Source: Methanococcoides alaskense (lineage in GTDB: Archaea; Halobacteriota; Methanosarcinia; Methanosarcinales; Methanosarcinaceae). From it: a stretch of 64,000 bases of DNA. Within the stretch, counting starts at the first letter, position 1. Each line of letters starts with the position of its first letter. The notes beneath the pieces are model-generated. The model did no database searches, was not told the DNA's origin, and saw only the letters and a list, made by a program, of their open reading frames with translations. Shown piece after piece: positions 1-64,000 of this stretch. The position numbers were made by a program, and so were the translations under genes. The stretch is taken from positions 310,001 to 374,000 of the forward strand of contig NZ_JAQFFK010000001.1 in the NCBI RefSeq assembly GCF_027594145.1. The letters run 5' to 3'.

Positions 1-236
1 GTTCAACCTGAAGTCCCTGGAATACACCAGTACTCTTGCAGCTGCCTCTCTAAAAAGCAGTGTCTATTGATCGTGAAGTGGGGATAAGAACAGTAAAGTG
101 TTTTTCTCTTCCTTCCTCTTTTGATATACCAAATATTTTTCTTTCCTTTGCTGACCATTCAACTGGTCGTAAAGATAATTTTTATCAATTTGGCTAAGAC
201 CGTTATTGTTATTTATTTGACGGACTATGGTCGTTT

Positions 237-785
237 ATGTCTTTAAAAGTGCCTGAAGTACTTGAAACCGAAAGAACGCTCATCCGTCCTTTCAAAGGAG
301 ATGATCTTGATGGCTTCTATGTTTTCATGTCTGATGGGGAAGCTACTAAATATCTTCTTTTCACTGCTGATCAAAAGACCTTCGAAGGTACTAAAGAGCT
401 GCTCGATAAGACTATTGTAAATTACGATAATGAAGAGCAGATATATGCTCTGGCAGTTGAGCGTAAAGCCGATGGAAATTTCATTGGTTCTGTCGGCTTT
501 GGTCCGGATTGGAAATGTTCAGGATATCAGATGTTCTGGATGTTCCTTCCTGAGTACTGGAAAAAGGGATATGGTATTGAAGTTACCAAAAAGCTCCTTG
601 AATATGCTTTTTCTGTACTGGGGTTAGGAATGATGACCGCTTATTCTCATCCTGACAATATAGCATCTGAAAAGCTTGCACTAAAACTGGGGATGGTGAA
701 CAATGGTATTGTTGACATTGAATTTTTCGATGAACCTCATATGCAGTTCGTTATCAGAAAAGATGATCTAAATCAATTGCTTTAA
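237..785 (+). CDS. GNAT-family N-acetyltransferase (RimJ/RimL type)
   Basis: 182-residue protein of the RimJ/RimL branch of GNAT acetyltransferases, which move an acetyl group from acetyl-CoA to an amine of a protein terminus or small molecule. The N-terminus has the usual pattern LETERTLIRPF followed by an acidic stretch. The acetyl-CoA loop is near residues 105-115 (WKKGYGIE), and NIASEKLALKLGM near residues 141-153 matches the conserved C-terminal helix. Length is normal for the family. The ATG at 237 follows an AT-rich leader with no strong ribosome site. It stands alone upstream of a broken SMR gene. The substrate cannot be inferred from sequence. Confidence 0.85.
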   Translation: MSLKVPEVLETERTLIRPFKGDDLDGFYVFMSDGEATKYLLFTADQKTFEGTKELLDKTIVNYDNEEQIYALAVERKADGNFIGSVGFGPDWKCSGYQMFWMFLPEYWKKGYGIEVTKKLLEYAFSVLGLGMMTAYSHPDNIASEKLALKLGMVNNGIVDIEFFDEPHMQFVIRKDDLNQLL

Positions 786-809
786 ATATATCCAATTCAA
801 TGCTCTTTC

Positions 810-1130
810 ATGGAATGTATATATCTTTTAATAGCAGGGATCTTTGAGACTGGTTGGGCGATCAGCATGAAATAAAGTGAAGGATTTACGAAGATCTACC
901 CTACTCTCTTTACTCTGGTCTTTCTTGTGATCAGCATGTCTTTTCTGGAAAAAGCACTGCGTGTTATCCCTGTGGGTGCCGGATATGCTGTTTGGACCGG
1001 AATCGGTATCCTCGGTACGACTTTGCTGGGCATCTTCCTTTTCAATGAATCCATGGATATCGTCAGGCTGGTCTGCATATCATTGATAGCCATTGGGATA
1101 ATGGGACTTAAGGTCTTGGGACCTCAATGA
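810..1130 (+). pseudogene. SMR-family (SugE/Gdx-like) exporter with in-frame TAA
   Basis: Reading from ATG 810 gives a complete small multidrug resistance protein of 106 codons, the normal family length, but codon 22 is TAA (873-875). The part before the stop carries the family glutamate and tryptophan (GIFETGWAISMK) and the part after continues as SEGFTKIYP, then PVGAGYAVWTGIG, as in SugE/Gdx guanidinium exporters. Relatives usually have tyrosine where the stop lies, so TAC/TAT to TAA is the simplest lesion. Restart at ATG 930 would lose helix 1 with the essential glutamate. TAA is not a recoding codon in methanogens, so I call it a pseudogene; a sequencing error is the alternative. Confidence 0.75.
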
Positions 1131-1445
1131 TAGTTTTCCTGTCAGTAATGAGTTATTGTAAATTTTTTGTTCTTATATTTCAAGCATGTTCAACTTCTCG
1201 TAAGGTATATGGCTGAAAGCTTCTATTATCTCTACTTTCCCAATATTTTCAAATGTATTAAAATATTCTGTAATGCCAGAATATAGGCATTGGATGACAA
1301 TTTTGTATTGTATTATTTGCTTAATCTCATAAAGCTTTTTAATCAATAATAGACAAATTATAACTTAAGGAGTTCGAGTGGAACTATAATAAATTCAATG
1401 AATTGACAATATACAACATTTTAAATAAAAGCGGGGGTTCATACT
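1131..1445. other. intergenic, likely promoter region of the 1446 kinase
   Basis: AT-rich spacer of 315 bases with no coding potential I can support. A G-run (GCGGGGG, 1431-1437) lies 8-10 bases before the TTG at 1446 and is the likely ribosome site. Confidence 0.5.
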
Positions 1446-3656
1446 TTGATCAATATGTTTTCGTCAGGTCCAACTACTGAAATAAACTACAATTTCGTTG
1501 ATCTTGTTGATACTTGCAAGTTACAGTACCTTATGGAAAGTTTTTACGCTGCAACTAACATTCCCTGTGGGATCGTTGATATGGAAGGTAATATCCTGAT
1601 TGCTGTTGGATGGCAGGATATTTGTGTAAAATTCCATCGTTTAGATCCTGTTACTGAGAAACGTTGCAGGGAAAGTGATAAACATTTTATTGAATTCTTT
1701 GAGAATAGTTCTGCAAAGGACAAAGGATATATGGAATATATCTGTGGGAATGGAATGATCGATATTGGTATTCCGATTCACGTTGAGGGAAAGCATCTTG
1801 CAAATATTTTTCTTGGTCAATTCGTTTACGAAAAACCAGACCCTGATTTTTTTATAAAGCAGGCAAATGAAGTTGGTTTTGACGTGGATGAATATCTTAA
1901 AGCTCTTGATAAGGTTCCTGTCCTTAGTAAAGATAAAGTTACTCACATTATAGATTATTATATCAAGCTTGCTTCCTTTCTTACGGATATTGGTTTACAA
2001 AACCTGCAGCTTGTAAGGGCTGAAGAAGCTCTTCTACTTGATGAAAAACGACTTGAAGCTCTTTTAAAGCTTAACCAGATGTACGATACCACTTTTGAAG
2101 ATATAACCGATTTTGTACGTGAAGAAAGTATTGCCCTTACGAATAGTAAGATCGGTTATCTGGCAATTTTAAATGATGATGGAACATTGCTTTCTATGCA
2201 TTCTCGAACTCAGGTTACTGTGGATGAATGTATTGTCAAAGATGATGTTCCGGACTATCCTCTTGAGTCTGCTGGTTTTTGGGTTGAGGCCGTTAGGCAG
2301 GAAAGGCCGGTCATTACTAATGATCATGCAGCACTTGATCCTCTCAAAAAAGGCTATCTTGGGGAACACTTAAAGATCCTGCGCCATATGGATATTCCTG
2401 TGTTCGATGGTGACAAGATAGTGGCTGTTGCAGGTGTAGGCAATAAGGAAATGCCATATGTTGAATCAGATGTTCGTCAACTAACCCTGTTAATGGATGG
2501 TATGTGGAGGATGGTAAAGCGTAGAAAAGCAGAAGATGATCTCTATAAAAGTGAGGGGAGAAATCGGTCAATACTAAATTCTATTCCTGATCTCATGTTC
2601 AAGTTCAGTGGTGATGGAACGTTTGTAGATTACAATAAACCTTCTGAGGGTTCTCTTATTTTTCCTGCTAGTGATTTTATTGGAAAGAATATTTCCGATA
2701 TTTTTCCACAACACATTTCAACTCCTTCAATTGTGAACATTAAAAAAGCGTTGAAGGATGATAATATCGAGATATTTAATTATCAAATGGATCTGGATGA
2801 CGGCGTTCGTTATTATGAATCTCGTTTTGTTGCCACCGGGGAAGATGAGGTGCTGGCAATCATTCGGGATATTACTGATCGAAAGGAAACTGAAAAAATA
2901 CTTCTTGAAAAAGCAGAGGCTGAAGCTGCAAATCTTTCCAAGAGCAAGTTCCTTGCGAATATGAGTCATGAGTTAAGAACTCCGCTAAATGCGGTCATCG
3001 GGTTCTCAGAAATGCTTGCGGGTAAGAATTTTGGTGAGCTTAATGAAAAGCAAGAACGGTATGTTAAGAACATTTCTTCAAGCGGCACTCATCTTCTTAA
3101 TCTTATAAATGATATTCTGGACCTTTCAAAAATAGAAGCAGGAAAGATGGAACTTTTTATCGAAGAATTCAATTCTCTGGATGCAATTGATGAAGTCTGT
3201 TATTCTTTGATGCCCCTGATCCTCAAAAAGGACCTTAAACTTAACTTTTCTGTTGATGAGGATGTGAGGTGGATATTTGCTGATATTACAAAGTTCAAGC
3301 AGATACTTTATAATCTACTCAGCAATGCTGTAAAATTCACTTCAGAAGGCGGTTCTATAACAATTAGTGGTTCAATTATTGGGGATGAGGGTCATTTCAG
3401 TGTTGAAGATACTGGCAAAGGTATTGCACCTGATTACCTCTCTTCTATCTTTGACCCTTTTTCACAAGTTGAGAAATTCGAAACAAAAGTGGAAAAAGGG
3501 ACAGGACTCGGTCTTGCTCTTGTCAAGTGTTTTGTTATGCTTCATGAGGGGAGAGTCTGGGTTGAATCTGAGGTTGGCAAGGGTAGCAAGTTTTCGTTCA
3601 GCTTGCCGATAGAACCTATTCATATTGGGGAATCGTCCATGCCTTATTTGAAGTGA
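1446..3656 (+). CDS. sensor histidine kinase, PocR-GAF-PAS-HisKA-HATPase
   Basis: Cytoplasmic sensor kinase of about 736 residues. Residues 15-180 form a PocR-type ligand pocket (CGIVDMEGNIL, CRESD), known from other families to bind small organic ligands. Residues about 195-355 look like GAF and 370-480 like PAS. The H-box MSHELRTPLN has its histidine near residue 508, and an HATPase domain follows with N, G1 (DTGKGI) and G2 (GTGLGLAL) motifs. No membrane segment, receiver domain or regulator gene is adjacent, as is common for methanogen kinases. The start is TTG 1446, 8-10 bases after a G-rich ribosome site; ATG 1455 is the alternative. The ligand is unknown. Confidence 0.9.
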   Translation: MINMFSSGPTTEINYNFVDLVDTCKLQYLMESFYAATNIPCGIVDMEGNILIAVGWQDICVKFHRLDPVTEKRCRESDKHFIEFFENSSAKDKGYMEYICGNGMIDIGIPIHVEGKHLANIFLGQFVYEKPDPDFFIKQANEVGFDVDEYLKALDKVPVLSKDKVTHIIDYYIKLASFLTDIGLQNLQLVRAEEALLLDEKRLEALLKLNQMYDTTFEDITDFVREESIALTNSKIGYLAILNDDGTLLSMHSRTQVTVDECIVKDDVPDYPLESAGFWVEAVRQERPVITNDHAALDPLKKGYLGEHLKILRHMDIPVFDGDKIVAVAGVGNKEMPYVESDVRQLTLLMDGMWRMVKRRKAEDDLYKSEGRNRSILNSIPDLMFKFSGDGTFVDYNKPSEGSLIFPASDFIGKNISDIFPQHISTPSIVNIKKALKDDNIEIFNYQMDLDDGVRYYESRFVATGEDEVLAIIRDITDRKETEKILLEKAEAEAANLSKSKFLANMSHELRTPLNAVIGFSEMLAGKNFGELNEKQERYVKNISSSGTHLLNLINDILDLSKIEAGKMELFIEEFNSLDAIDEVCYSLMPLILKKDLKLNFSVDEDVRWIFADITKFKQILYNLLSNAVKFTSEGGSITISGSIIGDEGHFSVEDTGKGIAPDYLSSIFDPFSQVEKFETKVEKGTGLGLALVKCFVMLHEGRVWVESEVGKGSKFSFSLPIEPIHIGESSMPYLK

Positions 3657-3777
3657 TTTACCCACCATAATCAAATTTACTTGTGTTATAGGTAAATCTA
3701 ATTTTTAAAAACTGTTATATAGCATCAAAGCAGTCTTTTTATTGTAACCAATACTCCTAAAATAAGAGGTAAAACAT

Positions 3778-3957
3778 ATGGCTTGCTGGGAATATGATAT
3801 TAAGATGATTCGAATGGAAAAGATCGACACTACCAAGGAAGATCTAAATTCACTTGGTATTGATGGCTGGGAGTTAATCAAGTTTGATGGTCAACTCGAT
3901 AGTTCCGGGAAAACTACCGGATATTTCAAACGTTTATTGGATGGAGCTAATATCTAA
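3778..3957 (+). CDS. small DUF4177-like protein
   Basis: 59-residue soluble protein starting MACWEYDIKMIR. A good ribosome site (GAGGT) lies 7 bases before ATG 3778. The layout, an N-terminal W-E-Y strand, a central helix and a strand ending GIDGWELIKFD, then a C-terminal strand with aromatic end (GYFKRLL), is that of DUF4177-type small proteins. It ends 5 bases before the converging stop of the UPF0305 gene. No enzymatic function is known for such proteins and none is claimed. Confidence 0.75.
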   Translation: MACWEYDIKMIRMEKIDTTKEDLNSLGIDGWELIKFDGQLDSSGKTTGYFKRLLDGANI

Positions 3958-3962
3958 AGCTT

Positions 3963-4499
3963 TTACCACATATCTCCATCTGTTTTTGCAACTTCTTCGT
4001 TGTCCTTGCAAATGCAATATTTGCAAAGGGCAATGTCAACTTCCTTTTGCTTGTTTTTGATAGGGCAATAATATTCACCGTTCAGTTCCATTATTGTCAT
4101 TCCTCCCGGCAAGATCATACCTACGGGGTGTAACGGTTTTTTTGCGATGAATATGAGGTATGGTGTTACTACATTCATAAATCTCTGAAAGTAAGCTTCG
4201 AGAGGATCCTCACTAACTTGCTGCTCGTAATTTTTGATAAGTTCTTTGTATGTTTCAGCATCTATCTCTTCTCTCGCAGGATTCGATCTTAAGCCCTTTA
4301 TTTCCATAAAAGTCTCATAGTAATAACTAAATAATTCCGTTGAATAGGCCTTTTTATATTTCTCTGGTAGGAACTTAACGTAATTGAGCATGAATGAACG
4401 TGCTTTCATAATGTCATTGTTAGATAGTCTCCTTGCATCCTTTTCCAGGGATGCAAGAAGCTCTTTGGTGTCCATAGGCACCTTTTTCGACATATTCAT
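3963..4499 (-). CDS. UPF0305 / DUF2115 family protein
   Basis: 178-residue protein matching my recollection of UPF0305 (DUF2115), a family almost confined to methanogens and of unknown function. Recognisable blocks are YLIFIAKKPLHPVGM near residues 115-130, the glycine-rich turn LPGGM, then YYCPIKNKQ and a cysteine cluster (LCKYCICK) near the C-terminus that could bind metal. The rest is mainly helical with no signal peptide or membrane segment. It lies just downstream of the DUF3179 gene on the same strand, 38 bases away, so co-transcription is possible. A start at the second methionine (residue 3) would be equally good. Confidence 0.75.
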   Translation of the reverse strand: MNMSKKVPMDTKELLASLEKDARRLSNNDIMKARSFMLNYVKFLPEKYKKAYSTELFSYYYETFMEIKGLRSNPAREEIDAETYKELIKNYEQQVSEDPLEAYFQRFMNVVTPYLIFIAKKPLHPVGMILPGGMTIMELNGEYYCPIKNKQKEVDIALCKYCICKDNEEVAKTDGDMW

Positions 4500-4537
4500 T
4501 AATCTATTTTCCCTGTTCGAGAAGTTTTATCCCTTCA

Positions 4538-5644
4538 TCAGTTTCTTTTCCTGCTGGCTGCCAATGCAAATAATATTGCAGCTACCGGCGCCACAATTCC
4601 AAGAGGTGTGCTTTTTTCTTCTTCTGGAAGTTCAGGTTCAAAACCTTCTGGAAGGTATATTGTTGTTTCCGGATGGAATGCATACCATGCAAACCAGAAA
4701 TCCCTTTCTTTTATAATTTCGTCACCGGTTTTCAGGTCAGTTATTCTGACAATTCCTGCTTCATCTCTTTCAACAAAGATATCAATGTCATTGACGGTGT
4801 CATTTATGGTGCCGGAATTGATAAGGTCTTCTTCACGATATGCTTGATAAGTTCCATTCACTTCGATGCCGAAAATGACAGTTTTGGGGTGGATCGTGTC
4901 ATCACTGTTCTCCACTGGGAATAGCACAAAACTGTTCTCGTAATAATTGCCATATGGGTCAGTACCATATGGTCTGTCGAACCCTGTATCCTGTGAGAGG
5001 ACTTCTGAATCTGGATGTGCTACTTTCCAGTCCCTCCAGACAACCGTTTCTATGGAAATTGCTTTCAGTTCCATTCCTGTAAGCTCTCCGACAATCGCTT
5101 GCCCACCTATTTGTGTCCAGTATGAATTTGTATTTCTATCATACATCACAAGGTTTGAATTGTATAGCTTTCCTGAGGTTCCAAATTCAACTTCTTCTCC
5201 GTTGATCGTTCTTTCATAGGCGATGCCTGATCCGCAAAGTGGGCAGTATGTTATGAGGATCGGCTCACCATTTATGTGATCATTGACAATTTCGTGCCAG
5301 ACCATCACTTGAAGGGGGTACACTCTTTTAGTGTCGTTGTAGATGAGTGCCAGAACCAGCTCATTGTCCTGTATCCATCTATCAGCTTCATCAACAGTTA
5401 CATACTCAGGTTCATCGATAGAGGGTATCCCGTCCATGGGTGGACCTCCTGATGTGATCTTATTTGGATCTACAATATATTTCACTCCCAGTTCTGTGAC
5501 CATTATACCTGTTTCTTCTTCCATCTTAATAAGTTCGGGCAGCTTTTCGATCGACCCGGCAGTTTCCTCTTCAGCAACTGCTACTAACGGCAGGATCAGG
5601 AAAAGTATGCATGAATATACTGCTATCTTTTTTAAGGTGTTCAT
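4538..5644 (-). CDS. DUF3179 domain secreted protein
   Basis: 368 residues. A signal peptide occupies about residues 1-24 and the C-terminus (LGIVAPVAAILFALAASRKR) is a hydrophobic helix plus basic tail, as in archaeal surface-anchor or sorting signals. The middle is a DUF3179 domain: WHEIVNDHI, then ITYCPLCGSGIAYERT with C134 and C137, the NSNLVMYDR and SYWTQIGGQ blocks, and WRDWKVAHP. The function of DUF3179 is unknown. The CPLC pair, and a start overlapping the stop of ccdA (ATGA at 5641-5644), tie it to the thioredoxin-CcdA pair, so I infer that its cysteines are a target of the exported thiol relay. Confidence 0.85.
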   Translation of the reverse strand: MNTLKKIAVYSCILFLILPLVAVAEEETAGSIEKLPELIKMEEETGIMVTELGVKYIVDPNKITSGGPPMDGIPSIDEPEYVTVDEADRWIQDNELVLALIYNDTKRVYPLQVMVWHEIVNDHINGEPILITYCPLCGSGIAYERTINGEEVEFGTSGKLYNSNLVMYDRNTNSYWTQIGGQAIVGELTGMELKAISIETVVWRDWKVAHPDSEVLSQDTGFDRPYGTDPYGNYYENSFVLFPVENSDDTIHPKTVIFGIEVNGTYQAYREEDLINSGTINDTVNDIDIFVERDEAGIVRITDLKTGDEIIKERDFWFAWYAFHPETTIYLPEGFEPELPEEEKSTPLGIVAPVAAILFALAASRKRN

Positions 5645-6345
5645 AGTAATTTCTCCAGTACTCTGAATACAAATACAAGGTAATACACGGATATGACAAA
5701 CATCATGATGCCTGCCGACAGGTTTATCTTTCTTTTGTTGGTTACGAGGAATCTGATGAGCCTCTTGCTCTTTGTTGTTGATATTGCAGAGAAGACCAGT
5801 AATGGAAAGCTCAATCCAATTCCAAAGGCAATGAAGTTCAGGAAATTCTCTAGGAAGCCCGTACTTGTGAGGGATTTAGCAAACAGGGCTGCAATGAATG
5901 CAGGATTGCATGGGACTACGATGGCCCCGAAAAAGAATCCGTATAAAAAAGCTGTTATGATTGGGCTTCTGTTGTTTGAAATGTTGGTTCTTGGCAAAAA
6001 TTTACCTATATCAAAATCAAGTATCAATAATATACTGATGATGAACAGTATGCCAAATGCGATCGGTGAGATTATTCCGATGACCTTTGTAAGTGAGACT
6101 TGCAATATTGTGGTGAACAATATTCCCAGGAGTGCCATAAAAAGGATAACTCCAGCACTGATTATTAGTCCGAAGATGATCGGTAGCTTCTCATTTTTCT
6201 CTTTCCCTGACATCTGGTTGGAAAGGTATGCCAGAAATGCAGGGTATAATGGTAAGACGCAAACTGCTGTAAGTGGCGTCAGTAATCCAAGTGTGAAAGA
6301 GATAAATATATCCGTGATAAAAGGAAGGATAGTGCTTATCAGCAT
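5641..6345 (-). CDS. ccdA: CcdA/DsbD-type thiol-disulfide transporter
   Basis: 234-residue polytopic membrane protein with about six helices. CcdA carries reducing equivalents from cytoplasmic thioredoxin across the membrane through two buried cysteines. Both are visible: C29 in TAVCVLPLYPAF at the end of helix 1, and C146 in VVPCNPAFIA in helix 4, each followed by the typical proline. Length fits the short CcdA form with no fused thioredoxin domain. It overlaps the thioredoxin gene upstream by 7 bases and the DUF3179 gene downstream by 4, so the three are almost certainly one translationally coupled unit. Confidence 0.9.
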   Translation of the reverse strand: MLISTILPFITDIFISFTLGLLTPLTAVCVLPLYPAFLAYLSNQMSGKEKNEKLPIIFGLIISAGVILFMALLGILFTTILQVSLTKVIGIISPIAFGILFIISILLILDFDIGKFLPRTNISNNRSPIITAFLYGFFFGAIVVPCNPAFIAALFAKSLTSTGFLENFLNFIAFGIGLSFPLLVFSAISTTKSKRLIRFLVTNKRKINLSAGIMMFVISVYYLVFVFRVLEKLL

Positions 6346-6881
6346 CCCTCCTCTAGCTCCATTATAAGTTCATCTGATTGCTTTAGTCCTCTGTCCAGCA
6401 GTCTTGTGGACTGGTCATTGCAAATGAGTACTACTGGAGCACTTGGCGCATTGACAACTACAAATCCGAATTCATCTATCAAAGACTCTGTCATTTCAAT
6501 GGGTGCTACTGCAAAGTACCAGTCAAATCCATTCTTTTCAGCATGATCTCTGACGAGTTCCGTATCTTCGTTAGGGTCGGTATCAAGGGAGATATGGATC
6601 ACACCAGGTTTTATTCCTGCAAGCTCTTCCATTTCTTTTTGCTGTTGTAAGCAGGTTGGACACCAGACTGCAAAAGTCTCTAACATCACCGTTTGTCCTT
6701 CAAAATCGCTTATTTTGAAAGTGTCGCCGGTTATGGTATCTGTTAGTTCTACTTCTTTCCAGTCTATAACTTCTTCAGGTTCAGTTCCCTCGTCCGTCTC
6801 AGTACCAATACATCCGGATATCAGGACCAATGTGATGATTAATGCAATAAATAGGCCATAGGAATGTTTAATGTCGTACAT
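6339..6881 (-). CDS. TlpA-like thioredoxin lipoprotein
   Basis: 180-residue exported thioredoxin-fold protein. The N-terminus has a hydrophobic segment ending in a lipobox (LISGC, C24), so the mature protein should be membrane-anchored on the outside. The redox motif is WCPTC (C74, C77), in the TlpA/AhpC-TSA context FAVWCPTCLQQQKEMEEL. The cis-proline region near APSAPVV is present. It is the first gene of the unit with ccdA and DUF3179 and is the obvious acceptor of electrons from CcdA. Its substrate may be DUF3179 or apocytochrome thiols; that is inference. Confidence 0.88.
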   Translation of the reverse strand: MYDIKHSYGLFIALIITLVLISGCIGTETDEGTEPEEVIDWKEVELTDTITGDTFKISDFEGQTVMLETFAVWCPTCLQQQKEMEELAGIKPGVIHISLDTDPNEDTELVRDHAEKNGFDWYFAVAPIEMTESLIDEFGFVVVNAPSAPVVLICNDQSTRLLDRGLKQSDELIMELEEGC

Positions 6882-6938
6882 TTAATACCCCTATTAAATG
6901 TGTGGTCTGCTTTTAAATAAACGTTTCTAATAGGATCA

Positions 6939-9050
6939 TCACTGGATATTATGGAGCTTTTTCAAGATCTCTACTATTATTTTGGGATCTGTTGTGGGCA
7001 ACGCACATTCATGACCCTGGCAGACATAAGCAGTTGCTTTTTGATTTTGTGTTTTAAGTGTGGATGTGTATGGTGCTATTCTTTCCAGTTCCTTCTCATT
7101 TTTTTCGCTTTTAACAATAACTGTTTTTCCGGGAATTAACTCTCGATTGATGTTGTTTAGCATAAGCTGTGTGTCTTCGGAATCAAGCTCTCCTGCTATC
7201 ACAATTTCCACAGAGGGGGCGAATGCAAGACCCAGGCCTGCGATGAAATGTGTATGACCAAACGGCATGGCATTTACTGTGGATGCGAAAGCATTTGACG
7301 TATCTATTGCTTCACTATTTAATTTGGGATCGCCGGTAAGCTTTGAAAGTCTGAGGAGGTTGTTTAGTTCTACTGAATTTCCGCTTGGAATAGCTCCGTC
7401 ATATACCTCCTTTTTTCTGAAAAGCAAAGTCTCATTTTTATTGGATGTATGGAAGAAACCGCCATTTTCTTTGTCTTTAAAATTCTCGATCATATAGTCT
7501 GTAAGTTGCAGAGCCTTTTCGAGATAAGTGACCTCAAAAGTAGCTTCATATAGTTCTATCAGTCCCCATGTAAAGAATGCATAGTCATCGAGGAACCCAA
7601 TTGTTGGTTCTTTGTTGCTGGAATAATTGTGGTAGAGCTCACCATTTTCCTTCATACGCTCGGATATTAGCAGGTCGGCGTTTCTTTTTGCAATATCAAT
7701 GTATCTTTTATTGCCCATTACGCGACCACTGATCGAGAGTGCTGCTAACATCAGTCCGTTCCAGTCTGTTAATATCTTATCATCCTTTGAAGGGTGTATC
7801 CTTTTTTCACGTGTGAAAAATAGTTGTTTCCTGCATCGTTCTATTATGTGATCTATTTCTTTACGTGTTATGTTGTATTGCTTTTCAATACTTTCCAGGT
7901 CTTTCTCCAGGTGTAGTATGTTCTTTCCGCTAGGCTGATGCGTACTTTCTTCGAGGAAATTGCCTTCAGGTATAACATTAAAAACATCTCTGAAGATAGG
8001 ATGGTCTTCACGGCTTAATATACTCTCAATTTCCGAAAGTTCCCATGTGTAGAACCTACCTTCCATTCCCTCGCTGTCAGCATCTTCGGCACAATAAAAT
8101 CCGCCATCAGGTGAGGTCATATCCCGTATGATATATTCAATGATCTCATTTGCTGTATTCGAATACTCTTCTTTGTAGGTTGCTTGATAGGCTTCCGTAT
8201 ATGCAATGATAAGCAATGCCTGATCATACAGCATCTTCTCGAAATGCGGGACGAGCCATGAGCTATCTGTAGAATATCTGTGAAATCCGAATCCGATGTG
8301 GTCATATATTCCGCCTTTTCTCATTGCCTGCAATGTTCTTTCGACCATTTGCAGGGCTGTTGGGTTCCCTGCCCTTTTCCAGTAGCGTAGAAGATATGAT
8401 ATGTTATGGGGGGATGGGAATTTCGGCGAGGTTCCGAATCCTCCATTTTCGTTATCGAAATTATTTGCAAGATATGTGTAAGTTCTATGGATGATCTCTT
8501 CAGTTACTCCTTCGGTATGCGAGCTCTCACTTTTTTCGGATAAGGCCGTTTTTAGCAGCTCGGTCTGTTCGACTATTTTATTGTGTTCTTCTTTCCACAG
8601 ATGTTCTATCCATGGGATGATCTCGAGCATTCCTTTTCTTCCAAACCCGCTTTCGAGGGGGATGTATGTGGCTGCAATGAACGGGACCTTCTCCGGGGTC
8701 ATTATAATGGTAAGGGGCCATCCTCCGCTGCCGTTCATTTTCTGGCAGATGTCCATGTATACTGAATCGATATCTGGGCGTTCCTCTCTGTCCACTTTGA
8801 TACTGACAAAAGTCTCGTTCATCATTTTAGCAACGTCTTTGTTCCTGAACGATTCCTTTGCCATCACATGGCACCAATGGCATGTTGAATATCCAATGGA
8901 GAGGAATATTGGCTTGTCCTCACTTTTTGCTTTTTCAAATGCTTCCTCTGTCCATGGATACCAATCCACAGGGTCGTTAGCATGCTGTAAAAGGTATGGA
9001 TTTTTTTCATCGATCAATCTATTCTTAGTACCCTTATCATTGTTTGTCAT
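6939..9050 (-). CDS. YyaL/DUF255 (thioredoxin-like + (alpha/alpha)6) protein
   Basis: 703-residue cytoplasmic protein of the DUF255/YyaL family (spermatogenesis-associated protein 20 in animals). Residues 10-165 are a thioredoxin-like domain with STCHWCHVM (C57, C60) preceded by the family mark [17 protein letters not shown]. The remainder is a six-hairpin toroid like N-acylglucosamine epimerases, with [10 protein letters not shown] and the late block [11 protein letters not shown]. The full family length is present. The biochemical role is not established. It starts at ATG 9050 and lies 57 bases upstream of the thioredoxin gene on the same strand, suggesting a shared thiol theme but perhaps a separate promoter. 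Confidence 0.93.
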
Positions 9051-9938
9051 GATTTCCCCAAATCATTTTTATTTGACTTCTATTTTTTAGAAAGAAGCCT
9101 TATATGAATGTTGACTTATCGCTATATGGTTTTATCCCTGTGTACGATGCTTAAATGTGTGGGACAGTAATGATATTAAGAAATAGTGGCATTGATGTCT
9201 GTTCTTCTGCTTGTAACCTTTGTTGTTCCTCTGTGTGTACTGACGCCATAAATGATGTTGGGAGTTTTATCTAAAAGATCCCGGGGTTTCACTTTCTGCT
9301 GGTCATAAAAGGTTTGCTGTGGCCTTTGTGACGAAGTCTTTGATTTTATGTTCGATTAACTACTTCCGTTCTTGCTCTTGGGGGTGAGTGAGTTCCTTGC
9401 TGTTGTGAGATGCCTTGTATGGTCATTTTAGCAGCTTCCTGAAATGAGTCTTGTGGGGGACTCCCATTGAGTGTTCTCTAGTATCAATTATGTATCTACA
9501 CTCATTTTTCAGCAAGATATTTCAAAGTATTTTTATTTATAAAATTGTCAAATATGTGCTATTAATTATATACTTCTATTTATGCATAATTAGCATTGTT
9601 CATTATAATATGTATTATTTTTTAACTATAATATATAATACTGTATTATCTATGTATTTTTAAAAGTATACTTCTGTACATAAATATTTGATTGACTAGG
9701 TTTGCGATATTATTGCATATATATTTTATAATATGTTCTTTTGTTAATATATATCGAGCAATACACTTTAATCCAATTTTATAAAAATCAAGGCATAAAA
9801 TTAAATATAATATCCACGTTTAAATAAAAATGCCCTACATTTTTTTTAAATCTTCTACTTTGATTAAGCCATTTTCTAATATAATTGAGATTATGATCTC
9901 AATGGTTCATATTATGTCTTACCAAAATCCTGGAAAAA

Positions 9939-10020
9939 TGCCTATGTGTTTCTATCCATTTTCGGTTCGCATAGTGTATAAGTGGTACCTCAAAAATATG
10001 TCAATTCGCATAGCAAAGTA
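9939..10020 (+). repeat. diverged 80-base direct repeat, copy A
   Basis: Matches 11997-12080 in the same order and spacing: TGCCTATGTGTTT, ATTTTC, AGTGTATA, an A5 run and CGCATAG, with the bases between diverged. Each copy sits at the left of a decayed stretch, so an old tandem duplication or a repeated promoter region are both possible. Confidence 0.6.
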
Positions 10021-10389
10021 TTCCTATTTTTTTGTAATGTGTTTAACCTTATTTTTTCCAATTTAGTCATAAATATATTATTTTATTTTTATTACTTATT
10101 ATTAATATTTTAAAATGTAATATGTCTAATATCATTCTAGTTATATTCTTTTTAATAATCATATACAAATATGTCCTTTTCTTTATTTACTATCTATAAT
10201 ATACTATTAACTGCTTATTATATGGCATACTTGTATGTGGAATGCTATAGAAATATTTGTGCAATTGCCTATGGATCTCTGGTCATTTTCGCACAAGCCA
10301 GCAAATTATATGACTCAATATGGGGTATATTCGTATGGCTCCTTTTAATAAAAAACATTTATGTTGCTTTGATTATCTCCTATTCCTGA

Positions 10390-11680
10390 TTTATGGCGAA
10401 TTATCCGAAAAATCGCATGGGTCGATCGTGAGGGCTGGGTTGTCTGTGGACATCCTGGCAGTACTACTGTTGCAGGTGTGTATAATACTAAAACGATCAA
10501 AATGGCAAAGTGAGTTTATGGATCTCAATATGAGCATTGGTTCAATGTTCTCGTGGTTTAGTATTGTAATGTGATTGATCTCATTCAGGGGCCACATGGC
10601 CTGCCATGATGCAATACTGGCAAACTGGGAATACTTTGTACTATTCTGGCATAAAGCCGGTCAGATCGTGATAAATTGGCTGGCATGGTGGGGGTGGGAC
10701 AGGTGGACAGCTCGCATTTATCCCTGAATATCACTTACTCTTTGTGTGTCCTGGTAGTAATCGATGCAAGGGAAATCATTTGATTATCCTCTTTGTGCCA
10801 TTGGTTGGTTGGGATTTTCCAGCTGTCCCGGTGTTCTTTTCCTGGCACGCACACAATAAGGTAAAAATAATGTAATAATTCTCACATCAAAAAATGTATC
10901 TATAGTTTTCAATACTGCATGATTTATGATCATACAACATAAAAATGACTATTATGCATGGGTCGTGAAGCCATAGCCTCTGGAAAGTAACTGCCAAAAA
11001 CTGAAGGGGCTGTAAAGATCTCTTCTGCCCGTTGTTGCTTATGCTATCGGTCTTATTGCCGGTGACCTGAAGTATATTGGCAAAATAAAGGGCAATATGG
11101 CTTAAATGGGTCGCTGGATGGGGGCTATGGCTGCTGAAGGTGGATCTATTGGGGATTTCGATGGTTCAACAATCGTGATGCCACGTTCTAATCGCATTGG
11201 TACCAGAGATAAGCATATTTTACTCCTAATGTCATAATGGACGTAATAATAACGTTTATTGGTATCCTGGGCAGTATGTGGGGCTTATAACCTTGCTTCT
11301 GGTCTTTTTAATTAAGATCGGGGCAGCACTTTACGGTCTGGAAATTGCAACTTTTAACAATTAAGTGACTCATCTGAAGTTCGGAATCCTGATGGATACT
11401 TTTAATGATGGGGATCTTATCATTTTATCGGGTTGCAGTTTGATCTTGGCAGTGTTAAAACAATCAATTCCTTAAAAATCCATTATGGGTTGGTCTGGCA
11501 TGGTGGGTAATATCAGGCACGATAAAAGCAATATCTCGGAAGTTGAACGTGACCTAATGGAGCAAGCCTTGATAGATCTGGAGTTGTATCTCCTGAATCT
11601 GTAATGTTAAATGTGGTGGTTGAAATATGTGATGAATTGCAAACGACCATGACTCAATTAAGGGTGATCGAAGGATAATA
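10390..11680 (+). pseudogene. unrecognised decayed coding remnants
   Basis: Higher GC than its surroundings and readable in pieces, but with stops of all three kinds every 10-60 codons. Examples: a piece near 10420-10520 reading WVDREGWVVCGHPG; a glycine-rich piece near 10680-10760; one near 11030-11220 reading AIGLIAGDLKYIGKIKG, then MGRWMGAMAAEGG; and one near 11480-11600 reading ISEVERDLMEQALIDLELYL. I do not recognise the family. The pieces could come from one operon of membrane or surface proteins. Confidence 0.35.
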
Positions 11681-11996
11681 ATAAGTAGCATTCACAAAAA
11701 GAGGTTTATTTATTATTAATAATTCTTTTTATGTTGGGCTCTCAGTTTGCTCAAAATCGTCCGAATTAGTAATATTAATCAATTACCGTATAGCTTTATT
11801 TTTTAAGTAACCTATTTGATTATCTCGGTTATTTCTGGAATGGTGGTCTTATTTTCAGAAAATTTGACAAAGCACATGCCTATTTAAATAATGCCATCTA
11901 AATATAATCACTTATTATTTACTCGACTTTAATTAATTCGAATATAATTATTTCTGCTTGATAATTATTACTTTTGTAAAAATATTATGCGAATTT

Positions 11997-12080
11997 TGCC
12001 TATGTGTTTTAGGGTATTTTCAACGTACTGAGTGTATAGGTCATAGCTCTAAAAATGGTTAGTACGCATAGTGCAATAAT
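11997..12080 (+). repeat. diverged 80-base direct repeat, copy B
   Basis: Second copy of the 9939-10020 repeat, about 2.06 kb downstream in the same orientation. The shared blocks keep their order and near-identical spacing, which random AT-rich sequence would rarely give. Confidence 0.6.
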
Positions 12081-12230
12081 CACTCGGAGTTATTGCGATT
12101 GGAATAATTATTACTTATAGTTATAAGCGTAATTGGTTTAACTTCTTTCAATATGTGGCTATGTTTTACATATTGATTCGATTATTCTTAATTTATGGAG
12201 ATTTTGCTTATTCTTATATACTATAGAATT

Positions 12231-12311
12231 AGGTTGTAAAGTCTGCACAAATGCTATATTTATCTCAACATGTTCATTACAAACTCTATGGGAATACACG
12301 GTTTACAACCT
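12231..12311. repeat. 81-base unit with 10-base inverted ends
   Basis: AGGTTGTAAA at 12231-12240 is the exact reverse complement of TTTACAACCT at 12302-12311. The 61 bases between are AT-rich without an open frame. It may be a small miniature element or a long hairpin; only one copy is seen. Confidence 0.4.
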
Positions 12312-12951
12312 ACAACCCCCCCATTCTACACAAAATAATATCAAGAAATGCATATGTGGTCTTTTACGGACATCCGTACGTATAGACTCTGTAATAACCA
12401 TTTGGCTTTACTAAATGGGGTTACAAAATCGAGATTAGTTTTGGATCTTGATAAAAGTCGAGCCATTTCTGATATAGTTTTATTTTTTGATCATTTGCAA
12501 CCGTTTTTCTTCACATTCTTTCATTTCGTGGGGCTATTATTCTCACTTTTTTATTGATGCATGTCTTTTTTGGTCCCAATTAGCTATGTGTTTCATGCAC
12601 TTTTTAACTTCTAACTGGTATGGGTGGAGCTTTGAAAACTCCTTGCTTCTTATAGGGTACCTTTTGCACTAGTTATCTATGTTCAAATAAAAAGTTGATT
12701 TGGTATTACTTTTATTTATTTTGTTATGCGAATAAAATATGTTTTAAATGTCTTTTATAATATTATATTTATGTAGTGGTTGATTTTAAAATGTATTTTA
12801 TTTATATATGGGAAGTTATAATTTTTAAAATAATAACTTCGTACATATTTATTTACCGTCAAATATTCTTTATGTAATTAAAACATGTTACTTGCAGGAT
12901 AATTTAAATTTGTGTAACAAAATAAACTTACGCAAAAGTATATACTAAACA

Positions 12952-13467
12952 TTATACTTCTATTTTAAATCCAAAAATATCCTCGAATTTCTGATATTTC
13001 TTCCTTGCATTATAGAGGTATTGTCGTACGCAGCTTTCTCCTTTTGCACGTGCGAACATGGCAGTGATCTCTGTGGATGAAAAAACGGTATGCAATTGTT
13101 TATCTGGAATGCTTTCAAGCAGCTCTATGCCTGATAGTTGCTGGCCATCTTCTACCTCATTCTCCATGGGGGTTGGAGTTCCTGCTTTAGCAACATACCC
13201 GGAAAAGTGAGAGTTAGGTATTTCGCTTACCCAATTCCAGTCCTGATCGTAAATGTTTGCAGTGAGTTTTCCGCATTTAGTGCACTTACCTACGATTATG
13301 AATTCCTTGTCAATGGCATGATAGCTCAGGCTTACAATGGGCGATCTGCATTTAGAACAGGTACCTACTTCATTTTCTTCGGACTCAGTAGCTGGTATCT
13401 GATGCTCGATGTGAAGTGTTTTCTTCTTATGGTCGTAGGTGTATTTTGTTGTGTCCGGTATATTCAT
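12952..13467 (-). CDS. zinc-ribbon protein with C-terminal helical domain
   Basis: 171 residues from ATG 13467 (MNIPDTTKYTYDHKKK). Two CxxC pairs, CSKC near residue 37 and CTKC near residue 63, form a zinc ribbon, and the C-terminal part (SSTEITAMFARAKGESCVRQ) looks like a helix-turn-helix. I do not recognise a named family. An upstream frame to 13548 is open, but a TATA-like sequence (minus strand, about 13526-13537) falls inside it, so the extension would be promoter. Divergent from the DUF2551 gene across 116 bases, hence the two may share control. Confidence 0.65.
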   Translation of the reverse strand: MNIPDTTKYTYDHKKKTLHIEHQIPATESEENEVGTCSKCRSPIVSLSYHAIDKEFIIVGKCTKCGKLTANIYDQDWNWVSEIPNSHFSGYVAKAGTPTPMENEVEDGQQLSGIELLESIPDKQLHTVFSSTEITAMFARAKGESCVRQYLYNARKKYQKFEDIFGFKIEV

Positions 13468-13523
13468 GGTACTATCTCGCTGCGGGTATTGTGGCTTACT
13501 TATTATGAAGGAATCAGTTCGCA

Positions 13524-13540
13524 AACATATATATAGTGTC
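13524..13540 (-). promoter_or_regulatory. TATA-like element for the zinc-ribbon gene
   Basis: Minus-strand sequence around CTATATATATG lies about 60-70 bases before ATG 13467. With transcription starting 25-30 bases downstream of the TATA box, the leader would be about 35 bases. This supports the shorter protein start. Confidence 0.4.
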
Positions 13541-13583
13541 ATCTGCATAATAGGTTTACTGTTTTATTGGGGAGAATTCTATC

Positions 13584-13904
13584 ATGGCATCTATTCGATC
13601 TAGAATTAAGGACCGGCTTAATAAGTTCATTGAGCTGGATGTAAATGGACTTCGGAGCTATGTTTTATCTGTGTTCTTGAGTGTTAAAAAGTCCACAGTA
13701 GATGAATTGCACCAGGCCATTACTAAAAAGTACGATGTTTCCAGGAGCGCAGTAGCTTCTATGGTAGGATATATCCATTCAAAGCTTGGTATTCTACGAT
13801 CTCACAAGGAGTCTTACAAGACCCCGATCGTCTACTCTTTAAAGGAAGAGTATGCCGATCTTTTAAAAGCTGAACTTAATTCTAAAGGAATCGCTTTATC
13901 CTGA
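13584..13904 (+). CDS. DUF2551 family protein (likely winged-helix)
   Basis: 106 residues matching the methanogen family DUF2551: SRIKDRLNKFIELDVNGLRSY at the N-terminus, then VSRSAVASMVGYIHSKLGIL near residues 53-72, and YKTPIVYSLKEEYADL near the end. The central block has the spacing of a winged helix-turn-helix recognition helix, so a DNA-binding role is likely but not demonstrated in the family. ATG 13584 follows GGGGAGAA (13569-13576), a good ribosome site. It is followed 28 bases later by a second small HTH-like gene, probably in one transcript. Confidence 0.8.
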   Translation: MASIRSRIKDRLNKFIELDVNGLRSYVLSVFLSVKKSTVDELHQAITKKYDVSRSAVASMVGYIHSKLGILRSHKESYKTPIVYSLKEEYADLLKAELNSKGIALS

Positions 13905-13932
13905 TCCTTCGGTCAGTCGGCTTTGATCGATC

Positions 13933-14334
13933 ATGGTATCAGTAAAAGATGCTCCTCGGACCTCTACAACTATAGTCATACGTTCCGATGCAAATGCACG
14001 CATAACTCGTTCAAGAGATCCTTATTTCAGTCTAATGCGGCGATTATTTCAGGAAGATGCCACTGCTATGCGTGGGCAGAAGTTCCTGATGATGGTCGAA
14101 GAAAGGCAAAAAAGTGGCAATCCGGTCAAGACCAGCGAATGGGAGGATCTTATCAAGGAGCTAGATGTTGGTCGTGCTTCGTTCTATTCAATGCGTAATA
14201 AGCTTCTTGGTGCCGGTCTTATTTCAAACAGAAACAATGAATATCGTCTCTCCGGTCAGTTCAGTCGTGATCTTATGGACCTTGCCAGATGGTGGCAAAC
14301 CGCTATTCTGGGTGAAAATCCGGACAATTCCTAA
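13933..14334 (+). CDS. small winged-helix-like protein
   Basis: 133 residues. The C-terminal half (KTSEWEDLIKELDVGRASFY, then MRNKLLGAGLISNRNNEYRL) has the helix-helix-recognition helix-wing order of a winged HTH, with an N-terminal basic tail rich in R, S and T. It lies 28 bases after the DUF2551 gene and ends 78 bases before the tRNA. No named family is recognised. Since both neighbours look like transcription factors, an auto-regulated pair is a reasonable guess. The start at ATG 13933 is chosen because it is the first in frame; no strong ribosome site is seen. Confidence 0.65.
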   Translation: MVSVKDAPRTSTTIVIRSDANARITRSRDPYFSLMRRLFQEDATAMRGQKFLMMVEERQKSGNPVKTSEWEDLIKELDVGRASFYSMRNKLLGAGLISNRNNEYRLSGQFSRDLMDLARWWQTAILGENPDNS

Positions 14335-14412
14335 TTTTACTTAAGGATTTATAATTCCCAAGCGATAGGTTTATTAAATAGGTTTGCAATGTAGGTGCTG
14401 TAATCATTAAGC

Positions 14413-14485
14413 AGCCCGGTAGTGTAGTGGTCAATCATGCAGGACTCTGGATCCCGCAACCTCGGTTCGAATCCGTGCCGGGCTA
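14413..14485 (+). tRNA. tRNA-Gln (anticodon CUG)
   Basis: Acceptor strands AGCCCGG (14413-14419) and CCGGGCT (14478-14484) pair fully, the discriminator is A and CCA is encoded (14486-14488). The anticodon loop is CTCTGGA, anticodon CTG, and the T-loop TTCGAAT is normal. Two stem mismatches are seen: A-C at the second pair of the anticodon stem (CAGGA/TCCCG) and T-T at the second pair of the T stem (CTCGG/CCGTG). A TATA-like TTTATTAAAT lies about 45 bases upstream. Confidence 0.88.
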
Positions 14486-14584
14486 CCAAATTCTATTTGA
14501 TAGTCCTATTTTTTTGATGCTTATTTTAAAATTATCCCATCCAAATTTATTCAACCATAATGAATGTATCAAACGTGGGCTTCA

Positions 14585-14610
14585 ATAAATAAATAAATAA
14601 ATAAATAAAT
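14585..14610. repeat. (ATAA)n tetranucleotide repeat
   Basis: About six perfect AATA/ATAA units just after the tRNA. Such tracts can vary in length by replication slippage; no gene overlaps it. Confidence 0.85.
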
Positions 14611-14934
14611 CGAGAAGATCCCTTTGTCTTTTTGATAACTTTTACTCAATATACTTTCTTCGAAGATATGCTACAACCACGCTTGCGGACAACGAAATAA
14701 GACCTGTTCCATAAAGGGAATAAGTTTGAAGGCTTGGAGCTATCCTCCTAAACAGGGATTTCATTAAATGACTGCGGGATGGTAGGACGATTGGTTTTTC
14801 TTTCCTTTATTTATCAGGGGCTATGGCAAGCTTGTCTCCTGCTTCTTTTCTGTTCTTGAATATGGGAATCCCTCCATCTCTCTTAGAAAGGTGGACTGTA
14901 GAATTCTATCGATGAGCCTGACGGTACTTTTGAA

Positions 14935-15090
14935 TTAGGGAGGCACATTTCCGGCACCAGAAGATATGCTAACGATTCTGGCTGAATCGCTTTTAAGAAT
15001 ATTTGGAAGGGCGTATTTTGTGCAGAGGAACATACCCTTGGCATTGGTGTTCATTATCTCATCATATTCAGGCACTTTCTGGCAAGATTG
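14935..15090 (-). pseudogene. short-chain dehydrogenase/reductase fragment
   Basis: Reading the minus strand from 15090 gives a 51-codon piece of a short-chain dehydrogenase: YDEIMNTNAKGMFLCTKYAL, then ARIVSISSGAG, before TAA at 14935. These are the N-x-x-G dimer-helix motif and the start of the catalytic Ser strand. No Rossmann N-terminus or YxxxK is found in frame nearby, so it is a remnant. Confidence 0.7.
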
Positions 15091-15385
15091 AGAATAAAGT
15101 CAAAGTGTTATACTAAGAGTCTTGAAATGCTGAAGTACTCTGTTCTTCTTTTAATGAAGTACAGAAATAAAGAGTTAGCTATGTTTAATTAACAATGCAT
15201 TTTTTAATTTCTTTTCATGCTTTACTAAATTACAGTTGTTCTTTAATTCAAAGACTTTAAATTATACAAAATAACTATTTATTAGAGGGGGGCATAAAGA
15301 GATAAATCATTATTTAAGTACAAATATTTCTCCATGTGCGTATAACTAATATCTAAAAAACGAACAGACAATTCAATTTGCCAAT

Positions 15386-16825
15386 ATGTCAAAAAGATAC
15401 CATATTCCCGAACCACTTACTTTGATACATCCACGTTCATTGAAACACCTTAGCTTCGAGCTGCAGTCGTTAGTTAGGGGAAGACTCTGGCTAAAGATCA
15501 TGATCGGGATGTTTCTTGGGATCATTGTCGGCCTGGTACTCGGGCCATCGACAGGATTGGTGAATCAAACTGTCTCATATACAATTGGTGAATGGCTGGC
15601 GCTACCTGGCTATATTTTCCTGGCACTATTGCAGATGATAGTTGTTCCTCTTGTTTTTGCATCTATTATCCGGGGTATAGCTTCAGGTGAGGATATAGAG
15701 CAGCTCAAATTGATAGGGTTGCGTACGGTTGCATATTTCCTCGCGACCACGGCAATTGCCATACTTATCGGTCTGACACTTGCTTTAATTATAAATCCGG
15801 GTAGCTATATCAGCAGTGAACTGGTCCAGAGCACAATGGGATCGGAAATAACTCAGGTCAATGAGATCAGTACCACAACCCCTGGCATTGCAGATGTTCC
15901 TGGTATGGTCACGAACATACTACCTACCAATCCGCTCGGGTCCCTAGTTACAGGACAGATGCTTGAGGTGGTGGTTTTCTCTGTCATAATAGGTCTGGCT
16001 CTGGTATCCATATCACCTGCACAATCAAAACCTCTACTTGACCTGCTGGGTTCACTCCAGGAAGTAAGCATGACCATCGTACGATGGAGCATGTTACTTG
16101 CTCCGTTTGCTGTGTTTGGTCTTATCAGCAAGTTCACGTTGAACCTTGGAGTGGCTGCACTTATGGGAATGTTGGTGTATGTAGGGACTGTACTTTTAGG
16201 GCTCCTGTTGCTACTTGTCTTTTACCTGCTGGTAGTTTTCATTGTTTCAAGAAGGGGGCCGATTGATTTCATGAAATCTGTAAGGGAGGTATTGTTACTT
16301 GCGTTCTCAACATCCAGCTCTGCTGTTGTCATGCCTTTGTCAATCAAGACCGCTGAGGATAAATTAGGTGTGAGACCTTCCATTTCCCAATTTGTCATCC
16401 CGCTGGGTGCAACTATAAACATGAATGGAACAGCTCTCTATCAGAGTATAGCAGCAGTTTTCCTGGCACAGGTATTTGGTGTGGAGCTTAGTTTTGGTGC
16501 TCTTCTATTGCTTATGGTCACCGTGGTAGGTGCTTCCATAGGTACTCCTTCTACTCCTGGTGTAGGTATCGTTATTCTTGCTTTGATATTGAGCAATGTC
16601 GGTGTCCCCACTGCAGGTATAGCACTTATAATTGGAGTGGACAGGATCCTTGACATGTGCCGGACATCCGTGAACGTCACCGGGGACCTTGTTACCTGTG
16701 TTATTATGGACAAATGGGTGGGTGGAAAGAAACCAGCAATGCAAGAACGTTTCGAGCACTCAAAACGTGAAACAGAAAGAAAGGTCCTGGGAGAAGATGT
16801 TCTCGTTAATTCACACGATGCGTGA
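15386..16825 (+). CDS. dicarboxylate/amino acid:cation symporter (DAACS)
   Basis: 479-residue transporter of the glutamate/aspartate symporter family (GltPh fold), with eight helices and two re-entrant hairpins. Visible: the serine-rich hairpin 1 (FSTSSSAVVMPLS), helix 7 NMNGTALYQ, hairpin 2 GTPSTPGVG, and helix 8 VDRILDMCRTSVNVTGD, which keeps the Asp and Arg that hold the substrate amino and acidic side chain. Helix 7 has NMNGT where GltPh has NMDGT, so the third sodium site may differ. The N-terminus (about 35 residues) is longer than in GltPh. ATG 15386. A likely terminator follows. Substrate: aspartate, glutamate or a C4-dicarboxylate, not decidable here. Confidence 0.92.
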   Translation: MSKRYHIPEPLTLIHPRSLKHLSFELQSLVRGRLWLKIMIGMFLGIIVGLVLGPSTGLVNQTVSYTIGEWLALPGYIFLALLQMIVVPLVFASIIRGIASGEDIEQLKLIGLRTVAYFLATTAIAILIGLTLALIINPGSYISSELVQSTMGSEITQVNEISTTTPGIADVPGMVTNILPTNPLGSLVTGQMLEVVVFSVIIGLALVSISPAQSKPLLDLLGSLQEVSMTIVRWSMLLAPFAVFGLISKFTLNLGVAALMGMLVYVGTVLLGLLLLLVFYLLVVFIVSRRGPIDFMKSVREVLLLAFSTSSSAVVMPLSIKTAEDKLGVRPSISQFVIPLGATINMNGTALYQSIAAVFLAQVFGVELSFGALLLLMVTVVGASIGTPSTPGVGIVILALILSNVGVPTAGIALIIGVDRILDMCRTSVNVTGDLVTCVIMDKWVGGKKPAMQERFEHSKRETERKVLGEDVLVNSHDA

Positions 16826-16907
16826 TCCTATCTTTAACAATAACATTTGCTGAGGCCCTTTGCGGGATAAGTCTGCTTGATCGTAACGATCAGGTATTGT
16901 GAATATT

Positions 16908-16952
16908 AAAAAAGGAGGGACTGCGAAATTCTTTTTGTGAGTCCTTTTTATT
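16908..16952 (+). terminator. hairpin plus T-run after the symporter
   Basis: GGACT (16918-16922) pairs with AGTCC (16940-16944), with A-run and T-run flanks that extend the stem, followed by TTTTTATTTT. Located about 85 bases after the symporter stop. Confidence 0.55.
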
Positions 16953-17088
16953 TTACTGCTTATTTTACAAAAATAAATTACAATTCAGTGCTTATATTTT
17001 TATCAGATTCTCTAAAACAATATATCTTGTATAATAAATTATACATTCGGACGTAACCTGCTTTAACCTACAAACCAATATATTACAT

Positions 17089-17185
17089 GGGTGTGGGAGT
17101 TATATGGCGTAGAGCGAGTTTGGGGACTTGTGGGGACGAGAATTCCACTAAAGGTGGCATTCTCTGATAAATGGCTTCCATGCCC
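17089..17185 (+). ncRNA. candidate structured RNA repeat, copy 1
   Basis: Closing stem P1: GGGTGTGGGAG (17089-17099) with CTTCCATGCCC (17175-17185), all 11 pairs formed, three of them G-U. Internal hairpin P2 (17138-17164): GAGAAT/ATTCTC plus CCAC/GTGG across a T-C mismatch. Between them is the conserved core AGCGAGTTTGGGGACTTGTG. Copies at 17998 and 25615 keep both stems by compensating changes. The G-U pairs only work on the plus strand. Similarity between copies extends about 75 bases upstream and about 45 downstream. Confidence 0.65.
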
Positions 17186-17299
17186 ATGATCAAAGTGATC
17201 TTTTACCTATTTTATGACTACAAGGATGCATAACAAATCCCTCCTCCATAGTATGCCTTATTCCAATCTCATAACCTATCTCATGAATTAAGCGAAGCT

Positions 17300-17563
17300 C
17301 CCATTCGAGGAATGATTCTTTTGGGATTACGCCAAGTCTCCAGATAGATCAGTTCGGATGTATCCCACAGGCCACCTTCATTACGTACCTGCACGGAAGA
17401 TGACGGCACCGAATTCTTTGTGGTTGATGTGTCGCGTGAGTTCCATCAGTTCACAAAACGATTTTCCAGAGCCGGTAGCCCCTCTATATAGTACGATATC
17501 AGCAGTTGATCCCGGGAACTGGTGTTGCAGACCGGGTTGTGCTATTATTTCGATCATTGACAT
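17300..17563 (-). pseudogene. phage terminase large subunit remnant
   Basis: The minus strand from ATG 17563 reads as the N-terminus of a phage terminase large subunit: MIEIIAQPG, then ADIVLYRGATGSGKSFCELM with the Walker A motif GATGSGKS, then RHINHKEFGAVIF. After about 60 codons it hits stops, but one frame over it resumes as EGGLWDTSELIYLETW to about 17300, the next conserved terminase block. The rest of the ATPase and nuclease is missing. This is a frameshifted, truncated remnant of a prophage packaging gene, lying between RNA-repeat copies 1 and 2. Confidence 0.75.
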
Positions 17564-17690
17564 GTTCCTCTTCGATTATTCTATGTGGAAATCTATTTAT
17601 AGATGCATGAAGTTTAGTGGATTTAGCGAGTTCTTTAAGGGCATTACCCCCCACCCCCCAAAACTTCTTTTTTGCTCTTTTAGAACTCAT
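17499..17690 (-). pseudogene. possible terminase small-subunit remnant
   Basis: 63-codon basic open frame (MSSKRAKKKFWGVGGNALKE) that overlaps the start of the terminase remnant by 65 bases, the usual arrangement of small then large terminase genes. It includes a C-run (17648-17661 region) and its last third has no recognisable character. I cannot identify it by sequence; position is the only argument. Confidence 0.3.
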
Positions 17691-17714
17691 CTAAAACTTC
17701 TTTTTCTTCATAAA

Positions 17715-17906
17715 TTATGTCCTTATTCCAATCATTATCACATTCCTCTTCAGTTGTTCGTTGCAGATAGGTATATATGCAAAAAAATGGCAGTTTCTAT
17801 TATTGAGTTCTCCAAGGATAGTTTCCAATTCATGCTCCATTTCCGAATTCTTGTCCATTTTAAACTCACTCATCACCTTCCTTTTCACACCCATCCCCTT
17901 ACTCAT
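17715..17906 (-). CDS. small hypothetical protein in prophage remnant
   Basis: 63 residues from ATG 17906 (MSKGMGVKRKVMSEFKMDKN), charged N-terminal half, then MEHELETILGELNN, predicted helical. A TATA-like TATATTTAT on the minus strand at about 17931-17939 would place the transcript start next to this ATG, so it could be leaderless. Its promoter lies inside the upstream conserved part of RNA-repeat copy 2. It might be a remnant of a phage gene upstream of the terminase. No family recognised. Confidence 0.35.
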   Translation of the reverse strand: MSKGMGVKRKVMSEFKMDKNSEMEHELETILGELNNRNCHFFAYIPICNEQLKRNVIMIGIRT

Positions 17907-17997
17907 TTCTGAATAATAGTTAAGGAAATAAATATATCTTAAAATAATTAAACATCTTGCCGTAATTGATTTTAACTTACAGGACAATACTTTGCCT

Positions 17998-18091
17998 GGG
18001 TGTGGGAGTCGTATGATATGCAGCGAGCTTGGGGCTTATGGGGAAAGAATTCACTTTAATGTGTATTCTCTGATTAAAGGCTCCTATACCC
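17998..18091 (+). ncRNA. candidate structured RNA repeat, copy 2
   Basis: P1: GGGTGTGGGAG (17998-18008) with CTCCTATACCC (18081-18091), 11 of 11 pairs. P2 (18046-18069): AGAAT/ATTCT plus CAC/GTG across a T-T mismatch, a compensated change from copy 1. Core AGCGAGCTTGGGGCTTATGG is conserved. Upstream similarity to copy 3 reaches about 17907 (AATAATAGTTA onward), so the whole repeat unit is about 220 bases here. Confidence 0.65.
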
Positions 18092-18268
18092 ATTATTAAA
18101 ATGATCTTTGACTTTTTTCATCTGACATGGATGTATAGTATGGCTCATGTGGGTCACTTCATAATCCTCAGGATCAATCTCAATACTATCAATGAGTTTT
18201 AATGTGTAAACAGTTGTCAGCCGTCGAGTACAAGTTAAATCAGGCTTATATCGAACATATATAGGCCT
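18074..18268 (-). pseudogene. unrecognised C-terminal gene fragment
   Basis: Minus-strand open frame of about 65 codons without a start, reading RYKPDLTCTRRLTTVYTLKL, then THMSHTIHPC and MKKVKDHFNNG before TAA at 18074. A short similar stretch (MHPC, then KDHF) is readable next to copy 1 at 17190-17230 and KDHFN next to copy 3, so the right side of the repeat carries a shared coding scrap. The amino-acid composition is protein-like but I do not know the family. It overlaps the 3' part of RNA copy 2. Confidence 0.3.
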
Positions 18269-18352
18269 ATAAAGAGAATTTTATTTAATTAATAAGGACT
18301 CTGTAGAGACTCTGTCTAAACCGCTATAAAATGAATAAAGGAAATCAGACCT

Positions 18353-18610
18353 ATGAAACGTTCAACACTATTGGAAAAGCATATACATTCTAAATTAAGT
18401 GAAATTTTAGAACCACTTGGTTCGACCCGTTATTTTGTAGAGGTAAAACCAAGGGGGCATCAATTTAGCGCAAATATCTGGGTTGAAGCGAATATCCTGA
18501 ATGAAATTGCAGAGGATCCTGAAAAGCTCACATCTATCTCGGATACCATTATAGAAGTTGAAAAGGAACTCAAAACGAAGATATTTGAAAGCCTGAAACC
18601 CCTTTTGTAA
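18353..18610 (+). CDS. hypothetical 85-residue protein
   Basis: MKRSTLLEKHIHSKLSEILE begins an acidic, mainly helical protein with a central strand pair (TRYFVEVKPRGHQFSANIWV) and a C-terminal coiled-coil-like helix (IIEVEKELKTKIFE). No signal peptide, membrane helix or metal motif. ATG 18353 follows GGAAATC, a modest ribosome site. Codon use is even and the frame is free of slippage signs, so it looks real, but I do not recognise the family. It sits alone to the right of the prophage remnant and may be part of the same accessory block. Confidence 0.55.
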   Translation: MKRSTLLEKHIHSKLSEILEPLGSTRYFVEVKPRGHQFSANIWVEANILNEIAEDPEKLTSISDTIIEVEKELKTKIFESLKPLL

Positions 18611-18739
18611 TATTTTTGCTCTTAACTGATGGTTATATTGCAAACTATATAACTATTTTTTGACGCAGAATTTGAATATCTTTAATCAATCATATAATAA
18701 TTAAAAAGAGATTTATATGCTAAATTGCTTTATGCAATT

Positions 18740-19165
18740 ATGAGTTATAAAAAAGGCATTGCCTTTGTTTCATTTTTAATTTCAATATTTGCCGCAATTA
18801 TAATTACTATGGATAGTTCTTTGATAGATAACCAAATTGGAGCTATAGCTCAAAGTTTTGTAATATTAATTATAAGTGTAATTATTATACACACTTATTT
18901 GAAAAACGAAGATTACTCAGAATTACTACCCAATATCATTAATGGTGTTTTATTAATTGGCTTATTTTTATCGGGAGTTTTAACCTATTATATCGTACAT
19001 ATAGAAGGTTCACATAGACCTGATAGTATGATTATAGCAGTACTATTTTTGTTTGCTTTTAATATATATATATTCTTGTTTCCATTTCTTTTCTGTGGAG
19101 TTGTTGTTGTTGTTAGCTTAGTTATGCTTTGGCGATTTATACGTAAGTACATAAATATGGAATAA
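18740..19165 (+). CDS. hypothetical four-helix membrane protein
   Basis: 141 residues from ATG 18740 (MSYKKGIAFVSFLISIFAA). Four hydrophobic segments are visible at about residues 6-24, 34-52, 66-88 and 101-131, with short polar links (LKNEDYSELLP; HIEGSHRPDS) and a basic C-terminal end (WRFIRKYINME). An in-frame TTG at 18725 is less likely. The gene is very AT-rich (N, I, Y, F codons), unlike the metabolic genes nearby, which fits acquired DNA. No family recognised. Confidence 0.55.
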   Translation: MSYKKGIAFVSFLISIFAAIIITMDSSLIDNQIGAIAQSFVILIISVIIIHTYLKNEDYSELLPNIINGVLLIGLFLSGVLTYYIVHIEGSHRPDSMIIAVLFLFAFNIYIFLFPFLFCGVVVVVSLVMLWRFIRKYINME

Positions 19166-19560
19166 ATTCTTTATTTTTTGGCGCGATAATTAATGCGGGA
19201 TTTTTACCTTATTGTGCATGGATTCGGAAAAGAACGCCGAGACACATGGAAAATTAATACTAAAAAATAGCACAAAAAGGAAATTATGATAATTTTCCTT
19301 GCACCATGGACTTATCAGGATAGACAAAAATAAAGTGATATTTCGGAATAACTGCGAGCTTATCATTTAGTGCTGTATCAACAATGCTAAGAGTAATTTG
19401 CCAAGGGATGGACATTAAAATCAGTTCTTGAAGATGAAAATAATAAGAGGTAAGAAGAATTTAAGTACGGTAGAGAAGTAGGTAAAATTCTAAAAGAACT
19501 TTATTCATTACTACTTCAATATCAAAATTTAGAATTAAATTCAATATTCCACAATTTTCA
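19166..19560. other. intergenic, nothing recognised
   Basis: 395 bases of AT-rich sequence with stops in all frames. I see no RNA gene, repeat or clear remnant. Confidence 0.5.
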
Positions 19561-19758
19561 CTAATTTTGAACAATAGCTTCAAAACAAAGTCCATGGTCA
19601 CCTTCGTATGATTCATGGTGTTTCTTGAACCCCTGCCATATCTCTGATGGAATACCATATGGAAATGCTTTACATGCGGGCCTACCAATCGATTCGATGA
19701 AATGTTTACACTCTATACATTCAGGTGCTTCAGTTGTTATTGCATCTAATTCGTTCAT
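19561..19758 (-). CDS. small cysteine-containing protein (CKAFPxGIP type)
   Basis: 65 residues with CIECKHF (C14, C17), then PACKAFPYGIPSEIWQGF and H-x18-C to GLCFE near the C-terminus. This matches a widespread short protein type I recall from bacteria and archaea with CxxCxxF, CKAFPxGIP, a His and an F-E end; function unknown, metal binding plausible. It is the only gene in the window whose apparent stop is TAG, and the next codon is TGA, so read-through would add one residue. ATG 19758; no strong ribosome site seen. Confidence 0.7.
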   Translation of the reverse strand: MNELDAITTEAPECIECKHFIESIGRPACKAFPYGIPSEIWQGFKKHHESYEGDHGLCFEAIVQN

Positions 19759-19950
19759 ATTATGTCACCATTATTTTTCTGCTTTATCAATTTTTGTGTA
19801 AACCAGTTCTTTAGTCCTTGCCAGTACTCTCAATGCTTCCAAATGAAGCTGTCAGTACAGTTGCAACATCAAGGTTCTCCAACTCAAGTAATCCAAAACC
19901 TGCCTGCTCAGCAGCTGCCTGAAAAGCAGGATACAGCAGCTAACCGAAGA

Positions 19951-20790
19951 TCAGAATGGTTTGATTCCACGCACTTCAATACTAATTACCGATTCAACCA
20001 TCTCTCTTGCTTCTTCCATGGAAAGTTCCATATCCTTCAGTATTGCAGTCATCTCATCAGGAGATACCATTTCAACGATCAGTTCGAAAGGATAGTTTGT
20101 CTCTTCCATTATCTCAATATCCTCAAATCCCGAATTCTTGATCGTATCCAGATAATCGTCCTTCAGTATCGCACCCGAAATACAGCCAATGTAGGCCTCT
20201 GCTGATGTTTTTATCTTGGCAGGGATGGCTTTCAAAAGAACCATATCCGATATGATGAAACGTCCACCGTTCTTCAATATCCTGAATATCTCCCTGAATA
20301 CATTGTCCTTTGAAGGAGTCAGGTTGATGACACAGTTTGAGATCACAACATCAATGGAAGCATCAGCAATGGGTATCTCTTCAATATCACCCAGCTTGAA
20401 TTCCACATTCGTATAGCCACCATTTGAGGCGTTTTCTCTGGCTTTCTTTATCATCTCCGGTGTCATATCCACACCTATGACCTTTCCTTCCTTTCCCACC
20501 CTGGAGGCTGCAAGGAAACAATCAAAGCCTGCACCCGAACCCAGGTCAAGAACAGTCTCACCCAATTTCAAAGATGCTAATGCAGTGGGATTCCCACAGC
20601 CAAGACCGAGGTTTGCACCTTCCGGGATCTCATCAAGTTCTTTCTCTGAATAGCCGATATTCTTGCTTATTTCCTCTGCTACTCCACTCAAACTGCAACA
20701 TGGACTTTTCGTTGAACAGCAGGATGATCCGGTTCTTGCAACTTCGGAGTAACCTTGTTTTACCATCTTTTTTATTTCTATTGGATCCAT
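19951..20790 (-). CDS. arsM: arsenite S-adenosylmethionine methyltransferase
   Basis: 279 residues. ArsM methylates As(III) with SAM to volatile or less retained methylarsenicals. The SAM motif is VLDLGSGAGFDCFLA near residues 80-94. The arsenic-binding cysteines are present: C65 in LGCGNP, C153 in SNCVINL and C203 in YIGCISGA, the last two 50 residues apart as in characterised ArsM enzymes. The N-terminal CC (24-25) and CC (31-32) pairs add possible metal ligands. ATG 20790 has GGGGG 7 bases upstream; an in-frame TTG at 20796 overlaps that site and is rejected. It follows the radical SAM gene by 14 bases, so they form one unit. Confidence 0.93.
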   Translation of the reverse strand: MDPIEIKKMVKQGYSEVARTGSSCCSTKSPCCSLSGVAEEISKNIGYSEKELDEIPEGANLGLGCGNPTALASLKLGETVLDLGSGAGFDCFLAASRVGKEGKVIGVDMTPEMIKKARENASNGGYTNVEFKLGDIEEIPIADASIDVVISNCVINLTPSKDNVFREIFRILKNGGRFIISDMVLLKAIPAKIKTSAEAYIGCISGAILKDDYLDTIKNSGFEDIEIMEETNYPFELIVEMVSPDEMTAILKDMELSMEEAREMVESVISIEVRGIKPF

Positions 20791-20804
20791 AATCAACCCC
20801 CGGT

Positions 20805-22196
20805 TTAATTTGTATGATCGCCAATGTTCATGAACTCGTTATGATACACGTTCCTGAGCTGTTCGGTCAATCCTTTCCTGTAGAGGATGTTGTATACGCA
20901 GAATGGTATCATCTGTCCGTTAGGAAGGATCTCTGTTATGCAGCATTTCTTTGCCCTTTCCAGATCGAAATTAAATTCATCCATAAATGCATGGACCGAG
21001 ATAAGGGTTACATTATCGATTATTTTTCCGGTATCTGAAACCATGCCCTGAAACAATGTACAATCACACTTTTGTTCACCATCGCCACAACACTTGTTTG
21101 TTTTGGACATGACCATATTGAGAGCATTGATCGATCTTTCTATCTTGGAAGTGACCTTAATATCTGCAATCGTGCGGTCAACAAGATAATCCCTGCAGGC
21201 ACTGGAATTCAGGAATTTGGTCAGCGAGATGTTCTTTCCTTTATGATTATAAACATAGGAGCAAACTGAACAGGTTGGATGGGGGCAGGGGATGCTAATG
21301 AAGTTCTTTTTGTTCAATAGACCTCCTGTCTGGTTCTCGATCTCATGTAACACTTCAGGAATTGTAAGCGCTGTTTCTATCTTCTTATCCAGTTCATACC
21401 TTCCTGTCAGTGTAGCTGGTTGGAAATTGACCATTTTTATGTTTGTTTTCCCCAGCACATAATCTATAATAGCTCCCATCTCGTGCTCATTTACTCCTTT
21501 GACAATGGTAGCTACCAGAGCAACCGTTAACCCCAGTTCTTCACAGTTCTCAAGCGCCTTCAATTTTATATCGATAAGTGGCCTTCCTCTAAGGGCTGTA
21601 TAGGTCTTGTTATCGAACCCATCGAATTGAAAATATATGACTGGCTTACCGACTCCAGATACATCATTTTGTACGGTGGATGCTACCTGTTTTGCAAAAT
21701 CCATGTCAGCAAATTTTAGGCCGTTGGTGTTCAGGACCGGATAAAGGATATTTTTTTGGCCCATGTATTTCAAAATCCCAAGGATATCCGGATGTAATGT
21801 AGGTTCACCTCCACTGATCTGAAGTACCTCGGGTTCCTTCTCATGCTCAACGTAAAGGTCTATCATCTCCTTTACCTTTTCAAAAGGCAGTGTAAAAAGT
21901 CCTTTTGAATCTGCAAAACAAACCGGACAATTCAGATTACACATATCAGTTATCTCTATGATCCCTACACATGTGTGTTGTTGATGGTCTTCGCACAATC
22001 CACAATCATGAGGGCAGCCCTTGGAAACAGGAGTTGGGTGCAAGGGTTTTGAACCGGGTTTGTTGTGCTTTATCGCATCCAGATAATCATTGGCATCCGA
22101 ATATACAGGGACTTCGAAAGAACCATGGTCCACACAATGGTTACGCAAGAAGACCATGTTCTCACGCAGTATTATCTGGCAATCTATACAAGACAT
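20805..22196 (-). CDS. radical SAM protein, tetraether-lipid-synthase (Tes)-like, 5' end broken
   Basis: 463 residues from ATG 22196. The radical SAM cluster motif is CNLNCPVC (C86, C90, C93). An N-terminal motif CPHDCGLC (C61, C65, C68), HCVDHG, and several later cysteines (CPHPTCSVC; NKCCGDGEQKCDC; KKCC) indicate extra clusters, as in Tes, the enzyme that couples archaeol lipid chains, and its relatives. Upstream of the ATG the frame one base over continues homologous-looking sequence ending SKSVCPECLV, the expected CxxC partner of HCVDH. So a one-base deletion near 22190 has split the N-terminus. Being 14 bases from arsM suggests an arsenic- or SAM-related role rather than core lipid synthesis. 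Confidence 0.75.
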   Translation of the reverse strand: MSCIDCQIILRENMVFLRNHCVDHGSFEVPVYSDANDYLDAIKHNKPGSKPLHPTPVSKGCPHDCGLCEDHQQHTCVGIIEITDMCNLNCPVCFADSKGLFTLPFEKVKEMIDLYVEHEKEPEVLQISGGEPTLHPDILGILKYMGQKNILYPVLNTNGLKFADMDFAKQVASTVQNDVSGVGKPVIYFQFDGFDNKTYTALRGRPLIDIKLKALENCEELGLTVALVATIVKGVNEHEMGAIIDYVLGKTNIKMVNFQPATLTGRYELDKKIETALTIPEVLHEIENQTGGLLNKKNFISIPCPHPTCSVCSYVYNHKGKNISLTKFLNSSACRDYLVDRTIADIKVTSKIERSINALNMVMSKTNKCCGDGEQKCDCTLFQGMVSDTGKIIDNVTLISVHAFMDEFNFDLERAKKCCITEILPNGQMIPFCVYNILYRKGLTEQLRNVYHNEFMNIGDHTN

Positions 22197-22300
22197 TCAG
22201 GACACACGCTTTTTGATGTTCCTGCAATACGTTCACCACTCACTAAGTCTTTTTGAGGCGATCGATTTACATCTGGAATCTTTTCTGGATCTTTTGTAAT
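22197..22300 (-). pseudogene. detached N-terminal piece of the radical SAM gene
   Basis: About 34 codons in the frame offset from the main gene read KDPEKIPDV, SGERIAGTSKSVCPECLV and then lose frame. They supply the first CxxC of the probable rubredoxin-like site. A strong ribosome site (minus-strand GAGGGGG, 22309-22315) lies 8 bases before codon ATT at 22298-22300, where an ATG would be expected; no ATG, GTG or TTG is found at that position. Confidence 0.55.
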
Positions 22301-22523
22301 TGTAAATTCCCCCTCTTTAAAGCAAATATTGCCTTTCCCCCACAATATCACTATACTCTATTTTTTTCTTTAAAGTATATATAAGGTTAGACTTCGTCCT
22401 GGAATTCGAAGCTGCATATTATTGAGGAGCAAAAAGAGCACAGTTCTTAACTAAATAGTAAAGGAGGAAGTGATCGCCTTTGCACAACCACATCCTCTCA
22501 ACGATCCGTATCAAATGAAGAAC

Positions 22524-23753
22524 TCAGACGAACTTCATGTAATACATCCGGGAGGTCATGTGCTGATAACCATGCCGGGAGTTATCAAATATGGCAACCC
22601 CGAAGAAATGTTCTTCACTTGTATTGAACTGAACATCATCTTCGTTGGCATTGATAAGGTCCCTTCCTAGTTCAGCAGTCCATATCCCATCTTTCCACAC
22701 AGCTCCAAATTGTATGTCAGCACGGCTACTGTCTGGAGTCCTGAGGACTCGTTCTGGAACTATGGCATCCAAAACCTCATAGTTAGGCCAGTAAGTGACG
22801 GCATCTTCATCGCTAAGGCCTGTGTCTTCATTTCCGATGGTCTCGCCCGCATCGATCTCTGCTTGAGTTAGGACCATGGCATCAGCAAAATCGAGAGGGT
22901 CCTTTTCCATGTATTTTGGACGTGACTTATCAGCAATACGATTATGCGAATATGCACTGGTACCGTCATCACCATAGCGGCCACCATCTTCTCCATTGAT
23001 GGTATCGTTTGCCCAAACATCAACGTACTTGTCATCAGCATACCCGATCATAGAGATAGTTCCAGCAACAACCTCATGAGAATCTGGATCTACCGTAAGG
23101 TCTGAGGTTGTGGTCGATGTCAGCCCTGTTCCTCTTCCTGCCTTACTATGCCACATATCCGCTCTTCCGTCCTTTAACCATGAATCATCAATGATTCCAT
23201 GGGTACTGACATGAGGGTCAGTGTCCGTTGGATAATACATATGACATTTAGCCATACATCCCCCGGTATCAAAAGGTTCGCCCTGTATCTCTCCGATAGG
23301 CCAGAAGAAAGATATGCGGTCCTCGGATTGTTCCGAATTCAGTTTCATCCATGCTCCATCAATGAATGACCAGGAACCTCCGCGGGTGAAACTTGCTGTT
23401 GGGTCAGGCCAGGTCGCCAAGACGGTAAGACGAGTGTCATCATGAAGAGCTTTTAGTGTAACTGTTGTGTCGCTGTCATAGGCATGACATCCAGCACAGT
23501 CGGTAATACTTTCAGGGTCTTGTGTATCGTATGTCTCACCAAGCGGCACGTTCAGTTCCGGAGCATCAACCCATAGATCATCCACTTCACCATCCACTAC
23601 TGGCAAATTTGTGACCTCGATAACATTCAGTTTACTTTGATCGAATAGCTGCTCTGATCCGACCTCCCCTTCGTCTTCAACACAGCCGGATGTTAGTATT
23701 ATGAGCACCGACAGTATCACCATTAGTGCTTTACTTGCATTTCTTGATATCAT
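22524..23753 (-). CDS. haem lipoprotein, ethylbenzene-dehydrogenase-like domain
   Basis: 409 residues with a lipobox (LTSGC, C24), so exported and membrane-anchored. Two c-type haem motifs are seen: CAGCH (C86, C89, H90) and CMAKCH (C166, C170, H171), the second with an extra residue between the cysteines. The body (VDGEVDDLWVDAPEL, then VLATWPDPTAS, WSFIDGAWMKL, AELGRDL, HFFGVAIFDNS) follows the EB_dh haem-binding fold known from ethylbenzene and DMSO dehydrogenase gamma subunits. Probably an extracellular electron carrier or a sensor of redox compounds. No oxidoreductase partner is adjacent. Start ATG 23753 has a G-run ribosome site. Confidence 0.82.
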   Translation of the reverse strand: MISRNASKALMVILSVLIILTSGCVEDEGEVGSEQLFDQSKLNVIEVTNLPVVDGEVDDLWVDAPELNVPLGETYDTQDPESITDCAGCHAYDSDTTVTLKALHDDTRLTVLATWPDPTASFTRGGSWSFIDGAWMKLNSEQSEDRISFFWPIGEIQGEPFDTGGCMAKCHMYYPTDTDPHVSTHGIIDDSWLKDGRADMWHSKAGRGTGLTSTTTSDLTVDPDSHEVVAGTISMIGYADDKYVDVWANDTINGEDGGRYGDDGTSAYSHNRIADKSRPKYMEKDPLDFADAMVLTQAEIDAGETIGNEDTGLSDEDAVTYWPNYEVLDAIVPERVLRTPDSSRADIQFGAVWKDGIWTAELGRDLINANEDDVQFNTSEEHFFGVAIFDNSRHGYQHMTSRMYYMKFV

Positions 23754-24065
23754 TATCTTTTCCCCCCACTCTGTTGGTATCTATGTCTTATACAGACATT
23801 TAGTTACTCAACATTTAATTGTGGACAAATATCTTCTGTAATAAATAATTTATATTTACCATTCAAAAATATATGAGTATGTCAGTTTAAACTTTGTGCT
23901 TTGATCATTTGGTTTTTTCCTTTATTTTGATCTCTGAAATCAATGGATATGTTAGAGAGCACAATGAATATTCTGATGATATATCTAATTCGAATGTGAT
24001 CATAATGAATTAGAAAACAGATTGATAAATAGGCCCCCCAATTGTCCCTTTATCTGTAGATCACA
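23754..24065. other. intergenic, promoter region of haem lipoprotein
   Basis: 312 AT-rich bases between two minus-strand genes. Minus-strand GGGG at 23760-23766 is the ribosome site of the haem lipoprotein. Nothing else recognised. Confidence 0.45.
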
Positions 24066-24422
24066 TCATTTTATATCAGATTGCACCCGGTCTTTAAGTT
24101 CCTGCCTTTTTGCAGCGTTCCATCCACTAACATTTGATATATATCCGGTTACTCTTGAGAGTTGGTGTACATTATGATTCATACAATCCGGGCACATTGG
24201 TTGATCGCATACGGGACACTGTGCAATGTTGGCAACGGTCTCATGAGCGCATTTCTTCCCATTAAGTGCTACCCATGCGTGAACAGGGCATGGATTATCT
24301 TCATTTGTTTTCATAGGTTGTCCATCATTGAACTCATTACACCATTCTTTGCACCTGTTAATGAATTCATTCTTTGGGAGTGCAAAAAGCTCTTCTGTTG
24401 ATAATATTTGTGAATTTGACAT
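24066..24422 (-). CDS. zinc protein related to the C-terminus of anaerobic NTP reductase
   Basis: 118 residues. The C-terminal half has CPVCDQPMCPDC (C69, C72, C77, C80) followed by RVTGYISNVSGWNAAKRQEL, which matches the zinc-site and glycyl-tail neighbourhood seen in anaerobic ribonucleotide reductases and in short archaeal proteins annotated after them. The glycyl radical Gly motif itself is not complete and the catalytic barrel is absent, so it is not a reductase. The N-terminal half has further cysteines (RCKEWCNEF; NPCPVHAW; KKCAHE). Likely a stand-alone zinc or metal chaperone domain; role unknown. ATG 24422 follows AGGAGAA. Confidence 0.7.
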   Translation of the reverse strand: MSNSQILSTEELFALPKNEFINRCKEWCNEFNDGQPMKTNEDNPCPVHAWVALNGKKCAHETVANIAQCPVCDQPMCPDCMNHNVHQLSRVTGYISNVSGWNAAKRQELKDRVQSDIK

Positions 24423-24709
24423 GTTTCATTTCTCCTGTGTTATGATATATTCTTGAAAGTTGGTTTATTGATTGATAACGGTTTTTGACCCCATGATTGG
24501 ATACTAATAGATATAAAATGGTAACAGAATTGATAACATATGCCGGATATTTCCATCAATTTTTGTAGGTCCACCGAATTGTTTATTCAGTGGGGTAACG
24601 TTTGACTATATAAATGAAAGTTGAAAAATAATTCTAATTATTGGTGAAAGAAAAAAGATTCAGGATAGAAATCAACATCGATCTTTCCAAAATATCTCGG
24701 AGGTTACAT

Positions 24710-25348
24710 TTATAGTGGATTCAGACTCAAATAAATTCCCCATATCCCACTGGCGACCATACTCACTGAAATTGCACCTAGGAACAGACCAAAAAGTCTG
24801 GTAAGTACCAGCATTCCATTATATCCTATTTTTTTGTGTATTCTCCTGGAAAAGAGAAATGTTACCAGGGTTATTGAATAAGTTAGTACCAATGCGAGCA
24901 TAATGAGCGTTTTTTGCTGAACTAATCCAGCGGTTTCTGTAAGAACTATGACTGTTGTTATGGTGGCAGGACCTGTTAGTATAGGCATTGCAATTGGGAA
25001 GATCCAGATATCGTCACGTTTAGAAGATTCATCCATCTCTTTATCAGTAATGCTTTCTCTTGAGGTCTTAGCCTGCATCATTTCAAAAGCTATCATAATA
25101 AGTAACAGGCCACCAGCAACTTTCAGTGAATCAAGACTGATCCCAAGAACATCCAGGATAATGTTTCCCGTAAACATGAAAAATACGGCAATGACAAAAG
25201 CTAAAGCAACCGATTTCTTTGCAATTACATTCTTTTCACCCAGGGTCAGATCATTGGTGAGCGTTATAAATGTAATTACTGCGGTAATTGGGCTCATAAT
25301 GACGAACAATGTGATAAATGAATAAATGAAATAACCGACAAGATCCAT
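24710..25348 (-). CDS. MarC/UPF0056 family membrane protein
   Basis: 212 residues with six hydrophobic helices. MarC-type features are FIYSFITLFVIMSPITAVITF at the N-terminus (the conserved N-P-I/S-P-I region), the polar central loop with charged residues (SRESITDKEMDESSKRDD), then FPIAMPILTGPATITTVIVL and LVLTRLFGLFLGAISV near the C-terminus. Family function is unsettled; early claims of antibiotic export were not upheld. Monocistronic, ATG 25348, oriented away from RNA-repeat copy 3. Confidence 0.9.
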   Translation of the reverse strand: MDLVGYFIYSFITLFVIMSPITAVITFITLTNDLTLGEKNVIAKKSVALAFVIAVFFMFTGNIILDVLGISLDSLKVAGGLLLIMIAFEMMQAKTSRESITDKEMDESSKRDDIWIFPIAMPILTGPATITTVIVLTETAGLVQQKTLIMLALVLTYSITLVTFLFSRRIHKKIGYNGMLVLTRLFGLFLGAISVSMVASGIWGIYLSLNPL

Positions 25349-25803
25349 TGATCAATATAAGTGTACATTACTTAAAAAATATAAGACTGTGTTATTTTCT
25401 TGAGATGATTTAAGGTGCAAAATGGTACTTCTATTCAAATTTTTGAAAATTTAAAAAAGGAAATGGGAGCATTTTCTCTTCAGCTATCCATTAGTGTTTT
25501 CAAGCTATCATTTCATTTTAATTTCGAATAATAGTTACAAGGAAATAACTACCTTTTAAAATAATTAAGTATTTAATCGTAATCGTTTTTAACCTATAAA
25601 CCAATATAGTAAATGGGTGTGGGAGTCTATAATACGAAGCGAGTTTGGGGACTTATGGGGGATGAGAATTACCGAAAAGGTGGTATTCTCTTATAATTGG
25701 CTCATATGCCCTTATTGAAGTGATCTTTTATCTCTTTTATTTCTCTGTTATTGATCATAAGATCCTATTGCATAGTATCTCGGATATCGATAATCAACTG
25801 TTG
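25349..25803. other. intergenic holding RNA repeat copy 3
   Basis: 455 bases between two minus-strand genes. The conserved repeat unit runs from about 25523 to 25740; the structured part is listed separately. The remainder is AT-rich. Confidence 0.6.
25615..25711 (+). ncRNA. candidate structured RNA repeat, copy 3
   Basis: P1: GGGTGTGGGAG (25615-25625) with CTCATATGCCC (25701-25711), 10 of 11 pairs. P2 (25664-25690): GAGAAT/ATTCTC plus ACC/GGT with one bulged T. Core AGCGAGTTTGGGGACTTATG. Upstream conserved sequence TTTTTAACCTATAAACC (25586-25602) contains a TATA-like box about 25 bases before P1 and could be its promoter. Lies 93 bases after the converging GH15 stop. Confidence 0.65.
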
Positions 25804-27741
25804 TTACTCCAATGATCTTGCTTTCTCGACAAAGGCCATGACAGTTAGTACAAAAGTGGCATGTGCCCAAGTGAGAGGACTCACACTTAAAGGACTCCCA
25901 TCAAACGGATTCAGCTGTTCTGCCAACATCCCGGTCTCTGTGGCTCTATCTGTGGCCCACAGTATCATTTCCCTTGCTTTTTGCAGGTCGCCGATGCTCT
26001 TTGCCATCTGTATATGCCATTCTGCTACCCATAAGGTACATATGAACCAGGGATTGCCTGGAACGATCTCCGGATCGTATTGTGAAACCTCTTGATATTT
26101 ATCTTTATAGAAGCGAGCGATGCCTCCCACCTTAGTCTTCACCGAAAGTATGCTTTCTATACTTTTCATGGTGCTAACCATTCTGGTATCGTCGTGAGGA
26201 AGCACCCCGAACTGGGATACGGCGTAGAGACTGGCATCTACGGTCTCATCCCTAGGATTGATGCTTCGCAGGAACCTCCCCAGTTCTTTATCATATAGGT
26301 GATTCTCGATCCCCTCTTTTATTTCCAGAGCAGCCTTGTTGTAGCTTTCTGCGAGATCCGTGTCGCCATACATTGTCGCGAACTTGGCAGCACATATGAG
26401 CCCCGCATACACTGTTGAACATGTATAGCTGTGAACCGCTCTTTTCTCCTCCCACAGATTATAACTGGGTTTTGGGAGTCCGGTAGAGGGATCCCTGTAC
26501 TTGATCATGAACTCAGCGGCCGGTATTATTAGTGAGTGGTATGCCGGATCGATGTTCTCGATGGATCTTGTCATTTTATAATGGTTCCACAAAGCAACGA
26601 TAATAAGCGCTGTACTATCTTCCTGTATCGGAAGTTGGATCTTTCCCTCAGGTGTTAGCCAAGGCATCCAACCACTTGCAAGGGTACCTGTGGGATTGTA
26701 TTTTTGCAGGAAATACCCGTTTTCATGGATAAGTCCCTGGCAGTATTCAAAGAATTTCTGTACAGTCCCGGAGTAACGTGTTATATCCAGTGCCATAGCG
26801 ATATATGCACTATCTCGTGGCCACATATAACTGTATGAATCCATGTTGAACCTTTCAAGAATATCACTGTCATTGGCAGCTATTATCGCGCCACCGTTAT
26901 CGATCTGTGACCTCATAATAAGCAGACTGTGTTTGAATAAGTCACCCACTTTTGTTGGAAGATCATAAAAATCGTACTTTTCCTTGTTCACCCATGAATA
27001 AGAGTGCTGTCCTGCTTCACTCATGATCTTTTCAGGTGTTGCATCAAGGACAAGCTCGTTGAGTCGCTTGACTTCAAAGAAAGTTTTCCCTACTGCGATC
27101 CAGTAATGTATTATTTTTGTTTCTCCAGCTGCCAGCTGCTGGGAGAAACTTATTAAACTGTTCACTGCCCCCACCTGAATGGAGTTCATGTTAAGCTCTC
27201 CAGACCTAATAGCACCAGATTCATCCGTCCCTTTTTGACCTACTTCATACTGGTCAAAGTATGGTGAACCACTGATAAGGAAGTAGCGTGAGTCCTTGTA
27301 ATGTATTATGGATCGTAGTGCAGGATCATAGATAGCCGTATCGCCATTCGGGTTCTCGTAAAGGGCAATATCATGGCTAAAAAGTAGCTTCATATCCACG
27401 TCTATGGTGTCGGTATTGGTTATTGCTATCTTTCGAATGAATATATTCTCATGAGGGTGTACACATTCGTTGAGCCTCAACTCAATTTCAAGACGATCAT
27501 TGCGATAGTAGGTATCAGTTACTAACCTGTCATTTTGGTAACCAAGTTTGTGGCTCCAATCATCCCCTATCAGAGAGACCAGACCAAGATTTTTCCCATC
27601 TACTTTCACCCCTATCCTACAATGTCGTCCATTCACATGGTTCTCATTTCCTATGTGGGGAAAATACATGTCCCGGATGCTTTCATTCATATCAAGATTC
27701 ACTAGCAGTGAACCGTTTCCAACAACGAGTGGTTTAGGCAT
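25804..27741 (-). CDS. glycoside hydrolase family 15 (glucoamylase-like)
   Basis: 645 residues from ATG 27741. An N-terminal beta-sandwich (residues 1-260; LVVGNGSLLVNLD, RDMYFPHIG) precedes an (alpha/alpha)6 toroid with YSYMWPRDSAYIAMALD, the GH15 substrate-site block, and later PSYNLWEEKRAVHSYT with the general-acid Glu, and NPWFICTLWVAEW. Such archaeal enzymes release glucose from alpha-glucans or cleave trehalose. No signal peptide, so it acts in the cytoplasm, probably on glycogen. GTG 27771 is open but GGTGA, the ribosome site, lies between it and ATG 27741. Divergent from the GT4 gene, sharing a 178-base promoter region. Confidence 0.9.
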   Translation of the reverse strand: MPKPLVVGNGSLLVNLDMNESIRDMYFPHIGNENHVNGRHCRIGVKVDGKNLGLVSLIGDDWSHKLGYQNDRLVTDTYYRNDRLEIELRLNECVHPHENIFIRKIAITNTDTIDVDMKLLFSHDIALYENPNGDTAIYDPALRSIIHYKDSRYFLISGSPYFDQYEVGQKGTDESGAIRSGELNMNSIQVGAVNSLISFSQQLAAGETKIIHYWIAVGKTFFEVKRLNELVLDATPEKIMSEAGQHSYSWVNKEKYDFYDLPTKVGDLFKHSLLIMRSQIDNGGAIIAANDSDILERFNMDSYSYMWPRDSAYIAMALDITRYSGTVQKFFEYCQGLIHENGYFLQKYNPTGTLASGWMPWLTPEGKIQLPIQEDSTALIIVALWNHYKMTRSIENIDPAYHSLIIPAAEFMIKYRDPSTGLPKPSYNLWEEKRAVHSYTCSTVYAGLICAAKFATMYGDTDLAESYNKAALEIKEGIENHLYDKELGRFLRSINPRDETVDASLYAVSQFGVLPHDDTRMVSTMKSIESILSVKTKVGGIARFYKDKYQEVSQYDPEIVPGNPWFICTLWVAEWHIQMAKSIGDLQKAREMILWATDRATETGMLAEQLNPFDGSPLSVSPLTWAHATFVLTVMAFVEKARSLE

Positions 27742-27919
27742 TTGAGCGTCACCTTTAATGTAGATTCTCACGTATAATTACGCATCATGAGCTAAAGTAG
27801 TTTCCTGCTTTATGGGAAACGAGAAATGACGCCATTAAATTATTGGGGTTCTAATTTAAAGGGTCAAGATATCAAATTAGCTTTGATATTATAACGGAAT
27901 TAAGTGGTGGGGTATAAGT

Positions 27920-29071
27920 ATGGGTTTTAGTCTAAAAAAGACAGAGTTTGGTGCTAATATTGGTATCCTTTCTTATGAGTATCCTCCTTATTTTTTTGGT
28001 GGTGTGGGTATTCATGTAGGTGAGCTAACCCGAAGTCTTGCAATCGGAAATGATCAGGTACATGTGTTTACGGCCAATGTACAGGAATCGAATGAACAGT
28101 TGGTTAAAAATGTATGTGTACACGGACCACCAGAACTTCATTATCAGGCATCTAATGATTTTAGTGCGGTATATAAGAAGATACTGACCAACACCACTGT
28201 AGCTGCTATGGTGAAGAAACAGTTCTTAGATGGCAGTCTGGATCTGTTGCACTCGCATGGTGGTTTGATCCAGTTAGCTGCTACATTATCAAAGCAAAGC
28301 ACCCAGTTGCCACTGGTGATGACAGCTCACAGTATAGATGTCAACAGAACGAAGCCAGACGGTCTGAGTGTCATGATGGAGAAAAATGTTGTGGGCATGG
28401 TGGACAGGTTCATTGCAGTATCAAAGTCCATACAAGAAGAACTGGAGCAAACATTTGAGATCGAACCTGATAGGATTACGATCATTCCAAATGGTGTGGA
28501 TACTGAGACATTCAAACACCAAAATGCGGATGACCTCAAAAGAAAATACAAACTTGATGACCGATTCGTTGTGCTGTTTGTTGGAAGGAATGACCCACAA
28601 AAGGGTGTGAGGTATCTGGTTGATGCCGTGCGAAGACTCCAGAAAGATATTCCAGAGGTAATTCTGGTTCTGGTCGGCCAGCCGGATATATATCATGATA
28701 AGCATATCCTCTGCCTTCCGCATGTGGGGAAGCATGAACTCATTAAATTATACTCTCTCTCCGACGTGTTCGTGCTACCAAGCATCTATGAGCCTTTCGG
28801 TATTGTGCTCATGGAAGCCATGGCATGTGAGACCGCATGCATTGGGTCACGGGTCGGAGGGATACCAGATATAATTAACCACAACAGGACCGGGCTTCTG
28901 GTGGAGCCGGAAAGCGGTGCAAATATTGCAGAAGCGATTGCTAGATTATACAATGATCCGGAAAAGAGGCGAATGATGGGGAAAAAAGGGCGCGAGAGGG
29001 TAATTTCATCCTTTGACTGGCAAGATATAGCAAAGAAGACTGGAGAGGTATATCGGCAGGCACTTAATTAA
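27920..29071 (+). CDS. GT4-family glycosyltransferase (glycogen synthase-like)
   Basis: 383 residues, GT-B fold. The N-terminal half starts with ILSYEYPPYFFGGVGIHVGE, the donor/acceptor loop typical of GlgA-like GT4 enzymes, and HSHGG. The C-terminal half has VLFVGRNDPQKGVRYLVDAV and SIYEPFGIVLMEAMACETA, the E-x7-E nucleotide-sugar motif. It transfers a glucosyl unit from a nucleotide sugar, most likely extending an alpha-glucan. Its divergent partner GH15 would degrade the same polymer, so the pair forms a small glycogen-storage module. ATG 27920 follows GGTGGGG. Confidence 0.9.
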   Translation: MGFSLKKTEFGANIGILSYEYPPYFFGGVGIHVGELTRSLAIGNDQVHVFTANVQESNEQLVKNVCVHGPPELHYQASNDFSAVYKKILTNTTVAAMVKKQFLDGSLDLLHSHGGLIQLAATLSKQSTQLPLVMTAHSIDVNRTKPDGLSVMMEKNVVGMVDRFIAVSKSIQEELEQTFEIEPDRITIIPNGVDTETFKHQNADDLKRKYKLDDRFVVLFVGRNDPQKGVRYLVDAVRRLQKDIPEVILVLVGQPDIYHDKHILCLPHVGKHELIKLYSLSDVFVLPSIYEPFGIVLMEAMACETACIGSRVGGIPDIINHNRTGLLVEPESGANIAEAIARLYNDPEKRRMMGKKGRERVISSFDWQDIAKKTGEVYRQALN

Positions 29072-29395
29072 AACCAGTTCCTGCTCAGAATGTGCTCGAT
29101 CTCCTCCCAGATCATTGATTCGTTGACCTTTTTGTAGTTTTCCATACACCAGTATAGACCAAGTTAAAAAATTCCAGAATAATGCGTGAAGTTGAAAGTT
29201 CTAATCCCTTCGTTTGATTGGTCAGAAGCTGATATTTTGACAGCTTTTTTCTGTGTTTTTGTGATTCTATTGATAGGGTTATAATAAGAAAATACTATAT
29301 ATGGGGCATTATTTATATTAAATAAGAACGATTAAGTTTTGGGGGCAAGTATTTTTGTGTTACTGGTAAATTTACTACGTTGCAGGGGAGTGTAC
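29072..29395. other. intergenic, promoter of the 29396 kinase
   Basis: 324 bases, AT-rich, with a TATA-like TATTTATATTAAAT at about 29308-29321. The 5' end of the downstream reading frame (29339 onward) is hydrophobic and lacks a ribosome site, so I treat it as leader. Confidence 0.45.
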
Positions 29396-31423
29396 ATGGA
29401 ATTTGAAAATGATCAATATTTATCACCCCTAGTGGATTCTTTAATTGCTGGCATTGTGATCATTGATCTGGAAACTCATGAAATAATTGATGTGAATGCT
29501 ACAGCTGCTGAGATGATCGGTAGACCAAGAGAACAAATTATTGGTCATACATGTCACAAATACATCTGTCCTACAGAATGTGGAAAATGTCCAATTAGTG
29601 ATATGAAGCTAACTATCGATAGATCAGAAAGTGAACTGTTGATCGAAGGTGACAAAAGAATTCCCATTTTGAAAACTGTAACGTTGGTAAATAAAAAGGA
29701 TTGTCAGGTTATTGTCGAAAGTTTTATTGACATCTCAAGTATAAAGAATATAGAATCACGCCTTGTGAAGAAGCTTGAAATTGAAAAAGCAGTATCTTCT
29801 ATTTCCTCTTTGTTTGTTTTTTCTGATGATATTGATCTTAATATCGATAAAGCTCTTGAGGATATTTCCAAAATATGTGAGAGCTGTCGAAGTTATATTT
29901 TTCTGTTTAATGATGATGGAACTACGATGGATAATACGCATGAATATTGCAAAGGGGGTAATTCATGCCAAAAAGAAAACCTTCAGAATCTTCCTTTAGA
30001 CATGTTCCCTTGGTGGATGAAAAAACTCAATAATGGCGAATCAATTTGCATTAGCGATGTTTCAGCTTTACCCGAAGAAGCAGCGGCAGAGAAAGAACTC
30101 CTTGAAATACAGGATGTAAGATCATTGCTTGTTTTCCCCATTCATATGAATAATAAGCTTGCTGGGTTTATCGGTTTGGACAATGTGGTTGATATTGGAG
30201 AGTGGGCAGAAGAGGACATTAGCCTTTTACGTATGGTGGCCAACATTATCGGGGCCAGTCTTGAGCACAAACAAGCAGAGAGGGCACTTAAGGCTAGTGA
30301 AAATAAGTACCACACGCTAGTCGAAAAAGGAAACGATGGAATTATCATTCTTCAAGATGGTCTAATAAAATTCGGGAACCAAACGATAGCGAGTATTACT
30401 GGCTTCTCTATTGAAGAAGAACTCGAAAAACCGTTCATTGATTTTATTCTACCTGAATACAAAGAAGTGGTACAAGAAAGGTATATGAAGAGATTGAATG
30501 GGGGAGAGGTCTCCACTAATTATGAGATCGAGATAATCTCAAAGGAAGGGGGGAGAATTCCAGTGGACGTAAGCCCATCTGCTATCGAATATGAAGGTAG
30601 GCCAGCAGACATGGCAATTATAAGGGATATTACTGAACGCAAGAAAGCAGAGAATGCAATAATGCATGCAAAACTTGTTGCAGAAACTGCCAACCAGTCC
30701 AAGAGTGAATTCCTCGCAAACATTAGCCATGAATTGAAGACACCTCTAAATTCGATAATTGGTTTTTCGGATGTGATCTGCAATGAAAGTCATGGCTCTT
30801 TGAATGAATATCAGAGAAAATACATGTCTAATGTTCTTAGTAATGGAAAACATCTTTTGAATATTATCAATGACATCCTCTCTATCTCAAAGATAGAAGC
30901 TGGCAAAATGGAACTTCATATGAATGAATTCTTTGTATCTGATACTATTAATGAAATAAAAGAATTGATGGAACCTATTGCATCAGTAAAAAATATTGAC
31001 ATGAGCTATGGAATTGACATTGGAATGCCTGCTATAAAAGCAGATATGATCAAATTCAAGCAGATAGTTTACAATCTCGTGAACAATGCCATTAAGTTCA
31101 GCTATCAAGGGGGAGCAGTGAAGGTCGGAGGGAATATCTCAGATGACTTCATGCATATTTCTGTAAAAGACCATGGCATTGGCATTTCAGCAAAGGACCA
31201 GGAAAATTTGTTCTATCCTTTTTTTCAGGTGGAATCTTCAGCTACTAGAAGTTATGGGGGCACTGGTCTTGGTCTTTCGATCGTTAAGAAATTTGTTGAA
31301 ATACATGGTGGTGAGATCTGGGTTGATAGTGAAATTGGAAAAGGAAGTACGTTCACATTTACAATGCCAACCGCTCCTCTGAATTCGAACCTTCAAGATA
31401 TCAGTATATCATTTGATGAATAA
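29396..31423 (+). CDS. sensor histidine kinase, PAS-GAF-PAS-HisKA-HATPase
   Basis: 675 residues from ATG 29396, which has GGGGAG 5 bases upstream. Residues 8-125 are a PAS domain with a cysteine-rich insert (GHTCHKYICPTECGKCP) that may hold a metal or Fe-S centre and is common in methanogen sensors. A GAF domain (about 130-285) and second PAS (about 300-420) follow. H-box ISHELKTPLNSI has His near residue 445; the HATPase has N-box NLVNNAIKF, G1 KDHGIGI and G2 GGTGLGLSIV. Cytoplasmic, with no regulator nearby. Its ATPase domain is very similar to that of the TAG-interrupted kinase at 32614, so they are paralogues. Confidence 0.9.
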   Translation: MEFENDQYLSPLVDSLIAGIVIIDLETHEIIDVNATAAEMIGRPREQIIGHTCHKYICPTECGKCPISDMKLTIDRSESELLIEGDKRIPILKTVTLVNKKDCQVIVESFIDISSIKNIESRLVKKLEIEKAVSSISSLFVFSDDIDLNIDKALEDISKICESCRSYIFLFNDDGTTMDNTHEYCKGGNSCQKENLQNLPLDMFPWWMKKLNNGESICISDVSALPEEAAAEKELLEIQDVRSLLVFPIHMNNKLAGFIGLDNVVDIGEWAEEDISLLRMVANIIGASLEHKQAERALKASENKYHTLVEKGNDGIIILQDGLIKFGNQTIASITGFSIEEELEKPFIDFILPEYKEVVQERYMKRLNGGEVSTNYEIEIISKEGGRIPVDVSPSAIEYEGRPADMAIIRDITERKKAENAIMHAKLVAETANQSKSEFLANISHELKTPLNSIIGFSDVICNESHGSLNEYQRKYMSNVLSNGKHLLNIINDILSISKIEAGKMELHMNEFFVSDTINEIKELMEPIASVKNIDMSYGIDIGMPAIKADMIKFKQIVYNLVNNAIKFSYQGGAVKVGGNISDDFMHISVKDHGIGISAKDQENLFYPFFQVESSATRSYGGTGLGLSIVKKFVEIHGGEIWVDSEIGKGSTFTFTMPTAPLNSNLQDISISFDE

Positions 31424-31631
31424 CCATTTTTACCTTTTTATTTCAGTACAGGACCACTTTCCACTTATTTTCTGTGAAGAGATTCACAGTAGTTTCAACA
31501 AGCTCTGCATCTCAAAATAGTAGTTCATATTGTTGCTGAACTAATTAACAGTATTTTGCCCATACAGAAAAGTAAGGATATAAATCCAAGCAGATCTAAT
31601 ATAATATAGTTATTCTCGGAGAATCAGATCT

Positions 31632-32480
31632 ATGATACCTGTCGAATTCCTTGTGGTTTTTTTTGGTCTCATGTCAGCTATGTGCTGGGGTGCCGGAGAT
31701 TTCAGTGGAGGATTTGCATCAAAACGTGCAAATGTCTATAGTGTTGTTCTGATAACCCAGATAGTTGGTATTTTCCTTCTTGCATTTTCAGCCCATTTAA
31801 TGGCAGAAGAGATGCCACCTTTTGGTGGTATGGTCTGGGGTGTTGTTGCAGGAGTTTTCATAGGCATTGGGCTTCTGGCCCTTTATCGTGGTCTTTCACA
31901 AGGTAATATGGGTTTTGTTGCACCCATTTCAGCAATAGTAGCAGCTTCTGTACCAGTCATCTACGGCACTTTTTACGAAGGACTTCCTGCTGCTCATCAA
32001 ATGGTAGGCTTTGCTTTCGCACTTGTAGCAGTCTGGCTCATTGCTAGTGGAGGAGATGGGAATCGTAAAATTGAACGCACCGATCTCATACTTCCACTGA
32101 TCGCTGGGATGGGTTTTGGATTATTTTTCATATCCATCGACAAGGTTAGCGATACGGCTGTACTCTGGCCTCTTACTGCTGCAAGGATAGCAGCAGCTAT
32201 AACATTGATCATATTTATAGCGCTGAAAAAGCAGGTCTATATCCCACCCAAAAGTGTCTTTCCTATCATCGTCATTGCCGGGATCTTTGATACAGGAGGA
32301 AATACTTTTTTTGCTTTTGCATCTCAGGCAGGTCGACTTGACATAGCATCTATCACTTCTTCCCTCTACCCTGCAGGGACAGTGTTGCTTGCATGGGTTA
32401 TACTCAAAGAAAAGCTTTCTTCAAAACAATGGTTAGGTTTAGCTGCTGCTTTGATTGCGATCATATTTATCTCAGTTTGA
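31632..32480 (+). CDS. DMT-superfamily (EamA) transporter
   Basis: 282 residues with ten hydrophobic helices in two EamA halves. Half 1 begins FFGLMSAMCWGAGDFSGGFA and contains the end-of-helix-3/4 block GLLALYRGLSQGNMGFVAPI; half 2 has the repeated version, FAFASQAGRLDIASITSSLY, then PAGTVLLAWVILKEKL. These are exporters or importers of amino acids, metabolites or drugs; the substrate is unknown. ATG 31632 follows CGGAGAA. Monocistronic between two histidine kinase genes. Confidence 0.88.
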   Translation: MIPVEFLVVFFGLMSAMCWGAGDFSGGFASKRANVYSVVLITQIVGIFLLAFSAHLMAEEMPPFGGMVWGVVAGVFIGIGLLALYRGLSQGNMGFVAPISAIVAASVPVIYGTFYEGLPAAHQMVGFAFALVAVWLIASGGDGNRKIERTDLILPLIAGMGFGLFFISIDKVSDTAVLWPLTAARIAAAITLIIFIALKKQVYIPPKSVFPIIVIAGIFDTGGNTFFAFASQAGRLDIASITSSLYPAGTVLLAWVILKEKLSSKQWLGLAAALIAIIFISV

Positions 32481-32613
32481 AATTGTATGCCAACTTAATT
32501 CTACATTTTCTTTGAAAATTACAAAATATATTCAATATTATGACGACTACTATATATAATATAAATTTATTTATTTCATATTGAAAATATGACCTGTTGA
32601 GAGATAATAAAAA

Positions 32614-34221
32614 ATGAATGGAATAGAAAATGTTCTGAGTAATTTATCTGCCGAAGAATCTTATAATATTCCAGCTGAATCGTTTAAAAATCATGGGGTC
32701 TTAAATTCTATTTTTGAGAATCTTCCTCTTATTCTGATCCTTATCAATAAGAAGGGCAGAGTTGAAAACATCAATCAAGCTACTTCCATTACATTAGGAA
32801 AGGAAAAAACGGATAGTATTGGTCTTCTTGGTGGTGAATTATTTGGATGCATGAATTCGTTGAAAGATGAAGGATGTGGGAAAAACAGAGAATGCTCAGA
32901 ATGTACTGTGCGAAACTCTGTAATGTACACTTTTGAGACAGGTGAGAACATTTACAAAAAGGAAGGTGAATTGGAAATAATTACCAATGGCCGGTCTGTA
33001 ACACTTCATCTTTTAATTTCAACGCTCCTGATAAAACAAAACAATGAACCAATGGTTTTGCTCACTGCTGATGATATTACAGAACAGAAGCTTGCTGAAA
33101 AGGCACTAAAAGAAAGCGAGATCAAGTATAAGGAGTTGGCTGATTCCTTGCCCCAAACGGTTTTTGAAACTGATTTACAAGGAAATATCATATTCGTCAA
33201 CCGTTATGCATTTGAAATGTTTGGTTACACGCAGGAAGACTTTTCCAAAGAATCAAATATTTATCAGACGCTAATTTCTGATGATCTGGGCAGGGCTAAA
33301 CTGAATCTAGAGAAGGTCGTGTGTGGAGATGATCAAGGGTCTAGCGAATACACAGCTCTGAGAAAAGATGGCAGTACATTTCCTGTCAGCATATATTCAA
33401 ACAGAATTTTTCATAATGATAGAACAATAGGCATTAGAGGAATACTCGTAGACATCACTGAACGCAAGCAAGCAGAAAAAGCAATGTTCCATGCAAAACT
33501 TATGGCAGAAACTGCTAACCGTACCAAATCTGAATTCCTCGCAAACATGAGTCATGAGCTACGCACGCCTCTTAATTCTATCATCGGCTTCTCACAGTTG
33601 CTAAATAGCAATCCTTCCGGTAATCTGAATGAAAAGGAAACTAAATATTCATACAATATTATGGATAGTGGTAAACACTTGTTGGACCTTATCAATGACA
33701 TTCTTGAGATCTCAAAGATCGAAAGTGGGAAAATAGAACTTGAATGTGAAAAGTTTAGTTTATCTTCCTTCCTTTGTGATGTGGAGAATATAATTAAACA
33801 TATGGCATATACTAAGAACATTGAAATTTGTAATCAGTTTCGTTCTAAAAGTATTGAAGTGTATGCTGATAGATTAAGGATGAAACAAATATTGTATAAT
33901 CTACTAAGTAATTCCTTGAAGTTCACACCTGAAAATGGTTGCATATAGATAAATGCTGTCAATTGCGATAATATGTTGGAGATATCTATATCGGATAATG
34001 GTATTGGTATTCCCGAAAATAAACACGATGAAATATTTGATACATTCAAACAGGTGGATTCTTCGATTGCCAGAAGTTATGGTGGCACTGGTCTTGGTCT
34101 TGCAATTGTCAAGAAATTTGTTGAAATGCATGGTGGCGAGATCTGGGTCGAAAGTGAAGTTGGAAAGGGAAGTACGTTCACATTTTCAATTCCAATGAAT
34201 TCTGAAAATACATCTTTTTAA
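32614..34221 (+). CDS. sensor histidine kinase with in-frame TAG (possible pyrrolysine)
   Basis: 535 codons with TAG at codon 445 (33946-33948). Before it: PAS (25-155, cysteine-rich CGKNRECSEC insert), PAS (165-290), H-box MSHELRTPLN (His near 314) and N-box LLSNSLKF. After it, in the same frame: G1 SDNGIGI, G2 [10 protein letters not shown] and the HGGEIWVESEVGKG end, stopping at TAA 34219. The paralogue at 29396 has lysine (AAG) at the TAG position, one base away. Without read-through the product loses both ATP-binding G boxes and would be dead. Pyrrolysine insertion is the likely rescue in a methylotrophic methanogen; recent pseudogenisation is the alternative. Confidence 0.8.
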
Positions 34222-34457
34222 TTGATCTTAATTCGAATGTGACTGTCTTTAGCAGACAGCATTTATTTTTTGTAAAGGAGACTAAATACCTAATTATATT
34301 CCTCAACACGCAGATCTCTAAAAAATGTGAATCTATTTATAGTCGAATAACAAGATTATTCATGGGGTTTGGTGGGCATGATCAAGAATTTGATTTAGTT
34401 ATTACTTGATCAGTTTCTTCAATATACCCTATCTATAAAATCGAGGAGTGAATTTTA

Positions 34458-35972
34458 ATGAGTGATGAAAATACTTCCAGCTTAACTACTGCTTTTGGAA
34501 TTCCGGTGGGGGACGATCAGAACAGCCTCACGGCCGGAGAACGTGGTCCAGTTCTCATACAGGACGTTCACCTTTTGGAGAAACTTGGTCATTTTAACCG
34601 TGAACGCATCCCTGAGCGTGTTGTGCATGCAAAAGGTGCAGGTGCTGGCGGCTATTTTGAAGTGACTGCCGATGTGACCAAGTACACAAAAGCCAAATTC
34701 CTTTCTGAGATTGGTAAACGTACTGAAGTTTTTGCCCGCTTTTCCACTGTAGGTGGGGAAAAAGGTTCTGCCGATGCAGCAAGAGATCCACGTGGTTTTG
34801 CCATAAAGTTCTATACCGAAGATGGAAACCATGACCTTACTGGTAACAATACACCTGTGTTCTTCATTCGGGACCCTTTAAAGTTCCCTGATTTCATTCA
34901 TACACAGAAGCGAAATCCTGCCACAAACTGCAAAGATCCAAACATGTTCTGGGACTTTCTGTCTCTTACTCCAGAATCAATTCATCAGGTCACGATCCTC
35001 TTTTCAGACAGGGGTACACCTGCAACCTTCCGCAACATGAACGGATACTCAAGTCACACTTACAAGTGGTACAATGATGATGGGGACTACTTCTGGGTGC
35101 AGTATCATTTCAAGACTGACCAAGGTACAAAGACCCTTACCCGCGAGGAAGCAGAGAAATTGAGCGTTACAGATCCTGACCATGCTACAAGAGACCTTTA
35201 TGATGCTATTGATAGGGGAGATTATCCTTCCTGGACCCTTGAGATGCAGATAATGACTCCGGAACAGGCCGAAGAATATCGTTTTGATATCCTTGATATA
35301 ACCAAGGTCTGGCCACATGGTGACTTCCCGACCATCAAGATCGGTAAAATGGTCCTTAACAGGAATCCTGCCAATTACTTTGCCGAAGTGGAGCAATCTG
35401 CCTTCAGTCCCGGTAATTTGGTACCAGGAATTGATATTTCTCCGGATAAGATGTTGCAGGCCAGGGTATTCTCTTATCATGACTCCCATGTTCACCGTCT
35501 GGGTCCCAACTACCATCAGATCCCTGTGAATGCTCCTAAGAATGCCCCAGAAACCAGCTATCAGCGTGATGGGTTCATGCGAATTGATGCCAATGGAGGC
35601 GGCGGACCAAATTACTGGCCTAACAGCTTTGGTGGTCCTGCACCAGACCCTGATGCTCTGAAGCCAGCATTCGAAGTATCCGGTAAAGCAGACCGTACGC
35701 CTTATGTTCACCCCAACGATGACTTTGTGCAGGCAGGTAACCTGTATCGTGACGTTATGGATGATCAGGCTCGTAAGAACCTTGTGGGTAATATCGTGTC
35801 CCATCTCTCAGGTGCACAAAAACGCATTCAACTCAGACAGACTGCTATATTCTTCAAAGCCGATCCAGATTATGGTGGCCGTGTGGCTGAAGGGTTGGGT
35901 CTGGATATAAAGGAAGTTGAGCGTCTCGCTAATATGACACAAGAAGAGCGTGCAAAAGCTACTGAAAAATAA
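34458..35972 (+). CDS. haem catalase
   Basis: 504 residues, a small-subunit monofunctional catalase that splits hydrogen peroxide. Catalytic His57 is in [15 protein letters not shown], Asn130 in [14 protein letters not shown], and the proximal haem Tyr339 in [14 protein letters not shown]. The whole core is present and there is no large C-terminal extension. ATG 34458 has GAGGAG upstream (34443-34447 region). Cytoplasmic. With the superoxide reductase at 44628 it points to defence against oxygen. Monocistronic, converging with the kinase at 36142. Confidence 0.97.
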
Positions 35973-36141
35973 AACCTCATTTAATGAAATTTTAATGTTC
36001 CACCGTAGAATTATAATAATCTGATCTTACAGTGGAATTTATATCATTTTTTTCATAGTTTATATCTAAATTTATATAGCTATTTATCTGATGTGTACAT
36101 TTTTAGATATGTTAATTTGTTCGTGACATTCGTTGTTCAGC

Positions 36142-38286
36142 TTAGAGATCAGCCTTTTTCAGAGTTACCCAGAAAACACTGCCCTGACCTTCTGGATTGT
36201 TGCTTACTCCCACATCACCCTCATGTAGTTCCATGATCCTTTTCACGATTGCAAGGCCAAGACCTGTGCCCTTAATGTTGCCTTTGTTAACACGCTTGAA
36301 CCTGTCAAATACCAAGGGCTTATCTTCATCTGCAATTCCTTCGCCTGAGTCGGTTATGCTTATTTTCCAGAATTCTCCTTGATTAGCAACATCAACTATT
36401 ACTTTTGTTCTTTTCGGGCTATATTTTATAGCATTTGATAGAATATTTGCAAACACATCTTCTACCATGGGGTCAGCTTTCACAAAATAAGGCCCGTGAA
36501 GATCGAGTTCAATTGACATTTCTTTTTCATCTGCCTGTTTTTGAATATACATGGCAGATGATCTTAACATAAATTCCAGATCAAAAACCTTTAAAGTTAT
36601 TTCATCTGATTCTTCCAGCATTGAGAACTTCGATGCTTCCTCTATCATTATTATCAATTTTGAGGTGACCTTTTTCAAGCATTTTATTTTAGTGACTTTA
36701 TCAGGATCTTTTTCCGTTTCCAGTAACACACCAACATATCCATTTATAAAGCTTATAGGATTCATCAGATCATGACGCATAATATCAGCAAAAATGGTCT
36801 TAAGTTCATTCGAACGCTCAAGCTCTGCTGCATATTTTTTCAGCATATCCTCATCTTCTTTTCTCTTAGTGATATCACGGATCACTCCACCATAATAACG
36901 ACCATGTTTTGAATTCCAGCTTGATAGTGAAAGTTCAATTGGTATCTCAGAACCATCTTTTTTCAATCCCTCTATCTGAACAGTTAGGCCAGTTATATCT
37001 GACCCATTGAATTTATTTTTGTGAGCTTCCCTATATCTTTCCGGGATAAATGTCAAAAGATGAGCACCTATTGTTTCATCCCTATCATAACCGAATATTG
37101 ATTCAGCCCTTTTATTCCAGTAAACGATCTTTCCTTTGGAATTTACGATCATAACTGCATCATGTGCAGATTCGATAACGGATCTGAAGCGATCACTACT
37201 TTCCTTTACTATGAACTCGTTTTCAAATATGCTTTGAGCAGTTCTCTTCAACATAAAAAAGTAAAAGGAACACAATAATACGAAGAGTAAAATTGACCTT
37301 ATTATTAACCGTTTCAAATTTTCAGCGAACAGGTTTCTTTCTGCTGTGATATCCTGTCTGATCAGCATGAAACCTACTTCATCGCCTGAAGCATCATTTA
37401 AGGTCATTGATGATGTATGCCATATAGTTTCATTATCTACTATTTCAAGAGAATTACCTTTCGTTATAGCTTCCTCTAATTCGATGGGCTGTTCAAAAGC
37501 AGTCGATAAAGGAACTGTGCCATAAATAATAACTTTTGAAGAATATCGGTCCCAATCTGCTTCACGGTCTAGTTTTAGCATCCCATTTTCCCAGTTATTT
37601 CTATCAAGAGAATCCTTGTAGATAAAAACGGTCAACTCAGCACCCGTATTTTCTGAGATAGAGTTGAGAATGTCCTCAATTTCTTTTCCAAGCTCAATGT
37701 AGCCGATCAATGTTCCATTAGAATACACAGGTTTTATAGCCCATAGGGTGAAAAATCCCAGTGAACCAAGTTCCAGTCCAGTAACAACATTCCCTGTTCT
37801 TTCAGCTTCAAGTAGAGTAAAACGTTCAATGGAACCTCCTCTCTTATCAGGCATATGGACCCTCAGCACATTCACCCTATCAGGACCCTGATAATAAAAA
37901 TGGGATATATTATGGACCTGGGATAGTCTATCGTACAAATTCTGGGAATTTAATAAAAGCGTATCAGGATCTTGCTTTTCCAGAGCATCGATCAAAGGTT
38001 CATTTACAGCGATCCAATTCAATTCAGTAACCATTTTTGAAGATTGTTTCTCCAATGTTGTCTCATAATCATTCTGAACGAGATCGATTGTTTTTTGGAT
38101 CCCCTCTTCTATTTGCTGATCCTGCTGCCACCATAGTAAAACTGAAAAGGAAGCGATCAATATCAATGCTGTAAGAAGTAATGGGATTAATAATTTCCAT
38201 ATAATTGGACTCGAAGATGGGACTTTGTCTAATGGTGATCTTTTTTTGTCACTTTCCTCGACTTCATTTCTATCACTTAAGACCAT
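36142..38286 (-). CDS. membrane sensor histidine kinase (extracellular Cache-like, PAS)
   Basis: 714 residues. Helices at about 28-52 and 325-345 enclose an extracytoplasmic double-Cache-like domain (residues 55-320; [20 protein letters not shown]). Then come PAS (about 365-480), an H-box of the form [10 protein letters not shown] with His near 505, and an HATPase with [21 protein letters not shown] and [11 protein letters not shown]. It senses an external small ligand, unknown. The DLMNP form differs from the ELRTP form of the other three kinases, so it belongs to another HisKA class. No response regulator nearby. ATG 38286; 3' end converges with catalase across 169 bases. Confidence 0.9.
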
Positions 38287-38653
38287 ATTTTCCCATATAC
38301 ATAATTTGAAAGCTAATTAATATAAGTTGTATAATATATTATATAAATCATATGTATGCGAAAATTAGCCTTCTGTTCTGTGCAATACAAAGAATGTAGA
38401 CGGCTTTTGTGTTTTTTAAAGCTTAATGTCTGGTTTTTTTCGCTTGAAGCTTATAAACAGGAAGCTAGTGAGAATAAATTAAAAACAAATCAAAAGTAGG
38501 ATTTCCATTATCAGTGAATTGTTTGGGGTTTAATGGTAATTTTATCCAAGTAAAAAATAGAGCATTTAATAATAGTGCACTAGCTTAAAAGCAAATACAT
38601 GAATTAATAGTTCTGTAGAGGTCCTCTACAATAAAAAAGAAATGAGAGAGAAG
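38287..38653. other. intergenic with likely terminator of the betaine operon
   Basis: 367 AT-rich bases. Just after the proX stop on the minus strand come a T-rich run (about 38627-38645) and the palindrome TGTAGAGGTCCTCTACA (38614-38630), a probable end of the transcript. Nothing else recognised. Confidence 0.45.
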
Positions 38654-39523
38654 TTATAACTCTTCTCCCAGCCATTCGTTTACCTTTTCAGGATTATTCT
38701 CTATCCATTTTGCTGCTGCATCCTCAGGAGCCATTCCATTCTCCATATCACTCATCACTGACTGTATATCTTCATGGGTCCAGTGGAATCTTGTGAGTAC
38801 ATCATAGACCTCTGGCATATCTTCTTCAAGGCCTATACGGGCAAGGGTCTCTACATTATCTGCTTGACCAAAGGCTCCTTCTGGATCATCAAGGTACTTC
38901 AAGTCCCAGCGATCAAATGACCAATGTGGTGACCAGAGTGTAACAACGATGGGTTCTTCATCATCAATAGCTTTTCGAAGCTGTGCGTTCATGCCTGCGG
39001 TACTGCTTGAGACCAGTTTGTAATCCAGACCATAGGCTTCGATAGCATTTTCGGTGTTCTGCATGATACCTGCCCCAGGGTCGATACCGATGATCTCTCC
39101 GTCAAACATTTCCTTGTTGTCGTTGAGTTCTGCTATAGAGTCTATCTCTACATATGCTGGTACAACAAGTCCCAGAGGTGTGTTCTCAAGGTTTTTTCTG
39201 ACACTGACTAACTGGTCTCCATACTGATTCCAGTAGTTTTCCTGTGTCACGGGTAACCATGCGGATGTTGTGAAATCGAAATCTCCCTGTGCGACTCCCA
39301 GATAAAGGGCGCCTGCATCCACTGCAATGATCTCAACATCATAGCCCTTTTTCTCAAGAACCTGCTCGATCACATTCGTGCTTGCTATTTCGCCGTCCCA
39401 TAGAACATATCCTACAGTTACTTCCTTTGATTCAGTTCCATCTTCCTGCTGGACACATCCTGCACCAACAAGGCTTATTGCAATTAGCAATACCAGCAAT
39501 AACGATTTTATTTTTCCATTCAT
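38654..39523 (-). CDS. proX: glycine betaine/proline-betaine binding lipoprotein
   Basis: 289 residues with lipobox (LVGAGC, C23), so attached to the outer face of the membrane. The fold is the OpuAC/ProX class: VGYVLWDGEIASTNVIEQVL at the start, then DFTTSAWLPVTQENYW, PAYVEIDSIAEL and LWSPHWSFDRWDLKYLDDPE, supplying the tryptophan cage that binds quaternary amines. Last gene of the proV-proW-proX operon, 78 bases after proW. Its role is uptake of betaine as compatible solute or, in some methylotrophic methanogens, as a methyl source. Confidence 0.92.
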   Translation of the reverse strand: MNGKIKSLLLVLLIAISLVGAGCVQQEDGTESKEVTVGYVLWDGEIASTNVIEQVLEKKGYDVEIIAVDAGALYLGVAQGDFDFTTSAWLPVTQENYWNQYGDQLVSVRKNLENTPLGLVVPAYVEIDSIAELNDNKEMFDGEIIGIDPGAGIMQNTENAIEAYGLDYKLVSSSTAGMNAQLRKAIDDEEPIVVTLWSPHWSFDRWDLKYLDDPEGAFGQADNVETLARIGLEEDMPEVYDVLTRFHWTHEDIQSVMSDMENGMAPEDAAAKWIENNPEKVNEWLGEEL

Positions 39524-39601
39524 TATATCACAAACACTAATTTTTTTTATTTATGGGTAATATGCGGTATTTCCGCAATAAAAAGTAAAGAAGTGTGCAT
39601 C

Positions 39602-40432
39602 TCATTTTGGTGTGAGATGCTGCGTGAACCTGTCAAGTATGATCGCAATGATCACAATTCCAAGTCCTGCTTCAAATCCCTGGCCTATATCTACTCTCTG
39701 AATTCCGATGAGTACCTGATATCCCAGACCTCTTGCACCGATCATGGCAGCTATTACAACCATTGAAAGGGAAAGCATTATGCACTGATTTACACCGGCC
39801 ATTATGCTTGGCAGAGCAGTTGGAAGTTCCACCTTGGTCAGTTTCTGCCAGGGTGTTGATCCAAATGCGTCTGCGACCTCAGTAAGTTCCTTAGGCACCT
39901 GCTGAATTCCCAGGGTGGTAAGTCTGATCGCAGGAGGCATTGCAAAAACAATCGTTGCAACAAGTCCCGGAACATTTCCAAGCCCAAAGAATATGACTGC
40001 AGGTATAAGGTAGACAAACGATGGCATCGTCTGCATCAGGTCAAGCAGCGGTTTGATCACGTGGTATGCAAATTCATTCTTTGCTGAAACGATTCCCAAT
40101 GGTATTGCGATAAGCAATGCAAGGGATGCCGATGTGAGTACAAGGGATATAGTCTCCATGGATAGTACCCATAGTCCCATGTTCTCTATCAGGAGCAAGC
40201 CAAATGTACTTCCTATCGCAAGTTTTAGATCCTTCTTGCCGATGAAATATGCAGCGATACCAATTATCAATGCAAATACAATGGGAGGAAATAAGAGCAG
40301 GGTATCATTAAGGCCGGATATTATGTAATCCGTTACATCGCTAAATATATCCAGCAATATTCCAAAATCATCTTCGATCCAATTGACCACTTTTTCCATA
40401 CCCTCGCCTATCGGTATTTTTGGTATAGCCAT
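39602..40432 (-). CDS. proW: betaine ABC transporter permease
   Basis: 276 residues with about six to seven helices of the ProW/OpuAB type. The EAA loop is VADAFGSTPWQKLTKVELP near residues 186-205, before the helix LPSIMAGVNQCIMLSLSMVV. LLDLMQTMPSFVYLIPAVIFF and NVPGLVATIVFAMPPAIR are the usual core helices. It begins 3 bases after the ATPase stop, so translation is coupled. Works with the ATPase at 40436 and the binding lipoprotein at 38654. Confidence 0.93.
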   Translation of the reverse strand: MAIPKIPIGEGMEKVVNWIEDDFGILLDIFSDVTDYIISGLNDTLLLFPPIVFALIIGIAAYFIGKKDLKLAIGSTFGLLLIENMGLWVLSMETISLVLTSASLALLIAIPLGIVSAKNEFAYHVIKPLLDLMQTMPSFVYLIPAVIFFGLGNVPGLVATIVFAMPPAIRLTTLGIQQVPKELTEVADAFGSTPWQKLTKVELPTALPSIMAGVNQCIMLSLSMVVIAAMIGARGLGYQVLIGIQRVDIGQGFEAGLGIVIIAIILDRFTQHLTPK

Positions 40433-40435
40433 TGA

Positions 40436-41644
40436 TCACACCTCCTCGATCGTAAGTGCACCAAGTACACTTCCCCTTACAATTACTCCAAGGAGTTTTC
40501 CATCATCCTTTGTAACTGCAATAGGTGAACTGTTTTCTATTATCGGTATAAGTTCGTTCAAAGGTGTATCTGGGTTAGTAGCTGTGACATCGCTTGTCAT
40601 GACGTCCTTTATGGTCTTCCCAGCCTTTGAACCACTCACTGCATCATCAACTGAAACTATGCCTTTCAGATGCTTCTCTCTGTTCACGACAAATATGGAT
40701 GATATGCCATGTTCTCTCATCAACTGCAGGGCTACCTTTGGACTGGAGTTAATTGATATCACGGGATCGGCACGTTTCATGACCGTTTCTGCAGTGAGTA
40801 TTTTTGTCCTGTCCACGCCTGCCACGAACTTCGATACATAATCATCTGCAGGTTCTGTAAGGATATTTTCTGCAGTGCCGATCTGGGCTATCTGGCCATC
40901 ATGCATGATCATGATCCTATCGCCCAGTTTTAGGGCCTCATCGAGATCATGGGATACGAAAACGATCGTTTTCTGCATCTTCTCTTCCAGTGCGAGCAAT
41001 TCGTCCTGCATCTCGCTTCGTATAAGGGGATCAAGAGCACTGAAGGCTTCATCCATCAGCAGGATGTCAGGATCAGTTGCAAGGGCCCTCGCAAGTCCGA
41101 CCCTCTGCTGCATCCCTCCACTGAGCTGGGATGTTTTGCTATCTTCATAGCCCTTAAGGCCAACTGTCTCGATAGCTTCCTTTCCTTTAACATCTCTTTC
41201 TTCTTTTGATATGCCCTGTATCTCAAGACCGTATGCAACGTTATCAAGGACAGTTCTGTGAGGAATGAGTGCAAAATTCTGAAAGACCATGCCCATTTTT
41301 TTCCTGCGTATCTCTCGCAGTTTTTCAGAATCTGCTGTGGCCACATCCTCACCATCGAGAATTATGTTTCCGGCAGTTGGTTCTATAAGGCGGTTTATAC
41401 ATCGCAAAAGAGTGGATTTTCCTGAGCCGGAAAGGCCCATTATTACAAAAATCTCACCTTCATATATATCAAAATTGACGTTATAAAGTCCAACGTTCTG
41501 TCCGGTCCTTTCAAAAATTTCACTTTTTGATAATCCGGTTTCGATAAGAGAAAGTGCTTTCTTGGGTTTTTTCCCAAATATTTTAGTTAGGTTTCGTACT
41601 TCAATTTTTTTTTCCTACTTAATATTAAAATCTCCAGTTAACAT
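40436..41644 (-). CDS. proV: betaine ABC transporter ATPase with CBS domains, in-frame TAG at codon 10
   Basis: 402 codons from ATG 41644. Codon 10 is TAG (41615-41617). Codons 11-68 read EKKIEVRNLTKIFGKKPKKA to YEGEIFVI, the normal N-terminus of ProV/OpuAA, so this part belongs to the gene although it contains no ATG, GTG or TTG. Then Walker A GLSGSGKST (70-78), signature LSGGMQQRVGLARAL, Walker B ILLMDEAFSALD and two CBS domains (about 275-400) that sense ionic strength in relatives. The first ATG after the TAG is at Walker A, which would give a useless protein. UAG read-through (pyrrolysine) or a non-standard ATT start at 41605 are the options. Confidence 0.85.
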
Positions 41645-41890
41645 TGGATACTAGCCCAACGCTGGGTAAAACAGATTTTAGGTTTAAATTAGAGTAGCTC
41701 TAATCAGTGAAACCATGTGTTATAGTATTTGTGGCTTAAATTTGGTTGGATATTTTTAATAGAATCTGATAGATAGTGAACAAATACATTTATAATCCGT
41801 GATAAATAGAGGTCTGATCATTTCATCTGAGATTCCATTGTCATGCAGTAAGAGTTGTTTTCCTACTGTAGACAATGGTTGTATTACTGA

Positions 41891-42105
41891 TCATTTGAGT
41901 TTAATTTCATGGATAGCTGTTGTAGTAGATGACACTTGCAAGTCGTTGTTGTCAAGTGCAAGAATATATCTTTCAACTATTCAAGGCATCAATTTGTGAG
42001 CAATTGAACCAACTACAGGGATGTCGATAGTATCACCTTCTATGACCGGTGCACCGTATGTCTCTTTCTTCTTGATATCGTGAATGTCTGCTGCCGTAAG
42101 AATTC
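41891..42105 (-). pseudogene. unrecognised gene fragment
   Basis: Minus-strand coding-like sequence with one internal TGA: ADIHDIKKKETYGAPVIEGD, then IDIPVVGSIAHKLMP, stop, then IVERYILALDNNDLQVSSTT before a final TGA at 41891. No start or ribosome site. The composition is that of a cytoplasmic enzyme but I cannot name it. The rest of 41645-42260 shows nothing else. Confidence 0.45.
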
Positions 42106-42260
42106 AATAATTATATAAATATTTAATAACAAAAAGTCCCTTGTATATGTTTGTACCAGATACACAACTTAATGGACGAAGACACGTGTTCATTATCTGT
42201 AATTGATGATGTAAAGCGAGATCCACTCCGTTCTATATGTTAAATGGATAAAGGGATGAA

Positions 42261-42644
42261 ATGAAATATTCAAAGACCGTCCAGAAAGGGCTGGACTATA
42301 TTGCAACAATATGTGCAACTGAATTATCTCCACTTGAGATCAGAACATTGTTGTCCAAAACAGTGACAAAGAACTATGATGTAGTGCACGATGTAATGGA
42401 AGCCGCCAGAACGGAAGGACTTGTTGAGAAGAGGGATGGCACTTACCATTTCTGTCATGAATCACATGCCCTGGAATTCTACAAACCTAAAATAGTTTTC
42501 AAAAAAGAAAGCAGTAAATGTCGATGTTGTGGCAGGTCCATGAATGAATGCTGGTATATCGAACTAAAGTCTGGAATAATTGGTCCATACGGTTCTAAAT
42601 GTGTCAGAAAGCTGTACCTCGAACATTTATTTGAAGATGAATGA
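42261..42644 (+). CDS. small protein with HTH-like N-terminus and C-terminal zinc site
   Basis: 127 residues. The N-terminal 75 residues are helical with a winged-helix look (LSPLEIRTLLSKTV, VVHDVMEAARTEGLVEKRDG, TYHF). The C-terminal part has CRCCGRSMNECWYIEL and YGSKCVRKLYL, a treble-clef style CxC(C)...C arrangement that likely binds zinc. ATG 42261 follows AAGGGATG. No named family recognised. It lies directly left of the TnpB element, about 130 bases from the first hairpin. Confidence 0.6.
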   Translation: MKYSKTVQKGLDYIATICATELSPLEIRTLLSKTVTKNYDVVHDVMEAARTEGLVEKRDGTYHFCHESHALEFYKPKIVFKKESSKCRCCGRSMNECWYIELKSGIIGPYGSKCVRKLYLEHLFEDE

Positions 42645-42793
42645 TCTTCAATTATTTTTAAGTGGGTCTAAATTGATTCCATGTCACCTTTTTTTGTGAA
42701 GGCTTTGCTATACACAATGGATGGTCATTAATGGGTCAGATTCGAAGTTCATAATCGTTGGTGCAAGGAGACCACCCATTTCAATCTCGCATC

Positions 42794-42870
42794 AAATCGA
42801 AGATTTAATGGGAGTTTAATTTCATGGAAAACATCCAGATCAATCTGGATGTCTTGCAGTGTAACTGCAA
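42794..42870. other. three consecutive hairpins left of tnpB
   Basis: AAATC/GATTT (42794-42806), ACATCCAGAT/ATCTGGATGT (42831-42852, loop of 2) and TTGCAGT/ACTGCAA (42854-42870, loop of 3) lie in series, 70-150 bases before the tnpB start. IS200/IS605 ends carry such subterminal palindromes for single-strand recognition by TnpA. Confidence 0.6.
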
Positions 42871-42941
42871 AATGAAACAGGTGGATGAATTGCACCGTCC
42901 CTCCTTGTGTCGTTATTTTTTTAAAGTTTCGAATGTAATAT

Positions 42942-44063
42942 ATGAATATGGATAGAACCATCAAACTCAAGCTGGAGATGCCGAATGAAGGCAAAGAAAA
43001 TCTCAAGCAGACAGTTGTACTTTTCAACCACGTTTTCAACGAGGTTGCGTCGTATGGTTTTAATAATCATACACATAGCAAGGTATCTATCCATCACGCT
43101 ACTTACAAAGACATTAGAGAACTGCACCCTGAACTCCCGTCTTCGCTGGTACAAGGTGCTCGTGATGTTGCGTGTGAAGCTCTCAAAGGTGTTAAGCTTA
43201 AGAGGCTTCCACAAAGTCATCTTTTTTCTGCAATCAGATACAACAAGAGAGTTATCCGTATTGTTTTCGAACATGGGTATGCTACAGTTGCATCGGTCAA
43301 TGGCAGAGTTAAGGTTTGTTTTACAATCCCCAAATACTATGAACAGTATCTCGGATGGGAAATTCGAAGTTCTGCTCTGAATTATGATAGCAGAAACGAT
43401 TTGTTCTATCTGCATGTAACACTTCGAGCAGAATCTCCTAAACCATCTGGTAATACTGTTCTTGGTATTGATCGAGGAATTGTTAATGTCGCAGTTTGTT
43501 CCAATAATGTCTTTTTCAATGACAGCGGGGTCAAGAATACAAGAGCTAAATATGCATATCTGAGGAAGGAAATTCAGTCCAAAGGCACCAAATCTGCTAA
43601 ACGTCTTCTTAAGAAGATCAGCGGAAGGGAAAGACGGTTTGTGACTGATGTTAACCATCATATTGCCAAAGAAATTGTCAATATGCCCTTTGATGTGTTT
43701 GCTCTTGAAGATCTTACAAGTATCAGAGTCCAGAAACGCAGAGGAAAGAACTTTAACAGGAAACTCAACAATTGGAGTTTCTACCAACTTGAACAGTTTA
43801 TCCGCTATAAAGCGGAAGCTCTGGGCAAGTAGGTTGTCTCGGTTGATCCCAGATTCTCTAGTCAGAAGTGTTCCAAATGTGGACACACTTACAAAGGGAA
43901 TCGGGATGGTAGTTCTTACCGTTGTCGTAGTTGTGGATTCCAGATACATGCTGACCTCAATGCTGCTCGAAACATAGCTCAGGCGGGTATATCCTGCCTG
44001 AGTAGGCTGTCTGTCAATCAGCCGAATGTAGGGATGAGTGCTGTACAGGGTACAGCGCAGTGA
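42942..44063 (+). CDS. tnpB: TnpB RNA-guided nuclease, in-frame TAG
   Basis: 373 codons from ATG 42942. The RuvC catalytic residues are seen in LGIDRGIVNVAV (Asp), ALEDLTSIR (Glu) and IHADLNAARNI (Asp), and the zinc ribbon in CSKCGHTYKGN and CRSCGF. TAG at codon 297 (43830-43832) sits in LGK-TAG-VVSVDPRFSSQ, where TnpB proteins usually have Arg or Lys. The zinc ribbon and third catalytic Asp lie after the TAG and stay in frame to TGA 44061. So the nuclease is complete only if the UAG is read, as pyrrolysine in a suitable host. Otherwise it is a pseudogene. Confidence 0.85.
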
Positions 44064-44159
44064 TTTACTTACAAGCCACCCATTTCAATGGGTGGTAATT
44101 GACTAAACTTTAAGTAGAAATAGCAAAATATTCTTAATTATTAGTAAGTGGGGAATTAA

Positions 44160-44495
44160 GTGGATACATATACGATCGTAGAGATCATCTTAAGATCAAT
44201 TGCCAGCTTATTCACGATAGTGGGAACGATCTTAATAACATATGGTGGCTTTAGATCAACTTATAAGCTGATCATGCTTGAGATATTTAAGAAACCATAT
44301 GAATATAATGAGATCCGAAGAGATCTAACTAATAGAATAATATTCGGACTCGAGTTTTACATAGCAGCTGACATTCTTGAGACGGTGTTAGCTCCCACAA
44401 CTGAAGAACTTCTACTTTTGGGTGCAGTCGTAGGTATCAGGACTGTTTTGGGATATTTTTTGGGCAAAGAAGCAAAAGAGTACCCTTTGGATTAA
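44160..44495 (+). CDS. DUF1622 family membrane protein
   Basis: 111 residues, three hydrophobic helices (about 5-27, 53-75, 78-100). DUF1622 marks are the first helix ILITYGGFRSTYK, the loop with charged residues (KKPYEYNEIRRDL) and the helix LEFYIAADILETVLAPTTEE, then IRTVLGYFLGKE. Function unknown. The start is GTG 44160 with GTGGGGAA 8 bases before. It begins about 60 bases to the right of the TnpB element, whose insertion may have replaced its original promoter. Confidence 0.85.
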   Translation: MDTYTIVEIILRSIASLFTIVGTILITYGGFRSTYKLIMLEIFKKPYEYNEIRRDLTNRIIFGLEFYIAADILETVLAPTTEELLLLGAVVGIRTVLGYFLGKEAKEYPLD

Positions 44496-44627
44496 ATCAA
44501 TAGAATGTTTTCAAAACAATGAAATGAAATGAGATTCTGAATCTTCTTTGATCTGATGATCCTACCAACAATAGCATATACCTAAGTTGTTAATGAAAAA
44601 TGGGTATTATAGTTAAAAGGTGATAAC

Positions 44628-44999
44628 ATGAGTTTTAAAAATATTTTAAAAGGGGAATACACGGAAGCTGAGAATGTGATGCTTGAAAAGCATGTTCCAA
44701 CTATCGTTATCCTAAGTGGTCATGGTGGAGATGGAAATGACTTCGTTCGGGTTATCGTGGGCAAAGAGGTTGCGCATCCAAACACAATTGAACACCATAT
44801 CGCATGGATAGAACTCTATGGTGTGAAACAGACAGGAGAGTCAGTAGATCTTGGCAGGATGGTCCTGAGTCCAGGTAACACTAGACCAGACGTTAGCTTC
44901 AAGATCGAACATATCGAGGAATTTAAGTCATTCTGTGCACTTGAATACTGTAACATTCATGGTGTATGGGAAGGAAGTCTGGACATAGCTGATATCTGA
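44628..44999 (+). CDS. superoxide reductase (neelaredoxin type)
   Basis: 123 residues, class II superoxide reductase, which reduces superoxide to peroxide at a square-pyramidal Fe(His4Cys) centre without making oxygen. Ligands are visible: EKHVP (E20, K21, H22), H50 in AHPNTIEHHIAWIELY with H56 and/or H57, and C108 and H111 in CNIHGVW. The desulforedoxin domain of the larger class is absent. ATG 44628 follows AAAGGTG. Monocistronic. With the catalase at 34458 it would complete a superoxide to water route. Confidence 0.93.
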   Translation: MSFKNILKGEYTEAENVMLEKHVPTIVILSGHGGDGNDFVRVIVGKEVAHPNTIEHHIAWIELYGVKQTGESVDLGRMVLSPGNTRPDVSFKIEHIEEFKSFCALEYCNIHGVWEGSLDIADI

Positions 45000-45182
45000 T
45001 CAAGTCCAGTTTCATAGCAAAAGTTATTTTGTTGATTTTTCAGGATGACCCTTGATAAATGTAAGATAATTTACATTTATTATTCTTCATTTTAATACTT
45101 TTTTTAGATGAAGTCGAAAACCTTTTCTATAAGTAATTTGATTTATAACTTCCACAATAATATCACTGGGGATTAAAAAAGA

Positions 45183-45734
45183 ATGCTACACTTCGAACTA
45201 CGCAGACATTTTCTACTAATTTTCATCATTCTTTGTTTAACTGCCCTTATATACAGCAATCTTCCTCTTGATAGTGACCCAATGAACATCTCCGTACAAC
45301 AGGAAAACCAAACGATCGAGGATATCCTGTTCGATGAAATATCCCTGGCACTTGATGGTTCTGAGGTCCGTATAACCGGAGTGAACTATTATGAAAATAT
45401 CAATTCTATTGTTATCGGATTTGAAAAAAAGTGGTTTTATACTAATCCTGATCTAAAAGAATGTATGGTTGATTCTGTTCTCACAGCCACTTCAGCAATA
45501 ATCACACATTCGGAAGATTTAGCCGGTAAAAAGATCGTTTTCACTGGAAGTGCAATAAAGCGGAATGGAATGGGGGATCAGAATATGGTGAAGATATTCC
45601 AGACCGAAATAGCATTTGATGATGCTCTTTATGTTGATTGGGAGGAGTTCAACGGTCATGGGGGAGAAAAGGAGCTTAAGAATGCAAGTTTCGAATATGT
45701 GTGGTGGCACTCTGATCTTTCAACTGGAACATAA
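45183..45734 (+). CDS. hypothetical exported or membrane-anchored protein
   Basis: 183 residues. A hydrophobic N-terminal segment (LLIFIILCLTALIYSNL, about residues 10-27) is a signal anchor; the rest is acidic, mixed alpha/beta and lacks cysteine pairs or known motifs. The middle block VRITGVNYYENINSIVIGFE and VDSVLTATSAIITHSEDLAG suggest a compact outward-facing domain. ATG 45183 follows GGGGATTAAAAAAG. No family recognised and no partner gene nearby. Confidence 0.6.
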   Translation: MLHFELRRHFLLIFIILCLTALIYSNLPLDSDPMNISVQQENQTIEDILFDEISLALDGSEVRITGVNYYENINSIVIGFEKKWFYTNPDLKECMVDSVLTATSAIITHSEDLAGKKIVFTGSAIKRNGMGDQNMVKIFQTEIAFDDALYVDWEEFNGHGGEKELKNASFEYVWWHSDLSTGT

Positions 45735-45905
45735 GATATGAAGTTGTCTTTCTGACATTTTAAATTGATCATAAAAATAGGGTCAATTTAATATCTTATT
45801 TTATACTGCATCAATGATAATCATCCCTACCAATTTCACTTACCCAGATGTTCTCTGTGACATCTCTTTAATTTAATTAGCATCTTACCCACAAAAATTC
45901 GGATC

Positions 45906-46124
45906 TTATTTTTGATCAGTGAATCTGTTCATTCCAACGAATTTGAAGACCATCACTCCAAATAGACTGGTTACAATGAGAAAAAGAACTCTTTCTGAAA
46001 TTGAAAATGGTGTAAAGTTCGTCAAGAGCGTACCGGTTACCAAAGTGTTGTGAATTTTTACAAATGTACCCAAAGCAAAGTAAGATAATATTATAGTCCC
46101 AAATATAGAATATTCAATTTTCAT
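45906..46124 (-). CDS. small two-helix membrane protein
   Basis: 72 residues from ATG 46124, which has GGGGGT 6 bases upstream; the open frame extends to 46190 but that part lacks a ribosome site. Two hydrophobic helices (IFGTIILSYFALGTF; VLFLIVTSLFGVMVFKFV) are joined by a polar loop. The 3' end converges on the 45183 gene. Family not recognised. Confidence 0.5.
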   Translation of the reverse strand: MKIEYSIFGTIILSYFALGTFVKIHNTLVTGTLLTNFTPFSISERVLFLIVTSLFGVMVFKFVGMNRFTDQK

Positions 46125-46534
46125 GTACGGTACCCCCATCAATAACTTCATGTATATTATTATCCAATTGATAACTTCAACATGCCACACAACAGTCCCT
46201 AAAATTTGTCTAATGCATTATAAACATTTCGATTTTATATTGTTCGATATTTTCCTGAAATTCTGACCAGTTAAAAATTAATAGTCTTTGATCTTGAAAG
46301 ATAAATTATATATCTTATCGAGCGCAATTTCACACCGTTAACAACTATTCAAAACCTTTATGTTGAATATGTTTTAAGTCTATACCGTAATTAATATCGA
46401 TAGACGTAAGTATTAGACATGTATTCTGATTTGCAAAGCGGTCTATATTTATTATCTGTTAACAATCTACGAAGTCTGGAAATTCTTATACTTCAATATG
46501 AAAAAGAGATCTCTTCAAAACGATCGGAGGAAAT
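46125..46534. other. intergenic, suf promoter region
   Basis: 410 bases. A TATA-like AAATTATATATC lies at about 46303-46314 on the plus strand. The sufC ribosome site CGGAGG (46525-46530) is one of the strongest in the window. No gene seen. Confidence 0.5.
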
Positions 46535-47284
46535 ATGCTCGAGATAAAAGATCTTACAGTAGAGATTGGCGGAAGGATAATCCTTAACAAGGTCAATCTC
46601 AAAGTGGAACAGGGCAGCACGACTGTCCTTTTTGGCCCAAATGGTGCCGGCAAATCTGCCCTTCTCATGACGCTTATGGGATTTAGCGGTTATGATATTG
46701 TAGGTGGGCAGATACTGTTCAAGGGAGAAGATATCACCCATCTTTCAGTAAATGAAAGGGCTGAGCGTGGTCTTGGGATCATGACGCAGAGACCACCCAA
46801 CCTTACCGGTGTAAAACTTAAGGATCTGGTTCAGGTCATAAACAATGATCACAGCCTTGACACAGAAGCTGCTTCTAAGAAGCTGGATATGGAACGCTTC
46901 ATGGACAGGGATGTTAATGTCGGTTTTTCCGGTGGTGAGATCAAAAGGTCTGAACTGTTGCAGCTTTCCGCACAGAACCCATGCCTTTACCTGCTCGATG
47001 AACCGGAATCCGGTGTGGATCTTGTGAGTATTGAAAAGATCGGAACGACCATCGATGAGATGCTCTCAAGCAGATCGAAATGTTCCGTCGACCATCGCAA
47101 GAGAGGAAATTCCGCACTTATTATAACACATACAGGTCAGGTTCTCGATTACGTTGAACCGGATGTGGGATACATACTCTGCAATGGTACTGTCATGTGC
47201 AGAGGCAATCCACGTGAAATGCTCAAGGAAATAAAAGCACAGGGATATCAGGAGTGTATAGAATGCAAAGTGGGACATCTCTAA
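46535..47284 (+). CDS. sufC: Fe-S assembly ATPase SufC
   Basis: 249 residues, the ABC-type ATPase that works with SufB/SufD scaffold to build Fe-S clusters. Walker A is LFGPNGAGKSALL (about 33-45), the signature VGFSGGEIKRSELLQL near 128-143 is the SufC form of the ABC signature, and Walker B is CLYLLDEPESGVD. IITHTGQVLDYVEPD contains the switch His. It has no membrane partner, as expected. Archaea with a minimal Suf system carry only SufC and SufB, as here. Its 3' end overlaps sufB by 22 bases. Confidence 0.95.
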   Translation: MLEIKDLTVEIGGRIILNKVNLKVEQGSTTVLFGPNGAGKSALLMTLMGFSGYDIVGGQILFKGEDITHLSVNERAERGLGIMTQRPPNLTGVKLKDLVQVINNDHSLDTEAASKKLDMERFMDRDVNVGFSGGEIKRSELLQLSAQNPCLYLLDEPESGVDLVSIEKIGTTIDEMLSSRSKCSVDHRKRGNSALIITHTGQVLDYVEPDVGYILCNGTVMCRGNPREMLKEIKAQGYQECIECKVGHL

Positions 47285-48486
47285 AGGAAAGGGCTGAGAA
47301 GGCCATTGAAAAATCTGCAATGTACGGAGAGGATTACGACCTTAACGAATTCGAGGTTGCTGCAAAGGAAGTGCCACAAACAGAGGATCTTGAGGACCTT
47401 GATGATGAGTTCAAGCAAACACTTCTGAACGTTGGTGTGTTGACTGATGATAAGGAACGCTCAGGCAGTTTCCTGATGGTTGATAACGCAGTTTCCCACT
47501 CTTCACTTAAGGATCCCAACATTGAGTTGATGTCACTTCATGAAGCCATGGAAAAGCATGATTGGCTCAAGGATTATTCCTGGAAGCTTGTTGCGGTGGA
47601 TGCTGACAAGTACACCGCAAAGAGCTATCTTGAAAATGCTAACGGATATTTTATCCGTGCACCTGCCGGACAAAAAAGCTCCATGCCTGTACAGACCTGT
47701 CTTGTGATGGGTCATAAGGACATTGCACAGACCGTTCATAACATCCTTATCGTGGAAGAGGATGCAAAGCTTGATGTTATTACTGGATGTACCACCAAAA
47801 AAGGTGTTGAAAGAGCAATGCATCTTGGTATCTCTGAAATATATGTCAAGAAGGGTGGTGTTCTGAACTTTACCATGATACACAACTGGGCGGATGATGT
47901 CAGTGTCAGACCAAGGACAGTTATCCATCTGGAAGAAGGGGCATCGTTCGTTAATAATTACATCCTTTTAAAGCCCGTAAGGTCCATTCAGTCCTATCCG
48001 ACTGCAATACTTGATGGTGAAGGAGCATTTGCAAGGTTCCATACCATAGCCGTTGCTCATCCTGGCTCAGAGCTTGACCTTGGCAGCAGGGTTCTGTTCA
48101 ATGCACCAAACACAAAGGCTGAGCTGATCTCAAGGACCATCACAACAGGTGGTAAGGTCATCGCAAGAGGTGAAATGGTGGCAAATAAACCGCATTGTAA
48201 AGGTCATCTCGAATGTCATGGTCTTGTCCTTAAGGATGGAGGTACACAGCTTGCCATTCCGGTCCTTGAAGCAAACGTAGCAGATGTGGAACTTACTCAC
48301 GAAGCCGCTGTTGGAAGGATCGCCAGAGAACAGGTCGAATACCTGATGGCACGCGGTCTTTCAGAAGAAGATGCAGTGGGAATGATCGTCCGTGGTTTCC
48401 TCGACGTTGGTATTACAGGTCTTCCTGAAGAGCTGGCAAAGGATATCGATGACACTATTGCACAGATCGGGAAGGAGGCTGTTTAA
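47263..48486 (+). CDS. sufB: Fe-S assembly scaffold SufB/SufD
   Basis: 407 residues from ATG 47263; GGAG lies 8 bases before it, and GTG 47254 within that site is rejected. The N-terminal helical part is followed by the right-handed beta-helix with HNILIVEEDAKLDVITGCTT, TMIHNWADDVSVRPRT, VANKPHCKGHLECHGLVLKD and the C-terminal EAAVGRIAREQVEYLMARGL, the family core that binds SufC. The archaeal protein combines roles of bacterial SufB and SufD. Translation is coupled to sufC by overlap. Methanogens need large numbers of Fe-S clusters. Confidence 0.95.
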   Translation: MQSGTSLKERAEKAIEKSAMYGEDYDLNEFEVAAKEVPQTEDLEDLDDEFKQTLLNVGVLTDDKERSGSFLMVDNAVSHSSLKDPNIELMSLHEAMEKHDWLKDYSWKLVAVDADKYTAKSYLENANGYFIRAPAGQKSSMPVQTCLVMGHKDIAQTVHNILIVEEDAKLDVITGCTTKKGVERAMHLGISEIYVKKGGVLNFTMIHNWADDVSVRPRTVIHLEEGASFVNNYILLKPVRSIQSYPTAILDGEGAFARFHTIAVAHPGSELDLGSRVLFNAPNTKAELISRTITTGGKVIARGEMVANKPHCKGHLECHGLVLKDGGTQLAIPVLEANVADVELTHEAAVGRIAREQVEYLMARGLSEEDAVGMIVRGFLDVGITGLPEELAKDIDDTIAQIGKEAV

Positions 48487-48698
48487 TAAGCAGCCAGTTT
48501 CTTTTTATTTATATGTTGGCTCTTCAAGAGTCTTTCATTCTTTTTTTTCTGATCCTTTGAAATTATCGCTGAAATGAATTGAACTCTTTTTATTATTTTT
48601 AAGCAATTGATGAATTTTTGGTTGATGCATAGTGAAAATGAATTACTAACAACCAAATGTATAAATATTCTAAAGTTCACTTTGTAAAGGGGTATAAT

Positions 48699-49610
48699 AT
48701 GAATTGGAAAATTCTACTTGCAACATTTGTTGCTTTAGCTGTTATCCTTAGTGGATGTACAGAACCTGCTTCTGATGATACAGAAGTAGAGAAGGGAACT
48801 GTGGTCATAGGTTCAAAGTTGTTCCAGGAGTCATACATTCTGGCTCACATGGTCGGTATAATGCTTGAAGAAGCAGGATATGAGGTTGATGTGAAGGAAG
48901 GCCTTGGAGGCACTTTCGTAAACTATGAGGGTCTGAAACAGGGCAGTGTGGATGTATATGTTGAATATACTGGTACTGTATACAGCCAGATACTTGAAGA
49001 GCCTGCTCTTGAAGTGTGGGACCCTGAAGTCGTTTACCAGAAAGCCGAAGAAGGTCTGAAGGAAGATGGAGTACTGGTCATAAGCGATCTTGGTTTTGAA
49101 GATGCCTATGCACTTGCAGTAAAAAAACAGTGGGCAGAAGAGAACAATGTTGTTGTTATCAGTGATCTTGAAACCTATGCACCTGGTCTGATAATCGGTA
49201 CTGATCCTGAGTTTGCACTTCGTGAAGATGGTCTTCCACGCATAAGCACTCTCTATGGATTTGAGTTCAAAGAGGTAAAGCCAACAGTTGCTACACTCAT
49301 GTATGAGGCGATCAAACTCGATGAGGTAGATGTCATCTCAGCTTATACTACAGATACAAGGAACGAGTTATTCGATCTTACGATCCTGGAAGACGACATG
49401 AACGCATTACCACCATACGATGCGATCGTTGTAATGTCTGCTGAATTTGCAGAAGTAAATCCGGATGCTGTTACGGCTCTTGAGAAGCTGGATGGTCAGA
49501 TAGACACAGAGACCATGAGAGGTCTTAACTACCAGTTCGATGTCGATAAGCGTGAAGCTGAGGACATTGCAAGGGACTTTTTAATAGAGACTGGATTGAT
49601 CGAGGGGTAA
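48699..49610 (+). CDS. OpuC/OsmX-type compatible-solute binding lipoprotein
   Basis: 303 residues from ATG 48699 (AAAGGGG 8 bases before). Lipobox ILSGC near residue 20. The fold is the OpuCC/OsmX class: TVVIGSKLFQESYILAHMVG, then YEVDVKEGLGGTFVNYEGL, GSVDVYVEYTGTVYS, and ALEKLDGQIDTETMRGLNYQ near the C-terminus. It binds betaine, choline or carnitine outside the cell. First gene of a four-gene transporter; sequence is unrelated in detail to the proX-type protein at 38654. Confidence 0.92.
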   Translation: MNWKILLATFVALAVILSGCTEPASDDTEVEKGTVVIGSKLFQESYILAHMVGIMLEEAGYEVDVKEGLGGTFVNYEGLKQGSVDVYVEYTGTVYSQILEEPALEVWDPEVVYQKAEEGLKEDGVLVISDLGFEDAYALAVKKQWAEENNVVVISDLETYAPGLIIGTDPEFALREDGLPRISTLYGFEFKEVKPTVATLMYEAIKLDEVDVISAYTTDTRNELFDLTILEDDMNALPPYDAIVVMSAEFAEVNPDAVTALEKLDGQIDTETMRGLNYQFDVDKREAEDIARDFLIETGLIEG

Positions 49611-49687
49611 TCCCCATCGATTCATTTAGTTCACGTTCATCTTTATTTTTTTATAGCTGAAAAACAGCTCTTAAAGTGAGATCTATT

Positions 49688-50818
49688 ATGCCATCCAAAA
49701 GGTTATTCGACAGGATCGATTCGATACAGCTTCGCGGTGTGACGAAGAAATATGATGACAGGTTTGCTATCAATGATGTTTCTATTGATATTGAAGGTGG
49801 GGAGCTGGTCATTTTCATAGGCCCCAGTGGGTCCGGGAAGACCACAACACTCCGTATGATCAATCGTTTGATAGAACCCGATTCAGGGACTATTCTCATC
49901 AATGACCAGAATGTCATGGAACTTGAGCCGGTTGCCCTTCGCAGGAACATAGGTTATGTCATACAGAGCATCGGTCTTTTCCCTCACATGACCATTGCCG
50001 AGAATATTGGTCTCGTAGCTAAGCTGGAAGGCTGGAATGAGAAAAAGATCAAAGACAGGGTAAAATACCTCCTTGATTTTGTTTCCCTTCCGTCTGAGAT
50101 GTTCATGGATAGGTATCCTCATCAGCTAAGCGGTGGACAACAGCAAAGAGTTGGACTCGCAAGGGCACTTTTGATGGACCCTCCTCTTTTGCTCATGGAC
50201 GAACCCTTCGGTGCACTTGACCCGATCTTAAGGAAACAACTTCAGGAAGAGTTCTACCAGATAAGGGAAAAACTGGGGAAGACCATAATATTCGTGACAC
50301 ATGATATCGAAGAAGCTTTCAAGCTCGGTGACAGGATCGCGATAATGGACGATGCGAAACTTGTTCAGATAGGCACTGCTGAAGAATTGATATTCCATCC
50401 TGTAAACGAGATGGTGGCAAGCATTGTGGATTCCGGTAAGAAGTTCAAGCACCTTGATACATTGAAAATAAAGGACCTTATATCCCCTCTTGAGTGCATG
50501 TATGTCCACGATGGATCCCTTGATATTGAGAGTGCTATCAGTTCCATGATAGAGAAGAACATAGAGATCGCTGTGGTTTCTAATGGTTCGGGTCCGCTGG
50601 GTATTGTAAAGCTTATTGATCTATTGCGTATGGAGGATAAGGACAGCAAGATAGCAGATCATGTTGTTGAGATCCCTTCATTTTCCAGAAATGAACTGCT
50701 TTCATCCTCACTGAAAATAATGCAGAAGAATGGTCATTCGATGGCCTTTGTCATGACCGATGAAAAACTAAGCGGATTCCTGTTTCCAAATGATGCTTTC
50801 AGTCAGGTAATTGGATAA
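49688..50818 (+). CDS. OpuC-type transporter ATPase with CBS domains
   Basis: 376 residues from ATG 49688, with GTGAG as ribosome site; GTG 49676 is inside that site and rejected. Walker A FIGPSGSGKTTTLRMINRL, signature QLSGGQQQRVGLARALL, Walker B LLLMDEPFGALDP, switch His in FVTHDIEEAFKLGDR. Two CBS domains near 255-370 suggest gating by ionic strength or nucleotides. It drives uptake through the two permeases that follow; stop overlaps the next start by 8 bases. Confidence 0.93.
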   Translation: MPSKRLFDRIDSIQLRGVTKKYDDRFAINDVSIDIEGGELVIFIGPSGSGKTTTLRMINRLIEPDSGTILINDQNVMELEPVALRRNIGYVIQSIGLFPHMTIAENIGLVAKLEGWNEKKIKDRVKYLLDFVSLPSEMFMDRYPHQLSGGQQQRVGLARALLMDPPLLLMDEPFGALDPILRKQLQEEFYQIREKLGKTIIFVTHDIEEAFKLGDRIAIMDDAKLVQIGTAEELIFHPVNEMVASIVDSGKKFKHLDTLKIKDLISPLECMYVHDGSLDIESAISSMIEKNIEIAVVSNGSGPLGIVKLIDLLRMEDKDSKIADHVVEIPSFSRNELLSSSLKIMQKNGHSMAFVMTDEKLSGFLFPNDAFSQVIG

Positions 50819-51479
50819 GGAGCATAAAGGGGTTGATTCTCTGTTATTGTCTGATCTTATTGAAGTCTGGGAAACGAACTCATTGACATTACGTACGATC
50901 GAGCATCTGACGATGTTCGGCATTGCCATAGTTCTGGCTTCCATCATAGGTGTCTTTCTTGGCTTGTTCCTTTACTCCAGACCAAAGATAGCACATCCCA
51001 TGCTCAATCTTTTAAATCTTGTAGAGACCATACCCGATATTCCATTATTGGTTCTGCTATTGCCTATATTTGGTCTTGGAAAAGAACCTACCATTGTGGC
51101 ATCAGTACTCTATTCCCTTTTACCCATTACACGAAATACCTATACCGGTCTTAAAGAAGTGGATCTCAAATATGTTGATATCGCACGTGCAATGGGACTA
51201 TCCGAAAAGGATATTTTGTTCAAGGTCAGGATACCTCTTTCTTTACCTATGATCGTCGGAGGTTTGCGTATAGCTCTTGTTTTTACCATGGGTGTTGTAA
51301 CACTTGGTGGCCTGATTGCTGCAGGTGGACTGGGTGCAGCTCTCATTGCCGGGATCCAGCTCTATAAGATAAACACGATCCTGGTAGTCGGTTTCTGGAC
51401 AGGTTTGCTCGCTGTCATCTTTGACGGGCTTGCCGGAATGATTGAGAAACGCCTTCAGAGGAGGTATGGTATATGGTAA
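50811..51479 (+). CDS. OpuC-type permease 1
   Basis: 222 residues with five to six helices. The coupling loop is VDIARAMGLSEKDILFKVRIPLS. SRPKIAHPMLNLLNLVETIP and LPIFGLGKEPTIVASVLYSL are core blocks of the OpuCB/YehW class. Start TTG 50811 overlaps the ATPase stop by 8 bases; no ATG is available before the first helix. Forms the channel together with the next gene product. Confidence 0.92.
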   Translation: MDKEHKGVDSLLLSDLIEVWETNSLTLRTIEHLTMFGIAIVLASIIGVFLGLFLYSRPKIAHPMLNLLNLVETIPDIPLLVLLLPIFGLGKEPTIVASVLYSLLPITRNTYTGLKEVDLKYVDIARAMGLSEKDILFKVRIPLSLPMIVGGLRIALVFTMGVVTLGGLIAAGGLGAALIAGIQLYKINTILVVGFWTGLLAVIFDGLAGMIEKRLQRRYGIW

Positions 51480-52084
51480 CTCTTGAGTCGATACTCAGCC
51501 ATACTGCTGACCACCTGGTATTGGTGGTTATGACACTGATCATAAGCATTTGCATATCCATGCCTCTTGCATTTGGTTCACTTTACAACAAGCGCTTTGG
51601 TTATGTGGTGACCAAGTTTGCAAATCTTGCACAGGCGGTCCCAAGTTTTGCAGTTGTTGCTCTCGTTGTCCCTCTTATGGGAATTGGCTTCTATCCTGCC
51701 GTGGTGGCGATATTGCTGCGTGCTTTGCTTCCTATAATTAAGAACACTTATATCGGGCTTTCAACGGTCGATCCGTCAATGCTTGATTATGCGGACGGTA
51801 TCGGGCTGAACGAGTGGCAGATACTTCGCTATGTTCGCCTGCCAAATGCTTATCCCGCTATCTTTGCAGGTATTAAGTTCGCTTTCATCCTCATCAACAG
51901 CATTGCTATTCTAACGGCGTATATTGGAAGTGGTGGCCTTGGAGAGCTAATATTCCAGGGACTTGTTGCATTCAATAATGAGAAGATCCTCGCAGGTGCT
52001 ATTCCGGCTATTCTGATAGCGATAGCATTTGATATTATATTTACCAGAATAGAAAGAAAGCTCACACCGCATTACAGAAAATGA
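51473..52084 (+). CDS. OpuC-type permease 2
   Basis: 203 residues, five to six helices. The coupling loop is YADGIGLNEWQILRYVRLPNAY. ANLAQAVPSFAVVALVVPLM and GIGFYPAVVAILLRALLPI are typical. ATG 51473 overlaps the first permease stop by 7 bases (ATGGTAA). Last gene of the binding protein - ATPase - permease - permease operon; the MITE at 52107 starts 22 bases after its stop and may act in its 3' end. Confidence 0.92.
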   Translation: MVTLESILSHTADHLVLVVMTLIISICISMPLAFGSLYNKRFGYVVTKFANLAQAVPSFAVVALVVPLMGIGFYPAVVAILLRALLPIIKNTYIGLSTVDPSMLDYADGIGLNEWQILRYVRLPNAYPAIFAGIKFAFILINSIAILTAYIGSGGLGELIFQGLVAFNNEKILAGAIPAILIAIAFDIIFTRIERKLTPHYRK

Positions 52085-52106
52085 GCTTTTAAGATAATCC
52101 TTTACT

Positions 52107-52238
52107 GGCTCTGTAGAAAACCTACCAAAATCAACATATATAAGCTGGAATTGGAATTATATTCCAACATCATATAACACATTCCATATTTTTTTCAAAT
52201 TTAATTAGTGTCCGAATATCGAGGATTTCTACAGAGCC
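52107..52238. mobile_element. MITE copy A (132 bases)
   Basis: Perfect 13-base inverted ends GGCTCTGTAGAAA / TTTCTACAGAGCC, no coding capacity, and an internal dyad TTGGAAT/ATTCCAA (about 52152-52168). About 85-90 percent identical by eye to 55563-55694. A miniature inverted-repeat element needing a transposase from elsewhere. Confidence 0.85.
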
Positions 52239-52366
52239 TCAATTCTGACAACTCTTAAATGAAAAGAATATAATCATTTTTTAATATAAAATTAGTTACA
52301 CCAGAAAGTTTATTTTAGATAAAGATAGACCAATCATATTGAAAATAATTTGGGGGTAATTGGATT

Positions 52367-53848
52367 ATGAAAGCCTTAGGCGTACTTTTAGTTAGTATTA
52401 TGTTATTATCAATAGTAATTGTATCTCCTGCCCTTGCACAGATGGGACAGAGCAATATGATGGGGGAAATGCGTGGTGAACAATTTGGACATATGGATAA
52501 TAGATTTACGGGATTCGAAGAGAATACCCTCTTGCAGATATCCAACATGTTCGGTGTTCCAGTGGAGAATATCATTTTTGATATGGGACTTCCAGAAAAC
52601 ACTGACCCAAGTCTGACAATTGGTGAAATTGAAGCTGAATATGGAGTGTCAGGTGATCTGGTTGCCAATTATATGGTATTGCATATGGGCAACATGCCTA
52701 CATCTGTAAATTCAAGAGGATTTGTCGAGATGAGGCAGCAGGCCATGCAGGGAATAAGGCATCAGGGAATGACACAAGGGCTTAATTTCATGATGCAGGG
52801 TCACTCAGCATTTGGAAATTATACAACATTCACTTTTGACGAGTCCGGGGAGATATTCAATTTCGCCTTATCTGGTGATGTTATTTTTGATTCTATCAAA
52901 GTCTCTGATTTTGATTATATATCCCAGAATATTCGGGGTTCGAACGCTGCATACATTGGAAGTTCAAGTCTGATCAATATTCATGACAACCCAATGGCAA
53001 CCATGCAGGTCAGAGCAATGGATGATAAAACGGTCGTTTTCGATCTGGCAGATGGTGTTGAAGCAAGCATAGACAACGAGGAATTAAATGGAGCAACTAT
53101 CATAAAGATCACCAAGAACAACTTTCAAGGATTCCTGATAGCAAGTCCTGATTTCATGAACAGTGATCAACAAATATCCGATATTGATATTAGTCTCACA
53201 GATGAGGCCATAAATGTGGATCTTGTTGAGAACAGCCTCGTAATGTTCAGAGCTACAACAATGTCCCCTCAGTTTCATCAGACCATGTTCCAATATTCAA
53301 GTCAATCATTGGGAATGCATCAAATGATCAATAATGGGATCGCTATGGGACGGGTAGGTGCAGAGATAACTATGCATGATGGCGGAACCTCGATGTCCTT
53401 CCTGAACTACACACCAGTTAATGTCCAGGTAAGAGAGGCCAGACAAAACCGCCTGGTATTGGGAGTATCATCAGAGCTTAAAGAGGGACAGGTAATTGCC
53501 ATACACATGGATGAAAGAACCATGGACTTCACCGAATCAGACCGTCTCAGATTACGGTATGATGGAGTTCCACTAAGCTGCACAAATAACATTGATGAGC
53601 TTTTCGAAGGTGGAGATCAGCCGCTTTGCTACTACTTGCAGGAAAATGATACAGCCTCCATGCTCGTGCACATGCCAGAGTTTTCAGAACATGAGATCAT
53701 AATTGAACTGGAACCTGAATCAGAATCTGCTGAAAATGAAACTGAAATTGCTGATGAAACTGAGGATGCTGAACCCATACCAGCATTTGAGGTATTATTT
53801 GCAGTAACTGCTTTAGGAGCTGCATACAGCCTGAAGCGTAGATTATAA
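52367..53848 (+). CDS. exported Met/His-rich surface protein with sorting-type C-terminus
   Basis: 493 residues. Signal peptide about 1-25 (SPALAQ cleavage), then a methionine/glycine-rich segment (MGQSNMMGEMRGEQFGHMDN) and further M- and H-rich stretches (MRQQAMQGIRHQGMTQGLNF; near 310-330 SLGMHQMINNGIAMG). The body is beta-rich. The C-terminus has an acidic Glu-rich linker, then PIPAFEVLFAVTALGAAYSL and KRR, the tripartite signal of archaeosortase substrates (PGF-CTERM-like). So it is probably cut and lipid-linked at the surface. Met/His richness suggests copper or other metal binding; that is inference. Family not recognised. Confidence 0.75.
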   Translation: MKALGVLLVSIMLLSIVIVSPALAQMGQSNMMGEMRGEQFGHMDNRFTGFEENTLLQISNMFGVPVENIIFDMGLPENTDPSLTIGEIEAEYGVSGDLVANYMVLHMGNMPTSVNSRGFVEMRQQAMQGIRHQGMTQGLNFMMQGHSAFGNYTTFTFDESGEIFNFALSGDVIFDSIKVSDFDYISQNIRGSNAAYIGSSSLINIHDNPMATMQVRAMDDKTVVFDLADGVEASIDNEELNGATIIKITKNNFQGFLIASPDFMNSDQQISDIDISLTDEAINVDLVENSLVMFRATTMSPQFHQTMFQYSSQSLGMHQMINNGIAMGRVGAEITMHDGGTSMSFLNYTPVNVQVREARQNRLVLGVSSELKEGQVIAIHMDERTMDFTESDRLRLRYDGVPLSCTNNIDELFEGGDQPLCYYLQENDTASMLVHMPEFSEHEIIIELEPESESAENETEIADETEDAEPIPAFEVLFAVTALGAAYSLKRRL

Positions 53849-53954
53849 TGTTAATGTGCCGAACATATGAGGATCCTGGAATTCCAGGTTGAATTTCGAT
53901 CCTCATTCATTTACACATCCTCTTCTGCTCTTTCCTTAATTGTTTATCATAATA

Positions 53955-55268
53955 AGCAGAACACCCCGCGTAAGCTAGGGGATGAATGCGTACTGACATG
54001 ATGATAACCGTTGTTTAACACACATCATGAGCAGTGTTAAGTTGTATGGGGACAAGTATGTTAAAGGCTTTCAAGTATAGAATATATCCTACAAAAGAAC
54101 AGGAAGAGATGTTTTTTCAACATTTCGGTTCATGCAGGTTCATCTATAATTGGGCTTTGGATAACAAGATTAAATCTTATCAAACGGAGGGCAAGTCAAC
54201 ATCAAGGTTCACGTTGAACAAAATGTTGACCGAGTTAAAGGTAGAACATGAATGGTTGAAGGATGTAAATTCTCAATCGCTACAAGGTGCTACCCTTAAT
54301 CTTGAAAATGCTTATACAAAGTTTTTCAGGGAAAAGACTGGATTTCCTAAATTTAAATCGAAGAAGAACCCTGTACAATCGTTTTCTGTACCACAATTCT
54401 ATAAGGTGGACTTTGATGATAATAAAGTATATCTTCCAAAGATAGGGTTTGTCAAGACTATTTTACATCGTAAATTTACAGGTATCGGAAAGACTGCTAC
54501 GGTTTCCAGAACATCTACTGGAAAATACTATCAGCATTCTTGTTGATGATGGTAAAGAAGTGCCTGTTAAATCCTCTTTCGATGAAAGTACAACAGTTGG
54601 CGTTGATGTGGGGATTAAGGATTTCGCTGTTATCTCCAATGGTGAAAAAGTCGAGAATCCTAAGTATCTTAAAAACTCTATGCAACGCCTGAATGTGCTA
54701 CATCGAAGGATGAGCAAGAAACAAAAAGGTTCAAAGAATAGGACAAAAGCTAAACTTGCATTATCAAAACTCCATGAGAAAGTCAGCAACCAGAGAAATG
54801 ATTTCCAACACAAACTCTCTTCTAAACTATTAAGCGAGAACCAAGCTATAGCGTTGGAAACATTGAATGTTGAAGGGATGATGAAAAATCACAACCTTGC
54901 TCAACATATTGCAGATGCTTCGTGGAGTTCCTTTGTATCCATGCTCGAATATAAGGCAGAATGGTGTGGAAAGACCGTTCTCCGCATCGGACAATTCGAA
55001 CCATCAACTAAAATCTGTAACGTGTGCGGTCACTACAAAAATGACATGACACTTGCGGTTAGAGAATGGGAATGTCCCGAATGCAATTCGATTCATGATA
55101 GAGATATTAACGCCGCTATCAACATTAAGAAATTTGCACTTAATAAACAGAACTTAATTAGAATTTGAAGCACCTTCGGAACGAGGGGAAGAGCCTGTGA
55201 AGTTGCGTTCGATGGAACGAGCTATGAAACAGGAAGTTCCATGCGTAAGCGTGGAGTAGTTCACGTTA
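53955..55268 (+). mobile_element. IS605-type element with frameshifted tnpB
   Basis: Approximate bounds. The left end has CCCCGCGTAAGCTAGGGG (53966-53983) and the right end CCATGCGTAAGCGTGG (about 55239-55254), both hairpins with the shared core GCGTAAGC. One open frame (tnpB, broken) and no tnpA. Distinct in sequence from the element at 42755. Confidence 0.7.
54058..55168 (+). pseudogene. tnpB: tnpB with single-base frameshift
   Basis: ATG 54058 opens MLKAFKYRIYPTKEQEEMFF, the usual TnpB N-terminus, and reads to STGKYY near 54530, where one extra base (or two missing) moves the frame. From there ISILVDDGKE continues to TGA 55166 with RuvC Asp (VGVDVGIKDFAV), Glu (ALETLNVEGM), zinc ribbon (CNVCGHYKN, CPEC) and last Asp (HDRDINAAINI). 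All catalytic residues are intact, so the lesion is recent. A programmed frameshift has no obvious slippery sequence here. Confidence 0.85.
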
Positions 55269-55296
55269 AATAGCATATATCAAGGAGGCAAATATT

Positions 55297-55353
55297 ATGG
55301 ATGGAATTACAGGATATTATGGCGGTCATATGGCTTCTGTAGAAATCCTCTAA
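55297..55353 (+). pseudogene. 18-codon truncated reading frame with strong ribosome site
   Basis: AAGGAGG (55283-55289 region) stands 8 bases before ATG 55297. The frame reads MDGITGYYGGHMASVEIL and stops. At the point where it ends, the sequence (GGCTTCTGTAGAAATCC) resembles a MITE end, so the rest of a gene was probably lost by insertion or deletion. A genuine 18-residue peptide is the alternative. Confidence 0.4.
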
Positions 55354-55562
55354 TAAACCAAACACACAATCTTGACATACCTGTCAAGAATGTCAAATTA
55401 TGTACACTTGTGGAGTGTAACTGTTTATACCTGACATTTTAGTGTACGTTTGTCTGACTTCCAGAACTGCCACCACTTGTTAAGATTGCCTGATTGATCT
55501 ATCATGAATTGTTACGAAAGGGCAAATACTATTAAGATTATTTCACAAATGTGTCTAAAATT
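55354..55562. other. intergenic between mini-frame and MITE
   Basis: Contains a perfect dyad CTTGACA-TACC-TGTCAAG (about 55372-55389) and a nearby TGTACACTTGTGGAGTGTA imperfect dyad, which could be operator-like or remnants of mobile DNA. No gene. Confidence 0.4.
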
Positions 55563-55694
55563 GGCTCTGTAGAAACCTGCCAAAATCAACATCTATAAGC
55601 TGGAATTGGAATTATATTCCAACATAATATAACACATCCCATAATATTTTAAAATTGAATTATTGTCCGAATATCGAAGATCTCTACAGAATCC
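55563..55694. mobile_element. MITE copy B
   Basis: Left end GGCTCTGTAGAAA identical to copy A; right end degenerate (CTCTACAGAATCC). Shares the internal TATAAGCTGGAATTGGAATT block and the CCGAATATCGA block near the right end. Sits 52 bases before the helicase ATG and therefore supplies part of its upstream region. Confidence 0.8.
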
Positions 55695-55746
55695 CTGTCC
55701 TGAGATTTTAAGTACCATCAAGTGTTGTTACGGATGGTTTTCATTA

Positions 55747-58572
55747 ATGGATATGTCAGGAATTATCAAGATTATCAGTTCTTCACGTGGCTATGAAGGT
55801 CAGATCGTTCACGTAGAGAATATTTTGCCACGGGATGCGGAATTTGGTTCGGTCGAACTTAAACCTTTGATACAATATGCTCTTGCTGAGAAGGGGATCA
55901 AAGAACTTTATACTCATCAGGCTGATGCTATAAAGGAGGTGCTGGACGGTAAGGATGTCGTGCTTTCCACCAGTACTGCCAGCGGGAAATCGTTGTGCTA
56001 TATGCTTCCTATCTTTGAGACATTGATGGAGGATCCTAATGCCACTGCCCTTTATATTTCTCCTTTGAACGCTCTTGTGAACGACCAGCTTGAGAGCTTT
56101 GAGAAGTTCAGGGATTCCATGGGACTTGACCTCAATATTAACAAGTTCATCGGAACAATGCCCCCTGAGGAGAAATCCGCAGTGAAGTATGGGAATCCGC
56201 GTATCCTTTTTACAAATCCTGAAATGGTGCATCTGAGCTTTTTGCAGTGGAAGCAGCAGTGGAAGAAGTTCCTGTCGAACCTTAAATATATAGTTCTTGA
56301 TGAGAGCCATACGTATAGCGGTGTTACAGGTATCAATATGGCCAACCTTTTGAGGAGGCTTAACCGCATTTGTGACCATTATGGTTCAAGTCCGCAGTAT
56401 ATTTGCTGTACTGCGACAATTGGAAACCCAATGGAACATACTTCGGCCTTGATAGGCAGGGATGTTACTTTGATAGATAATGACGGTTCCGGCAGAGGTG
56501 CTCAAAAGTTCATGTTCTGGAACCCGCCTCTTTATTCCCGCTCAAAGAACTTCACTGTTAGAAAGGCAAGCTTTGGTGATACTGTCAATATCTTCACGAC
56601 CTTTGTCCAGAACGATCTTCAGACCATTGTCTTTACCAGGGCAAGGCAGAAGGTCGAAAAGATGTTCGTGGAGGCCAGGAACCAGCTTGAAAGCAGGGGT
56701 GTCCAAAAGACCATAAGCTCTTACAGAGGCGGTTATTATGGCGATGAGCGTGAGGCCATCGAGAAGGGCTTGTCAAGAGGCGAGATAGCAGGTGTGATCT
56801 CGACCACGGCCCTTGAACTTGGTATTGATATCGGGGGTTTGGATGCCTGTGTTATCGATGGATTTCCGGGCACTCTGATGAGTGCGAGACAGCAGGCAGG
56901 CCGTGCGGGTAGGGGCAGCAGTGAGAGCATTGTTGTTCTGGTTGCAGATTCTAATGCTCTTGATCAGTATTATATGAGAAATCCGGGAGAGTTCTTTGTT
57001 AAGGAGTGCGAGCGTGCTGTTATCAATGTCTCGAATAGGAACATTCAGGCCGACCATTTGCTCTGTGCAGCAAAGGAGCTGCCTTTAAGGGATGAGGATG
57101 AGCGGTATTTCGGTAAGGAGTTCAAACGAATAGTCGCTGCTCTTGAGGAAGAAGGTTTACTTGAAGGCGGTTTTGAGAAGCGTTCCCTGGATGGCGGGAC
57201 GCATATGCGTGTCCATATCAGAGGCACTGAGAGCAATGGTTATACTATCTTTGAGAAAGGTTCCCGCAAGCCCCTTGAGAAGGATATCGACAGGTTGCGT
57301 GCTTATCGTGAGGGCTTTAAAGGTGCGATCTACATCAACAAGGGTACTCCATATTGTGTGACGAAACTGGACCATGAGAAACGCATAATTCAAGTCGAGA
57401 AGGCGAGGGATGCGTATTATACCAGGGCCCAGGTAACTTCTGATATTGCTGTCCGTGACGTCATCGATAGCAAACCTCTTTCTACCTTTGATGGGGTCAG
57501 TGTTGGTTTCGGCTATGTGGAGGTCATTCAGCAGGTGACAGGATACAGGAAGCTCCAGCTTCGTTCAGAAAATGAGCTTGGAAGGTTCGAGCTTGATATG
57601 CCGGAGTTCAGCCTTGAGACCGAAGCTCTCTGGCTTGAGCTGCCTGATGGGCTTGTGGGGCTTGTGGAAGAGCACGACAGGGATTTCAATGGCGGGATCC
57701 ATGCCATCGAGCATGCTCTGATCGCTATGTATCCATTGCATCTGCTGGCTGACCGTAATGATGTGGGCGGTGTTTCAACTCCGGAGCATGGAGATATAGG
57801 CAATAGGAGCGGTATTTTCATCTATGATGGTCATGCCGGTGGCGTGGGTTATGCTGAAGCCGGTTATGCAAAGATAGATGAGATGCTTGAGGTAACGTTG
57901 AAGGCCATAGAGGGCTGTCCGTGCAAGGGTGGCTGTCCTTCGTGTATCCAGTCCCCTAAATGCGGCAATAATAATGAGCCTCTGGACAAGGATGCTGCGA
58001 TCATGATCCTCAGGAAGATGCTTGGCAAGCCTGCGTATATCCCTCAGAGGGTCCATCTGTCCGAGGTTGCAAAACAGAGGAGCAGTGCTGTCTCAGGTAG
58101 TGGAATTTCCAGACCTGCCAAGGCCGGTGATAGTCCTGCCGAGGCCTTGAACAGGGCAAAGAGGAAGCTTAAGAAGCAGGGTTCAGGCAGCGCTGGCGAG
58201 TGGGTAAAACTGGGAATTGCTGCCGGCAGGGATGAAAAGGACCATAAGAAGGCCTGTTATTGCTTTGATAAGGCTTTACAGCTGGAACCGGACAATGTCA
58301 CTGCTCTGTTCAATAAAGGCATCACATATATTCAGATGAAGATGTATCCTCTGGCTTTGGAGTGCTTTAACCGATTGCTGAACATCGGTTACAGGGACAA
58401 TGTCAAGGTATGGAAGTGTAAAGGGGATTGCTTACGCATGCTCGATAACCGTGCAGGTGCTATTGAATGTTATAATGAGGCATTGAGATTGAAGCCCGAT
58501 GATGTTAAGATCAAGCAGGCACGGGATAGTTTGAGGGCAATGGATAGGGCTTTGTATCCTGATGATCTGTGA
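55747..58572 (+). CDS. DEAD/DEAH helicase with DUF1998 zinc domain and C-terminal TPRs
   Basis: 941 residues from ATG 55747; the longer frame to 55663 starts inside MITE copy B and is rejected. Motifs: YTHQADAI (56-63), Walker A STASGKS (76-82), DESH (185-188), TATIG, helicase-C ISTTALELGIDIG and QQAGRAGR. The DUF1998 region ends with the four-Cys cluster CPCKGGCPSC...KCGNNN (about 724-742), as in YprA/Hrq1-type DNA repair helicases. Residues about 820-935 hold three TPR-like units (ACYCFDKALQLEPDNVTALF, AIECYNEALRLKPDDVKI), unusual for this family. Likely a 3'-5' DNA helicase for repair or defence, with TPRs adding a protein partner. Confidence 0.9.
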   Translation: MDMSGIIKIISSSRGYEGQIVHVENILPRDAEFGSVELKPLIQYALAEKGIKELYTHQADAIKEVLDGKDVVLSTSTASGKSLCYMLPIFETLMEDPNATALYISPLNALVNDQLESFEKFRDSMGLDLNINKFIGTMPPEEKSAVKYGNPRILFTNPEMVHLSFLQWKQQWKKFLSNLKYIVLDESHTYSGVTGINMANLLRRLNRICDHYGSSPQYICCTATIGNPMEHTSALIGRDVTLIDNDGSGRGAQKFMFWNPPLYSRSKNFTVRKASFGDTVNIFTTFVQNDLQTIVFTRARQKVEKMFVEARNQLESRGVQKTISSYRGGYYGDEREAIEKGLSRGEIAGVISTTALELGIDIGGLDACVIDGFPGTLMSARQQAGRAGRGSSESIVVLVADSNALDQYYMRNPGEFFVKECERAVINVSNRNIQADHLLCAAKELPLRDEDERYFGKEFKRIVAALEEEGLLEGGFEKRSLDGGTHMRVHIRGTESNGYTIFEKGSRKPLEKDIDRLRAYREGFKGAIYINKGTPYCVTKLDHEKRIIQVEKARDAYYTRAQVTSDIAVRDVIDSKPLSTFDGVSVGFGYVEVIQQVTGYRKLQLRSENELGRFELDMPEFSLETEALWLELPDGLVGLVEEHDRDFNGGIHAIEHALIAMYPLHLLADRNDVGGVSTPEHGDIGNRSGIFIYDGHAGGVGYAEAGYAKIDEMLEVTLKAIEGCPCKGGCPSCIQSPKCGNNNEPLDKDAAIMILRKMLGKPAYIPQRVHLSEVAKQRSSAVSGSGISRPAKAGDSPAEALNRAKRKLKKQGSGSAGEWVKLGIAAGRDEKDHKKACYCFDKALQLEPDNVTALFNKGITYIQMKMYPLALECFNRLLNIGYRDNVKVWKCKGDCLRMLDNRAGAIECYNEALRLKPDDVKIKQARDSLRAMDRALYPDDL

Positions 58573-58869
58573 GACCTCTATCTCACATCATCTATTTTTT
58601 CGATTTTAAATCAAAATCAATAGTGATAATTATTATTATTTTCAACAAGTAATCGATGAAAGTTTAGTTTTAATATTTCATTATTTGTTCCATAAGTTGA
58701 AGATCGTATTGACAGAGTCCTCATCCCTCGCATGCAATGTGGAATATCAAATTGATATCCGGAAAAATGGGGATGGATGAAGGTACTTTGACAGTTCATT
58801 TTGTAAACAATTATTGGTAAATATTATGTTAGTTACGTTTTTATATGTTGTCTGCTTTCAAATTTGTTA
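58573..58869. other. intergenic, nothing recognised
   Basis: 297 AT-rich bases between two plus-strand genes; a TATA-like TTTTTATATG at about 58838-58847 may serve the next gene. Confidence 0.4.
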
Positions 58870-59913
58870 ATGTTTGACAATGTTATCGAAGATTTCAAAA
58901 CTATAAAAGAATATGTCCAACCGACTATAGTTTTTCTTTTGTTATCCTTGTTTATAAGTTTCCCGTTGTTTTATATTAGCCAATCTCTGATATTTGAAGC
59001 ATTTTACATATTCGTTCCATATATAGTGTGCCTTATATCGGTATCGATTTCTTATCATTATTTTTTTAAAGAAGATTGGAAAACGAGGACTAGTGGTAGA
59101 ATTCTGTTTTTTTATCTAGTTTTGCAACATATGGCCTTTTTCTTTCTTTTTGGATTCATAAATTCCATTTTTGGAATTGCCTTTGTGAACGATCCATCAT
59201 TTGTCAATCTGACAATAATAACTTTCATCATAAGTTGTACGTTTTTATATTTAGAGTATGAGTTGACAACATTCCCCCCATTTATGTTTTCATATGGGCT
59301 TTTTCGATCGTTAGCTGGGGATGCCTTTATTTTTGAAAAGGAGATTGGAAACGAAGGTGAGTATAAGTCTTTGTTGCATTTTTTATCAAGAAAACGATAT
59401 GTTACACACGATGGGTCCGATATAATTTATGAGAATACTACCGGCATACCAACCTACTTTTTACGTTATGATCCAGAGAAAAGTACCGTTGAATTAAAGG
59501 TTTCTAAGAAAAGAGGGTTTGCTTTTGTTGTTAGTGATGAGGTTGAAAATGTGAAAAATGTCTTTGAATCATTTGGATTTAAATTCAAAGGTAACGGGAA
59601 AATTGATAACAAAATGTTCCAATCTGAATATGATTACCCTAAATTTTCACAATCGAAAGGTCTTCTGATGGTTTGGTTACTGTTAACGTTAACTGCTATA
59701 CCGCTAAGCAAAATGATAGCGGGTGGTGATTACTCTTCAATAAATTCGTTGTCATCGAGCGCAAATGCATATTATATTGTAATTAATGCATTTTTAAAAG
59801 AAAATGTATTGGTCACACTGGCAGTTGGTAGTTTATTCACACTATTAATCAGTAACACTGGCTGGCTGAAAGCTCACTTAAAAGATATTCCCGAATACTT
59901 TAGAAAATTATAA
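58870..59913 (+). CDS. hypothetical membrane protein, 4 + 2 helices
   Basis: 347 residues from ATG 58870. Four N-terminal helices (about 18-36, 40-62, 72-100, 112-135) precede a 120-residue cytoplasmic-type domain (GEYKSLLHFLSRKRYVTH, then TVELKVSKKRGFAFVVSDE) and two C-terminal helices (LLMVWLLLTLTAIPL; VTLAVGSLFTLLIS). TTG 58864 is in frame but ATG is preferred. AT-rich codon use. No family recognised; no partner. Confidence 0.6.
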   Translation: MFDNVIEDFKTIKEYVQPTIVFLLLSLFISFPLFYISQSLIFEAFYIFVPYIVCLISVSISYHYFFKEDWKTRTSGRILFFYLVLQHMAFFFLFGFINSIFGIAFVNDPSFVNLTIITFIISCTFLYLEYELTTFPPFMFSYGLFRSLAGDAFIFEKEIGNEGEYKSLLHFLSRKRYVTHDGSDIIYENTTGIPTYFLRYDPEKSTVELKVSKKRGFAFVVSDEVENVKNVFESFGFKFKGNGKIDNKMFQSEYDYPKFSQSKGLLMVWLLLTLTAIPLSKMIAGGDYSSINSLSSSANAYYIVINAFLKENVLVTLAVGSLFTLLISNTGWLKAHLKDIPEYFRKL

Positions 59914-60217
59914 CCTCATCTGTTGACATTGACATAAATCTGCAATGACGTTTTTATTATTTTACTATTTTGTTTTTAGGTTTTAAGTACTTCAAACTCT
60001 ATACCAACTGTTAACGGTGTTAAAATTGGAAAATAGATTACTATCACAAAAGATACTAATTCCAAAATTTGTCCACACTGCTGGTGGTCTGCTAATCAAG
60101 GACGTTAAGCTCCTGGCAGCGAGTGAGTGGACGGATAGCAATGTTCAAACTCCACTCATCTGATAAATTATATCTCATCTGAATGATGCAATAAAAAGAA
60201 ATTCAAAGATACTCGTA
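59914..60217. other. intergenic with a possible gene scrap
   Basis: 304 bases between converging genes. Plus-strand 60068-60164 reads FVHTAGGLLIKDVKLLAASE, then WTDSNVQTPLI and TGA, without a start; it may be a 3' remnant of a lost gene. Not identified. Confidence 0.35.
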
Positions 60218-60898
60218 TCAGAGCATCTCATTAACTGCTTCCAGAAGGTCGTGGGCTCTCTCCACAGGGATTCCTATTATCATCTCGTCTTCTGCGACGT
60301 TTGCGAACTTTCTGCTGCCACCGCATCCAAGGGTTACGCTGATCTTTCCTTCCTTGTATGGTCTTACAACACCATCAGCACAAATACTCTGGATTCCTGC
60401 AAAGCTTGTTTCTACTCTGCCACCGTGCTTGTAAATAAGTGCCTGTGAAAGCTGCATTACCTGCTTTGGTGTAGTGATTATTACAATTACATCAGGAGCA
60501 AATGTTGCACTCTCGAGAGGGCCATAAACAGCAGCCTTTATGGAATTAGGCTCTAATCTAGTAACACTTTCCATTGTGCGTCTTGCTGCATTGATAGTGT
60601 CGAAACGGTTAAGATTTAAATAGGTTTGACCGGTAGCTAACTTGGTTGGCATTTCATTAAGTCCCATCATTGCGGAACCGCCTTTACATGCCTGCTCATC
60701 TGCGGTTGCATAGAACTCCCTGCCGGTCTTTCTGACCATGTCTACCATCTGACAGTGTCTTGTAGTCTCATCAAGCTTCTCAATACCTTCAGGAATATCA
60801 CGTCCTTTCTGAATAAGTGAAACTGCAACAGGCTTTGTCTTAAGGTTGAGTTTTTCTGTGAGTATCTTACCGAATTCATTTAGCTCTTTGAGATCCAT
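60218..60898 (-). CDS. DUF169 family protein
   Basis: 226 residues of the DUF169 family, common in methanogens and anaerobes. Typical blocks: LKTKPVAVSLIQKGRDIPEG near the start, RHCQMVDMVRKTGREFYATA with Cys, QACKGGSAMMGLNEMP with Cys, YGPLESATFAPDVIVIITTP and VTLGCGGSRKFANV with Cys, and a final IGIPVERAHDLLEAV. The conserved cysteines suggest a metal or corrinoid-related role, but function is unproven. ATG 60898 has GGAGTGA upstream (minus strand). A dyad element lies 92 bases upstream over its TATA-like box. Confidence 0.9.
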   Translation of the reverse strand: MDLKELNEFGKILTEKLNLKTKPVAVSLIQKGRDIPEGIEKLDETTRHCQMVDMVRKTGREFYATADEQACKGGSAMMGLNEMPTKLATGQTYLNLNRFDTINAARRTMESVTRLEPNSIKAAVYGPLESATFAPDVIVIITTPKQVMQLSQALIYKHGGRVETSFAGIQSICADGVVRPYKEGKISVTLGCGGSRKFANVAEDEMIIGIPVERAHDLLEAVNEML

Positions 60899-60989
60899 AT
60901 TGATTCACTCCATATTTTCATATATTTATGATCTGAACTGTATCTGTTTAACGGTTCAGTAGGTTTTTCACGGTTATGGTCTAAATGTA

Positions 60990-61052
60990 CACAACTGCTT
61001 ATATTTAAGCATATCTATAAATGGTTAGCACTGTTCACTGCTAACAGTTGTG
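60990..61052. promoter_or_regulatory. nested dyad able to form a three-way junction
   Basis: CACAAC (60990-60995) pairs with GTTGTG (61047-61052). Inside are two hairpins: TGCTT/AAGCA (60996-61011) and GTTAGCA/TGCTAAC (61024-61045). The minus-strand TATA-like TTAAATATAAG for the DUF169 gene lies within the first. It could be an operator for a dimeric repressor or a structured leader of either flanking gene. Confidence 0.5.
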
Positions 61053-61461
61053 CTTATTGTGGTTAAAAAAAGAATGAAAATGAGATTGAAATGAGCATAA
61101 ATCAGATGGGATTAGAAAACTCCTATCCTGATAAAATACTTACTTCTCAGAAAAACTACAAGAGGAACAACTTGAATCAAATACAAGAAAAGTCTTGAGA
61201 AAGATTCAGGAAGCAAATGAGATAAAAGTTAAAAGCTTGTTGATATTAATACAATGTTTTTTATGTTTGCTAAAGACAGTAAGAAAATAAAGGGTATTAT
61301 AGAGTTTTTAACGGTCAGAATCGTTCCCAATCGGAAAGGATATATTGTTGTTTGGATTATGTCATATGTCCTTAGTTTAGTTTGTATTTTGATTGATTTA
61401 AACAAAACTAGGAGCACATATATTAATTTTGAATGTATAAATTGGTTGCAGGAGATACAAT
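61053..61461. other. intergenic upstream of the ATPase/TPR pair
   Basis: 409 bases. No supported gene; a hydrophobic frame at 61254-61481 has no ribosome site. AGGAGA (61450-61455) is the ribosome site of the ATPase at 61462. Confidence 0.45.
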
Positions 61462-62715
61462 ATGCCAGAAGAAATAGCTGAAGAATTCATTGTTGCTGAT
61501 AATCTGGATTTTGCATGGAGCAATTTCGATCCGTTCTATACTTTACCGGCAAAGTCCCCTTTCCATGTAGAACGTGAAGGCAAACCTTTGTACCGATTGA
61601 TCAGGGCTCTTTTGCGTCAGCATAAACAATCTCCAAAATACTTTTATAGCGGTCATAGAGGATGCGGCAAGTCAACGGAACTAAATATACTTGCTGAGAA
61701 TGAGGACATAAAAGAAAAATTCTTTGTTGTGAAGTACTCGATGAAAGAGGTCTGCGATGTACAAAATCTTAACTATATTGATGTGCTTTTTTCTATCGGT
61801 GCACAACTGTTTATTCAGTATACAGATGCGGGAAATGAGTTGAAGCCTGAGCTTATAAAAGAACTTGAGGCTTGGCAAAGCAGTGTAATTGAGCAAATAA
61901 ATGAAGAAGGAAAAGTCAATGAAACCTCACTTGAAGGAGGTATCAAAACATTCTTCGTTTCCATTATGGGGAAAATCAAATCTGAGCAATCTACGAGGAA
62001 GATTATCCGCCAAACAATAGAACCCAGACTTTCTGATCTTATCGCTAAGATAAATATGATCATTGCAAATATCGAAGGTCAGGAAAATAAGAAAGTCCTT
62101 GTCCTAATCGATGATTTGGATAAACCTCGTTTGGAAGAAGCAGAAACAATTTTTTACGATAACCAGACGGCAATAACCCAGCCGTTATGCTATATCGTCT
62201 ATACGGTACCTATTGCCATATTCTTCTCCCAGAAGTCTGTAGCGGTAAGGGATACCAATTTCTGCCTCCCTAATATCAAGTTACATTATAAAAATAAGAG
62301 AGATGAACTGTATGATTCTGGTTATGAACTGATGAAAAAGTTTGTTCATAAAAGAATGAACGAAGATCTAATCGAACTCGATGCACTGGAACTTGCCATT
62401 AAAACAGGTGCAGGTGTGTTTAGAGAAACTGCACGTGTAATGCAGATTGCAATTGATAGTGCAATAGAAAATGGCAGAACCATTATAAAAACAGAAGATG
62501 TGGAAAGGGCTGCCAGTGAAATAAGAAGTGATTTTAAACGTATTCTTGAATCAAAAGACTACTACACACTCAAAGAAATATACAAGAATAACGATCTTCA
62601 AGGAATAGAAAAAATAGCTCACCTATTGCATAATCTTAGCGTCCTTGAATATGTGAATGGTGAAAACTGGTGTGATGTACACCCCACACTCGAAGAGATT
62701 CTATTGCATGACTGA
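61462..62715 (+). CDS. P-loop ATPase (STAND/AAA-like), partner of the TPR protein
   Basis: 417 residues, soluble. An N-terminal strand region (DPFYTLPAKSPFHVER) leads to Walker A SGHRGCGKST (about residues 59-68). Walker B is VLVLIDDLDKP near residue 215, with a following sensor-like strand CYIVYTVPIAIF. The C-terminal 120 residues are helical and end in a winged-helix-like part (LLHNLSVLEYVNGENWCDVH). The layout resembles Orc1/STAND NTPases that act as molecular switches. ATG 61462 follows AGGAGA. Its stop overlaps the TPR gene start by 8 bases (ATGACTGA), so the two products should be made together. Family name not known to me. Confidence 0.75.
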   Translation: MPEEIAEEFIVADNLDFAWSNFDPFYTLPAKSPFHVEREGKPLYRLIRALLRQHKQSPKYFYSGHRGCGKSTELNILAENEDIKEKFFVVKYSMKEVCDVQNLNYIDVLFSIGAQLFIQYTDAGNELKPELIKELEAWQSSVIEQINEEGKVNETSLEGGIKTFFVSIMGKIKSEQSTRKIIRQTIEPRLSDLIAKINMIIANIEGQENKKVLVLIDDLDKPRLEEAETIFYDNQTAITQPLCYIVYTVPIAIFFSQKSVAVRDTNFCLPNIKLHYKNKRDELYDSGYELMKKFVHKRMNEDLIELDALELAIKTGAGVFRETARVMQIAIDSAIENGRTIIKTEDVERAASEIRSDFKRILESKDYYTLKEIYKNNDLQGIEKIAHLLHNLSVLEYVNGENWCDVHPTLEEILLHD

Positions 62716-63946
62716 ATCAGAAGACACCCGGATCTTACGGCTCTGCAATTATCTTGGTCGTTCACATAAGTATAACAAAGCTTCGATTCTTTTTGCACTG
62801 TATCTGAGTGAATTTTTGCGTGATGATGTAGAGGAATCTATTAAAAGAATACTGAAAGAACAGGGCCTTAATGTTGTCATCGTTGATGCGGGAGAAAATA
62901 AGGACCTACCTTTATATTTTTCATTAACTGACTCCAAAAACATTATTTTTTTCGTACACAACCTCGAAAAGGGATTTCCTGAAACCATCCAGTACCTGAA
63001 CTTTAAACGGGAAGAACTTGTCGAGCACCATGTCAAAGTTGTGTTCTGGACAACCGAAGAAGAGCTCTCACGCATCAGTGTTGAAGCACCAGACTTCTTC
63101 GCATTCAGAAATCGCGTGGTGGAGTTCATGGAAGTGCCTGAAGAAAGAAAGTTCAGACCTGGTCTCGTTGAATTTGCATTGGAAACCGAGTATCGGTCCT
63201 TGGATGAGATTAAACACAACATCCAGCTAAAAGAATCACTTCTGTCTGATCTCTCCACAGATACAGAAATAAGCGGGTATTTATTCGCTTCACTTGGAAC
63301 CTTGTACAATCAGATTGGAGATTATAAGAAATCCATTGATTGCAGTGAAAAGGCATTGAAGATATCTAAAGAAATGGAAAACAAACATGGGGAGGCTGCT
63401 AATCTCGGAAACCTCGGTATCGCTTACAGTGATCTTGGGCAGGTTGAGAAAGCGATTGAGTACCATGAGCAGGCACTTGTGATTTCACGTGAGATCGGGG
63501 ACAGATCCGGGGAAGGTGCTGATCTCGGAAACCTCGGTATCGCTTACCATGCTCTTGGTCAGGTTGAGAAAGCGATTGAGTACCATGAGCAGGCACTTGT
63601 GATTTCACGTGAGATCGGAGACCGGCGCGAGGAAGGCATTTGGATTGGAAACCTCGGTATCGCTTACAGTGATCTTGGGCAGGTTGAGAAAGCGATTGAG
63701 TACTATGAGCAGGCACTTGTGATTTCACGTGAGACCGGAAACCGGAGCGGTGAAGGTAATAATCTCGGAAATCTCGGGCTCGCTTACAGTAATCTTGGTA
63801 AGGTTGAGAAAGCCATTGAGTATCTTGAAAAAGCACTTGAGATAGGCACAGAAATAAAAGAACCACGAATAACTAATTTTTGTGAACAACTACTAAATTC
63901 GCTGAAAATTTTAGATGATTTAAACTCGATTGAAAGAAAGTCATAA
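62708..63946 (+). CDS. TPR protein coupled to the ATPase
   Basis: 412 residues from ATG 62708, chosen because it overlaps the ATPase stop and the upstream extension of the frame lies inside the ATPase gene. Residues 1-170 are a domain with NIIFFVHNLEKGFPETIQYL and VKVVFWTTEEELSRI, APDFFAFRNRVVEF, a pattern I know from STAND/TPR proteins (usually W.T/LP...APDFW.WR). Residues about 195-400 are TPRs: four to five 40-residue units of the LGN type (GNLGIAYSDLGQVEKAIEYH, EQALVISREIGDR). Likely the target-recognition or scaffold part of a two-component switch. Function unknown. Confidence 0.75.
   Translation: MTESEDTRILRLCNYLGRSHKYNKASILFALYLSEFLRDDVEESIKRILKEQGLNVVIVDAGENKDLPLYFSLTDSKNIIFFVHNLEKGFPETIQYLNFKREELVEHHVKVVFWTTEEELSRISVEAPDFFAFRNRVVEFMEVPEERKFRPGLVEFALETEYRSLDEIKHNIQLKESLLSDLSTDTEISGYLFASLGTLYNQIGDYKKSIDCSEKALKISKEMENKHGEAANLGNLGIAYSDLGQVEKAIEYHEQALVISREIGDRSGEGADLGNLGIAYHALGQVEKAIEYHEQALVISREIGDRREEGIWIGNLGIAYSDLGQVEKAIEYYEQALVISRETGNRSGEGNNLGNLGLAYSNLGKVEKAIEYLEKALEIGTEIKEPRITNFCEQLLNSLKILDDLNSIERKS
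63401..63880 (+). repeat. four tandem 120-base TPR-coding units
   Basis: Units start at 63401, 63521, 63641 and 63761. The first three are nearly identical at DNA level through CTCGGAAACCTCGGTATCGC and TTGAGAAAGCGATTGAGTAC; the fourth has diverged. Identity including third codon positions implies recent duplication or gene conversion. Confidence 0.9.
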
Positions 63947-64000
63947 AGAATTATATGGAATGGCCAGATTAAACTTGTTAAATCAAGTAGCATCAAACAC

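What the first reader, a model, noticed from the sequence alone, without database searches (positions are those of the whole stretch)
41600..41644. ProV start region needs TAG read-through (codon 10) or an ATT start
The conserved ProV N-terminus (codons 11-68) has no ATG, GTG or TTG. The only ATG in frame upstream is 41644, with TAG as codon 10, preceded by AAG. If UAG is read as pyrrolysine the gene is complete; this would make UAG decoding a condition for betaine uptake and could link osmoprotection to pyrrolysine (methylamine) status.
Basis: partly seen in the sequence, partly recalled or inferred. Interest (0 to 1): 0.66.

Follow-up and report, generated by a model that had tools for sequence, protein, structure and literature searches.

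The report
Conserved AUU start plus UAG codon
In many methylotrophic methanogens the betaine-uptake ATPase gene appears to start at AUU instead of AUG, and in three Methanococcoides species its third codon is the stop codon UAG, probably read as pyrrolysine, so two unusual translation steps may be needed to make one transporter part.

Summary
In ProV (minus strand) ATG 41644 is followed by in-frame TAG at codon 10, and the next canonical start is ATG 41440.

Comparison of 68 family orthologues points to both. A Shine-Dalgarno (GGAG, 41635-41632) lies exactly 8 nt upstream of ATT 41623. At that register five genera have AUU, AUC or AUA (40 of 41 genomes), and the other genera mostly have GTG, ATG or TTG. 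ATG 41644 is not the start: it is followed by TAA in two congeners.

Translation therefore most likely begins at AUU 41623 and meets UAG as codon 3 (AUU AAG UAG GAA). This UAG occurs in three Methanococcoides species; two others have CAG and TCG there. The downstream gene is under purifying selection (dN/dS about 0.09). The genome has pylT, S, B, C and D, rarely ends genes with TAG, and has other in-frame TAGs, two in this window. Pyrrolysine here looks tolerated, not required, so the methylamine-osmoprotection link is lineage-specific at most.

The new part is the conserved AUU start in an archaeon. Everything is comparative; no protein or ribosome data were available. In passing I found a strong candidate +1 frameshift in leuA of the same organisms.

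The parts
40436..41623 (-). proV (betaine/proline/choline ABC transporter ATPase with CBS domains), proposed CDS from AUU 41623 to TGA
   Evidence: TIGR01186 454.7 bits (cut-off 326.6); ABC_tran and CBS in Pfam; closest solved chain 7ahc_D
41632..41635 (-). Shine-Dalgarno GGAG, 8 nt before AUU 41623
   Evidence: Invariant TGGAGATT in 11 Methanococcoides species; spacing 8 is also the commonest value in this genome's genes (81 of 258)
41621..41623 (-). Proposed AUU start codon
   Evidence: AUU/AUC/AUA at the same register in 40 of 41 genomes of five genera; NUG at the aligned place in most genomes of the other genera
41615..41617 (-). In-frame UAG (codon 3 from AUU 41623, codon 10 from ATG 41644)
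   Evidence: TAG in G000, G008, G005; CAG in G009; TCG in G002
41605..41613 (-). Nine-A run after the UAG
   Evidence: Same length in five congeners
41642..41644 (-).
   Evidence: Followed by TAA in G007 and G010
41603..41605 (-). Rival AUU start downstream of UAG, with a weak AGGA (41616-41613) upstream
   Evidence: Read; this codon varies ATT/ATA/ATC/TTA in the AUH genera (column 0)
41720..41730 (-). Candidate TATA-like box AAATACTATAA
   Evidence: Best conserved upstream block in the genus alignment; function inferred
39602..40432 (-). proW-type permease, ATG start 3 nt after the proV stop
38654..39523 (-). proX-type substrate-binding protein
33946..33948 (+). In-frame TAG inside a sensor histidine kinase; HATPase_c (residues 420-530) spans it at residue 446
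43830..43832 (+). In-frame TAG inside a TnpB/OrfB transposase; domain PF07282 (residues 280-345) spans it at residue 297

Best explanation
Translation of proV begins at AUU 41623, placed by the Shine-Dalgarno 8 nt upstream, with initiator Met-tRNA (the residue is inferred). AUU, AUC or AUA starts are the rule for this gene in a clade of methylotrophic Methanosarcinaceae. In Methanococcoides G000, G008 and G005 the third codon is UAG, which tRNA-Pyl reads as sense, giving (M)-K-Pyl-E-K-K-I-E-V and then the ATPase. Shown here by sequence: the lack of a canonical start, the fixed SD-to-AUH spacing, its conservation, the pyl genes, and purifying selection downstream. Inferred: actual AUU initiation, pyrrolysine insertion, and any effect on transporter level.
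For: SD at register 8 from AUH: run of at least 4 matched bases in 34 of 40 AUH genomes (3 in the other 6) against 3.0% of 1246 internal AUH codons of the same genes. At the aligned position other genera have GTG, ATG or TTG. In 27 genomes no canonical start lies between the in-frame stop and the core; in most of genus g4 that stop (TGA) lies 4 codons before the AUU. The codon's third base (ATT 33, ATC 6, ATA 1) differs from conserved Ile columns of the same genes (ATA 184, ATC 122, ATT 118). The AUH genomes form one clade of the ProV tree with two canonical genera nested in it. No out-of-frame canonical start with an SD overlaps the site in a conserved way. For UAG: dN/dS 0.087-0.101 between TAG-bearing species and G009; pylS, pylB, pylC, pylD ORFs and tRNA-Pyl (CUA) on one locus; TAG ends only 17 of 392 long coding-like frames in 464 kb, and at least five of those 17 are internal to a gene (both mtmB, a HyuB-like gene, histidine kinase, TnpB).
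Against: No N-terminal peptide, ribosome profiling or toeprint was available. G085 has an ATG at register 5 beside the AUU. G066 and G030 have an in-frame ATG 3 codons before the core, and G030 and G092 have broken proV frames. G096 is out of frame because of a longer A run. The genomes are related, so their counts are not independent events. An AGGA precedes AUU 41605 at register 6 in the TAG- and CAG-bearing species.
Confidence: 0.76

Rival explanations
1. Initiation at AUU 41605, downstream of the UAG, so that no read-through is needed. AUU 41623 AAG UAG would then be a dead two-codon frame, or a re-initiation device.
For: AGGA (41616-41613) stands at register 6 of this AUU in the species with TAG or CAG. 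The resulting protein would lack only a few residues before the first core strand, compared with OpuA 7ahc.
Against: The codon varies ATT/ATA/ATC/TTA in the AUH genera and behaves as a core isoleucine codon. AGGA is absent in G002 and in the other congeners. The upstream SD-AUU block is unchanged in the TAG species, and register 6 is uncommon in this genome (17 of 258).
Confidence: 0.12
2. Start at ATG 41644 with UAG as codon 10.
For: It is in frame and shared by nine of eleven congeners as ATG TTA.
Against: TAA follows this ATG in G007 and G010; no SD stands before it; the conserved SD lies inside the reading; other genera have no equivalent ATG.
Confidence: 0.03
3. proV is a pseudogene or not expressed in the TAG-bearing species.
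For: UAG early in the frame and no canonical start before Walker A.
Against: dN/dS about 0.09, intact frame, SD and promoter block conserved, intact proW and proX.
Confidence: 0.04
4. A frameshift from an out-of-frame start through the A run produces ProV.
For: A long A run follows the start; G096 has two more A than its close relative G080; leuA in the same genomes seems to use a +1 shift.
Against: No conserved out-of-frame start with an SD overlaps the proV frame in the AUH genomes, and the A run is interrupted in most of them.
Confidence: 0.03

Closest known systems
Bacterial infC (IF3) and pcnB, genes with AUU starts (from my own knowledge)
   Same: AUU near-cognate start with an SD, conserved across species
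   Different: Here an archaeal ABC-transporter ATPase; no evidence of feedback through an initiation factor. A 2021 review of archaeal recoding says non-canonical events were demonstrated in archaea only in elongation and termination (PMC8211752).
Pyrrolysine acquired by neutral evolution, Methanosarcina tRNA-His guanylyltransferase (Heinemann 2009; known here from citations in PMC3639795)
   Same: UAG at a non-catalytic, replaceable position of an ordinary gene in a Pyl-decoding archaeon
   Different: UAG is at codon 3, where relatives have CAG or TCG, and follows a non-canonical start
Methylamine methyltransferases mtmB, mtbB, mttB
   Same: In-frame UAG in a Pyl-decoding genome (mtmB of this genome)
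   Different: There Pyl is the conserved active-site residue; here the position is variable
OpuA of Lactococcus (7ahc) and ProV/Ota glycine betaine transporters
   Same: ATPase fold, CBS domains, operon with permease and binding protein
   Different: Start codon AUU, plus UAG at codon 3 in three species

Membership tests
ProV/OpuAA betaine transporter ATPase | Above the curated family cut-off | tested here: met
   TIGR01186 454.7 bits against 326.6; below the stricter equivalog cut-offs NF007480 and TIGR03415
ProV/OpuAA betaine transporter ATPase | ABC domain plus C-terminal CBS domains, operon with permease and binding protein | tested here: met
ProV/OpuAA betaine transporter ATPase | Betaine uptake activity | not testable with these tools
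   No transport data
Gene with AUU (near-cognate) start | No canonical start serving the conserved N-terminus | tested here: met
   27 genomes without any canonical start before the core
Gene with AUU (near-cognate) start | SD at initiation spacing from the near-cognate codon | tested here: met
   Register 8; 34 of 40 with run of at least 4, against 3.0% of internal AUH codons
Gene with AUU (near-cognate) start | Initiation at AUU measured | not testable with these tools
   Needs proteomics, toeprinting or ribosome profiling
infC-type autoregulated AUU start | Product, or a factor it controls, discriminates against AUU | not tested
   ProV is not an initiation factor; no claim made
Pyrrolysine-decoded gene | Complete pyl cassette in the genome | tested here: met
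   pylS above cut-off; pylB, pylC, pylD ORFs next to it (named from sequence and order); tRNA-Pyl CUA
Pyrrolysine-decoded gene | In-frame TAG with conserved, selected frame downstream | tested here: met
   dN/dS about 0.09
Pyrrolysine-decoded gene | Pyl conserved as a functional residue | tested here: not met
   CAG and TCG in G009 and G002, other codons elsewhere
Pyrrolysine-decoded gene | Pyl found in the protein | not testable with these tools
   Needs mass spectrometry

The most novel reading that the evidence does not exclude
The AUU start is a regulatory device: AUH has been kept and AUG avoided for this gene in a whole clade because near-cognate initiation makes ProV synthesis depend on the stringency of start selection (for example on ionic strength or an initiation factor), so that betaine uptake answers to osmotic state at translation initiation. 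In three species pyrrolysine supply adds a second gate at codon 3.
Probability: 0.2. Interest if true: 0.78.

Novelty: new variant of a known kind. Interest (0 to 1): 0.56.

Why it matters
If true, archaea have a gene whose AUU-type start codon has been kept across five genera, a case I did not find in the searchable literature. It would make near-cognate initiation in archaea testable in culturable organisms, and would mean that gene finders limited to ATG, GTG and TTG mis-start or drop this ATPase in dozens of genomes. The UAG at codon 3 gives a clean case of a UAG with sense meaning in a gene unrelated to methylamine catabolism, at a codon where relatives carry CAG or TCG.

Tried and rejected
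Start at ATG 41644: rejected (TAA follows it in two congeners). Hidden sequencing error in the A run: rejected (same run in five assemblies). Frameshift from another frame: no conserved out-of-frame start with an SD. Known structured RNA near the start: no Rfam match up to E 0.1. ATH codon as an ordinary internal isoleucine codon: third-base use and SD spacing differ from internal ATH codons; the third-base result is modest because only 11 comparison columns exist. Two early family-accession guesses were the wrong families and say nothing. The whole genome was not available as a file, so genome-wide TAG and start statistics come from 464 kb of sampled stretches. Transcription-start data of Methanolobus psychrophilus (PMC5378194) and M. 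mazei Ribo-seq (PMC11456600) do not mention this start in the main text. Literature on all-TAG pyrrolysine codes was not in the held library.

Full report
WHAT IS THERE. The window lies in a Methanococcoides genome (G000; near relatives are named). The minus-strand operon 41623-38654 encodes a ProV-type ATPase, a ProW-type permease and a ProX-type binding protein. Around the 5' end the minus strand reads: ATG(41644) TTA ACT GGA GAT TTT AAT ATT(41623) AAG TAG(41617) GAA AAA AAA ATT(41605) GAA GTA CGA.

WHERE TRANSLATION STARTS. I collected ProV orthologues from the family (69 of 112 genomes) and read the start regions of 68. A Shine-Dalgarno is present in most, and at a fixed register the codon is GTG, ATG or TTG in genera g2, g5, g6, g7 and g11. 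In genera g1 (Methanococcoides), g4, g8, g13 and g14 it is ATT (33), ATC (6) or ATA (1). The SD-to-codon spacing of 8 nt is also the commonest spacing among genes sampled from this genome (81 of 258). In 27 of these genomes the frame between the last in-frame stop and the conserved core has no canonical start at all; in 24 of them the next canonical codon lies at least 8 codons inside the core (counted by hand). In most of g4 the in-frame stop is a TGA four codons before the ATT, which leaves little room for any other start.

CONTROLS. Internal ATH codons of the same genes have an SD run of at least 4 at that register in 3.0% of 1246 cases, against 34 of 40 proposed starts. The third base differs from conserved isoleucine columns of the same genes. 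ProW in the same loci always has a canonical start, and so do 77 of 80 ProV loci from the genome-collection search. A scan for out-of-frame starts that could feed a frameshift found nothing conserved. On a ProV tree the ATH genomes lie in one clade (96/82 support) with two canonical genera, g5 and g6, nested inside. One gain with two losses and separate gains are both possible.

ATG 41644 IS NOT THE START. It is followed by TAA in G007 and G010 and has no SD of its own; the conserved SD lies inside that reading.

THE UAG. From AUU 41623 the frame is AUU AAG UAG GAA. The codon is TAG in G000, G008 and G005, CAG in G009 and TCG in G002. CAG and TCG are each one step from TAG but two from each other, so TAG may be ancestral in this group and replaced twice; that is inference, and G002's start region groups with the TAG species although its protein does not, so recombination may be involved. 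dN/dS between TAG-bearing species is about 0.09, like that between TAG and CAG species, so the downstream gene is maintained. The genome has pylS over its cut-off, adjacent pylB, pylC and pylD ORFs (named from sequence and order) and tRNA-Pyl with anticodon CUA. In 464 kb TAG ends 17 of 392 long coding-like frames; several of the 17 are internal: both mtmB genes, a HyuB-like gene (L163), a histidine kinase at window 33946 and a TnpB at window 43830. UAG is thus rare and often sense here.

MECHANISM. Most likely the 30S subunit is placed by GGAG and initiates on AUU by third-position mismatch pairing with the initiator tRNA, then tRNA-Pyl reads UAG at codon 3 in competition with termination. 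Initiation and insertion are inferred. Since the UAG position accepts Gln or Ser in relatives, pyrrolysine is tolerated, not needed for function. In the three TAG species full-length ProV would nevertheless require tRNA-Pyl charging.

MAIN REMAINING DOUBT. AUU 41605, after the UAG, has an AGGA at register 6 in the TAG and CAG species. If it is used, no read-through is needed. I give this 12%: the codon varies as a core isoleucine codon and the upstream SD-AUU block is fully retained.

NOVELTY. AUU starts are known in bacteria (infC, pcnB; own knowledge). A 2021 review states that non-canonical events in archaea were demonstrated only in elongation and termination (PMC8211752), and M. mazei Ribo-seq reports ATG, TTG, GTG and some CTG starts for small ORFs (PMC11456600). 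I found no report of a conserved AUU start in archaea, but only open-licence papers were searchable. UAG in non-catalytic positions is known (PMC3639795). Hence 'new variant of a known kind'.

IN PASSING. The survey for other genes without a canonical start turned up leuA (2-isopropylmalate synthase). Its frame has an in-frame stop and no canonical start for about 48 codons in G000, but a short frame starting at ATG encodes M...(L/R)RDRFL..* and overlaps it one base out of register. Reading AGG GAU CGN UUU, slipping +1 on UUUU at the UUA leucine codon, and continuing UAC gives one protein, e.g. MDTNTQLRDRF^YVDEPIRNRKISIFDTTLRDGEQTP. RGGGATCGNTTTTTAC occurs almost always once per genome in 97 of 238 genomes of the class, confined to two families, while the reversed control pattern almost never occurs. 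In the second family the leader has its own strong SD (GGAGG). CGN varies only at its third base, as expected if the leader frame is the translated one. By analogy with bacterial prfB (SD-like element before the shift site; own knowledge), a leucine-sensing +1 frameshift is the obvious hypothesis. It lies outside the window and deserves its own study.

Noticed in passing
L170:4306-4321 and L170:4307-5824 (+), G000:C3; same motif in 97 genomes: Candidate conserved +1 programmed frameshift in leuA: leader frame M...(L/R)RDRFL..* overlaps a leuA frame without canonical start; shift site CGN UUU UUA C with SD-like AGGG upstream and a UUA leucine codon in the A site. Confined to two families of the order; in the second family the leader has a strong GGAGG SD. 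May sense leucine.
   Followed up: partly
L168:1141-2172 (-), G000:C1:291141-292172: MtaA (methylcobamide:CoM methyltransferase) seems to start at CTG with an SD at spacing 8 in four Methanococcoides species; the other congeners have TTG at the same place.
   Followed up: partly
L241-L243, paralogue of leuA (e.g. G000:C1:422601-424061): Also has an in-frame TGA then GGG ATT GCA TTA TTT and no obvious canonical start; AUU start or a shift at AUU UGA are both possible.
   Followed up: no
window 33946-33948 (+): In-frame TAG inside the HATPase domain of a PAS sensor histidine kinase, read through in frame.
   Followed up: partly
window 43830-43832 (+): In-frame TAG in a TnpB/OrfB transposase within its PF07282 domain.
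   Followed up: partly
L163 (minus strand, offset 17280), G000:C1: In-frame TAG in a long gene resembling hydantoinase B, with 765 and 463 codons on either side.
   Followed up: no
L161:8705-9817 (-): pylB ends with TAG, followed by 42 more open codons and overlapping the start of pylC; UAG could affect its own biosynthesis operon.
   Followed up: no
G096 proV (L185) against G080 (L188): Two extra A in the A run after the AUU put G096 out of frame; slippage or sequencing error.
   Followed up: no
G126 proV (L198): Another in-frame TAG about 14 codons into the core of a g7 ProV.
   Followed up: no
G005, contig of 2,575,032 bases: The length fits, from memory, Methanococcoides burtonii DSM 6242; if so, a cultured TAG-bearing species is at hand for proteomics.
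   Followed up: no

Follow-up and report, generated by a model that had tools for sequence, protein, structure and literature searches.

The window, which is the whole stretch of 64,000 nucleotides of Methanococcoides alaskense that was analysed, carries near its right end two overlapping genes on the forward strand, here called A and B. Gene A encodes a P-loop ATPase, probably of AAA+/STAND type, and gene B encodes a protein in which an N-terminal domain (N-domain) is followed by TPRs. The features of the locus are as follows:

60218–60898, minus strand: left flanking gene, DUF169-like; its paralogue at 64102–64860 is the right flank.
61075–64000, no strand assigned: accessory insert with A and B; its empty site is seen in congener G096, and its right edge lies at about 64016, 16 nt past the window.
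61462–62715, plus strand: gene A, P-loop ATPase of probable AAA+/STAND type, 417 aa (NTPase core, lid, C-terminal winged helix).
61651–61677, plus strand: Walker A motif GHRGCGKST, residues 64–72 of A; Lys70 is present in all 94 aligned homologues.
62101–62127, plus strand: Walker B motif VLIDDLDKP, residues 214–222 of A; Asp217 is kept in 92 of 94.
62708–62715, plus strand: 8-nt overlap ATGACTGA, holding the stop of A and the start of B.
62708–63946, plus strand: gene B, N-domain and TPR protein, 412 aa, with its ATG at 62708.
62708–63142, plus strand: N-domain of B, about residues 1–145, predicted as a five-stranded alpha/beta domain with no P-loop; the conserved partner of A.
63155–63886, plus strand: predicted helical TPR superhelix of B, about residues 150–393.
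63389–63843, plus strand: near-identical 120-bp tandem repeats coding for TPRs of B.

An earlier note on this DNA had stated that the two genes overlap, and the 8 nt shared at 62708–62715 confirm it; overlaps of 4 nt (31/125) and 8 nt (25/125) were the commonest A–B spacings in a pooled, partly redundant set of loci. A start of B at 62657, taken from a mechanical ORF call, was discarded as unsupported; homologues align from 62708. The host genome (1.97 Mb, 77% complete) contains a single copy of A, and a search of positions 60800–64000 against Rfam gave no match.

Comparison with congeners revealed that the pair forms a clean insertion, in agreement with the accessory location first proposed for it. 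The flanking genes, presumably DUF169 genes, adjoin each other at a distance of 210–742 bp in nine of ten congeners and are separated by 3191 bp in the window genome; A is missing from all ten, beyond a 47-position P-loop match. The empty site of G096 aligns to 60207–61074 and 64017–65460 in window coordinates, with the join at locus positions 1414–1418, and since the flanks meet there, the insert can be placed at about 61075–64016 (2.94 kb). Terminal repeats or a target duplication were not evident at its ends. Two other congeners, G097 and G095, carry a different insert of 0.5 kb at the same site, which is therefore a hotspot with interchangeable cargo. The 0.5-kb inserts (L165, about 962–1418; L168, about 2339–2841) seem to encode a protein that we take to be of CGGC type, and the one in L168 is flanked by inverted GGCTCTGTAGAAATCC ends. 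Further to the left in the window, the overlapping frames 54034–54546 and 54449–55168 were read as one broken OrfB/TnpB gene, presumably of IS605 type, beside a helicase gene; the broken frames are a sign of transposon activity near the A–B pair. The DEAD/DEAH helicase encoded at 55663–58572, to our eye MrfA-like, has a C-terminus that reads as TPRs, an unusual fusion.

The structure of A was predicted with AlphaFold2 using 31 homologues (mean pLDDT 89.5, pTM 0.88), and the model places a winged helix after the NTPase and lid, with structural alignments reaching residue 417. The top Foldseek matches were Cdc6/Orc1. When compared by VIA-align, the model matched Drosophila ORC (Z 16.5, rmsd 3.0, 242 aligned), TnsC (Z 16.3, rmsd 4.1, 290 aligned), the NRC4 resistosome (Z 15.2, rmsd 4.7, 279 aligned), PABY2304 (Z 15.1, rmsd 4.5, 296 aligned), SSO1545 (Z 14.2, rmsd 4.7, 295 aligned) and CED-4 (Z 14.2, rmsd 4.5, 277 aligned); the STAND, ORC and TnsC groups thus overlap at Z 14–16.5, and the score does not separate them. 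Two arginines are conserved as well, Arg298 in 94/94 and Arg183 in 93/94 aligned homologues. All Pfam matches of window A fell below the curated cutoffs, KAP_NTPase scoring 19.2 bits where 20 is required; at E 0.01, the 31 homologues matched KAP_NTPase (25), AAA_16 (23), AAA_22 (21) and ATPase_2 (21), and a distant homologue on the Nostoc C057 plasmid exceeded the curated cutoff of KAP_NTPase. KAP NTPases have membrane helices inside the NTPase domain. No KAP-like membrane helices were found in window A, the hydropathy maximum being 1.64 over 19 residues, and a value of 1.6 was exceeded in only 4 of 94 homologues, none of them above 1.65. PADLOC gave no specific system match for window A (best mad8, E 0.003, partial); mad8 was matched by 25 of the 31 homologues, at best with 8e-7, which is similarity of a generic, ATPase-level kind. 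A PDB sequence search with A alone returned no match. Based on the conserved motifs, the predicted fold and Pfam matches that stay below curated cutoffs, A is probably an active ATPase of AAA+/STAND type that belongs to no named family, and its earlier description as a switch-type ATPase is supported by the Walker motifs and the modelled STAND/ORC/TnsC fold.

The same model allows for another role, in which A would be a DNA-loading ATPase resembling ORC or TnsC, with B as a recruiting adaptor, and the pair would serve a mobile element in its replication, partition or transposition. The Cdc6/Orc1 matches at the top of the Foldseek results, the TnsC alignment, the clean insertion and the ParB, ParA and Y1-transposase-like neighbours in Chloroflexota (see below) are in its favour, but the 2.94-kb insert contains no replication or transposition gene and has neither visible terminal repeats nor a target duplication, and the links of relatives to TIR, WD40 and VMAP would be unusual for replication. 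We consider this role unlikely.

Protein B is a TPR protein, as had been read from the sequence, with a match to Pfam TPR_12 at E 4e-53. Its tandem array (period 120, 3.8 copies) includes three units that are pairwise identical at 101–108 of 120 bases. The model of B (pLDDT 90.9, pTM 0.64) consists of the alpha/beta N-domain and then the TPR superhelix, which resembles LGN and Rap-type TPR proteins in VIA, where the matches listed for B were TPRs; in Foldseek, the STAND-TPR structure 6mfv appeared at rank 38. The suggestion that B starts with a domain usual in STAND/TPR proteins found no confirmation: among 42 members examined, the N-domain had no convincing Pfam match, and a sequence search of the PDB gave nothing for it below E 0.1. 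Profile comparison of the N-domain with A revealed no similarity, and for this reason B is not put forward as an eroded copy of A. The residues of the N-domain are not invariant between groups, which would fit an adaptor better than an enzyme. The B proteins of two archaeal loci, L069 and L072, have a C-terminal pair of membrane helices.

To characterize how far the two genes travel together, 185 genomes of the order were searched with A, 53 stretches were fetched, and the downstream ORF was readable in 49. Relatives of A occurred in 49 of the 185 genomes, with 63–74% identity in one group and about 30–41% in the others, and the downstream ORF contained the N-domain, by profile, in 48 of the 49 testable loci. 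In the exception, L063, the N-domain and A lie inside one 860-aa frame; this was rejected as Rosetta-stone evidence, as the frames seem to be joined by a frameshift at the overlap. A 1482-aa ORF in G259 was likewise rejected as a domain fusion, being an open frame upstream of A. Species-wide, no relative turned up when the single A sequence served as query, but alignment A1 did find relatives, and the best 80 of 512 stretches encoding A relatives, which span archaea and Chloroflexota, were taken further. Here the ORF downstream of A contained the N-domain in 73 of 76 testable loci; this set shares contigs with the 49-locus set, and the two are not additive. The three others are L117, where an ORF that by eye holds only an N-domain precedes a ParA gene, L119, with a TPR protein in which the N-domain was not recognised, and L093, where the sequence ends near A.

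In the reverse direction, 52 of 63 places with an N-domain in the 185 genomes were directly downstream of A, and among the remaining 11 are fragments at contig edges and three copies interrupted by TGA. The N-domain was present in 49 genomes, as many as A (a count that omits weak P-loop-only matches with E above 1e-4), and both were present in 42. The A–B gene order is conserved far beyond chance. Moreover, the distance matrices of A and the N-domain correlate with r 0.73 over 94 pairs (0/999 permutations), and with r 0.60 when limited to the window's group (17 pairs; 0/999 permutations). A search for co-occurring homologues had been named in the earlier note as a check on the pair, and both overlapping sets bear out its co-conservation. 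The three broken copies (G157:C1:1769161–1769640, G166:C174:837–1304 and G169:C24:29430–29912) are stand-alone N-domains with an in-frame TGA and without A, all in one genus of the window's family, an apparent decay of the module.

A maximum-likelihood tree of 94 A sequences, rooted at the midpoint, placed the window's group (n=17; mostly Methanosarcinales and ANME-1, with one Brocadiaceae bin) as sister to a mainly Chloroflexota group, and a branch with 100/100 support parts these two from the A groups of other archaeal lineages. Of 121 genomes of the order Anaerolineales, 12 matched A at E 0.001, seven of them beyond a short P-loop stretch, and six of six Chloroflexota genomes had one full-length copy each. 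No A homologues were found in the phage records and viral contigs searched. With so patchy a distribution, and with the TGA-broken copies, A and B might be passenger genes that have no present role and are spread by recombination with their neighbours; however, gene order, overlap and ATPase motifs are kept across archaea and bacteria and the divergence of A and B is matched, which makes this reading very improbable.

Loci of the Chloroflexota type have an operon in common. Of the 80 loci, 35 have a MraZ-like gene upstream, and when only those MraZ loci with enough upstream sequence were counted, a response regulator was present in 28/30, a 7TM histidine kinase in 25/29, and similarity to the N-domain upstream or in the locus in 21/22, some of it being B itself. 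An Mrr-type endonuclease occurred in 11 of 22 long loci of the Chloroflexota type, and a Y1-transposase-like gene also in 11 of 22. ParB similarity was detected in 11 of the 80 loci, and in L112 and L134 it forms one protein with B. Two TPR proteins of L112 (9253–12138 and 12175–14634) are unusual in architecture, as ParB N-terminal and HTH domains are embedded in them. In L181 (3214–19199) a Chloroflexota operon can be read on a long chromosomal contig; its genes encode a Y1-transposase-like protein, a membrane protein, an Mrr nuclease, an N-domain/TPR protein, a histidine kinase, a response regulator, a MraZ-like protein, a second response regulator, A, B and two TPR proteins.

This operon, with its MraZ-like gene, response regulator and histidine kinase, the ParB similarities and fusions, and the single full-length copy per Chloroflexota genome are what one would expect if A–B were an ATP-dependent regulatory switch in transcription, segregation or stress signalling and not a defence system; a ligand of the TPRs would then control a winged-helix ATPase that acts on DNA or on regulators. 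Such a role fits less well with the patchy occurrence (49/185 genomes of the window's order, 7/121 in Anaerolineales), with archaeal copies that lack the regulators of the Chloroflexota operon, and with the Mrr nuclease genes found in that operon too. We regard it as a serious and indeed the main competitor of a defence role, at clearly less than an even chance.

In L117 a TIR-pentapeptide gene directly precedes A. A search of 72,556 plasmid records gave nine matches to A, at 22–28% identity, and five loci were read. On the plasmids of Nostoc ATCC 53789 and Acaryochloris, A is followed by an N-domain protein, and B of Nostoc ATCC 53789 has WD40 repeats at its C-terminus. The Calothrix plasmid encodes A and, in addition, an A homologue with a C-terminal TIR domain, adjoined by a protein with two B N-domains and nSTAND1. 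On the Nostoc C057 plasmid, the A homologue is fused to a protein that we take to be vWA-like and lies beside MoxR and a VMAP-C/M1 protein. At the Acidisarcina locus the A homologue is weak and partial, and the TPR genes are separate and gave no N-domain match.

In the window, no effector gene lies beside the A–B pair. Neighbours of archaeal loci were scanned in two sets with PADLOC at E 1e-12 (129 and 134 representatives, that is 263 of 266 with three long ones excluded; no control set), and no defence system recurred among the matches listed in the two scans. The strong models there were represented by one protein each (e.g., HamB, type I specificity and methylase, DrmD, IetA); mad2, with 5 and 2 members, was the exception. 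The earlier note had also pointed to defence islands, and a constant association with defence was not seen among these archaeal neighbours, scanned as they were without a control set. Its broader proposal, a split STAND-like system in defence or signalling, survives in part: the co-conservation of A and B and the conflict-type contexts of relatives speak for it, while no effector is encoded next to the pair in the window and the Chloroflexota operon equally suggests regulation. A literature search of titles and abstracts, with subscription papers outside its scope, gave no description of the A–B pair.

The best explanation, which we hold with middling confidence, is that A and B are subunits of one split STAND-type (NLR-like) switch. 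Its most likely role would be of the conflict or immune type, because relatives fuse or link both modules to TIR, VMAP/MoxR, nSTAND1 and Mrr nuclease; a defence function as such has a roughly even chance. We infer a physical A–B complex, oligomerisation, a trigger and an output. A would be the ATP-binding engine (NTPase, lid and winged helix), on which B would dock via its N-domain while the TPR superhelix would sense a ligand. At rest A would be closed and nucleotide-bound; binding of the trigger by the TPRs would move B, A would then exchange its nucleotide and oligomerise, and the oligomer would activate the output. As no output partner lies beside the pair, it would act in trans in this genome. 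Exchange of TPR, WD40, ParB and nSTAND1 parts behind the N-domain, and of TIR or VMAP on A, is what the STAND conflict systems presented by Kaur and colleagues would lead one to expect (PMC7159879, PMC8195603).

Several points count against the split switch. The cyanobacterial contexts rest on distant homologues (22–28% identity), the ORC/Cdc6 and TnsC matches of the predicted fold are as good as those to STANDs, the N-domain profile reveals no relation to A and the fused form in L063 looks like a frameshift, and the pair did not appear by sequence in the phage records and viral contigs searched. More tentatively, and at clearly less than an even chance, the N-domain may be an undescribed docking module that brings interchangeable sensors (TPR, WD40), DNA-binding ParB parts or additional nSTAND1 switches to one conserved ATPase engine. 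Such docking would span archaea, Chloroflexota and cyanobacteria and would give methane-cycling archaea a modular, two-subunit counterpart of NLRs. If the split switch is true, its conserved form would be a simple two-protein system for studying the control of a STAND ATPase by its sensor, one that moves among methanogens and ANME archaea and that bacteria share. It would also hint that archaea, in which tests of such systems have been few, possess an immune-type repertoire, and the common N-domain would be a handle for finding further members.

NLR-type switches usually have engine and sensor on one chain. Like STAND NTPases (NLR, CED-4, and PABY2304 and SSO1545, both of the archaeal MNS type), A has a predicted NTPase/lid/winged-helix fold, over residues 20–417, and B has a repeat superhelix as presumed sensor, as in STAND NTPases including the STAND-TPR 6mfv. 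In contrast to them, engine and sensor are here separate genes, with TPRs absent from the A chain, the sensor would be linked to the engine by a conserved N-domain without known family, and the window pair has no effector domain. Since the sensor TPRs are on the separate chain B, we file the pair as a STAND variant in spite of its motifs and fold. With the MoxR-vWA VMAP ternary conflict systems (PMC7159879), the likeness lies in the A–vWA-like fusion of the Nostoc C057 plasmid beside MoxR and VMAP-C/M1, whereas the window pair has no MoxR, vWA or VMAP alongside. PMC8195603 names an Npun2340/2341 family, a STAND family of the MNS clade; its name suggests adjacent Nostoc genes, and we guess that it may share a lineage with the cyanobacterial pairs. 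That paper also describes the nSTAND2 counter-invader system, a mobile two-gene operon that pairs an active NTPase with another protein bearing variable modules; STAND modules are encoded by both of its genes, and GT4 or HEPN is found on the second (PMC8195603). B differs from that second protein in having TPR, WD40 or ParB, with GT4 and HEPN not among the families listed for window B and 10 other B proteins, and in an N-domain that has no detectable relation to A. When considered as an eroded STAND NTPase, this N-domain has a predicted alpha/beta topology, no P-loop and no profile match to A. What the A–B pair shares with the nSTAND2 system is the mobile two-gene operon in which an NTPase is joined by a second protein with variable modules.
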